Origin: Sorangium cellulosum
Lineage (GTDB): Bacteria; Myxococcota_A; Polyangia; Polyangiales; Polyangiaceae
NCBI GenBank assembly: GCA_020720045.1
Contig: DYPH01000038.1
Location: 1 to 44,291, forward strand
DNA: 44,291 nucleotides
Reading direction: 5' to 3'
Below are positions 1 to 44,291 of the stretch, piece by piece. Under the pieces are notes generated by a model. It did not search any database. It was given only the letters and a program-made list of their open reading frames with translations, and was not told the DNA's origin. A program made the position numbers and the translations under genes. Positions within the stretch are counted from its first letter, which is position 1. The number at the start of each line of letters is the position of its first letter.

Positions 1-31
1 TCGCGAGGACGTGTCGCACTCCGAAAAGGAG

Positions 32-50
32 ATTCCGAGCAGCTACCTAG
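32..50. repeat. Left copy of 19-nt window-end inverted repeat
   Basis: This 19-nt sequence (attccgagcagctacctag) recurs exactly, in inverted orientation, at 44243-44261. Each copy lies about 30 nt from a window edge. The left copy covers the stop codon of the ferritin-like gene. The flanking bases do not match. The symmetry suggests a contig-end or cloning artefact rather than a biological element. Confidence 0.8.
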
Positions 51-865
51 GCGGCCTTCCGCACGTCGGCGCGGCTGGCGAGGCCGGTCGGCGTGTAGGG
101 GAGCATTTTCGAATTTCGAAGCAACTTCGAGATAATGCCAAAGAACCGGGCCGTGTTGACCGGCAATAGATCGCGGTCGAGGAGCGCTGTCAGGTTCGCC
201 CCCTGGACGTCGCGAAACGCGAGCGCTTCCGCGTCCCGAAAACGCTGGAGGTGCGTTTCCGCCCACGCCGCATCCGGCGCGTAGCGAGCAACGATCGCAT
301 AGCAGTACTTGAGATGACGCTCCTCATCGGCAATGACCGTCGCCAAAACCTCTCCCGTCGCTGCGTCGTATTTGGCAAAGATCGGGGCCATCTGCCGGAA
401 TTGATGAAGCGCACGCTCTTCGACGACCTGGAGCAGGAGATAGGCCTTCGCGACCGATTCGCGCGTGTCGCCGCCCCCGAGTTCGCTCGCTAGGAAGCCG
501 CGACCTTCCGTTTTTTCGAGAGTTTTATCGAGAACCTTCAGAACCTGAAGTTCGTCGGCGACTGGTCCGGGGTCGCCCACACCTTGGCGGGAGACGCATT
601 CTTCAAAGAGAATCGCATGACGAGCCTCATCCTCGGCGTGCTTTTTCACGAGTTTTTCAATCTCAGGATCTTTGCAATACTTCCGAACTTCTTCAAAAAT
701 CGTCGCCTCGTCGGCCGACTCCGCCGTTGCAAGTTGACGGAGCACATGGGCGCGCCCCACCGGCGTCGCGAGGAGGTCGTGATGGAGTCGACGGGCGAGG
801 GAATCGCGCGCGAAAAGCGCAACCGAGTCACGGGAAAAGCGGCGCGGAGTGGGGACGGTCTTCAT
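47..865 (-). CDS. Ferritin-like di-iron protein
   Basis: A 272-residue, largely helical protein with four metal-ligand-type helices. One Glu-rich helix carries DEATIFEE, followed by AEDEARH (ExxH), then VEERALHQF, then DEERH (a second ExxH). Paired E...ExxH motifs are the hallmark of ferritin-like di-iron carboxylate proteins, which include storage proteins, hydroxylases and rubrerythrin-like enzymes; which of these it is cannot be told from sequence. No signal peptide or membrane segment is seen, so it is probably cytoplasmic. I chose the ATG at 865 because the 27 upstream codons look non-coding and would run through the operator at 913-935. That palindrome also lies in front of the neighbouring tetR gene, which suggests repression by that TetR. 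The C-terminal stop lies inside the 19-nt repeat at the window edge, so the last residues should be treated with caution. Confidence 0.8.
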   Translation of the reverse strand: MKTVPTPRRFSRDSVALFARDSLARRLHHDLLATPVGRAHVLRQLATAESADEATIFEEVRKYCKDPEIEKLVKKHAEDEARHAILFEECVSRQGVGDPGPVADELQVLKVLDKTLEKTEGRGFLASELGGGDTRESVAKAYLLLQVVEERALHQFRQMAPIFAKYDAATGEVLATVIADEERHLKYCYAIVARYAPDAAWAETHLQRFRDAEALAFRDVQGANLTALLDRDLLPVNTARFFGIISKLLRNSKMLPYTPTGLASRADVRKAA

Positions 866-912
866 GGCAGGACTCTCTCGGTGGGTGGATCGTTCGGTGG
901 ATGATGACGAAA

Positions 913-935
913 TGACCCGATTCGGTTTTCGGTCA
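913..935. promoter_or_regulatory. Candidate TetR operator upstream of ferritin-like gene
   Basis: TGACC-N13-GGTCA, a 23-bp palindrome 48-70 nt upstream of the ferritin-like ATG. It has the same half-sites and exactly the same spacing as the palindrome at 1560-1582 in front of tetR. Two matching palindromes flanking a TetR gene are what an autoregulated TetR operator pair looks like. Binding is inferred. Confidence 0.6.
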
Positions 936-965
936 CTCGTGCACAAAAAAAGCGAATGCGGCCTG

Positions 966-1556
966 TTAGAAGGACGCTTCCTCGGAAATTCGGAGGCCGT
1001 GGAGGATGAGATCGAGGCCGACCTGCGCCCGCTTCATGCGTGCGACGTCACTTTCGCCGGGGTGGAGGAGCAGGCTCGCGATGTGGAGGTCTTGAAGGAC
1101 CGACGCGACCCAGGGCAGGTCGAGGTCGTCGCGAAAGCGCCCTTGGGCGATGCCGATGCGGAGCACTTCAATAATGTTTTGCCGACCAGCCGCCGAAAGC
1201 TGATCGAAGCGATCGGCCCATCTCGGAAGCACTTTGCGCATCTCCCCGCAGAGCAAGTCACGAACCAGCGGGTGGCTGTTCATGTGGTGTTCGGCCCGGA
1301 TCGCGAGGGCGCGAAGCGTCTCTTCCGCGGGGCGCTTTGGGTCGATCGTCGCGCTCATTTCCGCCTGCCAGCGGCGGATCTCCCGCTCCACGACCTGGTA
1401 GAAGAGGTCTTCCTTCGATTCGGCGGCGAGGTAGACGGTCCCCTTCCCGACTTGGGCCTTCTGGGCAACCTCGTCGATCGACGTCTTCCGAAATCCGAGC
1501 CGCGAGAACATCGCTCGGGCCGCTTCGAGAATGGCATCGCGTTTGTCGGAATCCAT
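966..1556 (-). CDS. TetR/AcrR-family transcriptional regulator
   Basis: A 196-residue one-component repressor-type protein. Residues about 5-50 form the TetR HTH domain: a helix around AILEAARAMFSRLGF, then TSIDEVAQKAQVGKGTVY, the canonical recognition-helix region, followed by KEDLFYQVV. The remaining 140 residues are a helical ligand-binding domain typical of the family; the ligand cannot be predicted. The ATG at 1556 places the TetR domain right at the N-terminus. The 28 extra upstream codons would translate through an operator-like palindrome (1560-1582), so I excluded them. The gene is co-oriented with, and 100 bp upstream of, the ferritin-like gene. The matching palindrome there makes the ferritin-like gene its most likely target, besides its own promoter. 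Confidence 0.9.
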   Translation of the reverse strand: MDSDKRDAILEAARAMFSRLGFRKTSIDEVAQKAQVGKGTVYLAAESKEDLFYQVVEREIRRWQAEMSATIDPKRPAEETLRALAIRAEHHMNSHPLVRDLLCGEMRKVLPRWADRFDQLSAAGRQNIIEVLRIGIAQGRFRDDLDLPWVASVLQDLHIASLLLHPGESDVARMKRAQVGLDLILHGLRISEEASF

Positions 1557-1559
1557 CGG

Positions 1560-1582
1560 TGACCAGAATCCTAATCTGGTCA
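1560..1582. promoter_or_regulatory. Candidate TetR operator upstream of tetR
   Basis: TGACCAGA-N7-TCTGGTCA, 8-bp perfect arms within the 23-bp frame TGACC-N13-GGTCA. It starts 4 nt upstream of the tetR start codon and so would overlap the ribosome-binding region or promoter. It matches the site at 913-935 in half-sites and spacing. It could also act on the divergent lipase promoter. Confidence 0.65.
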
Positions 1583-1697
1583 TTCGGTACGTCAAGTGCG
1601 CCGGTGGAGATTCTTGCCATCGGTTTGTAACGCAATGCATGATCGCACTGCGTCAAAATGTTGCTTTGGTTATAACGCAATGAGCTATGAACGGCGC

Positions 1698-2789
1698 ATG
1701 GACCAAAGAGAACGTACGCTACTCGCTGTAATTCTCACCATCTTCGCGGTTGGCTGCACGAATGACGCACCTCCGCCGTTGGTATCGGCAACGCCCGTTT
1801 TGACGCACCCGGTCGAGCCTGTCGGCGATGCAAGCACCGATGCCTCCCCCGGTCGCGACGCTTCCGCGGCAGACGGGGGCGCCGAACTCGTCGACGGAGG
1901 CGCGCTCACGGACGGTGCGACGGCGACCTCCGAGGACGGACTCACCCCTGACTTCCTCGCCTGGCTCGACGGCCACGGCTACCACGCCGACGACTTCGCC
2001 CGCCGAGACCTCGGAAGCCCCGCCTCCTTTGGTGGGAAAATTCCGACACTTCCGGGGACAGGAAAGCGCCCGGTCGTATTCGTCCACGGCAATTCGGATC
2101 GCGCCATCGGCGGCAGCTACGGCGGCTGGTCGAAGCCCCGCGCCGCCTTTCGCGCCGCCGGCTACGCCCCAAGTGAACTCTACGCAACGACCTGGGGGCC
2201 TGGTGACCCAAATCAAGCTTCCAGTCAAACGCACCGCGCCAGCTATTTGGGCCGCGTCCGCCGCTTCCTCGATGCCGTCCTCGCCTACACGGGGAACGAT
2301 CGCGTGACGGTCATCAGCCACTCGATGGGGGTCACCCTCGCCCGCCGTGCGATCCAAGGGGGCCTCTACCGCGACGAAGCGGGCGCCAGCGTAGACCTCG
2401 GCGCCCCGTTGGGCGGAAAGGTCGCCGTGTTCGTCGGTTTAGCCGGGGCCAACTACGGCCTCTCCAGCTGCTACCTCGCCGCCGGCATCGCCGCGACCTG
2501 CGGCACCGACACCGGCTTTTTTCCGGGACAAATGCTCGGATTCTCAGTCGTTGGGCGCGCCCGTATCTTGGAAGAGACGAACCGTAGCCCCCACGCGGAG
2601 GGGGCCTACGTCGTCTCGGCGTGGTCGCGCTATGACGAAATTCTGGGCGGCGGCGGACTCGTCTGGGGGCAGAAGACGGCCGAGATTCCCGGGTCCGACG
2701 ACGTCCGCGAAGTCAACGACAGCGCCGTCGGGCACTTCCAAATCAAGGACGACTTCGGCCCCTGGCTCGTCAGCGTCGCCGACCGTTGA
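1698..2789 (+). CDS. Secreted lipase-like alpha/beta hydrolase, lipoprotein
   Basis: A 363-residue predicted lipoprotein. The N-terminus has a type II signal (hydrophobic run, then FAVGC, lipidated Cys20), followed by a low-complexity Asp/Ala/Ser/Gly linker to about residue 80. The catalytic domain starts near residue 85. VVFVHGNSD (about 126-134) is the oxyanion-hole strand typical of class 2 lipases (PF01674-like). SHSMG holds the probable nucleophile Ser209. A late Asp (SRYDEI) and His (AVGHFQ) can complete the triad. It is likely anchored outside the inner or outer membrane and hydrolyses lipid or ester substrates; the substrate is unknown. The ATG at 1698 is preferred; an in-frame ATG at 1680 adds six residues and would also preserve the signal. 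It is divergent from tetR across about 140 bp and convergent with the small gene that follows. Confidence 0.8.
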   Translation: MDQRERTLLAVILTIFAVGCTNDAPPPLVSATPVLTHPVEPVGDASTDASPGRDASAADGGAELVDGGALTDGATATSEDGLTPDFLAWLDGHGYHADDFARRDLGSPASFGGKIPTLPGTGKRPVVFVHGNSDRAIGGSYGGWSKPRAAFRAAGYAPSELYATTWGPGDPNQASSQTHRASYLGRVRRFLDAVLAYTGNDRVTVISHSMGVTLARRAIQGGLYRDEAGASVDLGAPLGGKVAVFVGLAGANYGLSSCYLAAGIAATCGTDTGFFPGQMLGFSVVGRARILEETNRSPHAEGAYVVSAWSRYDEILGGGGLVWGQKTAEIPGSDDVREVNDSAVGHFQIKDDFGPWLVSVADR

Positions 2790-2807
2790 CTGAAAAGGGA
2801 GAAGCGG

Positions 2808-3095
2808 TCATTCCGCATCCGGGACCGGCGCAAATGCTTGTGCCGAGCCTTCGCTCGTCCCCGGAGCTTCAAGACCGATGTGGACCTCCGCCATGATCCC
2901 CTCGGCGTCGAGCTTGTCGTGGAGGGCGGTTCGCAGCCCGTCGAGGACCTGCGTCGCGAGCGCCTCTTCGACCGCTTCGGTTCGCGCCGCTTTGCTCTGC
3001 AGGAGATGCGCGGCGAACGCGATGAGCGCCCCCTTGTGGCGCTCAATCACGGCATCGGGATTGGTGACGGAAAACTCGAGAATGATTCGCTTCAT
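2808..3095 (-). CDS. Small hypothetical protein
   Basis: A 95-residue protein I do not recognise. It begins with a beta-strand-like stretch (RIILEFSV), continues as an Ala-rich helical protein with many acidic residues, and has a Pro/Ala/acidic tail. There is no signal peptide, membrane span or Cys cluster. It lies 33 bp downstream of, and co-directional with, the acyltransferase gene, so the two are probably one transcript. It converges on the lipase gene with only 18 bp between the stop codons and no visible terminator hairpin. The ATG at 3095 is the only good start. Confidence 0.6.
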   Translation of the reverse strand: MKRIILEFSVTNPDAVIERHKGALIAFAAHLLQSKAARTEAVEEALATQVLDGLRTALHDKLDAEGIMAEVHIGLEAPGTSEGSAQAFAPVPDAE

Positions 3096-3128
3096 GGCCG
3101 ACGAGGCACCAAGAAGCGTGCCGCAGCG

Positions 3129-3827
3129 TCAGCCGGCGACCACGCGGACGTCGTAGGGCTCCTCCGCGTTCGCGGCCGCCTTGCGCGCGAGCCGCTCGGC
3201 GTGGGCCTTTGCCACGATCGCGCGCTCCTCGTCGGTCACCACGAGCCGCGTTTCGCTCATCCGCGAGGGATGCTTGCCGAGAACACCGTCGTAAAACGCT
3301 GTAATCTGTGGAAAATCGAGTTCGATGTCCCCAGTCGGCTGGAAGACGTGGCCGAGCCCCCCGCGCTTCCGGGCAAAGTCGAGGTAGCCGAGGACCACGG
3401 GGCACTCGGCCTCGAGGGCCATGTGGTAAAACCCGGTGCGCCAGCGGGGCGCTTTTGCGCGAGTCGCCTCCGGGGCGATGATCACGTAGACCTCGTCGCG
3501 TTCGCGGATGCTCTTCGCAACCGCGCCGACGAAGCCCTTCGTCCGCGCTCGGTCGACGGCAATTCCGCCGAGCGCGCGCATGATGCCGCCAAAGGGGAAT
3601 CGGAAAAGCTCCCGTTTTGCCACGAAATTCATCTCAAAGCCGAGCGACCACGCGACGGCGAGCGTGAACGGAAAATCCCACGCGGAGGTGTGGGGCGCAG
3701 CAACGACGACCGCCTTCTTGGTGGCAGGGAGCCCCCCTTCGACCTCCCACCCGAAGGCACGGAGGAAGCGATCAGCGACGAACTTCCGCACGCGACGAGC
3801 GACCGGCGAGCTGCTTTTCGGCATCAA
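3129..3827 (-). CDS. PlsC-type 1-acylglycerol-3-phosphate acyltransferase family protein
   Basis: A 232-residue acyltransferase. The HX4D catalytic motif is HTSAWD (His46, Asp51). Further on come FPFGGIMRALGGIAVDR, matching the glycerol-phosphate-binding block II, and APEATR (Glu120), a variant of the EGTR block III. A conserved Pro follows in ECPVVLGY. The family transfers acyl groups from acyl-ACP or acyl-CoA to lysophosphatidic acid or related acceptors at the inner face of the membrane. The short length and APEATR variant fit the distant branch found in many proteobacteria, so the exact acceptor is uncertain. It is the first gene of a probable two-gene unit with the 95-residue protein and is divergent from the gene at 3940 across 112 bp. 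Confidence 0.85.
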   Translation of the reverse strand: MMPKSSSPVARRVRKFVADRFLRAFGWEVEGGLPATKKAVVVAAPHTSAWDFPFTLAVAWSLGFEMNFVAKRELFRFPFGGIMRALGGIAVDRARTKGFVGAVAKSIRERDEVYVIIAPEATRAKAPRWRTGFYHMALEAECPVVLGYLDFARKRGGLGHVFQPTGDIELDFPQITAFYDGVLGKHPSRMSETRLVVTDEERAIVAKAHAERLARKAAANAEEPYDVRVVAG

Positions 3828-3939
3828 ACGAGAGTACTAACGGCGGCCCGACACGTGCGTCAGAATTGCGTCAGCGTCGTCGGTCGGTGCGGCGAAACGC
3901 GACAGGCGAGTCGAGCGCTTCGGCGCTAGCGTCGCCGCC

Positions 3940-5094
3940 GTGAGCCGCATTCCGTCGTTGTCCCTCCGTCGCCACCTGGTTGCTGGTCTCGGCGATTTCC
4001 TCGCAGAGGCCGAACTCCCCTGTGCACCGACCGCCGAAGCGCTCGCCGAACTCGTCGTCTCCCTTTCCCACTATCGCGAGGAGGGCACGGCCCTCTTTCC
4101 GATGGTTTTCCTTGGAAATTCCGTCGAAGAACTCCTCGTTGCGGTGGGCGGAGCCGACCCGATCCCCCTCGGACGGGGGCCCGCCGATGCGGCGACGATT
4201 CGCCTTGCCCTCAAGCGGTCTGCCCCGCTCTGCGTCGGCCGTCACTGGTCGATCTACGTCAGTCGCGAAAAGGGGGACTGCGGCATCGGCGGCGTGTCCG
4301 AGTTTGCGTTTGGGGTCTTTCGGGCCGATCCATTTCCGCTGCAACCTACACCCATCGAGCGTCTGAGTGCCCTCTCGGGCCGTTTGCCGGTGTTTGGCGT
4401 CATCCAGCGAGCGCCAGATCTTGTGGAAATTCGGAGCAGTGGCGGACTCGTTCGCCATGTACTCCTCGCCGGAAGCGACGGCGAAGGCGAGTCACCCACG
4501 CGGGCCATCGACGCGATCGCCCGGAGCGCCGCCCGCGACGTCCCACCCGAATTTTTCGCCGCCACCCACGGTTTCTACCGCCGCAGCCTCGTCTCTGTGC
4601 TCCAGTCGGGGCACGGCAGTCTCGTCGGCGTGACCGAGGCAAAAAGCTCGTTGTCCCGCCTCTTTGCCGACGGCGTCCTTCATCAACCGGCGATTCCGGT
4701 CGCCGAAGCAATACGTGCAGCATGCACCAATCCGAACCGCGACGTCGCCACACGGGTCCGCGCCTACGGGCATCTGTTTGAAGGGATGCTCGGCATGGAT
4801 GGCGTGACGCTGGTCTCCTCGGCGGGAGACATCGTCGGCTACCATATTTTCCTGCGAAATCTCGAAGATGCGCCGCCAAGCAGCGGGCGCGGTGGAGACG
4901 CTTCGAGCCCGGTAGGCGGTGCCCGACGACGCACCTACTCGGCCCTTGCGAGCTGGGTCGGTCGCGGGCTCGTCGCCGCCTTTTACCGCTCCCAGGACGG
5001 CGCCGTCGCCTTTCGGGTGGCAGAGTCGCCGGATGGGGCGAGTCGCGCTAGCCTGCCCAGCAGCCATGAACCCGAAGAATCCGCCCCCCTCTGA
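3940..5094 (+). CDS. Putative DisA_N-related (DACNV-like) sensor-domain protein
   Basis: A 384-residue soluble protein starting with GTG. I do not recognise a standard enzyme. The N-terminal half has the pattern LSHYREEGTALFPMVF near residue 45. The C-terminal region (about 275-360) reads FEGMLGMDGVTLVSSAGDIVGYHIFL, then GGARRRTYSAL and FYRSQDGAV. This recalls the DisA_N/DAC fold (DGAVV...G.ILGFGVFL, then G.RHRAA) and the DACNV sensor family of catalytically inactive relatives. The DGA and RHR catalytic motifs of true diadenylate cyclases are not preserved, so it would be a nucleotide or ligand sensor rather than a cyclase. The assignment is from memory of motif patterns and is tentative. Its 3' end overlaps the next gene by 29 nt, implying co-translation and a linked function. 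Confidence 0.45.
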   Translation: MSRIPSLSLRRHLVAGLGDFLAEAELPCAPTAEALAELVVSLSHYREEGTALFPMVFLGNSVEELLVAVGGADPIPLGRGPADAATIRLALKRSAPLCVGRHWSIYVSREKGDCGIGGVSEFAFGVFRADPFPLQPTPIERLSALSGRLPVFGVIQRAPDLVEIRSSGGLVRHVLLAGSDGEGESPTRAIDAIARSAARDVPPEFFAATHGFYRRSLVSVLQSGHGSLVGVTEAKSSLSRLFADGVLHQPAIPVAEAIRAACTNPNRDVATRVRAYGHLFEGMLGMDGVTLVSSAGDIVGYHIFLRNLEDAPPSSGRGGDASSPVGGARRRTYSALASWVGRGLVAAFYRSQDGAVAFRVAESPDGASRASLPSSHEPEESAPL

Positions 5095-5833
5095 TCGTTC
5101 GGGAACGCCGTCGTCGACGTCCGCCCCTTGGGTTTCTACCGTCCGTGCTGCGTTTGCCGGCGTCCAGGCGCAGGCGGCCGGCGCAGCTGCCGAGAAGCTC
5201 TTTCGCGCAACGGGCGAACGCTGGATTAGCTTGGAAATTCGGAGAGCTGTGCAGGGGGCTGTGACGAAGACCGCCGACCGTGTGCTCGCAACGTCGCCGG
5301 CACTTGGCGCGGCAAAGGCGATCGTGGAGAGCGACGCCGTCCGGGCGCTGTCTGGGCGGGTGCGGGCACGCCTTCCCGCGAGCTTGCGCGCGACCTCTCC
5401 CGCCGTCCTCCGTGCCGCCGAAGCGGGCGCCGCCGCCGCTGCCAAAGAGCTCGCAAAGAACGCGGGACGGGCGGCCGGGGTCGGCTTTGTCATCGACGGC
5501 GCCATCGCAGGTTTTCAGGGAATTGCCGCCGTCCGCCGCGGCGAAATGGAACCGATCGATGCCGCCAAACACGCCGCCCGGGAAGGGGCGAAAGGGGCGT
5601 TTGCGACGGCCGCTGGCGTCGTCGCGACCGGCGCGGTCGTCGCTGCGACCGGAGGCCTCGCAGCCCCTGTGCTGTTCGTGATCGGCGCCGGCACCGCCCT
5701 CGGTGCGCGCGTCGCCCTCGATCGTTGGGACACCAAATATTTGAAGCGCCTCACCGCCGCGGCCGCCCCCCGGGAGGCGCCAGAAGATGCGGAGACCGTG
5801 CATGTCGGCGTGCTCGTGACGGCGAACGACTGA
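5066..5833 (+). CDS. Glycine/alanine-rich putative membrane protein
   Basis: A 255-residue protein of unknown function. The N-terminal 25 residues are Ser/Pro-rich and disordered. Residues about 30-130 are amphipathic Ala-rich helices. Residues about 130-235 are strongly hydrophobic with Gly/Ala repeats (GVGFVIDGAIAGFQGI, GAFATAAGVVATGAVVAATG, APVLFVIGAGTALGARVAL), suggesting glycine-zipper transmembrane hairpins. It ends in a short acidic tail. The ATG at 5066 lies inside the upstream gene (29-nt overlap), which suggests translational coupling to the DACNV-like protein. A membrane-disrupting or scaffold role is possible but is only inference. A strong hairpin terminator follows at 5860. Confidence 0.6.
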   Translation: MNPKNPPPSDRSGTPSSTSAPWVSTVRAAFAGVQAQAAGAAAEKLFRATGERWISLEIRRAVQGAVTKTADRVLATSPALGAAKAIVESDAVRALSGRVRARLPASLRATSPAVLRAAEAGAAAAAKELAKNAGRAAGVGFVIDGAIAGFQGIAAVRRGEMEPIDAAKHAAREGAKGAFATAAGVVATGAVVAATGGLAAPVLFVIGAGTALGARVALDRWDTKYLKRLTAAAAPREAPEDAETVHVGVLVTAND

Positions 5834-5859
5834 ACGTCCGCGCGCCAAGCGACGGCCAA

Positions 5860-5901
5860 AAGAAACCGCCCCAAGCAGTCGTCTGCGTGGGGCGGTTTCT
5901 T
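5860..5901. terminator. Bidirectional hairpin terminator
   Basis: A perfect 14-bp stem (AAGAAACCGCCCCA / TGGGGCGGTTTCTT) closes a loop that contains a further GCAG/CTGC pairing. It lies between convergent genes (membrane protein stop 5833, permease stop 5914) and can end both transcripts. Confidence 0.85.
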
Positions 5902-5913
5902 AGGATAAAGCGG

Positions 5914-7452
5914 CTATTTCGCTTCGTTGCGCAGGCGGCTGTGGCGCATCCCGTAACCGAAGTAGACGGCGAAGCCGATGATGAGCCAAATCACCAGGCG
6001 GAGCCAGGTGTCGCCGGGGAGCCCCTTCATGACCCACAGGCAGGCGATCGCGCCGGCGGGGCCGACGAAGTAGGGTGCGGGGACGCGGAACGGGCGCGGA
6101 ATATCAGGGTTCGTGCGCCGAAGGATCGGGACGCCGAGGCAGACGAGCACAAAGGCGAGGAGCGTCCCGATGGAGACGAGCTCGCCGACGAGACTCATCG
6201 GCAGGATCGCGCTCGCAAAGGCGACGAAAAGCCCGGTCACAACGGTCGCAATGTGCGGCGTGTTGTAGGTCGGGTGGGTCTTCTTGAACCAGGGAAGCAG
6301 GCCGTCTTGGCTCATCGCGTAGAAGACGCGCGTCTGCCCGAGCATCATGACGAGGATGACGCTCGACAGGCCAGCGAGCGCGCCGAGCTTCACCAAAAAG
6401 GTAAAGGATTTCTGAAGCATCGGTGACCAGCCGCGGAGTTCGACGATCTTGTCGATGCCGACGGCGATCGGGTCCGAAACGCCCAGCTGCTTGTAGGGGA
6501 CGACCCCCGTCAGCGTGAGCGCGACGAGGATGTAGAGAATGGTGCAGAGTACAAGCGATGCGAGGATGCCAATCGGCAAATCACGCTTCGGATTCTTTGC
6601 CTCTTGGGCGGTTGTACTGACGGCGTCAAAGCCGATGTAGGCAAAAAAGACGACGCCTGCCCCGGTGAGAACGCCGCCATTGCCCCAGCCAAAATGGCTT
6701 CCGGTCGCATCGACGACGACCGGCGGGACAAGCTTAGCGACGCCGGTCGCGGCCGGGTTTGCGACGAGGTTATCGGCGGTGATCAGACCGATGCCCAGAA
6801 CCACGAAAGAGACGACGATCACAACCTTCAGGATCACGATCAGGTTGTTCACCCAGGCCGACTCCTTGATGCCGCGATAGAGCACGGAGGCGCATACGAG
6901 CGCGATCAGGAAGGCGGGGAGATTAATCCATCCGTAGGCGGTGCTTCCGTCGCCGAGTTTGATCGTTTCCCAAGGCCCCTTCGTGAAGCGGAGGACCGTA
7001 TCCGGGAACTGAATGTGGAACGTTTTCTGGGGAATAGACAAGAGATAGCCGGACCATGCCGATGCTACCGTCACCGCACCAAAGGCATACTCAAGGACCA
7101 AGTCCCAGCCGATGATCCAAGCGATCAGCTCGCCCATCGTCGAGTAACTGTAGGCGTACGCCGAGCCTGCGACCGGGATCATCGCTGCTAGTTCCGCGTA
7201 ACACAAACCGGCAAGTGCACAGAGAACACCGCCAATTACAAACGAAATAGCAATGCCAGGTCCTGCGTAATTCGCTGCCGCAGTTCCGGTCAACGAGAAG
7301 ATCCCAGCGCCGATGATGGCGCCGATTCCGAGCATCGTGAGGTGGAAGGCCCCGAGCGAGCGCTTTAGGCCGCCGCCATGGGCTTCGTCGCGGTTGGGGT
7401 CGTTGGCCTCCGCGACGACGCGGGCGAGGTCCTTCTTGAGAAACAGATCCAT
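5914..7452 (-). CDS. APC-superfamily (CAT-type) amino acid permease
   Basis: A 512-residue integral membrane transporter. After a short cytoplasmic N-terminus (MDLFLKKDLARVV), the first span contains GIGAIIGAGIFSLTG, the unwound TM1 substrate-binding motif of APC transporters. Further conserved blocks are ALCYAELAAMIPVAGSAYAY (TM2-3), IGWDLVLEYA, and FFAYIGFDAVSTTAQEAKNP (TM6, the CAT-family signature). About 12 hydrophobic spans are visible, and it ends in a basic tail. The family imports cationic or other amino acids by proton symport. The ATG at 7452 is preferred over longer frames because the family motif begins immediately after it. It is divergent from tryptophan 2,3-dioxygenase with 67 bp between starts, so an aromatic amino acid substrate is possible. 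A paralogue occurs at 42237. Confidence 0.9.
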   Translation of the reverse strand: MDLFLKKDLARVVAEANDPNRDEAHGGGLKRSLGAFHLTMLGIGAIIGAGIFSLTGTAAANYAGPGIAISFVIGGVLCALAGLCYAELAAMIPVAGSAYAYSYSTMGELIAWIIGWDLVLEYAFGAVTVASAWSGYLLSIPQKTFHIQFPDTVLRFTKGPWETIKLGDGSTAYGWINLPAFLIALVCASVLYRGIKESAWVNNLIVILKVVIVVSFVVLGIGLITADNLVANPAATGVAKLVPPVVVDATGSHFGWGNGGVLTGAGVVFFAYIGFDAVSTTAQEAKNPKRDLPIGILASLVLCTILYILVALTLTGVVPYKQLGVSDPIAVGIDKIVELRGWSPMLQKSFTFLVKLGALAGLSSVILVMMLGQTRVFYAMSQDGLLPWFKKTHPTYNTPHIATVVTGLFVAFASAILPMSLVGELVSIGTLLAFVLVCLGVPILRRTNPDIPRPFRVPAPYFVGPAGAIACLWVMKGLPGDTWLRLVIWLIIGFAVYFGYGMRHSRLRNEAK

Positions 7453-7519
7453 AGGGGGGCGGCGAAGGTACCTCGATTCCTGCCCATCGCGGGCTCGAAG
7501 TCGCCTACTTTTCGGGGCC

Positions 7520-8389
7520 ATGACCTCACGCCCCCTGGAAGCCGGCATTCACACTTCGATGCAACGCGGAGAGTCCTACGGGGACTACCTTCACCTGGAT
7601 CGTGTGCTCGCGGCCCAAGAGCCGCGGAGCACCGCCCACGACGAAATGCTCTTTATCATTCAACACCAGACGTCCGAGCTCTGGATGAAGCTGATGATTC
7701 ACGAGCTCGACTTCGCCGTTTCTTTGGTGAAAGAAGACCGACTTTCTGAGAGCTTTAAGGTCCTTGCGCGCGTCGCTCACGTGCAGCGGACGCTCTTTGA
7801 TCAATGGGGTGTTCTCGAAACGATGACCCCGAGCGAATACATGCGTTTCCGCGATGCGCTCGGGCGCTCTTCCGGATTTCAGTCCTACCAGTACCGCGCG
7901 ATCGAATTCGCACTCGGCAACAAGGACCGCGCCATGCTCGCCCCCCACGTCACGGACGTACAGGTCCATGGCGACCTGGAGCGCCGTCTCGCAGCTCCCT
8001 CGATTTACGACGAATTTTTGGCATTCCTCGCTCGCAAAGGGCACGCGATTCCCGCGGAGTGCCTCAACCGAGATTTCTCGAAACCCTACCGCGCAAATCC
8101 TGCTGTTACTGACGTCTTCAAGACGATCTATGACGCCCCGGAAGCGAACTGGGAAGCGTACGATATGTGCGAAAAGCTCGTCGATATCGAGGAGCGCTTC
8201 CAGCTTTGGCGCTTCCGCCACATGACGACGGTAAAGCGTATCATCGGCTTCGCGCCGGGCACCGGCGGAAGTTCCGGCGTCGGCTTCTTGAAGCAGGCTC
8301 TAGAGATCTCCTTCTTCCCCGAGCTCTGGGACGTCCGCACGCGGCTCGTACCGGGCGCAAGTGCCGCTGCGCGACGCAACGAAGGATGA
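7520..8389 (+). CDS. kynA: Tryptophan 2,3-dioxygenase
   Basis: A 289-residue heme enzyme that opens the indole ring of L-tryptophan to give N-formylkynurenine, the first step of the kynurenine pathway. Diagnostic blocks are all present. YGDYLHLDRVL is at 20-30. HDEMLFIIQHQTSELWMK is near 40-57 and includes the active-site His and Phe. SGFQSYQYR carries the substrate-carboxylate Arg. LWRFRHMTTVKRIIG contains the proximal heme His, and GTGGSSGVGFL closes the active site. The length matches bacterial TDOs. The ATG at 7520 gives the family N-terminus; the longer frame overlaps the divergent permease. No other kynurenine-pathway genes are in the window. Confidence 0.96.
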   Translation: MTSRPLEAGIHTSMQRGESYGDYLHLDRVLAAQEPRSTAHDEMLFIIQHQTSELWMKLMIHELDFAVSLVKEDRLSESFKVLARVAHVQRTLFDQWGVLETMTPSEYMRFRDALGRSSGFQSYQYRAIEFALGNKDRAMLAPHVTDVQVHGDLERRLAAPSIYDEFLAFLARKGHAIPAECLNRDFSKPYRANPAVTDVFKTIYDAPEANWEAYDMCEKLVDIEERFQLWRFRHMTTVKRIIGFAPGTGGSSGVGFLKQALEISFFPELWDVRTRLVPGASAAARRNEG

Positions 8390-8433
8390 CCCACGATAGC
8401 CTGCGTCACGAAGCGCGGGGCGGTCGGCTCGGC

Positions 8434-10104
8434 TTAGAGGGCGAAATCTGGGAGTAGAATCCAGCGATTACGCTTCTCGTCGAGCCCGGTCACGACGACC
8501 GCGATCGGGTCACCGACGCGCACGAGCGGCTTCCCCTCGGTCGCGGGGCCTGTTGAAGAGGCCCCGCCCAGAAGCGCGGCCCCTTCGTGGCCCGTTTCCA
8601 GCCAGACGGGGCGCGTGCCGGGCGGGGCGAGTGCGAGGCCGAGGTCGCGAAAGAAGACCTTCACGTCAAGCGCGGGCGCATCCAGTTCGACGTGGATCTT
8701 CCCACCGGCAAGCCCAAGCACCGTCCCGGAGAATCGGGTCCGCTCGGCGACGGGAAGCGCAAGCTGTTGGCCGAAAATGCGCTCGTGAACGAGGGCGCGG
8801 ACGCCCTCGTCGAGGGACCGTTGGAGGTCTTTCGACGCATTTCCGGCGGCGACAACTCGGTCGCGGAGGGCGCGATCGGCGACCGGATCGTCGCACCGTT
8901 GGGTGAGAAGCTCGGTCATTTCCTTGTGGAGGAAGATGCCGACGAGCTCGCGCATCGGCGCCGAGAAGCGCGCGTAGGAGGAAGCTCCAACGCCGAAGTG
9001 GGCGGAGGGTTCAGAAACGAATTGGGAACGCTGATTGAGAATGACCGCCTGGCGGTGAATCGCGCGCGCAATGCCGTCGGTGGGGCCCCCTTCGGGGAGG
9101 CGCCGGAGGTAGGCGGCAAGGGCCCGCGAGATCTCGTCGAGCGCCACGTCGGGGAAGAGCCAGGGGTCGTCGGGAAGGCCGTGCATCGCGACGAGAGCAG
9201 AAACAAAGCGCGGAAATTGCTCAAGATCTGCGTCGTCCGGCGGCGGATGGATCCGGTAGAGGGGCTGCACGTAGTCGGGCGGCGTCTCCCGAAGGATCCG
9301 CGCCCCTTCCGCGTTGCACAGAAGCGAAAGCTGCTCGTTGTACAGTTCGACTTCTTTGCGAACCGAACGCGTCGGGTACAGAAACCCGTCGCCGTCCGGC
9401 TTGAGATCAATCTCACTTCGCCGGTAGCGGACGACGTCGCGGTGGCTCGCCTCCGCCACGCGCGCCTCGCCGACCACGCGCAAGAGCCCGAGGCTCTCCG
9501 CATATGCGGCTGCAGCGAGCGCTTCTGTCGTCGCGGAAGCGACGCCGTCGTAGAAGTCCTGGACGTCGTCGAAGGCAAGCTTGGCGCGGCTACAGATACG
9601 CGCACGATAGACGCGTGTGTCATGCACGCATCCATTCCGGGCGACGGTCGTTTCGAAGACGAGGGCGCGCCGGTCGACCCCTTCGTTGAGCGAGACGACC
9701 CCCTCACTGAGCGCACGAGGCAGCATCGGCACCGCGTAACCGGGCATGTAGAAGCTTGCGCCGCGCTTCAGCGCCTCGACAAAAAGGGCACTGTCGGGGC
9801 GCACGTAGTAGGCGGCGTCGGCGAGTGCATAATACACAGAGATAAGGCCATCGTCCCGCTTGGCGAGAAAGAGCGCTTGATCGAGATCTTTGGAAGTCCG
9901 CGCATCGATGGTCACGAACGGGAGGTGACGGAGGTCGGTCAGCTCGGGGTCGTCGATGCCGGGATTCGCGGCAAAATGTGCTGCTTCCGCGTGGACTTCC
10001 GGCGGATGGTCGAGGGGGACTCCGGCGCGAGAAACAAGGTCTCGGAGGAGTTCACCGAGGGTAGCGGGGGGCGTGGCTAGGGGCGATTCAGGTGTAGTTT
10101 GCAT
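8434..10104 (-). CDS. RNB-domain exoribonuclease (RNase II/R family)
   Basis: A 556-residue 3'-5' exoribonuclease-like protein. The RNB motif TIDARTSKDLDQA spans about 65-77: Asp67, Asp73 and Asp75 match the metal-binding Asp residues of RNase II/R, while the fourth position is Gln76. Downstream, YARFSAPMRELVG corresponds to the Y-x-H-F-T-S-P-I-R-R block. The protein begins almost directly at the catalytic domain and lacks the N-terminal cold-shock domains of RNase R, so it is a short RNB subfamily. A poorly conserved S1-like segment may close the C-terminus. Its ATG overlaps the stop of the TrkA-N gene (TGATG), indicating translational coupling; a TTG one codon earlier is the alternative start. 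It is probably the last gene of the fumarase-Rieske-TrkA run. Confidence 0.88.
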   Translation of the reverse strand: MQTTPESPLATPPATLGELLRDLVSRAGVPLDHPPEVHAEAAHFAANPGIDDPELTDLRHLPFVTIDARTSKDLDQALFLAKRDDGLISVYYALADAAYYVRPDSALFVEALKRGASFYMPGYAVPMLPRALSEGVVSLNEGVDRRALVFETTVARNGCVHDTRVYRARICSRAKLAFDDVQDFYDGVASATTEALAAAAYAESLGLLRVVGEARVAEASHRDVVRYRRSEIDLKPDGDGFLYPTRSVRKEVELYNEQLSLLCNAEGARILRETPPDYVQPLYRIHPPPDDADLEQFPRFVSALVAMHGLPDDPWLFPDVALDEISRALAAYLRRLPEGGPTDGIARAIHRQAVILNQRSQFVSEPSAHFGVGASSYARFSAPMRELVGIFLHKEMTELLTQRCDDPVADRALRDRVVAAGNASKDLQRSLDEGVRALVHERIFGQQLALPVAERTRFSGTVLGLAGGKIHVELDAPALDVKVFFRDLGLALAPPGTRPVWLETGHEGAALLGGASSTGPATEGKPLVRVGDPIAVVVTGLDEKRNRWILLPDFAL

Positions 10105-11156
10105 CAATGAAGGTAGGCCGCAATTTGCGGCAGGAGGGGGGCCGGTGCGTCAACAAGGACGCGGTCGCCGGCAGCGAGAGGGGTGCTTGCGCGCGCGGTG
10201 GTGAGCGGACCGCCGTTCACCGTCGCCGCGACGACGCGCACATCGAGAGCCTCTTCGAGGGCCCCAACCGTCTTGGCGGGGCATTGGGATCCTACACGCA
10301 TTTCGAGCGAGACGCGAAGCGTTCCATCGTCGAGGGGGTAGACGGCACGGACGCCGTCCCAGCGAGCCTGGAGGGCAACGAGCGGTGCGGTGACGGCGCT
10401 TGTCGAGAAGGTCCGGTCAAACTCGAGGGCCCCGCCGACCTTGCTCGCCATGCGCTGGTCGAACATCCGCATGACGACCCGAATCTTGGGATTCATCCGG
10501 CGCGCGTCGATGGCGACTTCCAAATTTGCCAGATCGTCGTCGGTCGCACAAACCACAGTTCGCGCCCGTTCAATCCCCGCTTCAATAAGAAGTTCGTCGC
10601 GACGCGCGTCGCCGCGGATGACGGGGATATTTGCATGTTCCACCGATTCCACGAAAGAGGATGCGTTCCGCTCGATGGCGACGACCGCCTCCCCGAGATC
10701 GACGAGGGCGTTGACCACTCGGAAACCGACGTTTCCAAGTCCGCAGACAACCACATGATCTTTCATTCGTTGGCTCCGGAGGCGCGTCCATAGTTCCCGT
10801 CGCGCTTCGCGATCCACGAGCGCCGCGCCGACCTTGAGGACGCCTTCGGCAACGACGACGGCGCCGACGACGGGGGTAATCCAGAAGAGCGTGCGGGCGA
10901 TCGGGGACGTGGGAAAATCTTCCGTCGGCTCAAAAAAGAGCTGCGTGTAAAGTGCATAGAGCGTTGCGCCAAAATCTTTGACGGGGCGACCGTGGCGCGC
11001 AAGATCCCAGCGGAACACGAACGCGGCGGCGAGCGTGTAGCCGACCGCGGCGACGAGCCAGGGGCCGAGCTTTCGCGCGACATGGGCGGCAAGCGCGATC
11101 CGGAGGGCGAGACCGTCCTCGAAGCGTCTTCGGCGCGCGGCTGCTAGCTCAGACAC
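10104..11156 (-). CDS. TrkA-N (RCK) domain protein with two membrane spans
   Basis: About 350 residues if it starts at the GTG at 11156. Two hydrophobic spans (about 33-49 and 85-108) flank a segment with a pore-helix look (ALYTQLFFEPTEDF) but no TVGYG-like K+ filter. The RCK/Rossmann domain follows: VVCGLGNVGFRVV (GxGxxG at 139-144), then VVAIERN with the acidic residue expected for NAD(H) binding, and a C-terminal TrkA-C-like region. The family gates K+ channels or transporters in response to nucleotides. The missing filter makes true K+ conduction doubtful. The start is uncertain: there is no ATG, and the gene should begin downstream of the Rieske stop at 11228. The stop overlaps the next gene's start. 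Confidence 0.75.
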   Translation of the reverse strand: MSELAAARRRRFEDGLALRIALAAHVARKLGPWLVAAVGYTLAAAFVFRWDLARHGRPVKDFGATLYALYTQLFFEPTEDFPTSPIARTLFWITPVVGAVVVAEGVLKVGAALVDREARRELWTRLRSQRMKDHVVVCGLGNVGFRVVNALVDLGEAVVAIERNASSFVESVEHANIPVIRGDARRDELLIEAGIERARTVVCATDDDLANLEVAIDARRMNPKIRVVMRMFDQRMASKVGGALEFDRTFSTSAVTAPLVALQARWDGVRAVYPLDDGTLRVSLEMRVGSQCPAKTVGALEEALDVRVVAATVNGGPLTTARASTPLAAGDRVLVDAPAPLLPQIAAYLH

Positions 11157-11227
11157 CGGCGCATTTGCGCCCGCGCCCGACCGCGATGCAACGACGTTGA
11201 CCGACGCGTTGCAGATTTTCGCCTTGC

Positions 11228-12868
11228 TCAGACGATCCCTTCCGGCGGGAGCCCGTCGGCGAGGAATTTCTCGGCGTTCGCCAAAACGCGGGCGAGGGGC
11301 GGCACGCCGTCGGCGAGGAAGAGACGGTCCCGAGCAGCCACGGCGAGCGATTCGTTTCTTGAATCGAAGGCAACCAGCCGGTCGAGGGCGTCTAGCACCG
11401 CGAGACCGCGCCCGCGCGCCATCCACGCCGCCGGCGCTGCGAGGGCGAGGTCGCCGATGGCGGTGCGGTCCCAAACGACGGGGACCGGAGCCTCAAACAT
11501 CGTGGAAATTCGAGAAAGTCGCCCGGTCAGCCCCGCGAGTTGGACGAGCTGATTCGGAAGGAACCGGGCGTTCTCCGCTGCCGGGGTGAGCTCGGCGATG
11601 GCGGCGGCGAGGAGCACCAGGCGGCCCGCCTCAAAGGGGTCGACGTCAGAACCGACCTTCGCCGTCCAGGCGCCGTCATAGCTCGCCGCCCGCCGGAGGG
11701 CCGCCCCAACAAGGACCGGAACGAGCGCGGCCGCGGTGTGCGTCTGCAGGGCCGTCAGCAGGGCGTCGACGGCCCGGCGCTCGGAAGCGAGAAGCTCAGA
11801 AACCATTGTATTCGCATCAGTTTCACCCACGCTCGTGGCGAGCCCCGCAGGAGGACTCGTCCTGCGGGCAACCTCGTGGAGGGCGACGCGCGTCGGCCGA
11901 AACCCGGGCAGATCGCTCTCGGCGACCGCCCAGGCGAGCGTCGATGCCGCACCGAGAGCAAGCGATTCACCGAGCTTATCACCACCGCCACTGGCCAACC
12001 GCGCCGCCGCAAGGACGCGCGGGAGCGCCAAACCGCGGTCCCAGAGCTTGAGCGACGCAAACGGAACGAGCCACGCTGCGGTGATTCCTTGCCGTTCCTC
12101 GGCGGGGAGGCCGAGGACGCGGGCGAGCGCATCGGTCCGCCGCTCTTCGACGAGGTCTGCCAAGAAGGGGGCGCGATCTTGTTCCAGACGCGCCGAAAAC
12201 GGCGTCGGCCGCGATCGGGCGCCACGGGCACGCGCCTCGTCAGCAACGGCAGAAATGGCCAGCAGATAGGCGGTCGGCGCCCGAAGCACGCCGACCTCCA
12301 TCAGGCGCTTCGCGGCGGCGATGGCGAGGATGCCGTCGGCTGCGCCAAAGGGGGTGTGCTCGGCGGCGATCGGCGCAAGCACGGCGAAGGGGCGAGCGAC
12401 TCCGTCGTCGGGAGGAGCTCCGATAAGCGAAACCAATCGCAAGCTCTCGCGGAGGGCGACATCGAGCTGCCCCTCCAAGGTCGCCCGCGCGAGGTCTCGC
12501 TCGGTGCGAAGGCGCGTGGCGGCGCCGTCGAGCTCGGGATCGATAAAGACCGTTTCGTGATGAATTTCAGTTATATAGCGCGCGACGCTCTCGCCTCCGA
12601 AGAGGCAATCGCCGGTGCCGAGGTCGAACTTCCAGTTGTGCCAGGGGCACGTGAGGATGGCCGAGCAGCCCTCCTCGGCGGTGGTCCGGACGAGCCCCAT
12701 GCTGAGCGGGTGCCCCTCGTGGGGGCACCGATCATCCACCACATGAATCGCCTCCTCCCCTCCCATGACGACGCGGACCGCCGCAAAGCGACGCGCCCCG
12801 AGCTTCACGAGGCGCGGCTTGTTGGCAGGGAGGTCTTTGACCGGGCAGAGGGCGACGAAGGTCTTCAA
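11228..12868 (-). CDS. Rieske [2Fe-2S] domain fused to a large uncharacterised domain
   Basis: A 546-residue protein that starts with TTG, preceded by AAGG 8 nt upstream; there is no ATG alternative. Residues 1-110 are a Rieske ferredoxin domain: CPHEGHPL (Cys48, His50) and CPWHNWKFD (Cys74, His77) provide the 2Fe-2S ligands. The remaining 430 residues are helical and Ala/Leu-rich with several His and acidic positions. I do not recognise this part; it is not the Rieske-oxygenase catalytic domain, because the His-His-Asp iron facial triad is not evident. It probably acts in the cytoplasm as an electron-transfer or redox-sensing module. It lies between fumarase (72 bp upstream) and the TrkA-N gene (72 bp downstream) on the same strand, probably in one transcript. 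Confidence 0.8.
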   Translation of the reverse strand: MKTFVALCPVKDLPANKPRLVKLGARRFAAVRVVMGGEEAIHVVDDRCPHEGHPLSMGLVRTTAEEGCSAILTCPWHNWKFDLGTGDCLFGGESVARYITEIHHETVFIDPELDGAATRLRTERDLARATLEGQLDVALRESLRLVSLIGAPPDDGVARPFAVLAPIAAEHTPFGAADGILAIAAAKRLMEVGVLRAPTAYLLAISAVADEARARGARSRPTPFSARLEQDRAPFLADLVEERRTDALARVLGLPAEERQGITAAWLVPFASLKLWDRGLALPRVLAAARLASGGGDKLGESLALGAASTLAWAVAESDLPGFRPTRVALHEVARRTSPPAGLATSVGETDANTMVSELLASERRAVDALLTALQTHTAAALVPVLVGAALRRAASYDGAWTAKVGSDVDPFEAGRLVLLAAAIAELTPAAENARFLPNQLVQLAGLTGRLSRISTMFEAPVPVVWDRTAIGDLALAAPAAWMARGRGLAVLDALDRLVAFDSRNESLAVAARDRLFLADGVPPLARVLANAEKFLADGLPPEGIV

Positions 12869-12903
12869 CGGGCGCCTTGGATTCGGAGCAGGATCGAGCC
12901 GTT

Positions 12904-12948
12904 GCGAAAATCGGCCGCGCGAAAATCGGCCGCGCGAAAATCAGCCGC
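12904..12948. repeat. 15-bp tandem repeat, three copies
   Basis: Unit gcgaaaatcggccgc at 12904-12918, 12919-12933 and 12934-12948, the last with one G-to-A change. It sits between the fumarase and Rieske genes. The single changed base (12943) creates the fumarase stop codon when read on the minus strand. The unit length is a multiple of three, so copy-number changes would stay in frame. Confidence 0.9.
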
Positions 12949-14590
12949 GGACCGGGAGGTTCTTCCCGGCGTGTTCGGTCGCGATCTGGGCGAAGAAGTC
13001 GTTCCCCTTGTCGTCGACGACGACAAACGCAGGGAAATCCTGCACTTCAATGCGCCAGACCGCCTCCATCCCGAGCTCGGGATAGTCGAGGACTTCCACC
13101 TTCGTGATGCAATCCTTGGCGAGGCGCGCCGCCGGACCGCCGATGGAACCGAGGTAGAAGCCGCCGTGATTGGCGCACGCGTCGGTGACCGCCTTGCTCC
13201 GGTTCCCCTTCGCGAGCATGACCATCGATCCGCCGTGGCTCTGGAAGAGATCCACGTAAGAGTCCATCCGCCCCGCCGTCGTCGGCCCGAAAGAGCCGCT
13301 CGCGTAGCCCTCGGGCGTCTTTGCCGGCCCCGCGTAGTAGACCATCGACGTCTTCATGTATTCGGGCATCGGGTTGCCTGCATCGAGGAGCTCCTTGATT
13401 TTTGCGTGGGCAATATCGCGGGCGACAATCATCGATCCGCTCAGGCTCAATCGCGTTTTCACCGGGAGCTTCGAGAGCGTCTCGCGGATCTTGGCCATCG
13501 GCTGGTTAAGGTCGATCGCGACGACTTCCCCGGCAAGCGCGTCCTCGGTGACCTCGGGGAGGTAGTGGGCCGGCTCGCGCTCGAGGGCCTCCAGAAAGAC
13601 GCCATCCTTCGTGATCTTGCCAAGGGCCTGGCGGTCGGCCGAACAGGAGACGGCGATAGCGACCGGGCAAGAGGCGCCGTGGCGCGGCAGGCGAATCACG
13701 CGGATATCATGGCAGAAATACTTGCCGCCGAACTGGGCTCCGATGCCGCTCGTCCGGGAAAGTTCCAAGATCTGCGCTTCGAGTTCGAGGTCGCGGAAGC
13801 CGTGACCGAGCTCGTTTCCCGAGGTCGGGAGGTTGTCGAGGTACTTGGCCGAAGCGTACTTCGCCGTCTTCAGGGCGTACTCGGCGCTCGTCCCGCCGAC
13901 GACGATGGCAAGGTGGTAGGGCGGACACGCCGACGTCCCGAGCGCATTGAACTTCTGCTCAATGAACGCGAGGAGGCTCTTCGGATTGAGCAGCGCCTTC
14001 GTCTCCTGATAAAGGTAGCTCTTGTTGGCCGAGCCGCCCCCTTTGGCCATAAAGAGAAACTTGTAGGCGTCGCCGTCGGTCGCATAGAGTTCGATCTGCG
14101 CCGGGAGATTGTTGCCGGTATTTTTCTCCCGATACATATCGAGCGGCAGGAGCTGCGAATAGCGAAGATTCGACGTTTGATAGGTGTCAAATACCCCACG
14201 AGAGATCGCCGCTTCGTCGCCGCCGCCCGTGAACACGAGCTGCCCCTTCTTCCCCATGATGATGGCGGTGCCGGTGTCCTGGCAGGAGGGGAGGACGAAA
14301 CCGGCGGCGATGTTCGCGTTGCGGAGGAGTTCAAGCGCGACGAAGCGATCGTTCGGCGAGGCCTCCGGATCCTGCATGATTTTCTGAAGTTGGGCGAGGT
14401 GGGCCGGGCGAAGCAGGTGGGCGATGTCCCGCATCGCCTCGCGCGTGAGGAGCGTGAGCGCTTCCGGCTCGACCTTCAAAAAGGTGCGTCCGCCCGCTTC
14501 GAAGGTCGAGACGTAGTCCTTGGTGAGGAGCCGGTAGGGCGTCTCGTCGTGGCCGATGGGAAGCATTTCCTGGTAGGCGAAGGTGCTCAT
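12941..14590 (-). CDS. fumA: Fumarate hydratase, class I (iron-sulfur)
   Basis: A 549-residue class I fumarase that interconverts fumarate and L-malate in the TCA cycle in the cytoplasm. The order and length match the E. coli FumA/FumB type. The [4Fe-4S] ligands are visible as PSCQDTGTA (Cys103), [10 protein letters not shown] (Cys222) and AVSCSADR (Cys316), each offset by two from the E. coli positions. [10 protein letters not shown] and the C-terminal [19 protein letters not shown] block (swivel domain) are also present. The start ATG at 14590 has AAGGAA about 9 nt upstream. The stop codon lies in one copy of a 15-bp tandem repeat. A terminator at 14638-14669 insulates it from the upstream pssA, so it likely has its own promoter and heads the Rieske/TrkA/RNB run. 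Confidence 0.95.
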
Positions 14591-14637
14591 CTCACTCGTT
14601 CCTTGTTCGAAGGGTCGTTTCCATTCACGAAAAAGCG

Positions 14638-14669
14638 AAGACCGTCATTGCCAGGCAATGCACGGTCTT
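14638..14669 (-). terminator. Rho-independent terminator of pssA
   Basis: A long hairpin (AAGACCGT-CATTGCC / GGCAATG-C-ACGGTCTT) with one bulged C and a minimal loop. It is followed on the minus strand by CGCTTTTT. It lies between the pssA stop and the fumarase start. Confidence 0.8.
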
Positions 14670-14708
14670 TCAAAGAGCTATTCCAACGAAGCGCAGACGG
14701 CAGAAGCT

Positions 14709-15335
14709 TCAGGGCTTCGGGATCCGGAGGCTCTTGGAGATCATCGCGCAGCCGCTGAGGAAGAAGACCAGCGCGAGCGGGTGCAACGTGAAAGGGCCTA
14801 CCGCCATCGCGCCGAGGGGGATCTGATCGCCGAAACGGCCCGATTTTACAAAGAAACCGAGCATCGTCACGAGCAGGAGGCTCGACGGGATCGGCGTCCC
14901 CTCGAAGTATTTGACCTTGCCGCCCTCGTCGGCGAGTTCGGCGGCGGTCGCGTTGAAGCGCGCAAGGCGCGCGAGGCCGCAACAGACGAAATAGACGAGG
15001 ATGGCGGCGTCCCAGCCACCGCGAAGGCCGACGGCGAAGGCGAGCGTCGCGGGCGCTACGCCGAAGGAGACGAGGTCGGCGAGCGAGTCGAGTTCCTGCC
15101 CGAGGAGCGACTGCTTCTTCTGCATCCGGGCGACGCGCCCATCGAAGATGTCGAAAAAGAGCGACGCCGGGAGCAGGCCAAAAACTGCATACAAATACGC
15201 AGAATCATTCGAAACCAGGTACTTGGCGACGCAAAGGATGGAGCTCGTCCCGCAGATGCCGTTGCCAAGCGTGAGGAAGTCCGCGAGCGCGAAGCTGCGG
15301 ATCATCGAGAAGTGTTTGGGCTTCGAAACGGTCAT
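14709..15335 (-). CDS. pssA: CDP-diacylglycerol-serine O-phosphatidyltransferase
   Basis: A 208-residue inner-membrane enzyme of phospholipid synthesis. The CDP-alcohol phosphatidyltransferase signature DGxxAR-x8-GxxxDxxxD is complete: Asp65-Gly66, Ala69-Arg70, Gly79, Asp83, Asp87. The motif then runs on as SLADLVSFGVAPA, which is typical of the Bacillus-type (class II) phosphatidylserine synthases. About six hydrophobic segments surround the motif. The product phosphatidylserine is the precursor of phosphatidylethanolamine; no psd gene is in the window. It is followed by a strong terminator and preceded by a 100-bp gap after the mutarotase gene. That gap holds a run of nine G residues and no other obvious signal. 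Confidence 0.9.
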   Translation of the reverse strand: MTVSKPKHFSMIRSFALADFLTLGNGICGTSSILCVAKYLVSNDSAYLYAVFGLLPASLFFDIFDGRVARMQKKQSLLGQELDSLADLVSFGVAPATLAFAVGLRGGWDAAILVYFVCCGLARLARFNATAAELADEGGKVKYFEGTPIPSSLLLVTMLGFFVKSGRFGDQIPLGAMAVGPFTLHPLALVFFLSGCAMISKSLRIPKP

Positions 15336-15435
15336 CGTCGTACTTCCAGGCAGCGCGGCGGGCGCGATGCGGGCGCGACCCTACACGAGGGGGGGGGCCG
15401 CTGTCCCGAAGCTTGCGCCCAAATGCTGCACGCGG

Positions 15436-16308
15436 TCATCGTGGGAGAAGGGTGAACGTGTGGCGCGCCGTAGCGCCCGGCGCGAGGAGCGAAGCACGGT
15501 CGCCGCTCTGCAACGCATTCCCCGGCGCCGTCCACGGCTCCACGCAGACGAAATCCTTCCCGGGGACCGACCAAAACACCCAGACGGGCCGCGCGTCGGA
15601 GACGGTCAGTTCGAGCCACGGGACGGCATTCCCACCTCGGCGGAGCACCTTCGTCGCGCTGCGGTCGTCGAGGAGATGGAGATCGGTCTCGCCCGTTGGT
15701 GTAAATTGCAACGGCTCCGCAGCGACCAAACGCCGCCCGACGTTGTCCCAGGCGCGGTCGGCCTCGTGGGCGACGGAAAGGGTCGGCTTTTCCGCGTTCG
15801 GCATCGCAAAATAGGGATGAAATCCAAGGGCCCACGGGAGGGGCACGGTGTCGCGATTTTCGACGGCGGTCGTGAGCGTGAGGCGGTCGGTCAGAGCGAC
15901 TTCGAGAGTCAGTCGGAAGCGATAGGGGTAGACTGCACGCGTTTCCGCGTCATCTTCGAGGGCAACGGTGATCGCCGCGGCGTCGTCGCTGCGCCGCGCG
16001 ACTTCTGTGAAGGGACGTTTTCGCGCGAACCCGTGCTGGCTGAGCGCGAAAGGGCGACCACGTCCGAGGTAGCGGTCACCGTTGAGGCGGCCGGGGAACG
16101 GAAAGAGCACCGGGATCCCGCCGCGCACGTTCGCCGTCGGGTCCCGAAACGTCGCTTCGTCAAGCGCCAAATACTCGGTATTTCCTGCGGAAAACTGAGT
16201 CACCAGCGCGCCGCGAAAGGGGGCGAAGGTCACGCGGCGATCGCCCTCGGCGTGCCCCGCGCGGAGGGTAACGGTTCCGTCGGCGGCATCTTCGACGCGG
16301 TAGTGCAT
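15436..16308 (-). CDS. Aldose 1-epimerase / hexose-phosphate mutarotase-like protein
   Basis: A 290-residue beta-sandwich protein of the galactose-mutarotase superfamily, which interconverts alpha and beta anomers of sugars or sugar phosphates. Active-site blocks are RGGIPVLFPFPGRLNG, LSQHGFARKRPF (first His), LGFHPYF (second His) and CVEPWTAPGNAL (catalytic Glu). The WT-PGNAL ending resembles the D-hexose-6-phosphate mutarotase (YeaD) branch. I prefer the ATG at 16308; a GTG at 16344 would add 12 residues, but its purine-rich stretch is too close to serve as a ribosome site. It is divergent from speA. Confidence 0.85.
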   Translation of the reverse strand: MHYRVEDAADGTVTLRAGHAEGDRRVTFAPFRGALVTQFSAGNTEYLALDEATFRDPTANVRGGIPVLFPFPGRLNGDRYLGRGRPFALSQHGFARKRPFTEVARRSDDAAAITVALEDDAETRAVYPYRFRLTLEVALTDRLTLTTAVENRDTVPLPWALGFHPYFAMPNAEKPTLSVAHEADRAWDNVGRRLVAAEPLQFTPTGETDLHLLDDRSATKVLRRGGNAVPWLELTVSDARPVWVFWSVPGKDFVCVEPWTAPGNALQSGDRASLLAPGATARHTFTLLPR

Positions 16309-16631
16309 CGGGCCATCTAACGAGATTCTGCGCCAATCGGCCACCTCCGAGCGCGGGCGCGACGCAGCAGCGGAGCTTCGTCGAGAAACAAAATGCGCAC
16401 CGCATCAAATTCACCCTGCCACACCGGCCCCCTGTTGGTATGAGCCCGCCGCGTTGGACATCCCCCTCGCGACTGTCGCCCCCTCCCTGGAGCGCCACCG
16501 CAGCGGGAATCGGATTTCCGGCACCTCATCCCCGTTGCACGCCTCCTTGCCTCCTCCGCCCCTCGGCGTGGGACCCGGACCGTGAACATCGTCGAACCAC
16601 CGCACCTTTTTCATCAAATGGGGGCGTTCCG
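16309..16631. other. Divergent intergenic region, mutarotase/speA
   Basis: About 287-323 bp, depending on the mutarotase start chosen; the largest gap in the window. It must hold the promoters of both flanking genes. It is open on the plus strand in the speA frame from an ATG at 16440, but that stretch is Pro/Ser-rich without the look of the family. I see no convincing hairpin, operator or riboswitch. Confidence 0.5.
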
Positions 16632-18617
16632 TTGGAAGAAGACCGCGTCGCACACGAAGAACCTTGGACGACTGAAGACTCCAAGGATCTGTATATGATC
16701 AACCGCTGGGGCGGCGGTTACTTCGACGTCGACGAGCGTGGGCTCGTGACCGTCGCACCGCTTCAGGAACGCGGGAAACGGGTCGCGATTCACGATGTGG
16801 TGAAAGCGGCGCAAGCAGAAGGGCTGAAAACGCCGCTTCTCATTCGCTTTCAGGACCTTCTCCACCATCGCGTCCGGACCTTGAACGAAGCGTTCCTCGC
16901 CGCGATCAATGAGTTTCGGTACCGCGGACTTTATCGGGGAGTTTTCCCGATCAAGGTGAACCAGCTCCACGAGGTGGTGACCGAGATTCTGGATGCCGGT
17001 CAGCGGTATCATTACGGGATTGAAGTCGGCTCGAAGCCGGAGATGTTCGCGGGGATTCCCGTGCACACGGATAACGAGTCCCTCATCGTCTGCAACGGCT
17101 ACAAGGACGACGCGTTCATCCGTATGGCGCTCGTCGGACGGAAGCTCGGCAAGAAGGTGATCCTGATCGCGGAGAAGCTCTCCGAGGTCGCCGCAATCTG
17201 TCGACTTGCCAAGGAAATGAACGTGGAGCCGTGGATCGGTCTGCGCGTTCGCCTCGTATCGAAGGGGGCCGGACGCTGGGCCTCTTCGGGCGGTGAGCAC
17301 GCGAAGTTCGGGCTGACGACCGCGGAGATCTTGGCGGCGACGGAGATCATGAAGACGGCGGGAATGAGCCAAGCTTTCAAGCTTGTTCACTTCCACATTG
17401 GGAGCCAGGTTCCCGATATTCTGATCATCAAGCGGGCCGTCCGCGAAGCGGCGCGCTACTACGCGAAGCTCCGCAAGATGGGGCACCCCGTCGAATATCT
17501 CGACGTCGGCGGCGGCCTCGCCATCGACTATGACGGGTCGCGTTCGACGTTCCACGCGAGCATGAATTACTCGGTGGAAGAGTACGCACGAGACATCGTC
17601 TACAACGTGGCCGACGTCTGCGACGACGAGAAGGTTCCCCACCCGAATTTGGTGAGCGAATCGGGCCGCGCCATCGTGGCGCACCACTCGGTGCTCGTCG
17701 TCGAAGCGTTCGGAAGCATTGAGAAAACGGTCGCGCCCGAGTTCCCCTCGAGCGACGATCACAAGCTCGTCCGCTCGCTTTTTGAAGTGGAAGAGACGCT
17801 CTCCTCGCAGAACCTCCTCGAAGCCTGGCACGACGCCATTCAGGCCAAAGAAGAGGCGCAGAAGATGTTCGAAGTCGGGCTCCTCAATCTGGACGTCAAA
17901 GCCCAGATCGAGACGATGTTCTGGCGCATCGCCGATCGCATCCAGAAGATCGCGAAGACGATGCCCGAAGAGGACCTCGCCGACGACATTAAGGAGCTGC
18001 CCCACCAGCTCTCGGACCAGCACATCTGCAACTTTTCCGTCTTTCAGTCGCTCGTCGATCACTGGGCGCTTGGGGCCCTCTTTCCGATTACGCCGATTCA
18101 TCGCCTCGATGAGAAGCCGACGTCGGAAAGCACGATTGTCGACATCACCTGCGATTCGGACGGGAAGGTGTCCAAGTACATCGATCGCAACGACGTTCGC
18201 GACACGTTGCCGCTTCATGCGATCGACCCGAACGACCCGTATTATCTCGGTATTTTCCTCACCGGTGCCTACCAAGACATCATGGGGGACATCCACAATC
18301 TCCTGGGGCGCGTGAACGAAGTTCACGTGTTCCTCGATGACGACGAGGAGTGCGGTTACTACATCGAAGAAATCATCGAGGGGAACGCGATCCGCGACGT
18401 CCTCGCGATGACGCAATACGAGCCGAAAGACCTCGTCGCGCGCATGAAGGCGCAAATTGACGCCGCGATCAAACAGGACAAACTCAAGCCGACGGAGGGC
18501 ATGCGCCTCCTTCAGGACTACGAGCGCGGCCTCCTCGACCACACCTACTTGACGATGCCGCACACGCGGAACGTCGTGACCCCATCGCCGAGCGTCCTCC
18601 CGCCGCCGGTCGGCTGA
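16632..18617 (+). CDS. speA: Biosynthetic arginine decarboxylase
   Basis: A PLP enzyme converting L-arginine to agmatine, the entry to polyamine synthesis. It has about 661 residues from a TTG start, close to the roughly 658 of E. coli SpeA. FPIKVNQ carries the PLP Lys (about residue 108). Further conserved blocks are IVCNGYKD, SSGGEHAKFGL, LLHFHIGSQ-like LVHFHIGSQ, LDVGGGLAIDYDGS (phosphate-binding Gly loop), SESGRAIVAHHSVLV, and DITCDSDGK with the active-site Cys. Family similarity begins at about EDSKDLYMINRWGGGYFDV. The upstream in-frame ATG at 16440 would add 64 unrelated Pro-rich residues, so TTG 16632 with GGGGGCG just upstream is preferred. A hairpin terminator follows at 18645. Confidence 0.93.
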   Translation: MEEDRVAHEEPWTTEDSKDLYMINRWGGGYFDVDERGLVTVAPLQERGKRVAIHDVVKAAQAEGLKTPLLIRFQDLLHHRVRTLNEAFLAAINEFRYRGLYRGVFPIKVNQLHEVVTEILDAGQRYHYGIEVGSKPEMFAGIPVHTDNESLIVCNGYKDDAFIRMALVGRKLGKKVILIAEKLSEVAAICRLAKEMNVEPWIGLRVRLVSKGAGRWASSGGEHAKFGLTTAEILAATEIMKTAGMSQAFKLVHFHIGSQVPDILIIKRAVREAARYYAKLRKMGHPVEYLDVGGGLAIDYDGSRSTFHASMNYSVEEYARDIVYNVADVCDDEKVPHPNLVSESGRAIVAHHSVLVVEAFGSIEKTVAPEFPSSDDHKLVRSLFEVEETLSSQNLLEAWHDAIQAKEEAQKMFEVGLLNLDVKAQIETMFWRIADRIQKIAKTMPEEDLADDIKELPHQLSDQHICNFSVFQSLVDHWALGALFPITPIHRLDEKPTSESTIVDITCDSDGKVSKYIDRNDVRDTLPLHAIDPNDPYYLGIFLTGAYQDIMGDIHNLLGRVNEVHVFLDDDEECGYYIEEIIEGNAIRDVLAMTQYEPKDLVARMKAQIDAAIKQDKLKPTEGMRLLQDYERGLLDHTYLTMPHTRNVVTPSPSVLPPPVG

Positions 18618-18644
18618 GCGTCACTGCGCTTCGGCGCACGAAAC

Positions 18645-18676
18645 AAGCCCCGCCCTCTTTTGGGGAGCGGGGCTTT
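18645..18676. terminator. Bidirectional hairpin terminator after speA
   Basis: A 9-bp GC-rich stem (AAGCCCCGC / GCGGGGCTT) around a 13-nt loop, with AAA before and TTT after it. It lies between the convergent speA and SDR genes. Confidence 0.75.
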
Positions 18677-18705
18677 CTCGTGGCATTTCGGGAAGAAGGT
18701 CGAGC

Positions 18706-19464
18706 CTACGTGCGCGCGACCTGGAAGCCAGCGAGGCTCTGCGCCGTCGGGAAGAGTTCGATTTTGGAGATGTTCACGTGGGCGGGGCGGGTGGCGGCCC
18801 ACACGATGGTGTCGGCGACGTCGGCCGCGGTGAGCGGCTCCATGCCGCTGTAGACCGCCTTGGCGCGCGCCTCGTCGCCGTCAAAACGGGCCGTCGAGAA
18901 CTCGGTCTCGACCATGCCCGGCTCGATCGTTGTCACGCGGACGCCGGTTCCGTGGAGGTCGGAGCGGAGGTTTTCCGCGAATTGGGCGATGAACGCCTTG
19001 GTTGCACCATACACGTTTCCGCCGACGTAGGCGTGGGAGGCTGCAACGCTGCCGACGAAGACGATGTGCCCCTGCCGCGCCTCGACCATCGCCGGAAGGA
19101 CGCGGCGGACGAGGGCAATGACCGCCCGGACGTTCGTCGCGAGCATTGTGTCCCAATCGTCCAAGGACGCCTCTTGGGCCTTTGCGAGGCCACGCGCGAT
19201 GCCGGCATTGGCGACAAGAATCGTCGGGCGGCGGAACTCGAGCGCGACGTTTTCGAGGGCCGTATCGAGAGCCGCCGTGTCGCGCACATCGGCGCGAACC
19301 GTCGCCAAACGCTCACTTTCCTTGGCAAATTTCTCCTGTAAGCCGTCAAGGCGATCGGCGCGCCTCCCGACGGCAACTACCCGATGACCGCCGGCCAAGA
19401 AGGGGGCGACGCACGCCTCGCCAATGCCACTTGTTGCCCCGGTAATCCAGACGACTTCGCTCAT
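18706..19464 (-). CDS. Short-chain dehydrogenase/reductase (YdfG-like)
   Basis: A 252-residue classical SDR. TGATSGIG at 8-15 binds the dinucleotide. GRRADR after strand 2 has Arg residues favouring NADP(H). ANAGIA is present. The catalytic set is Ser139 with Tyr152-x3-Lys156 (VYGATKAF). TIEPGMVETEFS and the C-terminal half resemble the YdfG group of NADP-dependent 3-hydroxy acid (serine) dehydrogenases. The substrate is inferred from overall resemblance only. The ATG at 19464 starts directly before the Rossmann strand. Its divergent neighbour is the amidohydrolase gene, 99 bp away. Confidence 0.88.
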   Translation of the reverse strand: MSEVVWITGATSGIGEACVAPFLAGGHRVVAVGRRADRLDGLQEKFAKESERLATVRADVRDTAALDTALENVALEFRRPTILVANAGIARGLAKAQEASLDDWDTMLATNVRAVIALVRRVLPAMVEARQGHIVFVGSVAASHAYVGGNVYGATKAFIAQFAENLRSDLHGTGVRVTTIEPGMVETEFSTARFDGDEARAKAVYSGMEPLTAADVADTIVWAATRPAHVNISKIELFPTAQSLAGFQVART

Positions 19465-19563
19465 GGGACGCGCATACCACGCCGCGCGCGCGAACAGAAC
19501 GAACGGCACCGTGAGCCACCTTTTGTCATTGATGATTTCCGCGGAGAACGCGAGGCTTCCGAA

Positions 19564-21297
19564 ATGCACGACCTCGTCCTCAAAGGTGGATTCATCGTAG
19601 ACGGCTCCGGCGCCCCAGGCTTTGAGGGGGACGTGGCCATCGACGGCGCGCGGATCTCCGTCGTCGACCCGGGAGGAAAGCTCGGCCTGCGGGGGCTCCG
19701 TGAAATCGACGCTCGCGGGAAGCTCGTGACGCCCGGATTCGTCGATATACATACGCACTATGACGCCCAAGTGAGCTGGGATCCCTATTTGACGCCGTCG
19801 TCCTGGCACGGATGCACGACCGTCGTGATGGGCAATTGTGGCGTCGGTTTCGCGCCCGTGAAAGCCGATCGACGCGCCTGGCTCGTTGAGCTCATGGAGG
19901 GGGTCGAAGACATTCCTGGCTCCGCGATGACGGAAGGAATCACGTGGAATTGGGAGAGTTTCCCCGACTATCTCAACGCCATCGCTGCCCAGCCCCACGC
20001 GATCGACTTCGGCTGTCAGGTCACGCACGGGGCCCTCCGCGGCTACGTCATGGGCGACCGGGGTGCGAAAAACGAAGACGCCACCGAAGAAGACAAGGCG
20101 CAGATGTACCGCCTTACGTTGGAGGCCTTGCGCGCGGGGGCGCTCGGATTTTCGACGTCTCGCACAATGCTTCACAAGTCAAAATCCGGAGAACCAGTCC
20201 CCGGAACATTCGCAAAAGAAGACGAAATTTTTGCCATCGGCGCCGCCCTTAAAGACGCGGGCCATGGGGTATTTCAGCTTGCCGCCGAGCACCTCGATGC
20301 ACCGCGCGAGCTGACGTGGATGCGCGCGCTCGCCGCGCAGACCGGGCGGACGGTGTCCCTCAACTTGAACCAGACCCCCTGGGGACCGGACGTGTGGCGG
20401 GAGGTCATCACGATCGTGGAGGCGGCCCAAGCGGCCGGGGAAAATGTGCTCGTTCAGGTGCCTGGACGGTCGATTGGTGTGCTCCTTGGCTTCCGAACGA
20501 CGGCGCATCCGTTCGTTGCCTCGAAGACCTTCCAGGGGCTCGCCGATCTCCCCTGGGAGGTACAACGGGAGAAGCTGCAGGACGCTTCGATTCGTGCACA
20601 AATCCTTGCAGATGAACCGATGGACCTCGGCCCCTTCGCGAACTTCGTGACCCGCGCGTTTGCACAAATGTATCTGTTCGAACGGGGATCTACCGGAATT
20701 GAAGACTACGAGCCGGATCCGGAAACCTCCCTTGAAAAAAGGGCGCACGCGGCCGGTGTTTCGCCGGGGGAGCTTGCCTACGATGCGATGCTCGCCGATG
20801 GCGCAGAAGGGCTCCTGTACCTGCCGCTCTTCAACTACGCCTACGGAGACCTCGATTTTCTCCGGACGCTCCATTTGCACGCCCACACGCGCCTTGGACT
20901 CTCAGACGCGGGGGCCCATTGCGGCGCGATTTGCGACGGCGGGATGCCGACGTTCATGCTGACCCACTGGACGCGAGATCGTACGCGCGGTCCGAAGATG
21001 TCGCTCGAGCGGGTCGTCTTCCGCCAATCGCGGGAGGCGGCGCTACTCTACGGGCTCGCCGACCGCGGCCTCTTGGCCGCCGGCCTCCGCGCCGATATCA
21101 ACGTCATCGACTACGATGGGCTGTCGTTCGATCGGGCGGAAGTCGCGTTTGACTTCCCCGCCGGCGGCCGGCGACTGGTGCAGCGCGCGCGCGGGTACCG
21201 ACACACCTTCGTCGCGGGTACCGAGATTGTGACCGACGATTCGTTCACTGGGGCGATGCCGGGCAAACTCGTCCGCGGCCCACAAAATCCCCAATAA
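19564..21297 (+). CDS. D-aminoacylase-like amidohydrolase
   Basis: A 577-residue metal-dependent amidohydrolase. DIHTHYD (His63, His65) is the first metal-binding motif. EIDARGKLVTPGF precedes it in the beta-sandwich domain. GNCGVGFAP is characteristic of the N-acyl-D-amino-acid deacylase family. LSDAGAHCGAICDGGMPT near the C-terminus supplies the catalytic Asp and further His. Such enzymes release D-amino acids from N-acyl forms, or act on related cyclic amides. No signal peptide is present, so it is cytoplasmic. It starts with ATG at 19564 with GAGG upstream. The longer open frame runs back into the divergent SDR gene and is ignored. Confidence 0.87.
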   Translation: MHDLVLKGGFIVDGSGAPGFEGDVAIDGARISVVDPGGKLGLRGLREIDARGKLVTPGFVDIHTHYDAQVSWDPYLTPSSWHGCTTVVMGNCGVGFAPVKADRRAWLVELMEGVEDIPGSAMTEGITWNWESFPDYLNAIAAQPHAIDFGCQVTHGALRGYVMGDRGAKNEDATEEDKAQMYRLTLEALRAGALGFSTSRTMLHKSKSGEPVPGTFAKEDEIFAIGAALKDAGHGVFQLAAEHLDAPRELTWMRALAAQTGRTVSLNLNQTPWGPDVWREVITIVEAAQAAGENVLVQVPGRSIGVLLGFRTTAHPFVASKTFQGLADLPWEVQREKLQDASIRAQILADEPMDLGPFANFVTRAFAQMYLFERGSTGIEDYEPDPETSLEKRAHAAGVSPGELAYDAMLADGAEGLLYLPLFNYAYGDLDFLRTLHLHAHTRLGLSDAGAHCGAICDGGMPTFMLTHWTRDRTRGPKMSLERVVFRQSREAALLYGLADRGLLAAGLRADINVIDYDGLSFDRAEVAFDFPAGGRRLVQRARGYRHTFVAGTEIVTDDSFTGAMPGKLVRGPQNPQ

Positions 21298-21326
21298 AAA
21301 AAACGTGCTTCCCGGAAGGAAGCACG
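21296..21326. terminator. Hairpin terminator between amidohydrolase and PEGA gene
   Basis: A 9-bp stem (CGTGCTTCC / GGAAGCACG) with a 5-nt loop at 21304-21326. On the minus strand it is followed by eight T residues, making it a strong terminator for the PEGA/kinase operon. The plus-strand tail (GTTTGTGTT) is weaker but may serve the amidohydrolase. Confidence 0.85.
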
Positions 21327-21353
21327 GTTTGTGTTCGTACAGCGGGGCGTCCC

Positions 21354-22385
21354 TCAGAAACGGAGGCCGCCGCGCTGGACGACGACCGTCCCCGGGTTGA
21401 ACGTCCCCGCCGGCGGCGATTCGCGGCCCGGATTGTAGAGCAGGCCCGCGGCGACACCGCCAGCCAGCAGGACCGCGCCACCGGCGATAAAGGGCCAGAT
21501 CGGGACCTTCGATTCTTTTTCGAGGGTCACCTGGATGGTGCGTGCTTCCCCGGGAACAACATCGACGTCACTCGTGTACGGAAGGTAGCCCTCCGCGCTC
21601 ACGCGGACGTTGTGAGGACCGCCGGAGAGGTCCGAAGATACCGTCCCCTTGCCCGAGGCCTTGCCGTCGATGACAACGGAGGCGAACGCCTGCGTGTTGA
21701 TCGTCACGCGCGCGGTGTGAGGAATCTGGATCAGCGAGAACTCGACCTTCGCTTCGGCGGCGCCGCCAATCGGGACGTCTTTCTCAAGTTCCTTAAAGTC
21801 AAACTTAGTAACCTTCACTTTGCGAACGCCAAGATCGACGATAATCGGCAGTTCAATCGGGGTTTTTCCGACGCTCTCGCCGTCGATGGCGACGTCCGCG
21901 TCGGGCTGATTGACGACTACGCGGAGCTTGACCGTCAGCGGTTCGACGGTCGCGAGCAGGTTGGTCGCGGCGAGGCGCTCGTCGGCGGAAATCACCTTGT
22001 CCCCCTCGGCGAGGTACTTCTGCACGAGGACAAACACCTTCGCGTAGTGGCGAAGGTTTCGCTCGCAGGCCGCCATGTTCCAGAGCAGGCGCGGGTCTTT
22101 CGCCTGGTCGTAGGCATTTTGAAACTTGATGCGCGCGCCGGCGAAATCGCCCGCCTTGTAGAGCAGGGCTGCCGAGTCGTATTCGGCCTTTGCGGGCCCC
22201 GAGAGGCTCTCGGCGAGGGTAGGCGTTTTCGGCGGCTCGGGCTTGACGTCCTCGGGCTTCCCCGGCTTCACGCCGGCCCCCTTTCCCGTCGGCGCAACCG
22301 GTTTCGGCTGAGCAAACGCGGCGTTTGGCGCGAGCAGCGATACAAACAGAAGCGAAGAGACAAGGATTCGGCGCGTCGACTGCAT
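21354..22385 (-). CDS. Exported PEGA-domain protein
   Basis: A 343-residue protein with a Sec signal (cleavage after AFA, residue 25), a Pro/Lys-rich linker, and a TPR-like helical pair (about 68-130: YKAGDFAGARIKFQNAYDQAKDP). Two PEGA-like beta repeats follow at about 160-230 (ADVAIDGESVGKTPIEL) and 235-300 (ASVVIDGKASGKGTV...HNVRVSAEGYLPY). There is a hydrophobic span near 300-322 (WPFIAGGAVLLAGGVAAGLLY) and a short tail. This TPR-PEGA-TM layout is common in myxobacterial envelope proteins; the function is unknown. Its start ATG overlaps the kinase stop (TAATG), so the two are translated together and may form a signalling pair. Confidence 0.8.
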   Translation of the reverse strand: MQSTRRILVSSLLFVSLLAPNAAFAQPKPVAPTGKGAGVKPGKPEDVKPEPPKTPTLAESLSGPAKAEYDSAALLYKAGDFAGARIKFQNAYDQAKDPRLLWNMAACERNLRHYAKVFVLVQKYLAEGDKVISADERLAATNLLATVEPLTVKLRVVVNQPDADVAIDGESVGKTPIELPIIVDLGVRKVKVTKFDFKELEKDVPIGGAAEAKVEFSLIQIPHTARVTINTQAFASVVIDGKASGKGTVSSDLSGGPHNVRVSAEGYLPYTSDVDVVPGEARTIQVTLEKESKVPIWPFIAGGAVLLAGGVAAGLLYNPGRESPPAGTFNPGTVVVQRGGLRF

Positions 22386-23923
22386 TACTTGATCCCCATA
22401 TTTTCAAATACGGTTCCCGTGTTTTGTGGGGGAGCCGTTTTCGCGGTGGGCGGAGTCGTGGGTTGGGAGGCGGGCGTTCCCGAGCTCCCCTTCCCCTTCG
22501 TGTCTTTGCCGGCAACCGGCGGGATTTTTTCGGAATTCGCAGGGGGCGCCACCGACGATGCGATGGCTGCTACGGAAAGAACCGGCGGAATCGTCGCCAC
22601 CGACGCGGAGGGGGCGGGAGCCGTCACCACCACTGTTACGACGGAAGCCGGCGCATTGATACCGGAGGTGGGCCCGGGATCTTTTCGATTGAGGAGGAGC
22701 CCCACCGATACACCGATGGCCACCAGGGCGACCGCGGCGACCGCCGCCACGGGGACCCCTTTGGAAGCGGGGGCGGCCCCGGCGGTCACCGCGAGGTCGG
22801 TAGCGGTTGACGAGGCGAGGCCACGAGGCTCGTCGACGAGGCCCGAAAGCGGCGGTTTCGAGCCAGAGATCGCGGTTACCGGGCTGTTCGCATCGACCGA
22901 GGTGCGGGCCGCAAGAACAGCAGCACCAACCTCGTTCGCCGTATCGCCGGCGAGCGTCGCGCCATCCCCCATCGCGCCGAAGTCGTCCAACGAGAGCGAT
23001 TCGCCACGCTCAGCCGCCGGGAGCTCGGTCCCAAGCACGCGGGCGATCCGGAAGGCGGCGGCCCCATCGTCCCCCGCCAGCGAGGCAAGAGCATGGGCAA
23101 ACTCGCCAACGTCTTGAAAGCGATCCTTCGGGCTCGTCTTGAGACAAAGAGCGACCGCGTCGGCGACCGCGTCCGGCACGCCGGGGGCCAGCTCCTTCAC
23201 GGGCGTGTATTGCGTTTGAAGGATCATCGCCACGATCTCGGGCATCGTGTCGCCGTCGAAAGGCTTTGCGCCGGTCAATAGCTCGTAGAGGATGACGCCG
23301 AGCGCCCAAATATCGCTCCGAGCGTCGACCTGCTTGGAAGACATGAGCTGTTCGGGGCTCATGTAGTGGGGCGTCCCCATGATCGAAGAAGTTCGCGTAA
23401 TTGCGCGACCCCCATCTTCGGACATTTTTGAAATACCGAAGTCGAGAACTTTGACCTTCTGACGATGATCCGGCGTTCGCGCGAGGAACAAGTTTGCCGG
23501 CTTCAAATCTCGATGAACAATCCCAGCCGCGTGTGCCTCTGCGAGCGCCTGGCAGGCCTCGAGCAAGTACCGCACCGCCTCCTCGGCGGGGAGTTGGCCG
23601 CGCTTCAAGAGGAGCGACTCAAGGTCCTCCCCTTCCAGGTACTCCATGACCATGTAAGGCGCACCGTTTTCGATGCGCCCCACGTCGAGGATTCGGACGG
23701 CGTGGTCCCCTTTGATCTTCGATGCCGCGCGGGCCTCACGGGCAAAACGCTCAACGATTTCATCGTTTTCGAGCATGTGCGCCAGGAGAAACTTGATGGC
23801 TACCCGCTGATCAAGATCGACGTGCGTCGCCGCGAGGACAACGCCCATGCCCCCCTCACCGAGGACGCGGTCGATCCGGTATTTTCCAGCGACAACGTCG
23901 CCTTCTCGAAACGGAGCAGTCAT
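22385..23923 (-). CDS. Transmembrane serine/threonine protein kinase (Hanks type)
   Basis: A 512-residue kinase. Subdomain motifs are complete: LGEGGMG (21-27), VAIK with ATP-binding Lys44, HRDLKPAN with catalytic Asp139, DFG at 161-163, MSPEQ (APE equivalent), and SDIWALGVILYELLTG. The catalytic domain ends near 285. A linker with Ser/Asp clusters leads to one membrane span (about 391-412: VAAVAAVALVAIGVSVGLLL), then a Ser/Thr/Pro/Ala-rich extracytoplasmic tail of about 100 residues with no recognisable sensor domain. The ATG at 23923 has AAGGATGAG just upstream. It is co-translated with the PEGA protein. Autophosphorylation and phosphorylation of cytosolic targets are expected from the family. 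Confidence 0.93.
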   Translation of the reverse strand: MTAPFREGDVVAGKYRIDRVLGEGGMGVVLAATHVDLDQRVAIKFLLAHMLENDEIVERFAREARAASKIKGDHAVRILDVGRIENGAPYMVMEYLEGEDLESLLLKRGQLPAEEAVRYLLEACQALAEAHAAGIVHRDLKPANLFLARTPDHRQKVKVLDFGISKMSEDGGRAITRTSSIMGTPHYMSPEQLMSSKQVDARSDIWALGVILYELLTGAKPFDGDTMPEIVAMILQTQYTPVKELAPGVPDAVADAVALCLKTSPKDRFQDVGEFAHALASLAGDDGAAAFRIARVLGTELPAAERGESLSLDDFGAMGDGATLAGDTANEVGAAVLAARTSVDANSPVTAISGSKPPLSGLVDEPRGLASSTATDLAVTAGAAPASKGVPVAAVAAVALVAIGVSVGLLLNRKDPGPTSGINAPASVVTVVVTAPAPSASVATIPPVLSVAAIASSVAPPANSEKIPPVAGKDTKGKGSSGTPASQPTTPPTAKTAPPQNTGTVFENMGIK

Positions 23924-24008
23924 CGTCTCATCCTTGGCAGCGCTTGTATCACGGCCCCACGTTTGCGGGGCAACCTCACCACGGGACGAACATTCGCTTG
24001 TTTGGGCG

Positions 24009-24345
24009 TCACGGTAGGCACGCTTCATACAGGCCGGGCCCGTCGGGAATCGGGCCGGCCGCCGTTGAAAGCTCTAAGCGGGACCAGGCGAAGTACAGGC
24101 TGATCCCGGTCGTTGCATTATACACAGACACCCCCTTCCTTTCGGCAACGACCAACAGTCCGTCGCACCGGGAGCAACGCGCCACTTTCCGCGTTTGTAA
24201 GCACGAGCGCGACGGCGTTGCTGTCGTCGGGAACGACGAGGTCGGCGCCAAGTGCGGGCGTGATCTCGGCCGCCTCTGGCTTCGCGTAGGCTGCTGCGGA
24301 AACGATTCCGAGGGCCAAAACGGCGCGGGGGCGAGGAGTACGCAT
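24009..24345 (-). pseudogene. Small secreted protein, apparently frameshifted
   Basis: Reading from the ATG at 24345 gives a convincing Sec signal (RAVLALGIVSAAAYA) and about 45 mature residues to NAESGALLPV, then an early stop at 24118. In another frame the same strand continues to 24009 with plausible coding sequence (CDGLLVVAERKGVSVYN, then SLYFAWSRLEL). Joining the frames near 24175 would give one secreted protein of about 111 residues. Either a real frameshift or a sequencing indel explains this. The function is unknown. It lies between the paralogous lipoprotein genes and the kinase gene, all on the minus strand. Confidence 0.45.
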
Positions 24346-24406
24346 GGGATCAAAGGTGGCACGGGCCGTGGCATTCGTCACCGTGAAACCTACATCGGCA
24401 CTCCGC

Positions 24407-25555
24407 TCAAAGCGGCGCGATCGCTTTCACCACGCTCTTGTCGAGTGCCCACGGGGCACAAAGCGGTGTCTCAACGACTTTCCGGGGGCACCGGTCTGTC
24501 ACCGCGACGCCGCTCACGATTGCGACGCCGTTGGCCAACGTCCGCTCGCGACGAAGCATCTTGCATACACTCGTCGGGAACGTGATGCGACGGTTCGCCG
24601 TATCAACGCTGGCCGCTTCCGTGCCGGGAGTCTTGGTCGCAGCGTTCGCGCCATCGAGAACGACATAACAATTGGCGCCGTTGCACAATGCCGCCTTTGC
24701 CGCATCGTCAAAGGACGTTTCGAGGGCAGTTCTTGAGATGACCTCAATTCCCGCGCCGGTGGTCGATTTTGGCTCAGGGCGAAGGAGCCCGATCGTCATC
24801 TTCTCAAGATCGATCGTTGCAGGAATGGCGACCGCGCAGCCTGCCGCGTCGTCGACGAGGGTCAGCGGCGTTGCGCCGGCGAAACAGGCAGAGGCATCCC
24901 AGCAGGTAGCGCCGCCTTTGTCGTCCGGCCCCGACCCGCCGCCATAGATCTGGGCGGAGCTGTAAATCGGCAGCTTGTTTACATCGTCCCCGAGGTAGTC
25001 GAGGGGGTCCCGGCAGACGCCATCCCGCGGCGGATGCTGCGCGTCGCAAGCCTCCGGGCCAGTCGCGAGCACGACGTCCTTGGGAGAGTCCTGAAGTATG
25101 CCATAGGTCCCCGACGCGGTCCGGGCGTCGAGTCGGGAAAGATGCACGTGAATGATTCGAGCGTCGGTCGTCGGCACGGTCGCGCGAAAGTCTCGGAAGA
25201 CCGAAGCTCTCCATTCCTTCGGCTTCGAGATTTCCCCCGCGTAGGCAATCACGACGACGCGAACGTCGGAACTCGTGTCGGCCCCCCTCGTCAGGTCAAC
25301 GCGGAGCGTCGCCGGAAACCGGAGTTGGTAGGCGGCGCGGTCGTCAAGAATGGTCTGCGGAGGGCTGAGCAGCGTTACGCCCTTTTCATTGTAAACGCCG
25401 ATACTTAGCGCCACAATTTCCGTCGGTGCGCTCATGTCGGTGTCGACGGCGAGCACGAGGCAGGCAGCCGGGTCGGGCGAGCAGGCGGGTGCAGACGCGG
25501 CGAGGAGGCCCGTCGTGAAGAGGGCGAGGAGCGGACGGAGAACACGCAGACGCAT
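24407..25555 (-). CDS. Uncharacterised lipoprotein, paralogue of next gene
   Basis: A 382-residue protein with a lipoprotein signal (LLAASAPAC, lipid Cys25). The mature part is beta-rich with several Cys: CDAQHPPRDGVC, ATCWDASACF, CNGANCYVVLDG and ETPLCAP. It aligns by eye along its whole length with the first ~330 residues of the following lipoprotein: LAVDTDM/VALQTDM, CWDASACF/CFDFQACF, CNGANCYVVLDG/CKGADCFVVLNR, VVETPLCAP/TRETPLCSP. The conserved Cys suggest disulfides in the envelope. I do not recognise the family; it may bind carbohydrate or peptide. It lies 48 bp downstream of its paralogue, so it is probably co-transcribed. Confidence 0.75.
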   Translation of the reverse strand: MRLRVLRPLLALFTTGLLAASAPACSPDPAACLVLAVDTDMSAPTEIVALSIGVYNEKGVTLLSPPQTILDDRAAYQLRFPATLRVDLTRGADTSSDVRVVVIAYAGEISKPKEWRASVFRDFRATVPTTDARIIHVHLSRLDARTASGTYGILQDSPKDVVLATGPEACDAQHPPRDGVCRDPLDYLGDDVNKLPIYSSAQIYGGGSGPDDKGGATCWDASACFAGATPLTLVDDAAGCAVAIPATIDLEKMTIGLLRPEPKSTTGAGIEVISRTALETSFDDAAKAALCNGANCYVVLDGANAATKTPGTEAASVDTANRRITFPTSVCKMLRRERTLANGVAIVSGVAVTDRCPRKVVETPLCAPWALDKSVVKAIAPL

Positions 25556-25603
25556 GGGTCACCTGTACCGGGATGAGAACGGCTCCGAAAGGAGGTTCCT
25601 CGA

Positions 25604-27700
25604 TCAGAGGCACTTCTTGGGCTGTTTCCAGCACTTCGGAGCGATCTTCAGGACGAGCTGCCCGTCGCGGACCGTGTTCCAGTAGATGGCATTGTCGTCG
25701 GCGCGAACGGTCCGGAGGGGGCGTGAGCCGACCGCCTTCCCGATCTCCTGCCAGTCCCCCCCCGCCTTCGGGATGGCGAGGATACGGTCGGCACGCGTGA
25801 GCGGATCGGGCGAGCCCCCCTCGATCGGAAAGTAGAGATAATCCTGATCGAGGATGAGGCTTCGCTGGGCGCCTTGAAGGAGCCCATCAAGGGTGAAAGG
25901 AGTCGCGTTGAGGACGGCTCCGAGCTCCGTCGCGGGGGTCGCCGCGTCTACGCGGACGATCGCGCTGTGCGTGACCCCGCCGACGGTGGCATAGACGGTC
26001 GGGAGCGTGCCCGCCGGATGGTCGACGACCATGGAGCGAACCAGGCCATCTACCGTCGCGAACGGAACGATTTCCGCGCTTCCCGGCGTGAAGCGCCCCA
26101 CCTTCGACTGAAAGGTCGTTCCACACGCGACGTAGATGTCCTTCCCGTCGGCGGCAATCGCCGAACATGCGCCGGGCGAGTGGGCAATTTCTTTCGCGCG
26201 GATCGCCTTGACGGCCGGATCGTAGGTGAGTTCGTAGAAGCTCGGCACAAGCGCCGACGTCGTCCCACCGAAGGGAATCCCTGTCGCGTAGGCAAGGAAG
26301 TTTGCCCCCCCTTGAAGAATGGCGGCGTCCAAAACAGCGAGACTGTCTTTGCCCGTTGCCGAGAACAAGGTCGCTGAACCAATGTCCGGACCTACGACGG
26401 CGAACGCCCCCTGCTTAATGACGGCGTCATAACCGCCGTAAAGGAAGGTGGTCCCCACGGAATCGACGAACAACCGCGCGCTCGACCCCGAGATATTCAA
26501 AAGCGGGGTATCGTCGCCGATATTCACCCCGTCGGGCTCGGCAACGAACACCGGCTTTCCAGCGGCGATGACGAAATCGTTGAGCGCCGTACCTAGTAGA
26601 TCTCCTCCCGGCTCTTCCTCCACGGCCGGTCCAACCAGCGCGGCCGGAGGAACGACGTTCGGGTCTGGTGCGTTTGCCTGCGCAGTTACATCGGGCGAAC
26701 AGAGCGGAGTTTCACGCGTTTTCGGCTGGCAGCCATAGCCCACAACGACGTCGGCGAGGAGCTCCCGCTTCTGTTGGAGAACGTCACGAAATCCCGGTCT
26801 GAGCGTGATGACCTGAGGATCCGCTGGATCGATGTAGTAAGCCCCTTTCGGGATGTCCCGCTGGCCTTCCGTCGGGGCAGAACCTCGATTGAGGACGACG
26901 AAGCAATCGGCACCTTTGCACATCGACTTTTGCGCGCCTGCGCTCGTCGGTGGGCGCTTTCGCCGCACCGCAAAGTTTACGCGGTCAAGATCGACGCCTT
27001 GGGGAAAACGGATGGAAACCTCCTCCTTGTCGTTCAAGGTCAAGGCGACGCCGTCCCCCAGAGAGACACGACGCGTCTCAAAGCAGGCCTGAAAGTCAAA
27101 ACACTTATTGTCGCCAAAGACGAGACCGTCGCTGTACTTTTGAAGGGTCTTGACATCGACGACTTGGGGGACGCACTCGCCGTAGACGCTGGTCTCCCCA
27201 TCCGGGCAGAGAGCGCCTTTGATGGCGAGGGGGTTCCCGAGTTTGCCGGCTGGGGTGAGCACGGGGTCGACGGACGTCGGGCTCGCCTCCGAGAGACTCC
27301 CGCTCGCAGATCCCCAGTCGAGGTAAGAAAGATCGACGGGCAAGAGCGCGAAGTCGGTCTCGGGGAGCGTCGTCGTGATCGATCGGAGAACTTGCGCCTT
27401 GTCGTCTTTGTAGGCGACGACCCGAATCGTAACGCTGGCAAGATTGTAGCTGTCGCCGCGCGCCACCGTGATGGTCGATGGAAAGCGAATATTGTCCCCT
27501 TCGATGACGCCGTAGATCGACTGGAGCACGCTCCCGGTGGCGGTGTCGGTCACGTCCAGCGAAACGCTCGTCACGTCGTCCGGCAGGGCCATGTCGGTCT
27601 GAAGGGCCACGATAATGCCGCTCGCCGGGTCTTTGGCACAGGCGGCAGTCGCAAGAGCGATCGCGAGCGGGAGGGCGATCAGGGCACGGTAACGGGACAT
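25604..27700 (-). CDS. Large uncharacterised lipoprotein with propeller-like C-terminus
   Basis: A 698-residue protein with a lipoprotein signal (ALATAAC, Cys21). Residues about 25-335 are paralogous to the neighbouring 382-residue lipoprotein, including paired Cys motifs (CFDFQACF, CKGADCFVVLN, ETPLCSP). A Pro/Asp-rich linker follows. Residues about 370-690 contain repeated short beta-type units with Gly and aromatic endings (TFLYGGYDAVI, KDIYVACGTTF, LPTVYATVGG, DYLYFPIEGG, NAIYWNTVRDG), which look like blades of a beta-propeller. It is expected to be surface or periplasmic. There is no enzyme motif. It is the first gene of the tandem pair; the 190-bp gap upstream holds its promoter and the emrB terminator. 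Confidence 0.75.
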   Translation of the reverse strand: MSRYRALIALPLAIALATAACAKDPASGIIVALQTDMALPDDVTSVSLDVTDTATGSVLQSIYGVIEGDNIRFPSTITVARGDSYNLASVTIRVVAYKDDKAQVLRSITTTLPETDFALLPVDLSYLDWGSASGSLSEASPTSVDPVLTPAGKLGNPLAIKGALCPDGETSVYGECVPQVVDVKTLQKYSDGLVFGDNKCFDFQACFETRRVSLGDGVALTLNDKEEVSIRFPQGVDLDRVNFAVRRKRPPTSAGAQKSMCKGADCFVVLNRGSAPTEGQRDIPKGAYYIDPADPQVITLRPGFRDVLQQKRELLADVVVGYGCQPKTRETPLCSPDVTAQANAPDPNVVPPAALVGPAVEEEPGGDLLGTALNDFVIAAGKPVFVAEPDGVNIGDDTPLLNISGSSARLFVDSVGTTFLYGGYDAVIKQGAFAVVGPDIGSATLFSATGKDSLAVLDAAILQGGANFLAYATGIPFGGTTSALVPSFYELTYDPAVKAIRAKEIAHSPGACSAIAADGKDIYVACGTTFQSKVGRFTPGSAEIVPFATVDGLVRSMVVDHPAGTLPTVYATVGGVTHSAIVRVDAATPATELGAVLNATPFTLDGLLQGAQRSLILDQDYLYFPIEGGSPDPLTRADRILAIPKAGGDWQEIGKAVGSRPLRTVRADDNAIYWNTVRDGQLVLKIAPKCWKQPKKCL

Positions 27701-27822
27701 AGAAGCCTCCGGACAGGGGAAGAATCGCGCGGAGCGGTCGAACTTCTTAAGGAACTCCGGCGAAGCCCCTCAGTGTGACCGGAAGCGCGGCACCGGTAAA
27801 GGGGGAAGCCTCAAAACGCAAA

Positions 27823-27841
27823 AAGGGGGCCCCTGGCCCTT
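27823..27841 (-). terminator. Probable terminator after emrB
   Basis: On the minus strand AAGGGCC-AGG-GGCCCCCTTTTTGCGTTTT forms a short GC stem (one bulge) with a T-rich tail, about 50 bp downstream of the emrB stop. Confidence 0.5.
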
Positions 27842-27890
27842 CCCCTCCCGGCTCGGCAATGCCTCAAACGCCGCGCACGGCTACGCACGC

Positions 27891-29438
27891 TCAGTGGGCC
27901 GCAGAGGTGTCGACCGGTCCCTTCGGCTTTTCGAGCATCAAGAGCAAGAGAAGACCGAGCGCAACCGACGCAGCCACAATCTCGAAGCAGCCCGAAAACG
28001 ATTTCACCATCGCCTGAGTGACAACCTTCCCCTTCAGCGCCATTTCAGGAACGAGATCTCGCTGAAACGTCTGCGAACCGAGAGCGCCGCGGATCGTACG
28101 ATACTGATCCAGCGCGACGGGATTGTATGGATTGATCTGCTCGGACAAGTAGCTCGAATTTCGCTTGATACCGTCGGTAACGAACATCCCCATGAGGGCC
28201 GTTCCAATCGACCCACCAAGCTCACGAGTCAGATTAAAGAGACCGGTCGCGTTGCCGCGTTTTTCCGCGGGCACCCCGGAGAGTGCCGCGACCGTCACCG
28301 GGATAAAGATAAATCCAAGTCCCGCACTTCGCACAAAATTTGGGCGAACGAGGTCCCAAAAGCCGGCCGCGGGAGTGAGCTTGGACGCAAGGAATTGACT
28401 GCCTGCCACGACAAAGATTCCAAGCGCCAAAAGCGCCCGCGGATCAAATCGACTTCCAAAACGCCCAATGAGCGGCATGAGGAGGACGGAAACAGCACCG
28501 GCGACAAGAAAAATCTTTCCTGTATCAAGCGCCGTATACCTCATTACAGATCCAGCAAACAAAGAGAACAGATAGCTACCGGAAAAGAGCGCAAATCCGG
28601 TTAAGAAGTTTAGCCCAGTACCCGCTGCGTAGCTTCGAACGAGAAAGATCCGCAGGTCTACGACAGGGTTCTCGGTCTCGAGCTCGTGAACAACAAACGT
28701 GATGAGCGCGATGGCTCCAACGACGGCCGCGATCGCAATTTCCTTGCTTTCGAGCCAACCTTCCCGATTTCCCTCCTCAAGAACGTACTGAATCGACGGC
28801 ATCGCGACTGCGAGCAACGCGATGCCAAAGCGGTCGATCGGTGCGTTCTTTGGCGGCTCAAAGCCGGGCTGCTCGACGAATCGAAAGATGAGGTAAATCG
28901 CGAGCGCGCCGATCGGTACGTTGACCAGGAAAATCCAATGCCAATCGAACCACTCGATGAGGTACCCGCCAATCGTTGGCCCAAGAAGGGGTCCCGTAAT
29001 CGCTGCAAGGCCAAAGAGACCCCCGGCCATTCCGTGTTCTTTCGCGGGGTACCGCGCAAAGAGAATCGTCTGCGCCGTCGGAATGATTGCCCCGCCACCT
29101 AATCCCTGGAGGATTCGGAAAACGACCAGCGATGGCAGATTCCAAGCGGTCCCGCACAGGGCGGATGCAATGGTAAACAGGGCGACACTTGCGGCAAAGT
29201 ATTTCTTGTAGCCGAAGCGCTTCTGGAACCAGCCTGTCATCGGAATAATGACGATATTCGCCATCATGTACCCGGTAGAAACCCAGCCAATTTGGTCAAT
29301 TGGTGTACCGAAGCTGGCACGGATGTCCGAGAGGGCGACGTTTACAATCGTGATATCAATCATCGCCATCAAGGCAGTGACCATGACGACCGCGGTAATC
29401 CCCGCCTTGGATCCCGTAACTTCTGTCTGCTGGCTCAT
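27891..29438 (-). CDS. emrB: DHA2-family (14-TM) MFS efflux transporter
   Basis: A 515-residue inner-membrane drug/proton antiporter of the EmrB/QacA group. TM1 carries ALMAMIDITIVNVALSDI (motif D1 of the 14-span drug exporters). GWFQKRFGYKKYF is MFS motif A. LAAITGPLLGPTIGGYL is antiporter motif C. EEGNREGWL is typical of the EmrB branch. With EmrA upstream and an outer-membrane channel it would export hydrophobic toxic compounds. No TolC homologue is in the window. The ATG at 29438 has GGAG 8 nt upstream. It follows emrA by 49 bp, so the two form an operon. Confidence 0.93.
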   Translation of the reverse strand: MSQQTEVTGSKAGITAVVMVTALMAMIDITIVNVALSDIRASFGTPIDQIGWVSTGYMMANIVIIPMTGWFQKRFGYKKYFAASVALFTIASALCGTAWNLPSLVVFRILQGLGGGAIIPTAQTILFARYPAKEHGMAGGLFGLAAITGPLLGPTIGGYLIEWFDWHWIFLVNVPIGALAIYLIFRFVEQPGFEPPKNAPIDRFGIALLAVAMPSIQYVLEEGNREGWLESKEIAIAAVVGAIALITFVVHELETENPVVDLRIFLVRSYAAGTGLNFLTGFALFSGSYLFSLFAGSVMRYTALDTGKIFLVAGAVSVLLMPLIGRFGSRFDPRALLALGIFVVAGSQFLASKLTPAAGFWDLVRPNFVRSAGLGFIFIPVTVAALSGVPAEKRGNATGLFNLTRELGGSIGTALMGMFVTDGIKRNSSYLSEQINPYNPVALDQYRTIRGALGSQTFQRDLVPEMALKGKVVTQAMVKSFSGCFEIVAASVALGLLLLLMLEKPKGPVDTSAAH

Positions 29439-29487
29439 CGAAGGTCTCCAAGAACTGCCGCGCGTTGCGCATCACTCGGCCCGAGAA

Positions 29488-30708
29488 TCACTTCGTTCGA
29501 ACGACAGCCTTTACGCTCATTCCCGGTCGCAGTGTCGCACCGACGTCGCCATCAAAACGGATGAGCACGGGCACGCGCTGAACGACTTTGGTAAAATTTC
29601 CCGAGGCGTTGTCCGGTGGCAAGAGCGAGAAGCGCGAGCCGGTCCCTGCCGCAAGGCTCTCCACGTGCGCCGAGAACGAGCGCCCCGGGAAGGCATCCAC
29701 AGCGACTTCGACGCTTTGGCCCTCATGCATCTCCGCGATTTGGTCCTCTTTGTAATTTGCGACAACCCAAACGTCATTCGTGGGCACGATTGCAAAAAGC
29801 GGGCGGTCCGGCGAGACAAGCTGGCCGACTTCTACGTTTCGACGGGCAATGGCCCCATCGGAGGGCGCAACAACCTTCGTATAGCTCAGATTCAGCTCCG
29901 CCTGATCGAGTGCCGCCTGCGCCTGCTCCACGCGCGCCGTTGCTAATTCTACCTGCGCTTTCGCCACTTCAACCTGCTCGGGGCCGGCGTTGGCGGCCAA
30001 GAGCCGACCGCGTGCGCTCTCCACCGTCCCTGCCGAATTTGAGACGTTTGCTTGCGCAGCAATTAGACGCGAACGTGCCTGAGTCAATAAGGCTTCTGCT
30101 TGGTCGTGCGCGGCGCTCTTTGCATCATAGTCAGCTTTTGATACCGCTCCTTGACCAAAAAGCTTGTCGCTGCGCTCGAACTCGGAACGCGCGAGCTTCG
30201 CGCGGGCCTCCGCGGCGAGGATGTCGGCCTTCGCCTGCTCAATGCTTGCAAGCGTCGTCCCCGCAACGGCCGAGGCTTGGGCAACCCCCCCTTTTGCGAC
30301 GGAAAGATTCGACGCGACGGAGGCCTCGGTCACGTTGCTTTGTGTCTGCGCGGCCCGAAGGCTCGCCTTTGCGGCGGCGAGGTCGGCCTTCGCGGCGCGG
30401 AGGCGGACTTGGTAATCCCGATCGTCGAGCTCCACAAGAACATCGCCGACTTTGACGACCTGATTGTCCTTCACGAGGACGTTCTTGACCGGCGCAACCA
30501 CGCGCGGCGCGACGCTGGCAACACGCCCTTCCACGAAGGCGTCATCGGTCGTCTCCTTACCCCGACCAAGCGCCCACAGCGCCCCTCCTCCCACGATTGC
30601 GACCGCCGCAAGTGCGGGCAGGATTTTCTTCGCCCGCCCCTGCTTCGCGACGGGGGCGGCGGGGGCTTCGGAAGCGGGAGAAAGCGGCTGGTCTGCGACA
30701 GTGGCCAT
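29488..30708 (-). CDS. emrA: EmrA/HlyD-type membrane fusion protein
   Basis: A 406-residue periplasmic adaptor. It has a short cytoplasmic N-terminus, one membrane anchor (about 29-47, [20 protein letters not shown]), then [38 protein letters not shown] (lipoyl half-motif with the EmrA TDDA signature). A long Ala-rich alpha-helical hairpin spans about 95-250. The second lipoyl half is [29 protein letters not shown], followed by a beta-barrel domain. It bridges EmrB to an outer-membrane factor. The ATG at 30708 has GGGGAG immediately upstream. It is divergent from the large sigma-54-type regulator, which is the obvious candidate controller. Confidence 0.92.
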
Positions 30709-30772
30709 GCTCCCCGCTTTGCGCCTTCTGTGCCAACCGCTCCCGAGGCGCCCCCGCGAAGCCAATACGTTG

Positions 30773-30800
30773 ATTTTAAAACACTTGTCGACCAACAAGT
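30773..30800 (-). promoter_or_regulatory. Candidate emrAB promoter/operator
   Basis: A palindrome ACTTGT-N6-ACAAGT lies at 30783-30800, directly upstream (minus direction) of a TAAAAT -10-like hexamer at 30773-30778, about 65-90 bp before the emrA start. A regulator bound here would cover the promoter upstream of the -10. Which protein binds is unknown; the divergent regulator or an unlinked repressor are options. Confidence 0.4.
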
Positions 30801-30903
30801 AGGTTCATCGCGCGGGAGAACGAGCGTGCGCTGCGACGAATCGGTAGGCAAATCGGATGACACCCGGTTGCTTCCGGATGTATTCCGTCTTCTTCCAACG
30901 CCG

Positions 30904-33900
30904 ATGGATGTTCTTCCGATGCCCCCCGACGAGCCGCATTCGGCGGCGGCGATCCGCGCACTCCGTGGTGAACGAAGCCGCGCCCACTTCGCACGCCTCG
31001 TCGGCGTGACCCCGAATACCGTGTACCGGTGGGAGCTCCCAGAGGGCGCGAAAGAGGCACGACGCCCCCGAGCCGGGGATCGCGCGCAGCTGGCCCGCCT
31101 CGCGCAGGCATCGACGGAGAGCGCGCGGCTTGAACCCTCCGGCCACGAACGCGATCGCTGGTCGGTAGAGGTAGCTCCCGAGCTTTCGGCGATGGAAGCT
31201 CGCATTTTACGGCTCTTTTCCGCCGATCACGAAGGTGCCTACGCAGAGCTGCTCGGTGTGCTTGGGACGCCCCTTGCTCGCGCCGAAGGGGCGCTGGCCT
31301 CGGCAGGACTCAGTCTCCACGCAGCACTCCGCCATTTCGACGGGGAGCGCGCGCTCGTCGCGCTCGCACCGGCGCTCCGTGTAGCGCTCGAGCCGGAGGC
31401 CCACCTTTCAAGCGGCGCCAGCATCGTGGGCGAGTGGACCTTCGGTGCCGCGGCTGTCCTGCATGCGCTCCCGCAGAAAAGACTTTTTGATCTCAGTAAG
31501 TTGCAGGACTTTGCGGCCAACGCTGTGCGCGCAGCGGACGTGCATGGCGGCTCCGTGGGGCGTCTCCTTGCCGCGAGCGCCTTGAATGCGGCGGCGGCAA
31601 CGGTCGGCGACGAAGCGCTGGCCGAGCGGGCCTTCCGCCTGCTCCCGCGGGTATCACGCGGCGCACTCCCGGAACTGCTCTCCGCCCATCTCGATGAAAT
31701 ACATGCCTTTCGCATGCTTCTCCGCGGCGAGATGACGGCGGCGCGTTCCCACCTTGAGGCGGTCGCCGAAGCGGCCGAGCGCCTCAAATGTCGTCCCCTT
31801 GAAGCACGTGCCCTCGGGTGCCTCGCGGTGCGGCATCTCGACGACCTCGCCGACCCAGAAACGGCCCTCGCGATCGCTGCCCGGTCTCGTCGAGCCGCGG
31901 AGCGTGGGCGCTTAGGCGGCGGAATTCACGATGCTTTTTCGACACGCGCGGAGCTTGAAGCGCTGCTTCGCCGTGGCGCTGTGGACGATGCAGTCGCGCG
32001 GCTGGGGGCGCTCGATCGCGCGACGGAGGAGACGGGGTTCCCGCCGTTCCCTGCGCTAACCGCAGTCGCCCGCGTCCTGCTGTTTGCCGGACGCTACGAC
32101 GACCTCGAGAGCCGCGCGAGTGCGCTCCGTGGAGGGCCCTCCGAAGGGACTTCAATCCCACGTTCCACGGATTTCAATTCAAGCTTCGACGCAATTATTC
32201 CGATTGCTGACGCCTACGCGACCTATTTCGAAGCGCTCGCCATCTACGGCCGCGGAGGCGGTTCGTCGCTCCTCCTGGCGACATTTGTCGAAGCGGAGGC
32301 GAAGGCGGGGCGCTGGCGCCTTTTGCGAAGAGATGTCCTGGTTTATGGAACAGGCGCCCTCCTCGCGTGCGGCCGATTTGATGAAGGGGAACAGTCGCTA
32401 CGCCGCACACAGCGCCTCCTCGATCGCCTCCCGTCGCCATGGGCAATCGCCCATTCGCGACGGCTGGAGGGGACTGTTTTGGCCGCTCGCGGGGACTGGA
32501 TCTCCGCAAGAACGCACATTGAAGCGGCGATCGCCGCCTTCGAGGTCGCGAGGGATTCCGTCGATGCGACCCTCGCACGCTGGTTGTTCGCTTCACGGGC
32601 TGCGATGAACGGCGAGGTGCTTACCGGCGACGCCTCCCTCGAAGCCCGTCGTGCCGCCTTTCTGCCGATGGGACTCGTGCTCCCGGCGACCGTCGAAGCG
32701 GGCCTCGCGCGCCAGCAGCGGCTTCACGATGCGCGCCTGCGCGGCGGCGACGGAAGTTCCCCCCAACTGCCGACGAGCACGCATCGCTTCACCGCAGCGC
32801 GCCTGGTCGTCCCCGTTTCGCGGCTCACGGTACGCGGGGGAGACCGGCGGCTGATCGAGCGCGAACTCCTCGCTGTTCTTGGAGATTTGCTCGCGCCGCG
32901 CGTCTTCCGAATCGAGGAGATCGACTCCGCTGGGGCGGCGGTCGCAGGCCACGGAGCCCCTCTCCCGGCACTCGCATCGTGGGTAGAATTCGGTGACGGG
33001 ACCGGGCGCCGGATGCGGATCGGGACGGCAGGCGTCGTGGAAGACGACACCCGTGCCGCCATGACGGTCCTCGCTCATGTGGCATCGCTGGCGCTGGAGG
33101 TCGCAACGGTGCGCGGACTCGGCATCGAGCACGTCGGAGAGAGCCGCCGGCGCCTCGCGACAGCGGCGGAGGACGATGAGAGCGACTACGAGGCGCTTCC
33201 ATCTGAATTCATAGCGTTTTCCTCCGCCATGCGGAAGCTCCGCAAGGAAGTGACGACCGTCGCGACGTCCAAGGCGACCGTCGTTGTCACCGGTGAATCG
33301 GGCAGCGGAAAGGAAGTCGTCGCGAGGGCCCTCCACACCGCTTCGCCGCGAAAAACGCGCCCGTTCGTGACCTTCAACTGCGCGACGGTCCCGCGCGACC
33401 TCTTCGAAGGGCAGCTCTTCGGCTTCAAGCGCGGGGCATTCACGGGGGCGACCGCCGACCACGCCGGCGTGATCCGCACCGCCGACCGCGGAACTTTGTT
33501 CCTCGACGAGATCGGCGAACTGCCGCTCGACGTACAGCCCAAGCTACTGCGATTCCTAGAGAATCAAGAGATCGTCCCCCTGGGCTCGGCCCGGGCGATC
33601 CCCGTCGACGTTCGCGTCGTCGCCGCGACCCACCGGGATCTTGGCGCGCTCGTCCGTGCCGGCGCCTTTCGAGAGGACCTCTTCTTCCGCCTTCAAGTCG
33701 TCGCGCTGTCGGTGCCGCCGCTCCGCGAGCGACGGGAAGACATCCTTCCCCTCGCACGTCATTTTCTAGAGCGATTTGGAGGACATGAACACCCTGTTCT
33801 TCTCACCGACGACGCAGCTACGCGGCTCCTCGCCCATCGCTACACGGGAAACGTCCGCGAACTGCGGAACATCGTGGAGCGGACGCTCGCCCACGCACCG

Positions 33901-33966
33901 GAGATGACGGTCCTTCGCGCCGACGCGCTCCGCATGGATCTGGAGCGCGATCGCGAGCGGGAATAA
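30904..33966 (+). CDS. Xre-HTH/TPR-like/sigma-54 AAA+ regulator
   Basis: A 1020-residue regulator with unusual architecture. Residues about 12-66 form an Xre-like HTH ([21 protein letters not shown]). Residues about 90-600 are Ala/Leu/Arg-rich helical repeats resembling TPR/MalT-type arrays. About 600-760 may be a GAF-like sensory segment. The AAA+ domain follows: Walker A GESGSGKE (797-804), the sigma-54 contact loop GAFTGA (844-849), Walker [11 protein letters not shown] (Asp868-Glu869), then [19 protein letters not shown] and [14 protein letters not shown]. The protein ends about 20 residues after the lid and lacks the usual C-terminal Fis-type HTH, so DNA binding must come from the N-terminal HTH. 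The start at 30904 is uncertain (ATG also at 30919). It is divergent from emrAB. Confidence 0.88.
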
Positions 33967-33987
33967 TCTTTGCTAACGAGGTGCGTC

Positions 33988-34464
33988 ATGAGCGGCACCC
34001 ACTTCCCCGTCGTCGTCCGAATCCCCGTTGCTTGGGGGGATATGGACGCGTTTCAACACGTAAACAATACCGTCTATCTCCGCTGGTTCCAGGAGGCACG
34101 AATCGTCTATCTCGACGCGGGCGAGATGGCTTGGCGAGACATTTCCCAGAAAGTTGGTCCGATTCAAGCGACCGCTCAGATTCGCTACCTCGCGCCGGTC
34201 ACCTACCCCGACTTTGTGCACGTGCGGGTTGGAGTCGCGACGCTCGGGACCACCTCGATGGTGATGAAGTACACGATCCATTCAGAGCAGCGGAACGCGC
34301 TCGTCGCCGACGGCGAAACCGTTATTGTCATGTACGACTACGCGAAGGGCGAAAAGGCGCCAATTCCGGAGGACATTCGCGCGGCGGTTCTGCGGATCGA
34401 GGCACGCGAGACGGACGCACTGCGCGTCGGATTCAACCAGGCTGAACACCCCGCGGGAGCCTAG
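33988..34464 (+). CDS. Hotdog-fold acyl-CoA thioesterase (YbgC/4HBT type)
   Basis: A 158-residue single hotdog domain. VAWGDMDAFQHVNNTVYLRWFQEARI carries the catalytic Asp of the 4-hydroxybenzoyl-CoA thioesterase/YbgC group (consensus W-x-D-x-D-x-x-x-H-V-N-N). Such enzymes hydrolyse acyl-CoA or acyl-ACP thioesters; the chain-length preference is unknown. The ATG at 33988 has GAGG 8 nt upstream. A TTG at 33970 would add six residues. It lies 21 bp after the large regulator on the same strand, so it may be read from that transcript. Confidence 0.9.
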   Translation: MSGTHFPVVVRIPVAWGDMDAFQHVNNTVYLRWFQEARIVYLDAGEMAWRDISQKVGPIQATAQIRYLAPVTYPDFVHVRVGVATLGTTSMVMKYTIHSEQRNALVADGETVIVMYDYAKGEKAPIPEDIRAAVLRIEARETDALRVGFNQAEHPAGA

Positions 34465-34557
34465 AACCCCCGTCGACCGCCTGGACCCCCACGCAAAGGG
34501 CGCCGCAATCGCGTCGGTGCGCTTGTTTCCGCCGACAGAGCCAAATAGCATCGCGGG

Positions 34558-36102
34558 ATGCGCATACCGGCTCGGCCCCGTGTCATCCTCCGCCACTGCG
34601 ACCGCTACGACGTCGCGACGATTCGCCGCATCGTCCGTGAAGGGATGGACGCGCTCGGAATTGTTCCCGAGGGGAAGACGCTCGTCAAACCGAATTGTGT
34701 CTCCAGTGGCGAGCAGTTTCTCCATGCATACACGCGCCCCGAGTTCCTCGAAGGCGTGCTGCTCGCTCTCCAAGATCGAGACGCCTCGCGGGACGACCGC
34801 AGCAAGCCGATGACCGAGCTCGCCGTCGGCGAACGTTGCGGCATCACGATCCCGACGCGGATGGCTTTTGAAGGGGCTGGCTACTACCCGATGTTCGAGC
34901 GAACTCGGGTAAAACACTATCATTTCGAGGAAGAGCCTCAGGTCGAAATCCCGCTCACCCACCCCGGGCGCCTCCGCGACTACCTCTTCACGCCCGAGCC
35001 GGTCGCAAAGGCCGACACGTTTATCAACTGTCCGAAGTTCAAGAGCCACCCGTGGACGACGGTCACCTTCTCGATGAAGAATTACATCGGGATCCAAGAT
35101 GATCGTCACCGACTCATCGATCACGATCATCGGCTCGACGAAAAAATCCGCGATCTTCAGTTCATCGTTCAGCCGAAATTTATCGCGATTGATTGCATTG
35201 TTGCTGGCGAAGGGCGAATGCTCACGCCGAAGCCGCGCCAGATGTCGCTGATTCTTATGGGGGACTCGCAAGCGGCCATCGACGCCGTCGGCTGCCACAT
35301 TCTCGGACTCGATCCGCGCTCCGTCGACCACCTCCGCCTCGCCGAAGAGGCCGGCTTTGGCTCCCTCGACCTCGCCACCATTTCCGTGGAAGGGGACGTG
35401 ACGCTCGAAGAGGCCCAGAGGCGCGCGGCAGGCTTTCAAGTAGGCCTTGTTCGCGTCGAAAAGTACTTTGAAGGGACGAACGTCACCGCCTACGCCGGGC
35501 CGCCGCCGGAGAAGGAAAAGACCGACTACTGCTGGGGAGGCTGCCCAGGCGCCCTGGAGGAATCGATTGAGATTCTTCGCCAGTATGACGACGAATGCGA
35601 CGAGAAAATGCCGCGCGTGCATATCGTCTTCGGCGCCTACGAGGGGCCGATCCCGCGAAAGCCCGAAGAGCCGATCGTCTTTATCGGCGATTGCGCGACC
35701 TACGACGGTGAATCGGGGGGTCGCCACGTGCACATCGACAGTCTCTACAAGGACCGGCGCACGAAGGATCCCTACTCGGCAAAACATGACGATATCTACG
35801 CGAAGATGATCTCTCTTCAGCGGGTCGTCTCGCAAGGCAAAAAGGACGGGAACATCATCCGTCTAGCCGGCTGCCCCGTGAGCGTTTCTGAGCAGGTGCT
35901 CATGTTCTGCGCCCTGTCGAAGATCAAGAATCCCATTCTCGATCCCTCGGCAGCCGTAGACTTCAACAAAGCCTACATCTCCTGGCGCGCGAAGATGGTT
36001 GAGAAAAAACTCCTCGGGAAGCCCTACCAAATTCACGGGGCGACGAGCCGCGGCGAGGGGGCACCCCAGGTCGAACGCCCGGCGCCAAACGTCAAAGAGT
36101 AG
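34558..36102 (+). CDS. DUF362-domain protein
   Basis: A 514-residue protein. The pattern RHCDRYDVATIRRIVREGMDALG, LVKPNCV, ADTFINCPKFKSH, SMKNYIG and DAVGCHILGLDP matches the DUF362 family, which is often associated with iron-sulfur or redox proteins; no reaction is established. The C-terminal third has Cys325/Cys329 (CWGGCPG), Cys379 (IGDCATYDGE), Cys439 (AGCPVS) and Cys451, which could bind a metal or cluster, though not in a classical ferredoxin CxxCxxCxxxC arrangement. No signal peptide or span is seen. The start ATG at 34558 is the first good codon after a 93-bp gap. A strong terminator follows. Confidence 0.85.
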   Translation: MRIPARPRVILRHCDRYDVATIRRIVREGMDALGIVPEGKTLVKPNCVSSGEQFLHAYTRPEFLEGVLLALQDRDASRDDRSKPMTELAVGERCGITIPTRMAFEGAGYYPMFERTRVKHYHFEEEPQVEIPLTHPGRLRDYLFTPEPVAKADTFINCPKFKSHPWTTVTFSMKNYIGIQDDRHRLIDHDHRLDEKIRDLQFIVQPKFIAIDCIVAGEGRMLTPKPRQMSLILMGDSQAAIDAVGCHILGLDPRSVDHLRLAEEAGFGSLDLATISVEGDVTLEEAQRRAAGFQVGLVRVEKYFEGTNVTAYAGPPPEKEKTDYCWGGCPGALEESIEILRQYDDECDEKMPRVHIVFGAYEGPIPRKPEEPIVFIGDCATYDGESGGRHVHIDSLYKDRRTKDPYSAKHDDIYAKMISLQRVVSQGKKDGNIIRLAGCPVSVSEQVLMFCALSKIKNPILDPSAAVDFNKAYISWRAKMVEKKLLGKPYQIHGATSRGEGAPQVERPAPNVKE

Positions 36103-36120
36103 TCGAGCTGCAGGAGACAC

Positions 36121-36156
36121 AAAGGCGGTATCCCGCGAGGGAGACCGCCTTTTCTT
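36121..36156. terminator. Hairpin terminator after DUF362 gene
   Basis: Stem AAAGGCGGT-(A)-TCCC / GGGA-(G)-ACCGCCTTT around a GCGA tetraloop, followed by TCTTTG on the plus strand. It lies between the convergent DUF362 and GST genes and probably serves both. Confidence 0.8.
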
Positions 36157-36175
36157 TGTTCACGCGGGGAAGTCC

Positions 36176-36853
36176 CTACTTCTGACTGAAGAGGACCTTC
36201 TTCGCCTCGTCATCAAGGGGCTTTGCGTCTTGGCTACCGACGGCGAGGGCGCGTGCGATCGCTGGGCGGGCACCAATCGCGGCAAGCCAGCGCTTTACGT
36301 GGGGAAATTCGGCCAGGTCTTCGCCGATGCGCGCATGGACGACGACCCAGGGGTACGACGCGATATCGGCAATGGAATAGTGGTCGCTTCCAAGGTAGGC
36401 GCGCTTCGTGAGTTCGCGGTCGAGGACGCCGAAAAGGCGCTTCGCCTCCGTCGAATACCGTGTGATGCCGTAAGGGACTTTCTCGGGCGCGTAGTTCACA
36501 AAGTGATTCGCTTGCCCGAGCATCGGGCCGAGGCCGCCCACTTGCCAGAAGAGCCACTGACGGATGGCGAGTTTCTCCCGAAGGTCAGCCCCGCCGAACT
36601 TCCCTGTTTTTTCAGCGAGGTACTCAAGGATAGCGCCCGATTCGAAGAGAGAAATCGCAGCGCCGCCATCGGCCGGCGCGTGGTCAACTATCGCGGGCAT
36701 TCGGTTGTTCGGCGCGATCGCGAGGAACTCCGGCTTGAACTGGTCGCCACGCCCGATATTCACCGGAACGACGTTGTACGGGAGCCCTACCTCTTCAAGA
36801 AAGAGCGTAATCTTTTGGCCATTCGGCGTCGGCCAGTAGTGGAGGTCAATCAT
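36176..36853 (-). CDS. Glutathione S-transferase, Nu-class-like (YghU/YfcG)
   Basis: A 225-residue GST. The N-terminal thioredoxin-like domain begins HYWPTPNGQKITLFLEEVGLPY, the TPNG motif of Nu-class (YfcG/YghU/Ure2-like) GSTs, which often act as disulfide-bond oxidoreductases. Next come NRMPAIVDH, with the cis-Pro that contacts glutathione, and LFESGAILEYLAEKTG, with the Glu-Ser gamma-glutamyl contact. The C-terminal helical domain has SIADIASYPWV, the folding N-capping box. The ATG at 36853 has AAAGGA about 8 nt upstream. A longer open frame runs into the divergent hydratase and is ignored. Confidence 0.93.
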   Translation of the reverse strand: MIDLHYWPTPNGQKITLFLEEVGLPYNVVPVNIGRGDQFKPEFLAIAPNNRMPAIVDHAPADGGAAISLFESGAILEYLAEKTGKFGGADLREKLAIRQWLFWQVGGLGPMLGQANHFVNYAPEKVPYGITRYSTEAKRLFGVLDRELTKRAYLGSDHYSIADIASYPWVVVHARIGEDLAEFPHVKRWLAAIGARPAIARALAVGSQDAKPLDDEAKKVLFSQK

Positions 36854-37000
36854 CGGTCGCTTCCTTTCGAGAAGCGCTCCTAGCGCGTCGACGAAACCTT
36901 GGCGAGGGCGCCACGCCCGTGCGCCGAACCGTGGGAGCGCAGCGCAGAACTGCAAATTCGCCCCGAACTTCGCCGAGCGCTTCGTGTAGCTTCCGGCGCC

Positions 37001-37744
37001 ATGAGCCATGTCGCCGTGACCCGCGAAGCCGCCCGCCTGACCCTCGCCCTTGCGCGCCCCGAGAAGAAGAATGCCCTCACGAACGCGATGTACACCGCGC
37101 TCCACGAGGCCCTTGAGGCAGCTGCCGAGGATGCGACGGTAGGCGTGGTCGTTCTCACGGGGGCGCCAGGAGTCTTCACGGCCGGGAACGACCTTGGCGA
37201 CTTCATGGCTAACCCGCCAAGTGGCGAAAATTCCCCTGTATTTCGCCTTCTTCGCGCGCTGGTCAACTTCCCGAAGCCGATCGTCGCTGCCGTCGACGGT
37301 CCCGCCGTCGGCATCGGAACGACCGCCCTCCTTCACTGTGATTTCGTCGTCGCAACGCCAACAACACGCTTTCAAATGCCGTTTGTGAAGCTCGGCCTGG
37401 TTCCGGAAGGGGGCTCATCGCTCCTTCTTCCGCAACTTGCCGGGCTCCAACGCGCGAGCGAGCACCTGCTCCTTGGCGAGCCGTTCGATGCCGCGGAAGC
37501 GAAGGCGATGGGGCTCGTCAACCGCATCGTCCCCGCTGACGAACTGCTTACGACCGCGAACCAGTTCGCCGATGCGTTCGCGGCGCGCCCCCGCGAAGCG
37601 ATCCGGCTGGCGAAGGCGCTGCTTCGCGACCGTCAACGGGCCGAACTACTCGAAACCCTTGGAAAAGAAGGGGCAGTCTTCGTCGAGCGCCTGTCGTCGC
37701 CGGAGGCACACGCCGCCTTCGCGGCCTTCCTCGCAAAGAAGTAG
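37001..37744 (+). CDS. Enoyl-CoA hydratase/isomerase family protein
   Basis: A 247-residue crotonase-fold enzyme. RPEKKNALTNAMYTALHEAL is the family N-terminal block. FTAGNDLGDF is oxyanion hole 1 (A-G-x-D-L). AAVDGPAVGIGTTALLHCDFVVA carries oxyanion hole 2. KLGLVPEGGSSLLLPQLAG contains one catalytic-type Glu. The second Glu of true hydratases is not clear, so isomerase or other crotonase activity is possible. It ends in AKK but lacks a classical targeting signal. The ATG at 37001 is preferred. It is followed after 52 bp by an acyl-CoA ligase gene, supporting a role in fatty-acyl-CoA degradation. Confidence 0.88.
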   Translation: MSHVAVTREAARLTLALARPEKKNALTNAMYTALHEALEAAAEDATVGVVVLTGAPGVFTAGNDLGDFMANPPSGENSPVFRLLRALVNFPKPIVAAVDGPAVGIGTTALLHCDFVVATPTTRFQMPFVKLGLVPEGGSSLLLPQLAGLQRASEHLLLGEPFDAAEAKAMGLVNRIVPADELLTTANQFADAFAARPREAIRLAKALLRDRQRAELLETLGKEGAVFVERLSSPEAHAAFAAFLAKK

Positions 37745-37796
37745 TCGCCCACGCTTGGCGGTTGACGGAAGTCGCCGCGCCCCGTGGAATGCCCGC

Positions 37797-39461
37797 ATGA
37801 CGCTCCAAGGCCGAATGATGGCGTTCCCGCTCACGATCCAACACCTCCTTGCCCGCGCACGGACGCTCTTCCCCGAAACCCCCATTGTGTCTCGACGCCC
37901 GGACAAGTCGGTCGTCCGGAGCAACTGGGGGACGGTGGCCAACCGGGCCGAACAGCTCACCCGTGGCCTTCGCAGCCTGGGAATCGGTCCCGGCGATCGC
38001 GTGGCGACGCTCTGCTGGAACCACCACGAGCACCTGGAGGCGTACCTCGGCATTCCCTCGCTGGGCGCGATCGTTCATACGCTGAACCTTCGCCTCTCGC
38101 CCCAAGATCTTACCTACATCGTCGGGCATGCGGAGGACAAAGCGATCATCGTCGATCAATCGCTACTTCCGCTATTTTCAAAGTTCCGAGATGCGCTCCC
38201 AAGTGGCGCGCCCGTGATCGTCGTCCGCGATCTTGGGGCCCCGCTGACCGATCCCGCCTTCCAGGACTACGAAAGCGTCCTTGCCCCGGCCGAAGCGGTT
38301 CCGGCACCGTTCGCCTACCCGTCGGTCTTCGCGGCGGCCGACGAAAACGCGGCGGCGATGCTCTGTTACACCTCGGGCACGACGGGGAATCCGAAGGGGG
38401 TTCTCACCAGTCACCGCGCAATCGTACTGCACGCATTCGCGCTAGCCCTCCGAGATTCCTTCGGAATCGCCAGCGACGACGTCGTTCTCCCCGTCGTCCC
38501 GATGTTCCACGCGTCCTCCTGGGGTCTCCCCTACGCGGCCGCCCTCGTCGGCGCGTCCATCGCCTTCCCGGGCCCGCACCTCGACGCGGTGAGCCTCCTC
38601 GATTGGATGCACGCCGAAAAGGTGACCTTCGCCGGCGGCGTGCCGACGATCTGGATCGGCATCCTCGACGCCCTCGATCGCGCGAAAGCGGCCGGCGAGG
38701 CGAAATGGGATCTGAGCCTCCTCCGAAACATGATTATTGGGGGCTCAGCGGCGCCGCCGTCTTTGATGGACGGTTTCTTGATTCGCCACGGTTTGAAAGT
38801 CACCCACGCCTGGGGGATGACCGAATTGAATCCGCTCGGGACCGTCGCAACGGTAACCCCCGCCATCGCGAGCCAGGGGGAAGCGGCCGTCGCGAGCGCG
38901 CGTGCAAGCCAAGGTATTCCTTCGCCTTTCGTCGAAATGCGCCACGTGGACGACGCCGGCACCGTGCTTCCGTGGGATGGCGTTGCGATGGGGGAACTGG
39001 AATGCCGAGGCCCGTGGGTGGCGAGCAGCTACTTCCGCGACGAAGGGCAGGACCGCTTTACGGCCGATGGCTTCTTCAAGACTGGCGACGTCGTCACCAT
39101 CGATCGCCACGGCTACATGCGCATCACCGACCGCTCCAAAGACGTCGTGAAATCGGGGGGCGAATGGATCTCAAGCGTCGCCCTGGAGAACTCCCTGATG
39201 GCACACCCCGCGGTGCTGGAAGCGGCCGTTTTTGCAGGCCGCGAGGAGAAATGGGGGGAGCGACCGCTCGCCGCCGTCGCGTTCAAAGAGGGGCAGGCGG
39301 CGACCGACGAAGAGCTGGCCGCCCACCTCGCTGCGTCCTTCCCCAAGTACTGGCTCCCCGACGCCTACATCCGCGTCGCGCAGGTTCCCCGCGGTTCTAC
39401 GGGGAAGTTCCTAAAGACGAAGCTCCGGGAAGACTACGGCGATCTCCTTTTGAAAAAGTAG
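37797..39461 (+). CDS. Fatty-acyl-CoA ligase (AMP-binding, AlkK-like)
   Basis: A 554-residue acyl-adenylating enzyme that activates fatty acids to acyl-CoA using ATP. YTSGTTGNPKG at 191-201 is the P-loop-like AMP-binding motif. MFHASSWGLPY, HAWGMTELNP, FFKTGDVVTIDRHGYMRITDRSKDVVKSGGEWIS (the A8 hinge motif) and the C-terminal STGKFLKTKLRE with catalytic Lys complete the ANL enzyme plan. The fatty-acyl branch with the HASSWG block resembles medium/long-chain ligases of the AlkK type. It starts at ATG 37797, 52 bp after the enoyl-CoA hydratase, and is followed by a strong terminator, so the two genes form a unit. Confidence 0.93.
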   Translation: MTLQGRMMAFPLTIQHLLARARTLFPETPIVSRRPDKSVVRSNWGTVANRAEQLTRGLRSLGIGPGDRVATLCWNHHEHLEAYLGIPSLGAIVHTLNLRLSPQDLTYIVGHAEDKAIIVDQSLLPLFSKFRDALPSGAPVIVVRDLGAPLTDPAFQDYESVLAPAEAVPAPFAYPSVFAAADENAAAMLCYTSGTTGNPKGVLTSHRAIVLHAFALALRDSFGIASDDVVLPVVPMFHASSWGLPYAAALVGASIAFPGPHLDAVSLLDWMHAEKVTFAGGVPTIWIGILDALDRAKAAGEAKWDLSLLRNMIIGGSAAPPSLMDGFLIRHGLKVTHAWGMTELNPLGTVATVTPAIASQGEAAVASARASQGIPSPFVEMRHVDDAGTVLPWDGVAMGELECRGPWVASSYFRDEGQDRFTADGFFKTGDVVTIDRHGYMRITDRSKDVVKSGGEWISSVALENSLMAHPAVLEAAVFAGREEKWGERPLAAVAFKEGQAATDEELAAHLAASFPKYWLPDAYIRVAQVPRGSTGKFLKTKLREDYGDLLLKK

Positions 39462-39482
39462 AGTCTCGCCTACCAAAATGAG

Positions 39483-39514
39483 AAAGAGAGCCCCTTTCGG
39501 CGGCTCTCTTTTTT
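39483..39514. terminator. Bidirectional hairpin terminator after acyl-CoA ligase
   Basis: A perfect 10-bp stem (AAAGAGAGCC / GGCTCTCTTT) with a 9-nt loop and six T residues on the plus strand. It lies between convergent genes (ligase stop 39461, PBP stop 39521). Confidence 0.9.
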
Positions 39515-39520
39515 GCGAAA

Positions 39521-40702
39521 TTACGATTTGTGAGCGCCCGAAGTCGCCGGTTTCGGCGTCCCCGGCTTCGGGGTCACGTGGAACCAGCGCTGGAGGACAT
39601 CGCGCGCGACCTCGTTCCCCTTCTTCGTCCACGAAACATCGTCGGCGAGGAGAACAACAATAGCAATTTCGGGTTTTTCTGCCGGCGCGAAGCCGCCAAA
39701 CCACGAGTACATGCGCGTCGGGTGGCCACCGATAAGCGTGCCGGTCTTCCCCGCCACCCGAATCCCCGGAAGCGCCGGGCCCTCTTCGGGGAAAAAGACC
39801 TTCTTCGAGGTACCAAACCGAGTCCCGCCGACCATCATTCGCGTCAGCGAGTGCGCCGTCTTTTCCGAAATCGCCTCGCCGAGCTCTTCCCGTTCGGGAT
39901 CTTTCGAGGCGGTCTGCAGCCTGATGCGGACGCCGTCATTGGCGATCGCCGTCAGAGCCGCAAGGACGCTGACCGGCGCCACCTTCCCGTTCCAGAAGCC
40001 GGTGGCCGAGCGGGCAAAGCCGTAGCGATCGTCGGCAATCCGAAGGCGCGAGTCGGCGAGGGGGCGGTCAGCGAGCACCGGGCCGAGAAAGCCCAAATTC
40101 GTAGCTGTTTCGCGGAGATCTTCCGGGGTCGAGCGCTCGACGGCGAGCTTCGCGAACACGAGGTTGATGCTCTTTCCGAGCGCCTCCCCAAGCGACGCGC
40201 AGGAGTCGCCCGCATGCTTCCGCGAGCCGGTGGCAAGGTCTTCCGCCGTGAAGCCACTTTCGCCGCCCTGGTAACAGGCGCGCGTCGTCGGAAGCGTATG
40301 ATTTTTCTCAAGAAGCGTCGCCGCCGTCGCGATTTTGAAGACGCTCGCCGCTGGCGCCACGGGCGTCGCCACCATGTCCCGCTCGCCCATGGACGTCCAC
40401 GCGAGGATCCGTCCGGTCTTCACGTCGGAGACGACCACCGCCCCTTCGTGGGGACGTGCACGCTTCAGGATCTTCGCGACATCCGCATTAAATGCGGCAT
40501 CGACCGACGGCGCTGCGGCGGCCGGGACGGCATGCGCGTGTGGGCTGCCGGCGACGATTTTCGCGTGCACTTTCCGAAGCTTCGCCGGGTTGTGACGAGC
40601 GGGCTTCGCGCTCACTTTGGCCGCCGGGGAGGCGGTCGCCGCGACCGGCGCAAGCGACAGCCCAAACATCAAGAGGAAGCTCGCAACGCGCACAGGGTTC
40701 AC
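39521..40702 (-). CDS. Secreted penicillin-binding transpeptidase-domain protein
   Basis: A 393-residue protein starting with GTG. It has a Sec signal (VASFLLMFGLSLAPVAATA), then a Lys/His/Ala-rich linker, then a PBP transpeptidase domain. SVFK holds the acylated Ser120 and Lys123. SIN at 178-180 is the SxN motif. KTG at 319-321 is the third motif, within AGKTGTLIGGHPTRMYSWFGGFAP. There is no N-terminal dimerisation or glycosyltransferase domain, so it is a stand-alone domain resembling the FtsI/PBP2 transpeptidase core or a penicillin-binding beta-lactamase-like protein. It is expected to act on peptidoglycan stem peptides in the periplasm. Confidence 0.87.
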   Translation of the reverse strand: MNPVRVASFLLMFGLSLAPVAATASPAAKVSAKPARHNPAKLRKVHAKIVAGSPHAHAVPAAAAPSVDAAFNADVAKILKRARPHEGAVVVSDVKTGRILAWTSMGERDMVATPVAPAASVFKIATAATLLEKNHTLPTTRACYQGGESGFTAEDLATGSRKHAGDSCASLGEALGKSINLVFAKLAVERSTPEDLRETATNLGFLGPVLADRPLADSRLRIADDRYGFARSATGFWNGKVAPVSVLAALTAIANDGVRIRLQTASKDPEREELGEAISEKTAHSLTRMMVGGTRFGTSKKVFFPEEGPALPGIRVAGKTGTLIGGHPTRMYSWFGGFAPAEKPEIAIVVLLADDVSWTKKGNEVARDVLQRWFHVTPKPGTPKPATSGAHKS

Positions 40703-40796
40703 CGCGCACCGGCTAACGAAGGGCTAGGAAGACGGCCAAGTTTTCGCGTGCGACCGGCCCCGTTGACATCCCCGCGCGCCTCCGCGAAAACGGCGC

Positions 40797-41597
40797 ATGA
40801 GCATTTTTCGCGACGGAATCCTCGACGGAAAGACCGCCTTTGTCACCGGCGGCACGAGCGGCATCAACCTCGCCATCGCCAAGCGGCTAGCGAAAGCGGG
40901 CGCGAAGGTCGCCGTGTTCGGCCGGAACGAGGAGCGCGGCGCAAAGGCACTCGCGGAGCTCGTCGAAGTGACCGGGGACGCAAGCAAGGCCCGCTACTTT
41001 GCCGGTGACGTGCGCAAGTACGAAACCCTCGAAGCCGCCTTCCAGGGCACGGCAGACGCCTCTGGAACCATTGATATTCTCGTCAATGGCGCCGCCGGAA
41101 ACTTCCCCGCGCCGGCCGTCGCGATGAGCCCGAACGGCTTCAAGTCGGTCGTCGACATCGACCTCCTCGGCACCTACCACGCCTGCCGCGCCGCCTTCGC
41201 CCACCTCACGAAGCCGGGGGGCGTCGTCCTCTCGGTGTCGGCGCCGCAAGCCTTCATCCCGGCCCCGATGCAGGCCCACGTCTGCGCAGCCAAAGCGGGC
41301 GTCGACATGCTCACGAAGGTCTTGGCGATGGAATGGGGGCCGATGGGGATCCGCGTGAACGCGATCGCACCGGGCCCCGTCGACGGGACCGAAGGCATGG
41401 CGCGCCTCGCCGGAAGCGAAGAAATGCGAAAGAAAGTCGCTGACAACGTCGCACTTCGCCGCTTCGCGAGCCTCGACGAGATGGCCGAAACCGCGCTCTT
41501 CCTGTGTACGCCGGCGGCCAGCTACGTCACCGGAGCGATCATGGTCGCCGACGGCGGCCAGAGCCTCTACGGCCTCGGCATGCTTGCAGCATTCTAA
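40797..41597 (+). CDS. SDR, 2,4-dienoyl-CoA reductase-like
   Basis: A 266-residue SDR. The cofactor motif is TGGTSGIN (17-24), with Asn in the last Gly position, and GRNEER follows strand 2 (NADP-type Arg). ILVNGAAGNFPAPA and SVVDIDLLGTYHACRAAF match the eukaryotic peroxisomal/mitochondrial and bacterial 2,4-dienoyl-CoA reductase family. The usual YxxxK Tyr is replaced (HVCAAKAG, Val162-x3-Lys166), as also known in that family, where the AAKAAVDAMT-type block keeps the Lys. The enzyme would reduce dienoyl-CoA intermediates of unsaturated fatty-acid oxidation, consistent with the nearby hydratase and ligase. The ATG at 40797 is the only sensible start. A strong terminator follows. Confidence 0.85.
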   Translation: MSIFRDGILDGKTAFVTGGTSGINLAIAKRLAKAGAKVAVFGRNEERGAKALAELVEVTGDASKARYFAGDVRKYETLEAAFQGTADASGTIDILVNGAAGNFPAPAVAMSPNGFKSVVDIDLLGTYHACRAAFAHLTKPGGVVLSVSAPQAFIPAPMQAHVCAAKAGVDMLTKVLAMEWGPMGIRVNAIAPGPVDGTEGMARLAGSEEMRKKVADNVALRRFASLDEMAETALFLCTPAASYVTGAIMVADGGQSLYGLGMLAAF

Positions 41598-41615
41598 GCG
41601 AAGAAGACCGATTCA

Positions 41616-41650
41616 AAAAGCGACTTCGCGTTCTTTGCGAAGTCGCTTTT
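41616..41650. terminator. Bidirectional hairpin terminator
   Basis: A perfect 14-bp stem (AAAAGCGACTTCGC / GCGAAGTCGCTTTT) with a 7-nt loop. It lies between the convergent SDR gene and the small Cys-rich protein gene, with A and T runs on both sides. Confidence 0.92.
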
Positions 41651-41658
41651 CTCGTTTG

Positions 41659-42123
41659 TTACTTTGGGTCTCCCGGTTTGTTTGCATCGACGGAAGATGC
41701 CGAAGGGGCCGCAAGAGAAGGGCGGGACGCATCCTTTTCGCCCGAAATTCCTGGGTAAATACCATTTGGGCTGCGGTCGGAAGGGCGAGCGCCGCCGCAG
41801 GCTTCCGTAGCGCAGGCGGCAACGGCAGCAACGCCCACCGCGATCACTCGCGTGAGCTTCTTGCGCAAGGAGGAGGCCGGCACAAACGCCTCATGCTTGA
41901 AGACAATTGCCCCCTCCGCGTCTTTCAAATAGCGAACACATATGCGGCTCTCGGCATCTTTCTCCGCGAGCAGGCGTTCCGCTTGGACGGCCGTCATACG
42001 CGACAAATCGAAGACAAACGTCCCACACGCGTGGCAATGGCGCGACGTACCGTCTGCGCCCGGGACGAGACGCGCGAAGTCGATGGAACAGGGGTCAAAA
42101 ATCGGGAGGTCGCGAGCGTTCAT
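41659..42123 (-). CDS. Small Cys-rich membrane-anchored protein
   Basis: A 154-residue protein. An N-terminal cytoplasmic-type module has Cys12, CHACG (Cys30, Cys33) and ICVRY (Cys62), arranged as in a small zinc-binding or redox fold: RHCHACGTFVFDLSRMTAVQAERLL, then ESRICVRY. I recall similar C-x-x-C...DLS.MT...A..LL...CVRY modules in many myxobacterial and other proteins, without known function. One membrane span follows (about 91-106, RVIAVGVAAVAACA), then a Ser/Pro/Asp-rich tail. It is divergent from the second APC permease across 113 bp. Confidence 0.75.
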   Translation of the reverse strand: MNARDLPIFDPCSIDFARLVPGADGTSRHCHACGTFVFDLSRMTAVQAERLLAEKDAESRICVRYLKDAEGAIVFKHEAFVPASSLRKKLTRVIAVGVAAVAACATEACGGARPSDRSPNGIYPGISGEKDASRPSLAAPSASSVDANKPGDPK

Positions 42124-42236
42124 GGCGGCCGAAACGCGGCGACCTCCGGTGGCTTACAGCGGGGGCCGAAGAGCCGGCGTCAGCGTTCGCAAATCCGCCG
42201 ACGCTCGGAGCGAAATCCGCGGTATTCCTCCCGCCC

Positions 42237-43772
42237 ATGTCGCTGTTCCGTACGAAGCCGATCGCCGACCTCGTCCCCGATGGGGAGCACCTGGGCACGG
42301 GCCTCAAGCGCTCCCTTGGGCCCTGGCAGCTCACCGCTCTCGGCGTCGGTGCGATCATCGGCGCCGGCCTGTTTTCAACGGTCGGAAGCGCGGCAGCGGG
42401 CGGCGGCGAACACGTCGGCGCCGGCCCGGCCCTCATCATTTCTTTCGTCTTGACGGCGGTCGCCTGCGGGTTCGCCGCTCTCTGCTACGCCGAATTCGCC
42501 GCAATGGTGCCGGTCGCCGGCTCGGCGTACACGTACGCCTACGCGACCCTTGGCGAATTGATGGCGTGGATCATCGGCTGGGATTTGATCATTGAATACG
42601 CCATCGGAAATGTGGCCGTAGCGATCTCGTGGTCCGGCTACTTCCAACAGCTCCTGCGCGGCTTCGGCGTGCACCTGCCCAATTGGCTCGGGACCGACTT
42701 CCGCAGCGCGGCACAAGCGACGGAAAAAATTGCGAAAGCAGGAGGCGCTTGCACCGCGGAGCTTGGAGACACCGTCTGCCGCGCCGCCGACGCCTACGCG
42801 CACGCACCGCACCTTGGGCCGGTCCGCGTCATCTTCAATCTCCCGGCATTCCTTGTCGTGATGGCGATCACCTACGTGCTCATTCGCGGAATCCGCGAAA
42901 GTGCCTGGCTAAATAGCCTGATGGTCGTCCTCAAACTGGCCATCATCGTGTTCTTCCTGGTCGTCGGCGCCTTCTACGTGAAACCGGCCAACTGGACCCC
43001 GTTCGCGCCGAACGGCTGGTCGGGGATCTCCGCCGGTGCAGCGGTCATTTTCTTCGCGTATATCGGCTTTGATGCGGTGTCTACGGCGGCAGAAGAGACC
43101 AAAGATCCGCAGAAGAATATGCCGATTGGGATGCTTGCCAGCTTGGGGGTCTGTACGGTAATCTACATCCTGGTCGCGCTCGTGCTTACCGGCCTCCTCC
43201 CCTACAAGGAACTTGGAACTGCCGAGCCGCTCGCTACTGCGTTCGCCGCGCTTGGGATGAACTGGACCGCGGGGATTATCTCGGCAGGCGCCATATTGGC
43301 GACGACGAGCGTGCTTGTCGTCTTCCAGCTCGGGCAGCCGCGCATCTTCTTCAGCATGGCGCGAGACGGCCTCCTGCCCCCTTTCGCGGCGAAGGTCCAT
43401 CCCAAATATCAGACGCCTCACATCACGACGATTCTCACCGGATTGTTCGTCGGAATCTTTGCCGGTTTCGCAAACATCGATGAGATCGTCGATCTCTGCA
43501 ACATCGGGACGCTCTTCGCCTTCGTCCTCGTCGCGCTCGGCATCATCATCCTGCGACGGACCGACCCGAGCCGCGTGCGCCCGTTCAAGACGCCCTGGGT
43601 GCCGTTTGTGCCGCTCGCAGCAATTGCATCCTGCACCTACCTGATGCTCCAGCTCCCCCGCACAACCTGGGTACGCTTCATCGTCTGGCTCGCGATCGGC
43701 CTCATCTTTTACTTCGCCTACGGCTACCGCAAGAGCAAGCTTCGCCACCCGGCGGCGGCGACGGAGGTCTGA
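42237..43772 (+). CDS. APC-superfamily (CAT-type) amino acid permease, second copy
   Basis: A 511-residue transporter paralogous to the gene at 5914. It shares LGVGAIIGAGLFSTVG in TM1, ALCYAEFAAMVPVAGSAYTYAYATLGELMAWIIGWDL, and FFAYIGFDAVSTAAEETKDP in TM6. A larger extracytoplasmic loop (about 145-200) contains two Cys (GACTAELGDTVC) absent from the first copy, which could form a disulfide. The family imports amino acids with protons; the substrate is unknown. The ATG at 42237 gives the family N-terminus. Its stop is separated by only 2 nt from the next ATG, so it is co-transcribed with the dehydrogenase gene. Confidence 0.9.
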   Translation: MSLFRTKPIADLVPDGEHLGTGLKRSLGPWQLTALGVGAIIGAGLFSTVGSAAAGGGEHVGAGPALIISFVLTAVACGFAALCYAEFAAMVPVAGSAYTYAYATLGELMAWIIGWDLIIEYAIGNVAVAISWSGYFQQLLRGFGVHLPNWLGTDFRSAAQATEKIAKAGGACTAELGDTVCRAADAYAHAPHLGPVRVIFNLPAFLVVMAITYVLIRGIRESAWLNSLMVVLKLAIIVFFLVVGAFYVKPANWTPFAPNGWSGISAGAAVIFFAYIGFDAVSTAAEETKDPQKNMPIGMLASLGVCTVIYILVALVLTGLLPYKELGTAEPLATAFAALGMNWTAGIISAGAILATTSVLVVFQLGQPRIFFSMARDGLLPPFAAKVHPKYQTPHITTILTGLFVGIFAGFANIDEIVDLCNIGTLFAFVLVALGIIILRRTDPSRVRPFKTPWVPFVPLAAIASCTYLMLQLPRTTWVRFIVWLAIGLIFYFAYGYRKSKLRHPAAATEV

Positions 43773-43774
43773 AG

Positions 43775-44291
43775 ATGACCGCCCAACAGCACGATGCGTG
43801 GAAGGTGCAGGGATCGTTTGGCCTCCCGTCGTTGACGCGCGGGACGGTGGAGTCCCGCGCGCTCGCCCCCCAGGAAGCCCGCATGCGTGTGCGCGCAACC
43901 AGCCTAAACTATCGGGATTTCTTGATGGTTACCGGCGCCTACAACCCGAAACAGCCGCTGCCTCTGGTGCCGTGCTCGGATGGCGCCGGGGAGATCATCG
44001 AAGTCGGGAGCGCGGTGACCACCCTTCGCGTCGGCGACCGCGTCGTCGCGAACTTCGCCCCCGAGTGGACGTCGGGGCGGCCCGAGGTCGCGAAGATTCG
44101 GACGACCCTCGGCGGTCCTGTCGACGGGCTCCTCCAAGGGGAATTCGTGTATGGCGCACATGCCTTTGTCCCGATCCCCGAGCACCTCTCCTACGAAGAG
44201 GCGGCCTGCTTCCCCTGTGCGGCGCTGACCGCTTGGAGCGCGCTAGGTAGCTGCTCGGAATTGCAATTTACACGGGATGTGATCAAAGCAA
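43775..44291 (+). CDS. Medium-chain dehydrogenase/quinone oxidoreductase, truncated by window end
   Basis: The first 172 residues of an MDR-superfamily NAD(P)-dependent oxidoreductase. The N-terminal GroES-like domain has RATSLNYRDFLMVTG, PLVPCSDGAGEIIEVGSAV and LRVGDRVVANF, typical of zinc-independent alcohol dehydrogenase/quinone reductase members. LSYEEAACFPCAALTAWSAL is the lead-in to the Rossmann domain. Directly after this, from 44243 on, the encoded residues (GSCSELQF...) no longer resemble the expected G-x-L-x-x-G-x-x-V-L segment. That is exactly where the 19-nt inverted repeat begins, so the last ~49 bases may not belong to this gene. The start ATG lies 2 nt after the permease stop with GAAG upstream. 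Confidence 0.82.
   Translation, partial: MTAQQHDAWKVQGSFGLPSLTRGTVESRALAPQEARMRVRATSLNYRDFLMVTGAYNPKQPLPLVPCSDGAGEIIEVGSAVTTLRVGDRVVANFAPEWTSGRPEVAKIRTTLGGPVDGLLQGEFVYGAHAFVPIPEHLSYEEAACFPCAALTAWSALGSCSELQFTRDVIKA
44243..44261. repeat. Right copy of 19-nt window-end inverted repeat
   Basis: The exact reverse complement of 32-50. The sequence from here to the window end is visibly less GC-rich (about 45%) than the surrounding genes and breaks the MDR family pattern. Confidence 0.8.

Follow-up and report, generated by a model that had tools for sequence, protein, structure and literature searches.

A conserved protein family of Myxococcota with a predicted C-terminal DAC fold and an altered but constrained active site

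The window analyzed in this work, a stretch of 44,291 nucleotides that constitutes one contig (C9) of a 6.3 Mb Sorangium cellulosum genome of 357 contigs, carries two co-directional open reading frames, here named P1 and P2, which share the 29 nt between positions 5066 and 5094, just as the preliminary description of this DNA had reported (Table 1). Both were missed by a GC-pattern gene caller, which picked instead an antisense ORF at 3871-4458 and mis-called others, and its tables were taken as hints only. Downstream of P2 lies a strong hairpin, with a predicted folding energy of -33.4 kcal/mol (z -9.0, none of 200 shuffles being as good), at which a simple terminator scan placed an overlapping site on the minus strand (three sites in total, close to the 1.9 expected on average by chance); it is a probable bidirectional terminator.

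Table 1. Features of the P1-P2 locus, with positions in the window.
Feature	Positions	Strand	Details
P1, two-domain protein with predicted C-terminal DAC fold	3940..5094	+	ORF, GTG start, 384 aa
N-terminal domain of P1 (residues 1-185), a possible degenerate copy of the DAC fold	3940..4494	+	Without DGA/RHR/SEE motifs
P1 C-terminal predicted DAC (DisA_N) domain, residues 187-362	4498..5025	+	Foldseek, VIA-align, hhalign
G226-S227-L228, counterpart of the DAC 'GALI'	4615..4623	+	Placed by inspection; G226 and L228 invariant in 22/22
D287-G288-V289, counterpart of DGA	4798..4806	+	D and G in 22/22; third position I in 21, V in 1, never A
G326-G327-A328-R329-R330-R331, counterpart of G(T/S)RHR	4915..4932	+	R329, R331 and A328 in 22/22
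R350-S351-Q352-D353-G354, counterpart of (V/I)SEE	4987..5001	+	RSQDG in 22/22 of the P1 family
P2, Ala/Gly-rich protein of a separate family	5066..5833	+	ORF, ATG start, 255 aa
P2 hydrophobic segments, residues 138-156 and 190-208	5477-5533, 5633-5689	+	19-residue windows at the chosen hydropathy cut-off
Strong hairpin (GAAACCGCCCCA...TGGGGCGGTTTC)	5860..5901	.	Between P2 and the convergent permease gene

P1 is a genuine gene, and its family is conserved. When 183 genomes of the order were searched with the protein, at most the ten best candidates per genome being scored in the first, single-sequence round, homologues turned up in 10 genomes other than its own (11 with it); a twelfth genome (G048) had only a 20-bit match and was dropped, the P1 profile finding nothing in the corresponding locus (L024). 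The congeneric genome G001 contributes residues 1-91, as its contig stops inside P1, and a sequence 100% identical to the same residues of P1 is present on a contig of a Myxococcales MAG. Scanning genome_contigs with two peptide patterns returned 22 P1 loci, nine being duplicates of genomes of the order and 13 being new (by record, eight Myxococcus, two Pyxidicoccus, one Citreicoccus, one Myxococcales MAG and one Comamonas), and a phylum-wide search found relatives in at least 5 of 377 genomes, a count that may miss members since the best five candidates per genome were scored. The homologues are 30-45% identical to P1 in two alignments, A1 with 10 sequences and A2 with 22, the latter forming 12 clusters at 80% identity. 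P1 has no convincing match in Pfam, NCBIfam or PADLOC: no Pfam family scored above its cut-off, the Pfam DAC profile (PF02457) stayed below its threshold in all 22 members examined, one of which gave the best E, 0.08, and NCBIfam had no match for P1 or for the one Myxococcus homologue scanned. Matches to talin and Csm6 (E 0.013-0.74 in profile searches of PDB and Pfam) and to GNAT (best E 0.022, in 6/22 members) were treated as chance. P1 shows one window only at the hydropathy cut-off; it is apparently a stand-alone, soluble member of the DAC superfamily in Myxococcota.

Judged from sequence comparison, P2 is also a genuine gene, of a family unrelated to P1. It had been described as Gly/Ala-rich with several hydrophobic hairpins; the composition holds (26% Ala, 10% Gly), and only two windows reach the hydropathy cut-off, so that 'several' overstates their number. 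A single-sequence search that scored at most the 14 best candidates per genome detected relatives of P2 in 22 of the 182 remaining genomes of the order, in five cases with E no better than 1e-4 to 8e-4. These relatives are 27-37% identical in an alignment of P2 with 12 of the 19 loci examined (L042, with a match of 35 residues only, was left out), and their surroundings are varied. P2 was assigned to no Pfam or NCBIfam family convincingly; a match to MamC (E 10) and scattered, single-member NCBIfam matches of its relatives, down to E 0.0051, were treated as chance.

The pairing of the two genes, which had been proposed as a two-gene unit, was surveyed in both directions. With the P2 profile, a relative (E 1.9e-16) was detected in G178 alone among the 10 additional P1 genomes of the order; it lies on contig C198 with P1 on contig C62, and G000 was positive; 13 further P1 genomes gave none, in a search that held no positive control of its own. 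Conversely, the P1 profile found no relative in the 22 other P2 genomes, G000 again being positive. The same picture emerged from the neighborhoods: the P2 profile had no match in the 33 loci fetched for P1 (415 kb with duplicates, representing 23 distinct P1 places, one of them cut off inside P1, plus L024; P1 itself was detected in 32/33), and the P1 profile had none in 15 P2 loci (158 kb, 13 genomes; P2 detected in 15/15). In the congeneric G001 no P2 was found, and since the contig ends inside P1 the pair is uncheckable there. Sets of 10 and 22 among 182 genomes overlap by chance in about 1.2, and therefore one shared genome indicates no association. A conserved two-gene unit was thus rejected on co-occurrence and neighborhood alike, and we give that idea practically no credence.

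The surroundings of P1 were inspected as well. Twelve of 12 Myxococcus-group loci, including the Comamonas-titled record, carry upstream and on the same strand a gene for a GTPase-domain protein (MMR_HSR1, identified in L061). The other 21 loci searched, some of them with short upstream stretches, showed no such gene, and neither did the window. The neighbors identified in loci outside the Myxococcus group differ, with a GH92 hydrolase, an aspartyl protease and an EamA transporter in three loci. A DAC is needed for phage defense in the CBASS-associated system DS-2 (PMC13092281), and the preliminary description had suggested a defense or stress module for P1 and P2. Ten proteins (nine neighbors of P1 and of three homologues, and one P1 homologue) had no PADLOC match at E 0.001, P2 had none, and the best one of P1, to PprPIWI at E 0.035, was treated as chance; given the example of DS-2 a defense role for P1 is conceivable, but nothing found in these searches points to it.

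The nature of the C-terminal half became apparent from structure comparison. In the AlphaFold model of P1 (pLDDT 80.8, pTM 0.76, 22 sequences), the best 29 of the 50 Foldseek matches listed were DisA- or CdaA-type DACs. Their E ranged from 1.7e-4 to 0.28, and their TM-scores were low, at 0.20-0.27 normalized by query length and 0.26-0.49 by target, with rmsd of 5-13. When the top 1000 Foldseek chains were re-ranked with VIA-align, the 40 best PDB entries were all DACs, with Z of 8.5-11.3 against 3.4 for the next, unrelated entry, and superposed with rmsd of 2.8-3.8 A over 120-131 residues within model residues 187-371. In the structure comparisons of P1 and of its N-terminal half, weak matches to FBPase, encapsulin and MoaE were also seen, and no relation to them is claimed. 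At the profile level, the C-terminal half matched the DAC part of 27 DACNV-DAC proteins with an hhalign E of 1.1e-6 in a single comparison, a score reached by none of 100 column shuffles, while its score against canonical DACs was reached by 11 of 100 shuffles, i.e., no match beyond shuffles. The two comparison sets were kept by required motifs, leaving 27 proteins from 30 DACNV loci (L106-L135) and 16 from 19 canonical loci (L081-L099). According to these model comparisons, the C-terminal half almost certainly adopts the DAC fold, and by profile it is related to the DAC portion of DACNV-DAC proteins. The DisA-like motif pattern noted earlier in the first protein is therefore real, with DACs ranking first and no unrelated fold in this half; the DisA_N/DACNV likeness proposed for the whole protein holds for its C-terminal half and finds no DACNV match at the N terminus.

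Four stretches of the C-terminal half correspond to the catalytic motifs of DACs, the SEE counterpart having been set in the P1 set by matching the serine, with the joint alignment one column off for canonical DACs. In Listeria CdaA, ATP is contacted by the Leu of GALI, the Asp of DGA, the Gly, Thr, Arg and His of GxRHRxA and a Ser, and a Glu of SEE sits on the metal (PMC7288161). The P1 counterparts are L228, D287, G327, A328, R329, R330, S351 and D353, and R331 corresponds to the final Arg of RHR. Thus the Leu, the ribose Asp, the Gly, both outer Arg, the Ser and an acidic candidate metal ligand are kept, and what has changed in the family is Thr/Ser to Ala (22/22), His to Arg (20/22) and the A of DGA to Ile (21) or Val (1). 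The middle position of the RHR counterpart is R in 20, H in 1 and Q in 1 (n = 22), and RHR is intact in 1/22. Of nine site positions, picked from the literature list with the alignment already seen, eight are invariant, compared with the remaining 167 positions of the domain, where 20 are invariant in A1 (10 sequences, Fisher 1.3e-6) and 17 in A2 (22 sequences, Fisher 4.6e-7), a test that treats related sequences as independent. On the evidence of these alignments, the active site of the C-terminal half is altered but under constraint. The label 'inactive', applied to P1 in the preliminary description, is consequently not the best reading of this half because eight of nine site positions are invariant; it may hold for the N-terminal half, on structural grounds.

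The comparison sets put these changes into perspective, although intact motifs are in part a product of the motif-based selection of these sets, and the six loci left out vary more. A canonical DAC of the same order (L087) combines DGA with GARHR, and hence Ala for Thr/Ser exists in an otherwise canonical DAC. Outside the motif-picked sets, the canonical loci L093 and L099 have DGS with GSRHR, and among the DACNV loci L135 has DGA and GTRHR, L125 has DGL, and the motifs of L116 are unplaceable. As to function, replacement of RHR by AAA abolishes the activity of Mycobacterium tuberculosis DacA (PMC3328451) and Bacillus thuringiensis CdaS (PMC4568413), as does DGA to AAA in the latter (PMC4568413), and G73A within DGA is tolerated in M. 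tuberculosis DacA (PMC3328451). No test of His to Arg or Thr to Ala was found in the available excerpts of this DAC mutagenesis literature. The C-terminal half is therefore likely to bind a nucleotide, and for an active cyclase the evidence is evenly balanced. All in all, we slightly favor a putative active or altered cyclase over an inactive protein.

The N-terminal half is more difficult to assign. Modeled alone (pLDDT 81.9, pTM 0.81, 18 sequences), it had no confident Foldseek match, the best being a MoaE-like chain at E 0.061. VIA-align of the top 1000 Foldseek chains nevertheless ranked DACs in all of the 23 best places, over 116-128 residues with rmsd of 3.6-4.2 and 8-15% identity, at Z of 5.5-6.7 against 3.3 for the next, unrelated entry; a Z below 8 may mean a common arrangement, and the best Z is typically 7-8 even for models that lack a clear match, above the 6.7 seen here. 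The order of its elements (helix-strand-helix-strand-helix-strand-strand-helix-strand-strand) is, by eye, broadly that of the C-terminal half. In profile comparisons no signal emerged: 45 of 100 shuffles were as good as the N-terminal profile against DACNV, 31 of 60 against the P1 C-terminal half and 30 of 60 against canonical DACs. Among the reference profiles themselves, DACNV against canonical DACs was only suggestive (3/60 shuffles as good), and DACNV against the P1 C-terminal half gave no match (9/60). The Pfam family PF21751 (DACNV) has no match in P1, nor anywhere in its genome. We consider it rather probable, from the structural models, that P1 carries the DAC fold in tandem, the N-terminal copy being degenerate. 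The alternative is that this domain is an unrelated alpha/beta sensor, be it a new fold or a divergent DACNV, whose likeness to DACs is superficial. The silent profiles, the MoaE-like best match and a Z within reach of models without a clear match would all fit such a domain, and they are offset by the unanimous ranking of DACs, well above the next Z, and by the shared element order; this alternative is doubtful but has to be taken seriously.

Putting these data together, we hypothesize that P1 is a divergent two-domain DAC-like protein with a putatively catalytic C-terminal copy and a degenerate N-terminal one, a reading whose chances we regard as about equal for and against. The N-terminal domain, having lost all catalytic motifs, would be the regulatory or ligand-sensing half, and the C-terminal domain would bind ATP, with D287 at the ribose, R329, R330, R331 and S351 at the phosphates, and D353 at the metal. 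DACs need two domains placed head-to-head. Two P1 C-terminal domains in this arrangement would yield a cyclic dinucleotide, most simply c-di-AMP, and P2 would be a lineage-specific neighbor and not a conserved partner. Catalysis, product and signal are predictions, and against an active P1 it can be said that Thr/Ser to Ala together with His to Arg alters two phosphate contacts and that DGA is never intact; since RHR to AAA and DGA to AAA kill known DACs (PMC3328451; PMC4568413), the activity of P1 could be lost. Both halves would then be non-catalytic, and P1 would be a sensor of ATP, c-di-AMP or another dinucleotide acting on partners, which is the alternative nearest to the idea of the preliminary description. 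The invariant loss of the Thr/Ser and of the A of DGA, the near-invariant loss of the His and the canonical DAC encoded elsewhere in the same genome (contig C190, E 2.5e-35), which could supply c-di-AMP, agree with it. Nevertheless, the candidate metal and ribose ligand positions and both outer arginines are kept, the eight site positions do not vary even in homologues of 30% identity, and outside the Myxococcus group no conserved partner gene was seen, so that we hold a pseudoenzyme to be possible but tentative.

A different proposal, close to that of the preliminary description, makes P1 and P2 together a sensor-effector module, in which P1 would sense or make the nucleotide and P2 would perturb the membrane. 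The overlap of the genes on one strand, the hairpin that closes the pair downstream and the two hydrophobic segments of P2 are compatible with it, but the two families meet in one other genome only, on separate contigs, no P1 relative occurs in any P2 locus examined, and no defense match was obtained among the proteins tested; it could be an innovation of one lineage only, and is very improbable. Returning to the two-domain DAC-like protein, a more ambitious version would see in P1 the founder of a myxobacterial tandem class of DAC-fold proteins, in which a dead N-terminal regulator is joined to a rebuilt site (DG[IV]T, GGARRR, RSQDG) with a product other than ordinary c-di-AMP. This is unlikely; the dead copy would perhaps serve as the intramolecular head-to-head partner of a pseudo-dimer, and by extension the Pfam DACNV 'sensor' may be a degenerate DAC copy as well.

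Among the known systems, DACNV-DAC proteins (PF21751 plus PF02457) share with P1 a similar length, a layout with the DAC placed C-terminal to another domain, and the HG(G/S) and SQDG motifs of the latter half, the SQDG counterpart being S in 27/27, Q in 21/27, D in 27/27 and G in 26/27. They differ in carrying DGA and GTRHR almost throughout (25-27 of 27 at each position, in a motif-selected set) in place of DG(I/V) and mostly GARRR, and in the N-terminal part, where P1 is matched neither by the Pfam DACNV family nor, beyond shuffles, by the N-terminal profile of these proteins. DisA, for instance from Thermotoga maritima (3c1y) and M. tuberculosis (9y9y), has the fold predicted for P1 over 123 residues, with Z of 11.2-11.3; its DAC is at the N terminus and an HhH domain at the C terminus, whereas the DAC-like site of P1 is C-terminal and no other domain is matched in Pfam. 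CdaA, CdaS and DacM have the same DAC fold (Z 8.5-10.7); CdaA is membrane-linked (PMC8573169), and P1 differs from it in having a single hydropathy window and altered motifs. DS-2 likewise has a DAC domain, with a cGAS-like cyclase and a phospholipase adjacent to it (PMC13092281), in contrast with the scanned neighbors of P1 and of three homologues, which gave no PADLOC match. The literature search gave no match for a tandem, degenerate, pseudoenzyme or inactive DAC, nor for DACNV; a review on the architectures of DACs published in 2023 (Galperin, J Bacteriol 205:e0002323) lay outside that search.

P1 would thus be an undescribed relative of the c-di-AMP-making enzymes, possibly with two copies of their fold and one nearly intact site. 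If active, it would represent a second-messenger enzyme family missed by the Pfam DAC profile, and, as the family occurs in cultivable species, among them Myxococcus xanthus, whose homologue lies at 5956-7023 of locus L061, it is directly testable. If a duplication of the DAC fold indeed gave rise to one dead and one live half, the family would illustrate a route by which DACs may acquire a built-in regulator.

In the Myxococcus group, the gene for the P1 homologue is preceded on the same strand by a gene for a GTPase-domain protein at all 12 loci (L059-L063, L065-L068, L071, L072 and L079). This upstream protein, of 580 aa, matches MMR_HSR1 and, weakly, Dynamin_N. This gene was not found at the remaining 21 loci searched, some of which have only short upstream sequence. 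The homologue at L065 comes from BNCN01000005.1, a record whose title names Comamonas sp. KCTC 72670. Since it shares 85-92% identity with five Myxococcus-group homologues and has the same upstream GTPase gene, the assembly behind this record is probably contaminated or carries the wrong name.

DACNV domains occur widely across the order, with PF21751 matches in 54 of the 183 genomes at E <= 0.1, 50 of them above the cut-off; the same search of the window's own genome returned no match. In three of the four DACNV proteins scanned (L101-L104), the DAC half falls under the Pfam DAC cut-off. Variation in the active-site motifs was also observed among otherwise canonical DACs of the order, GARHR replacing G(T/S)RHR in one (L087) and DGS replacing DGA in two others (L093 and L099).

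The P2 family (L025-L041) gave no convincing match to any Pfam or NCBIfam model. Its alignment (A5) shows a core resembling KGAGKAAGIGFVIDGA and a glycine-rich hydrophobic stretch. The relatives belong mostly to genomes of the window's own taxonomic family, and one genome (G145) carries three copies. Downstream of P2 lies a hairpin with an outer stem of 14 bp and ends that contain A and T, which likely serves as a bidirectional terminator for P2 and the convergent permease gene.

Features near P1 and P2 in the window
Feature	Position	Strand	Remark
Hairpin	5860-5901		likely bidirectional terminator; between P2 and convergent permease gene
Amino acid permease	5914-7548	-	
TrkA_N (RCK-type) channel-like protein	10104-11474	-	

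The permease gene and the TrkA_N channel-like gene both lie about 6.5 kb or less from P1. Elsewhere, the targets of c-di-AMP include members of the RCK-type channel and amino acid permease families.
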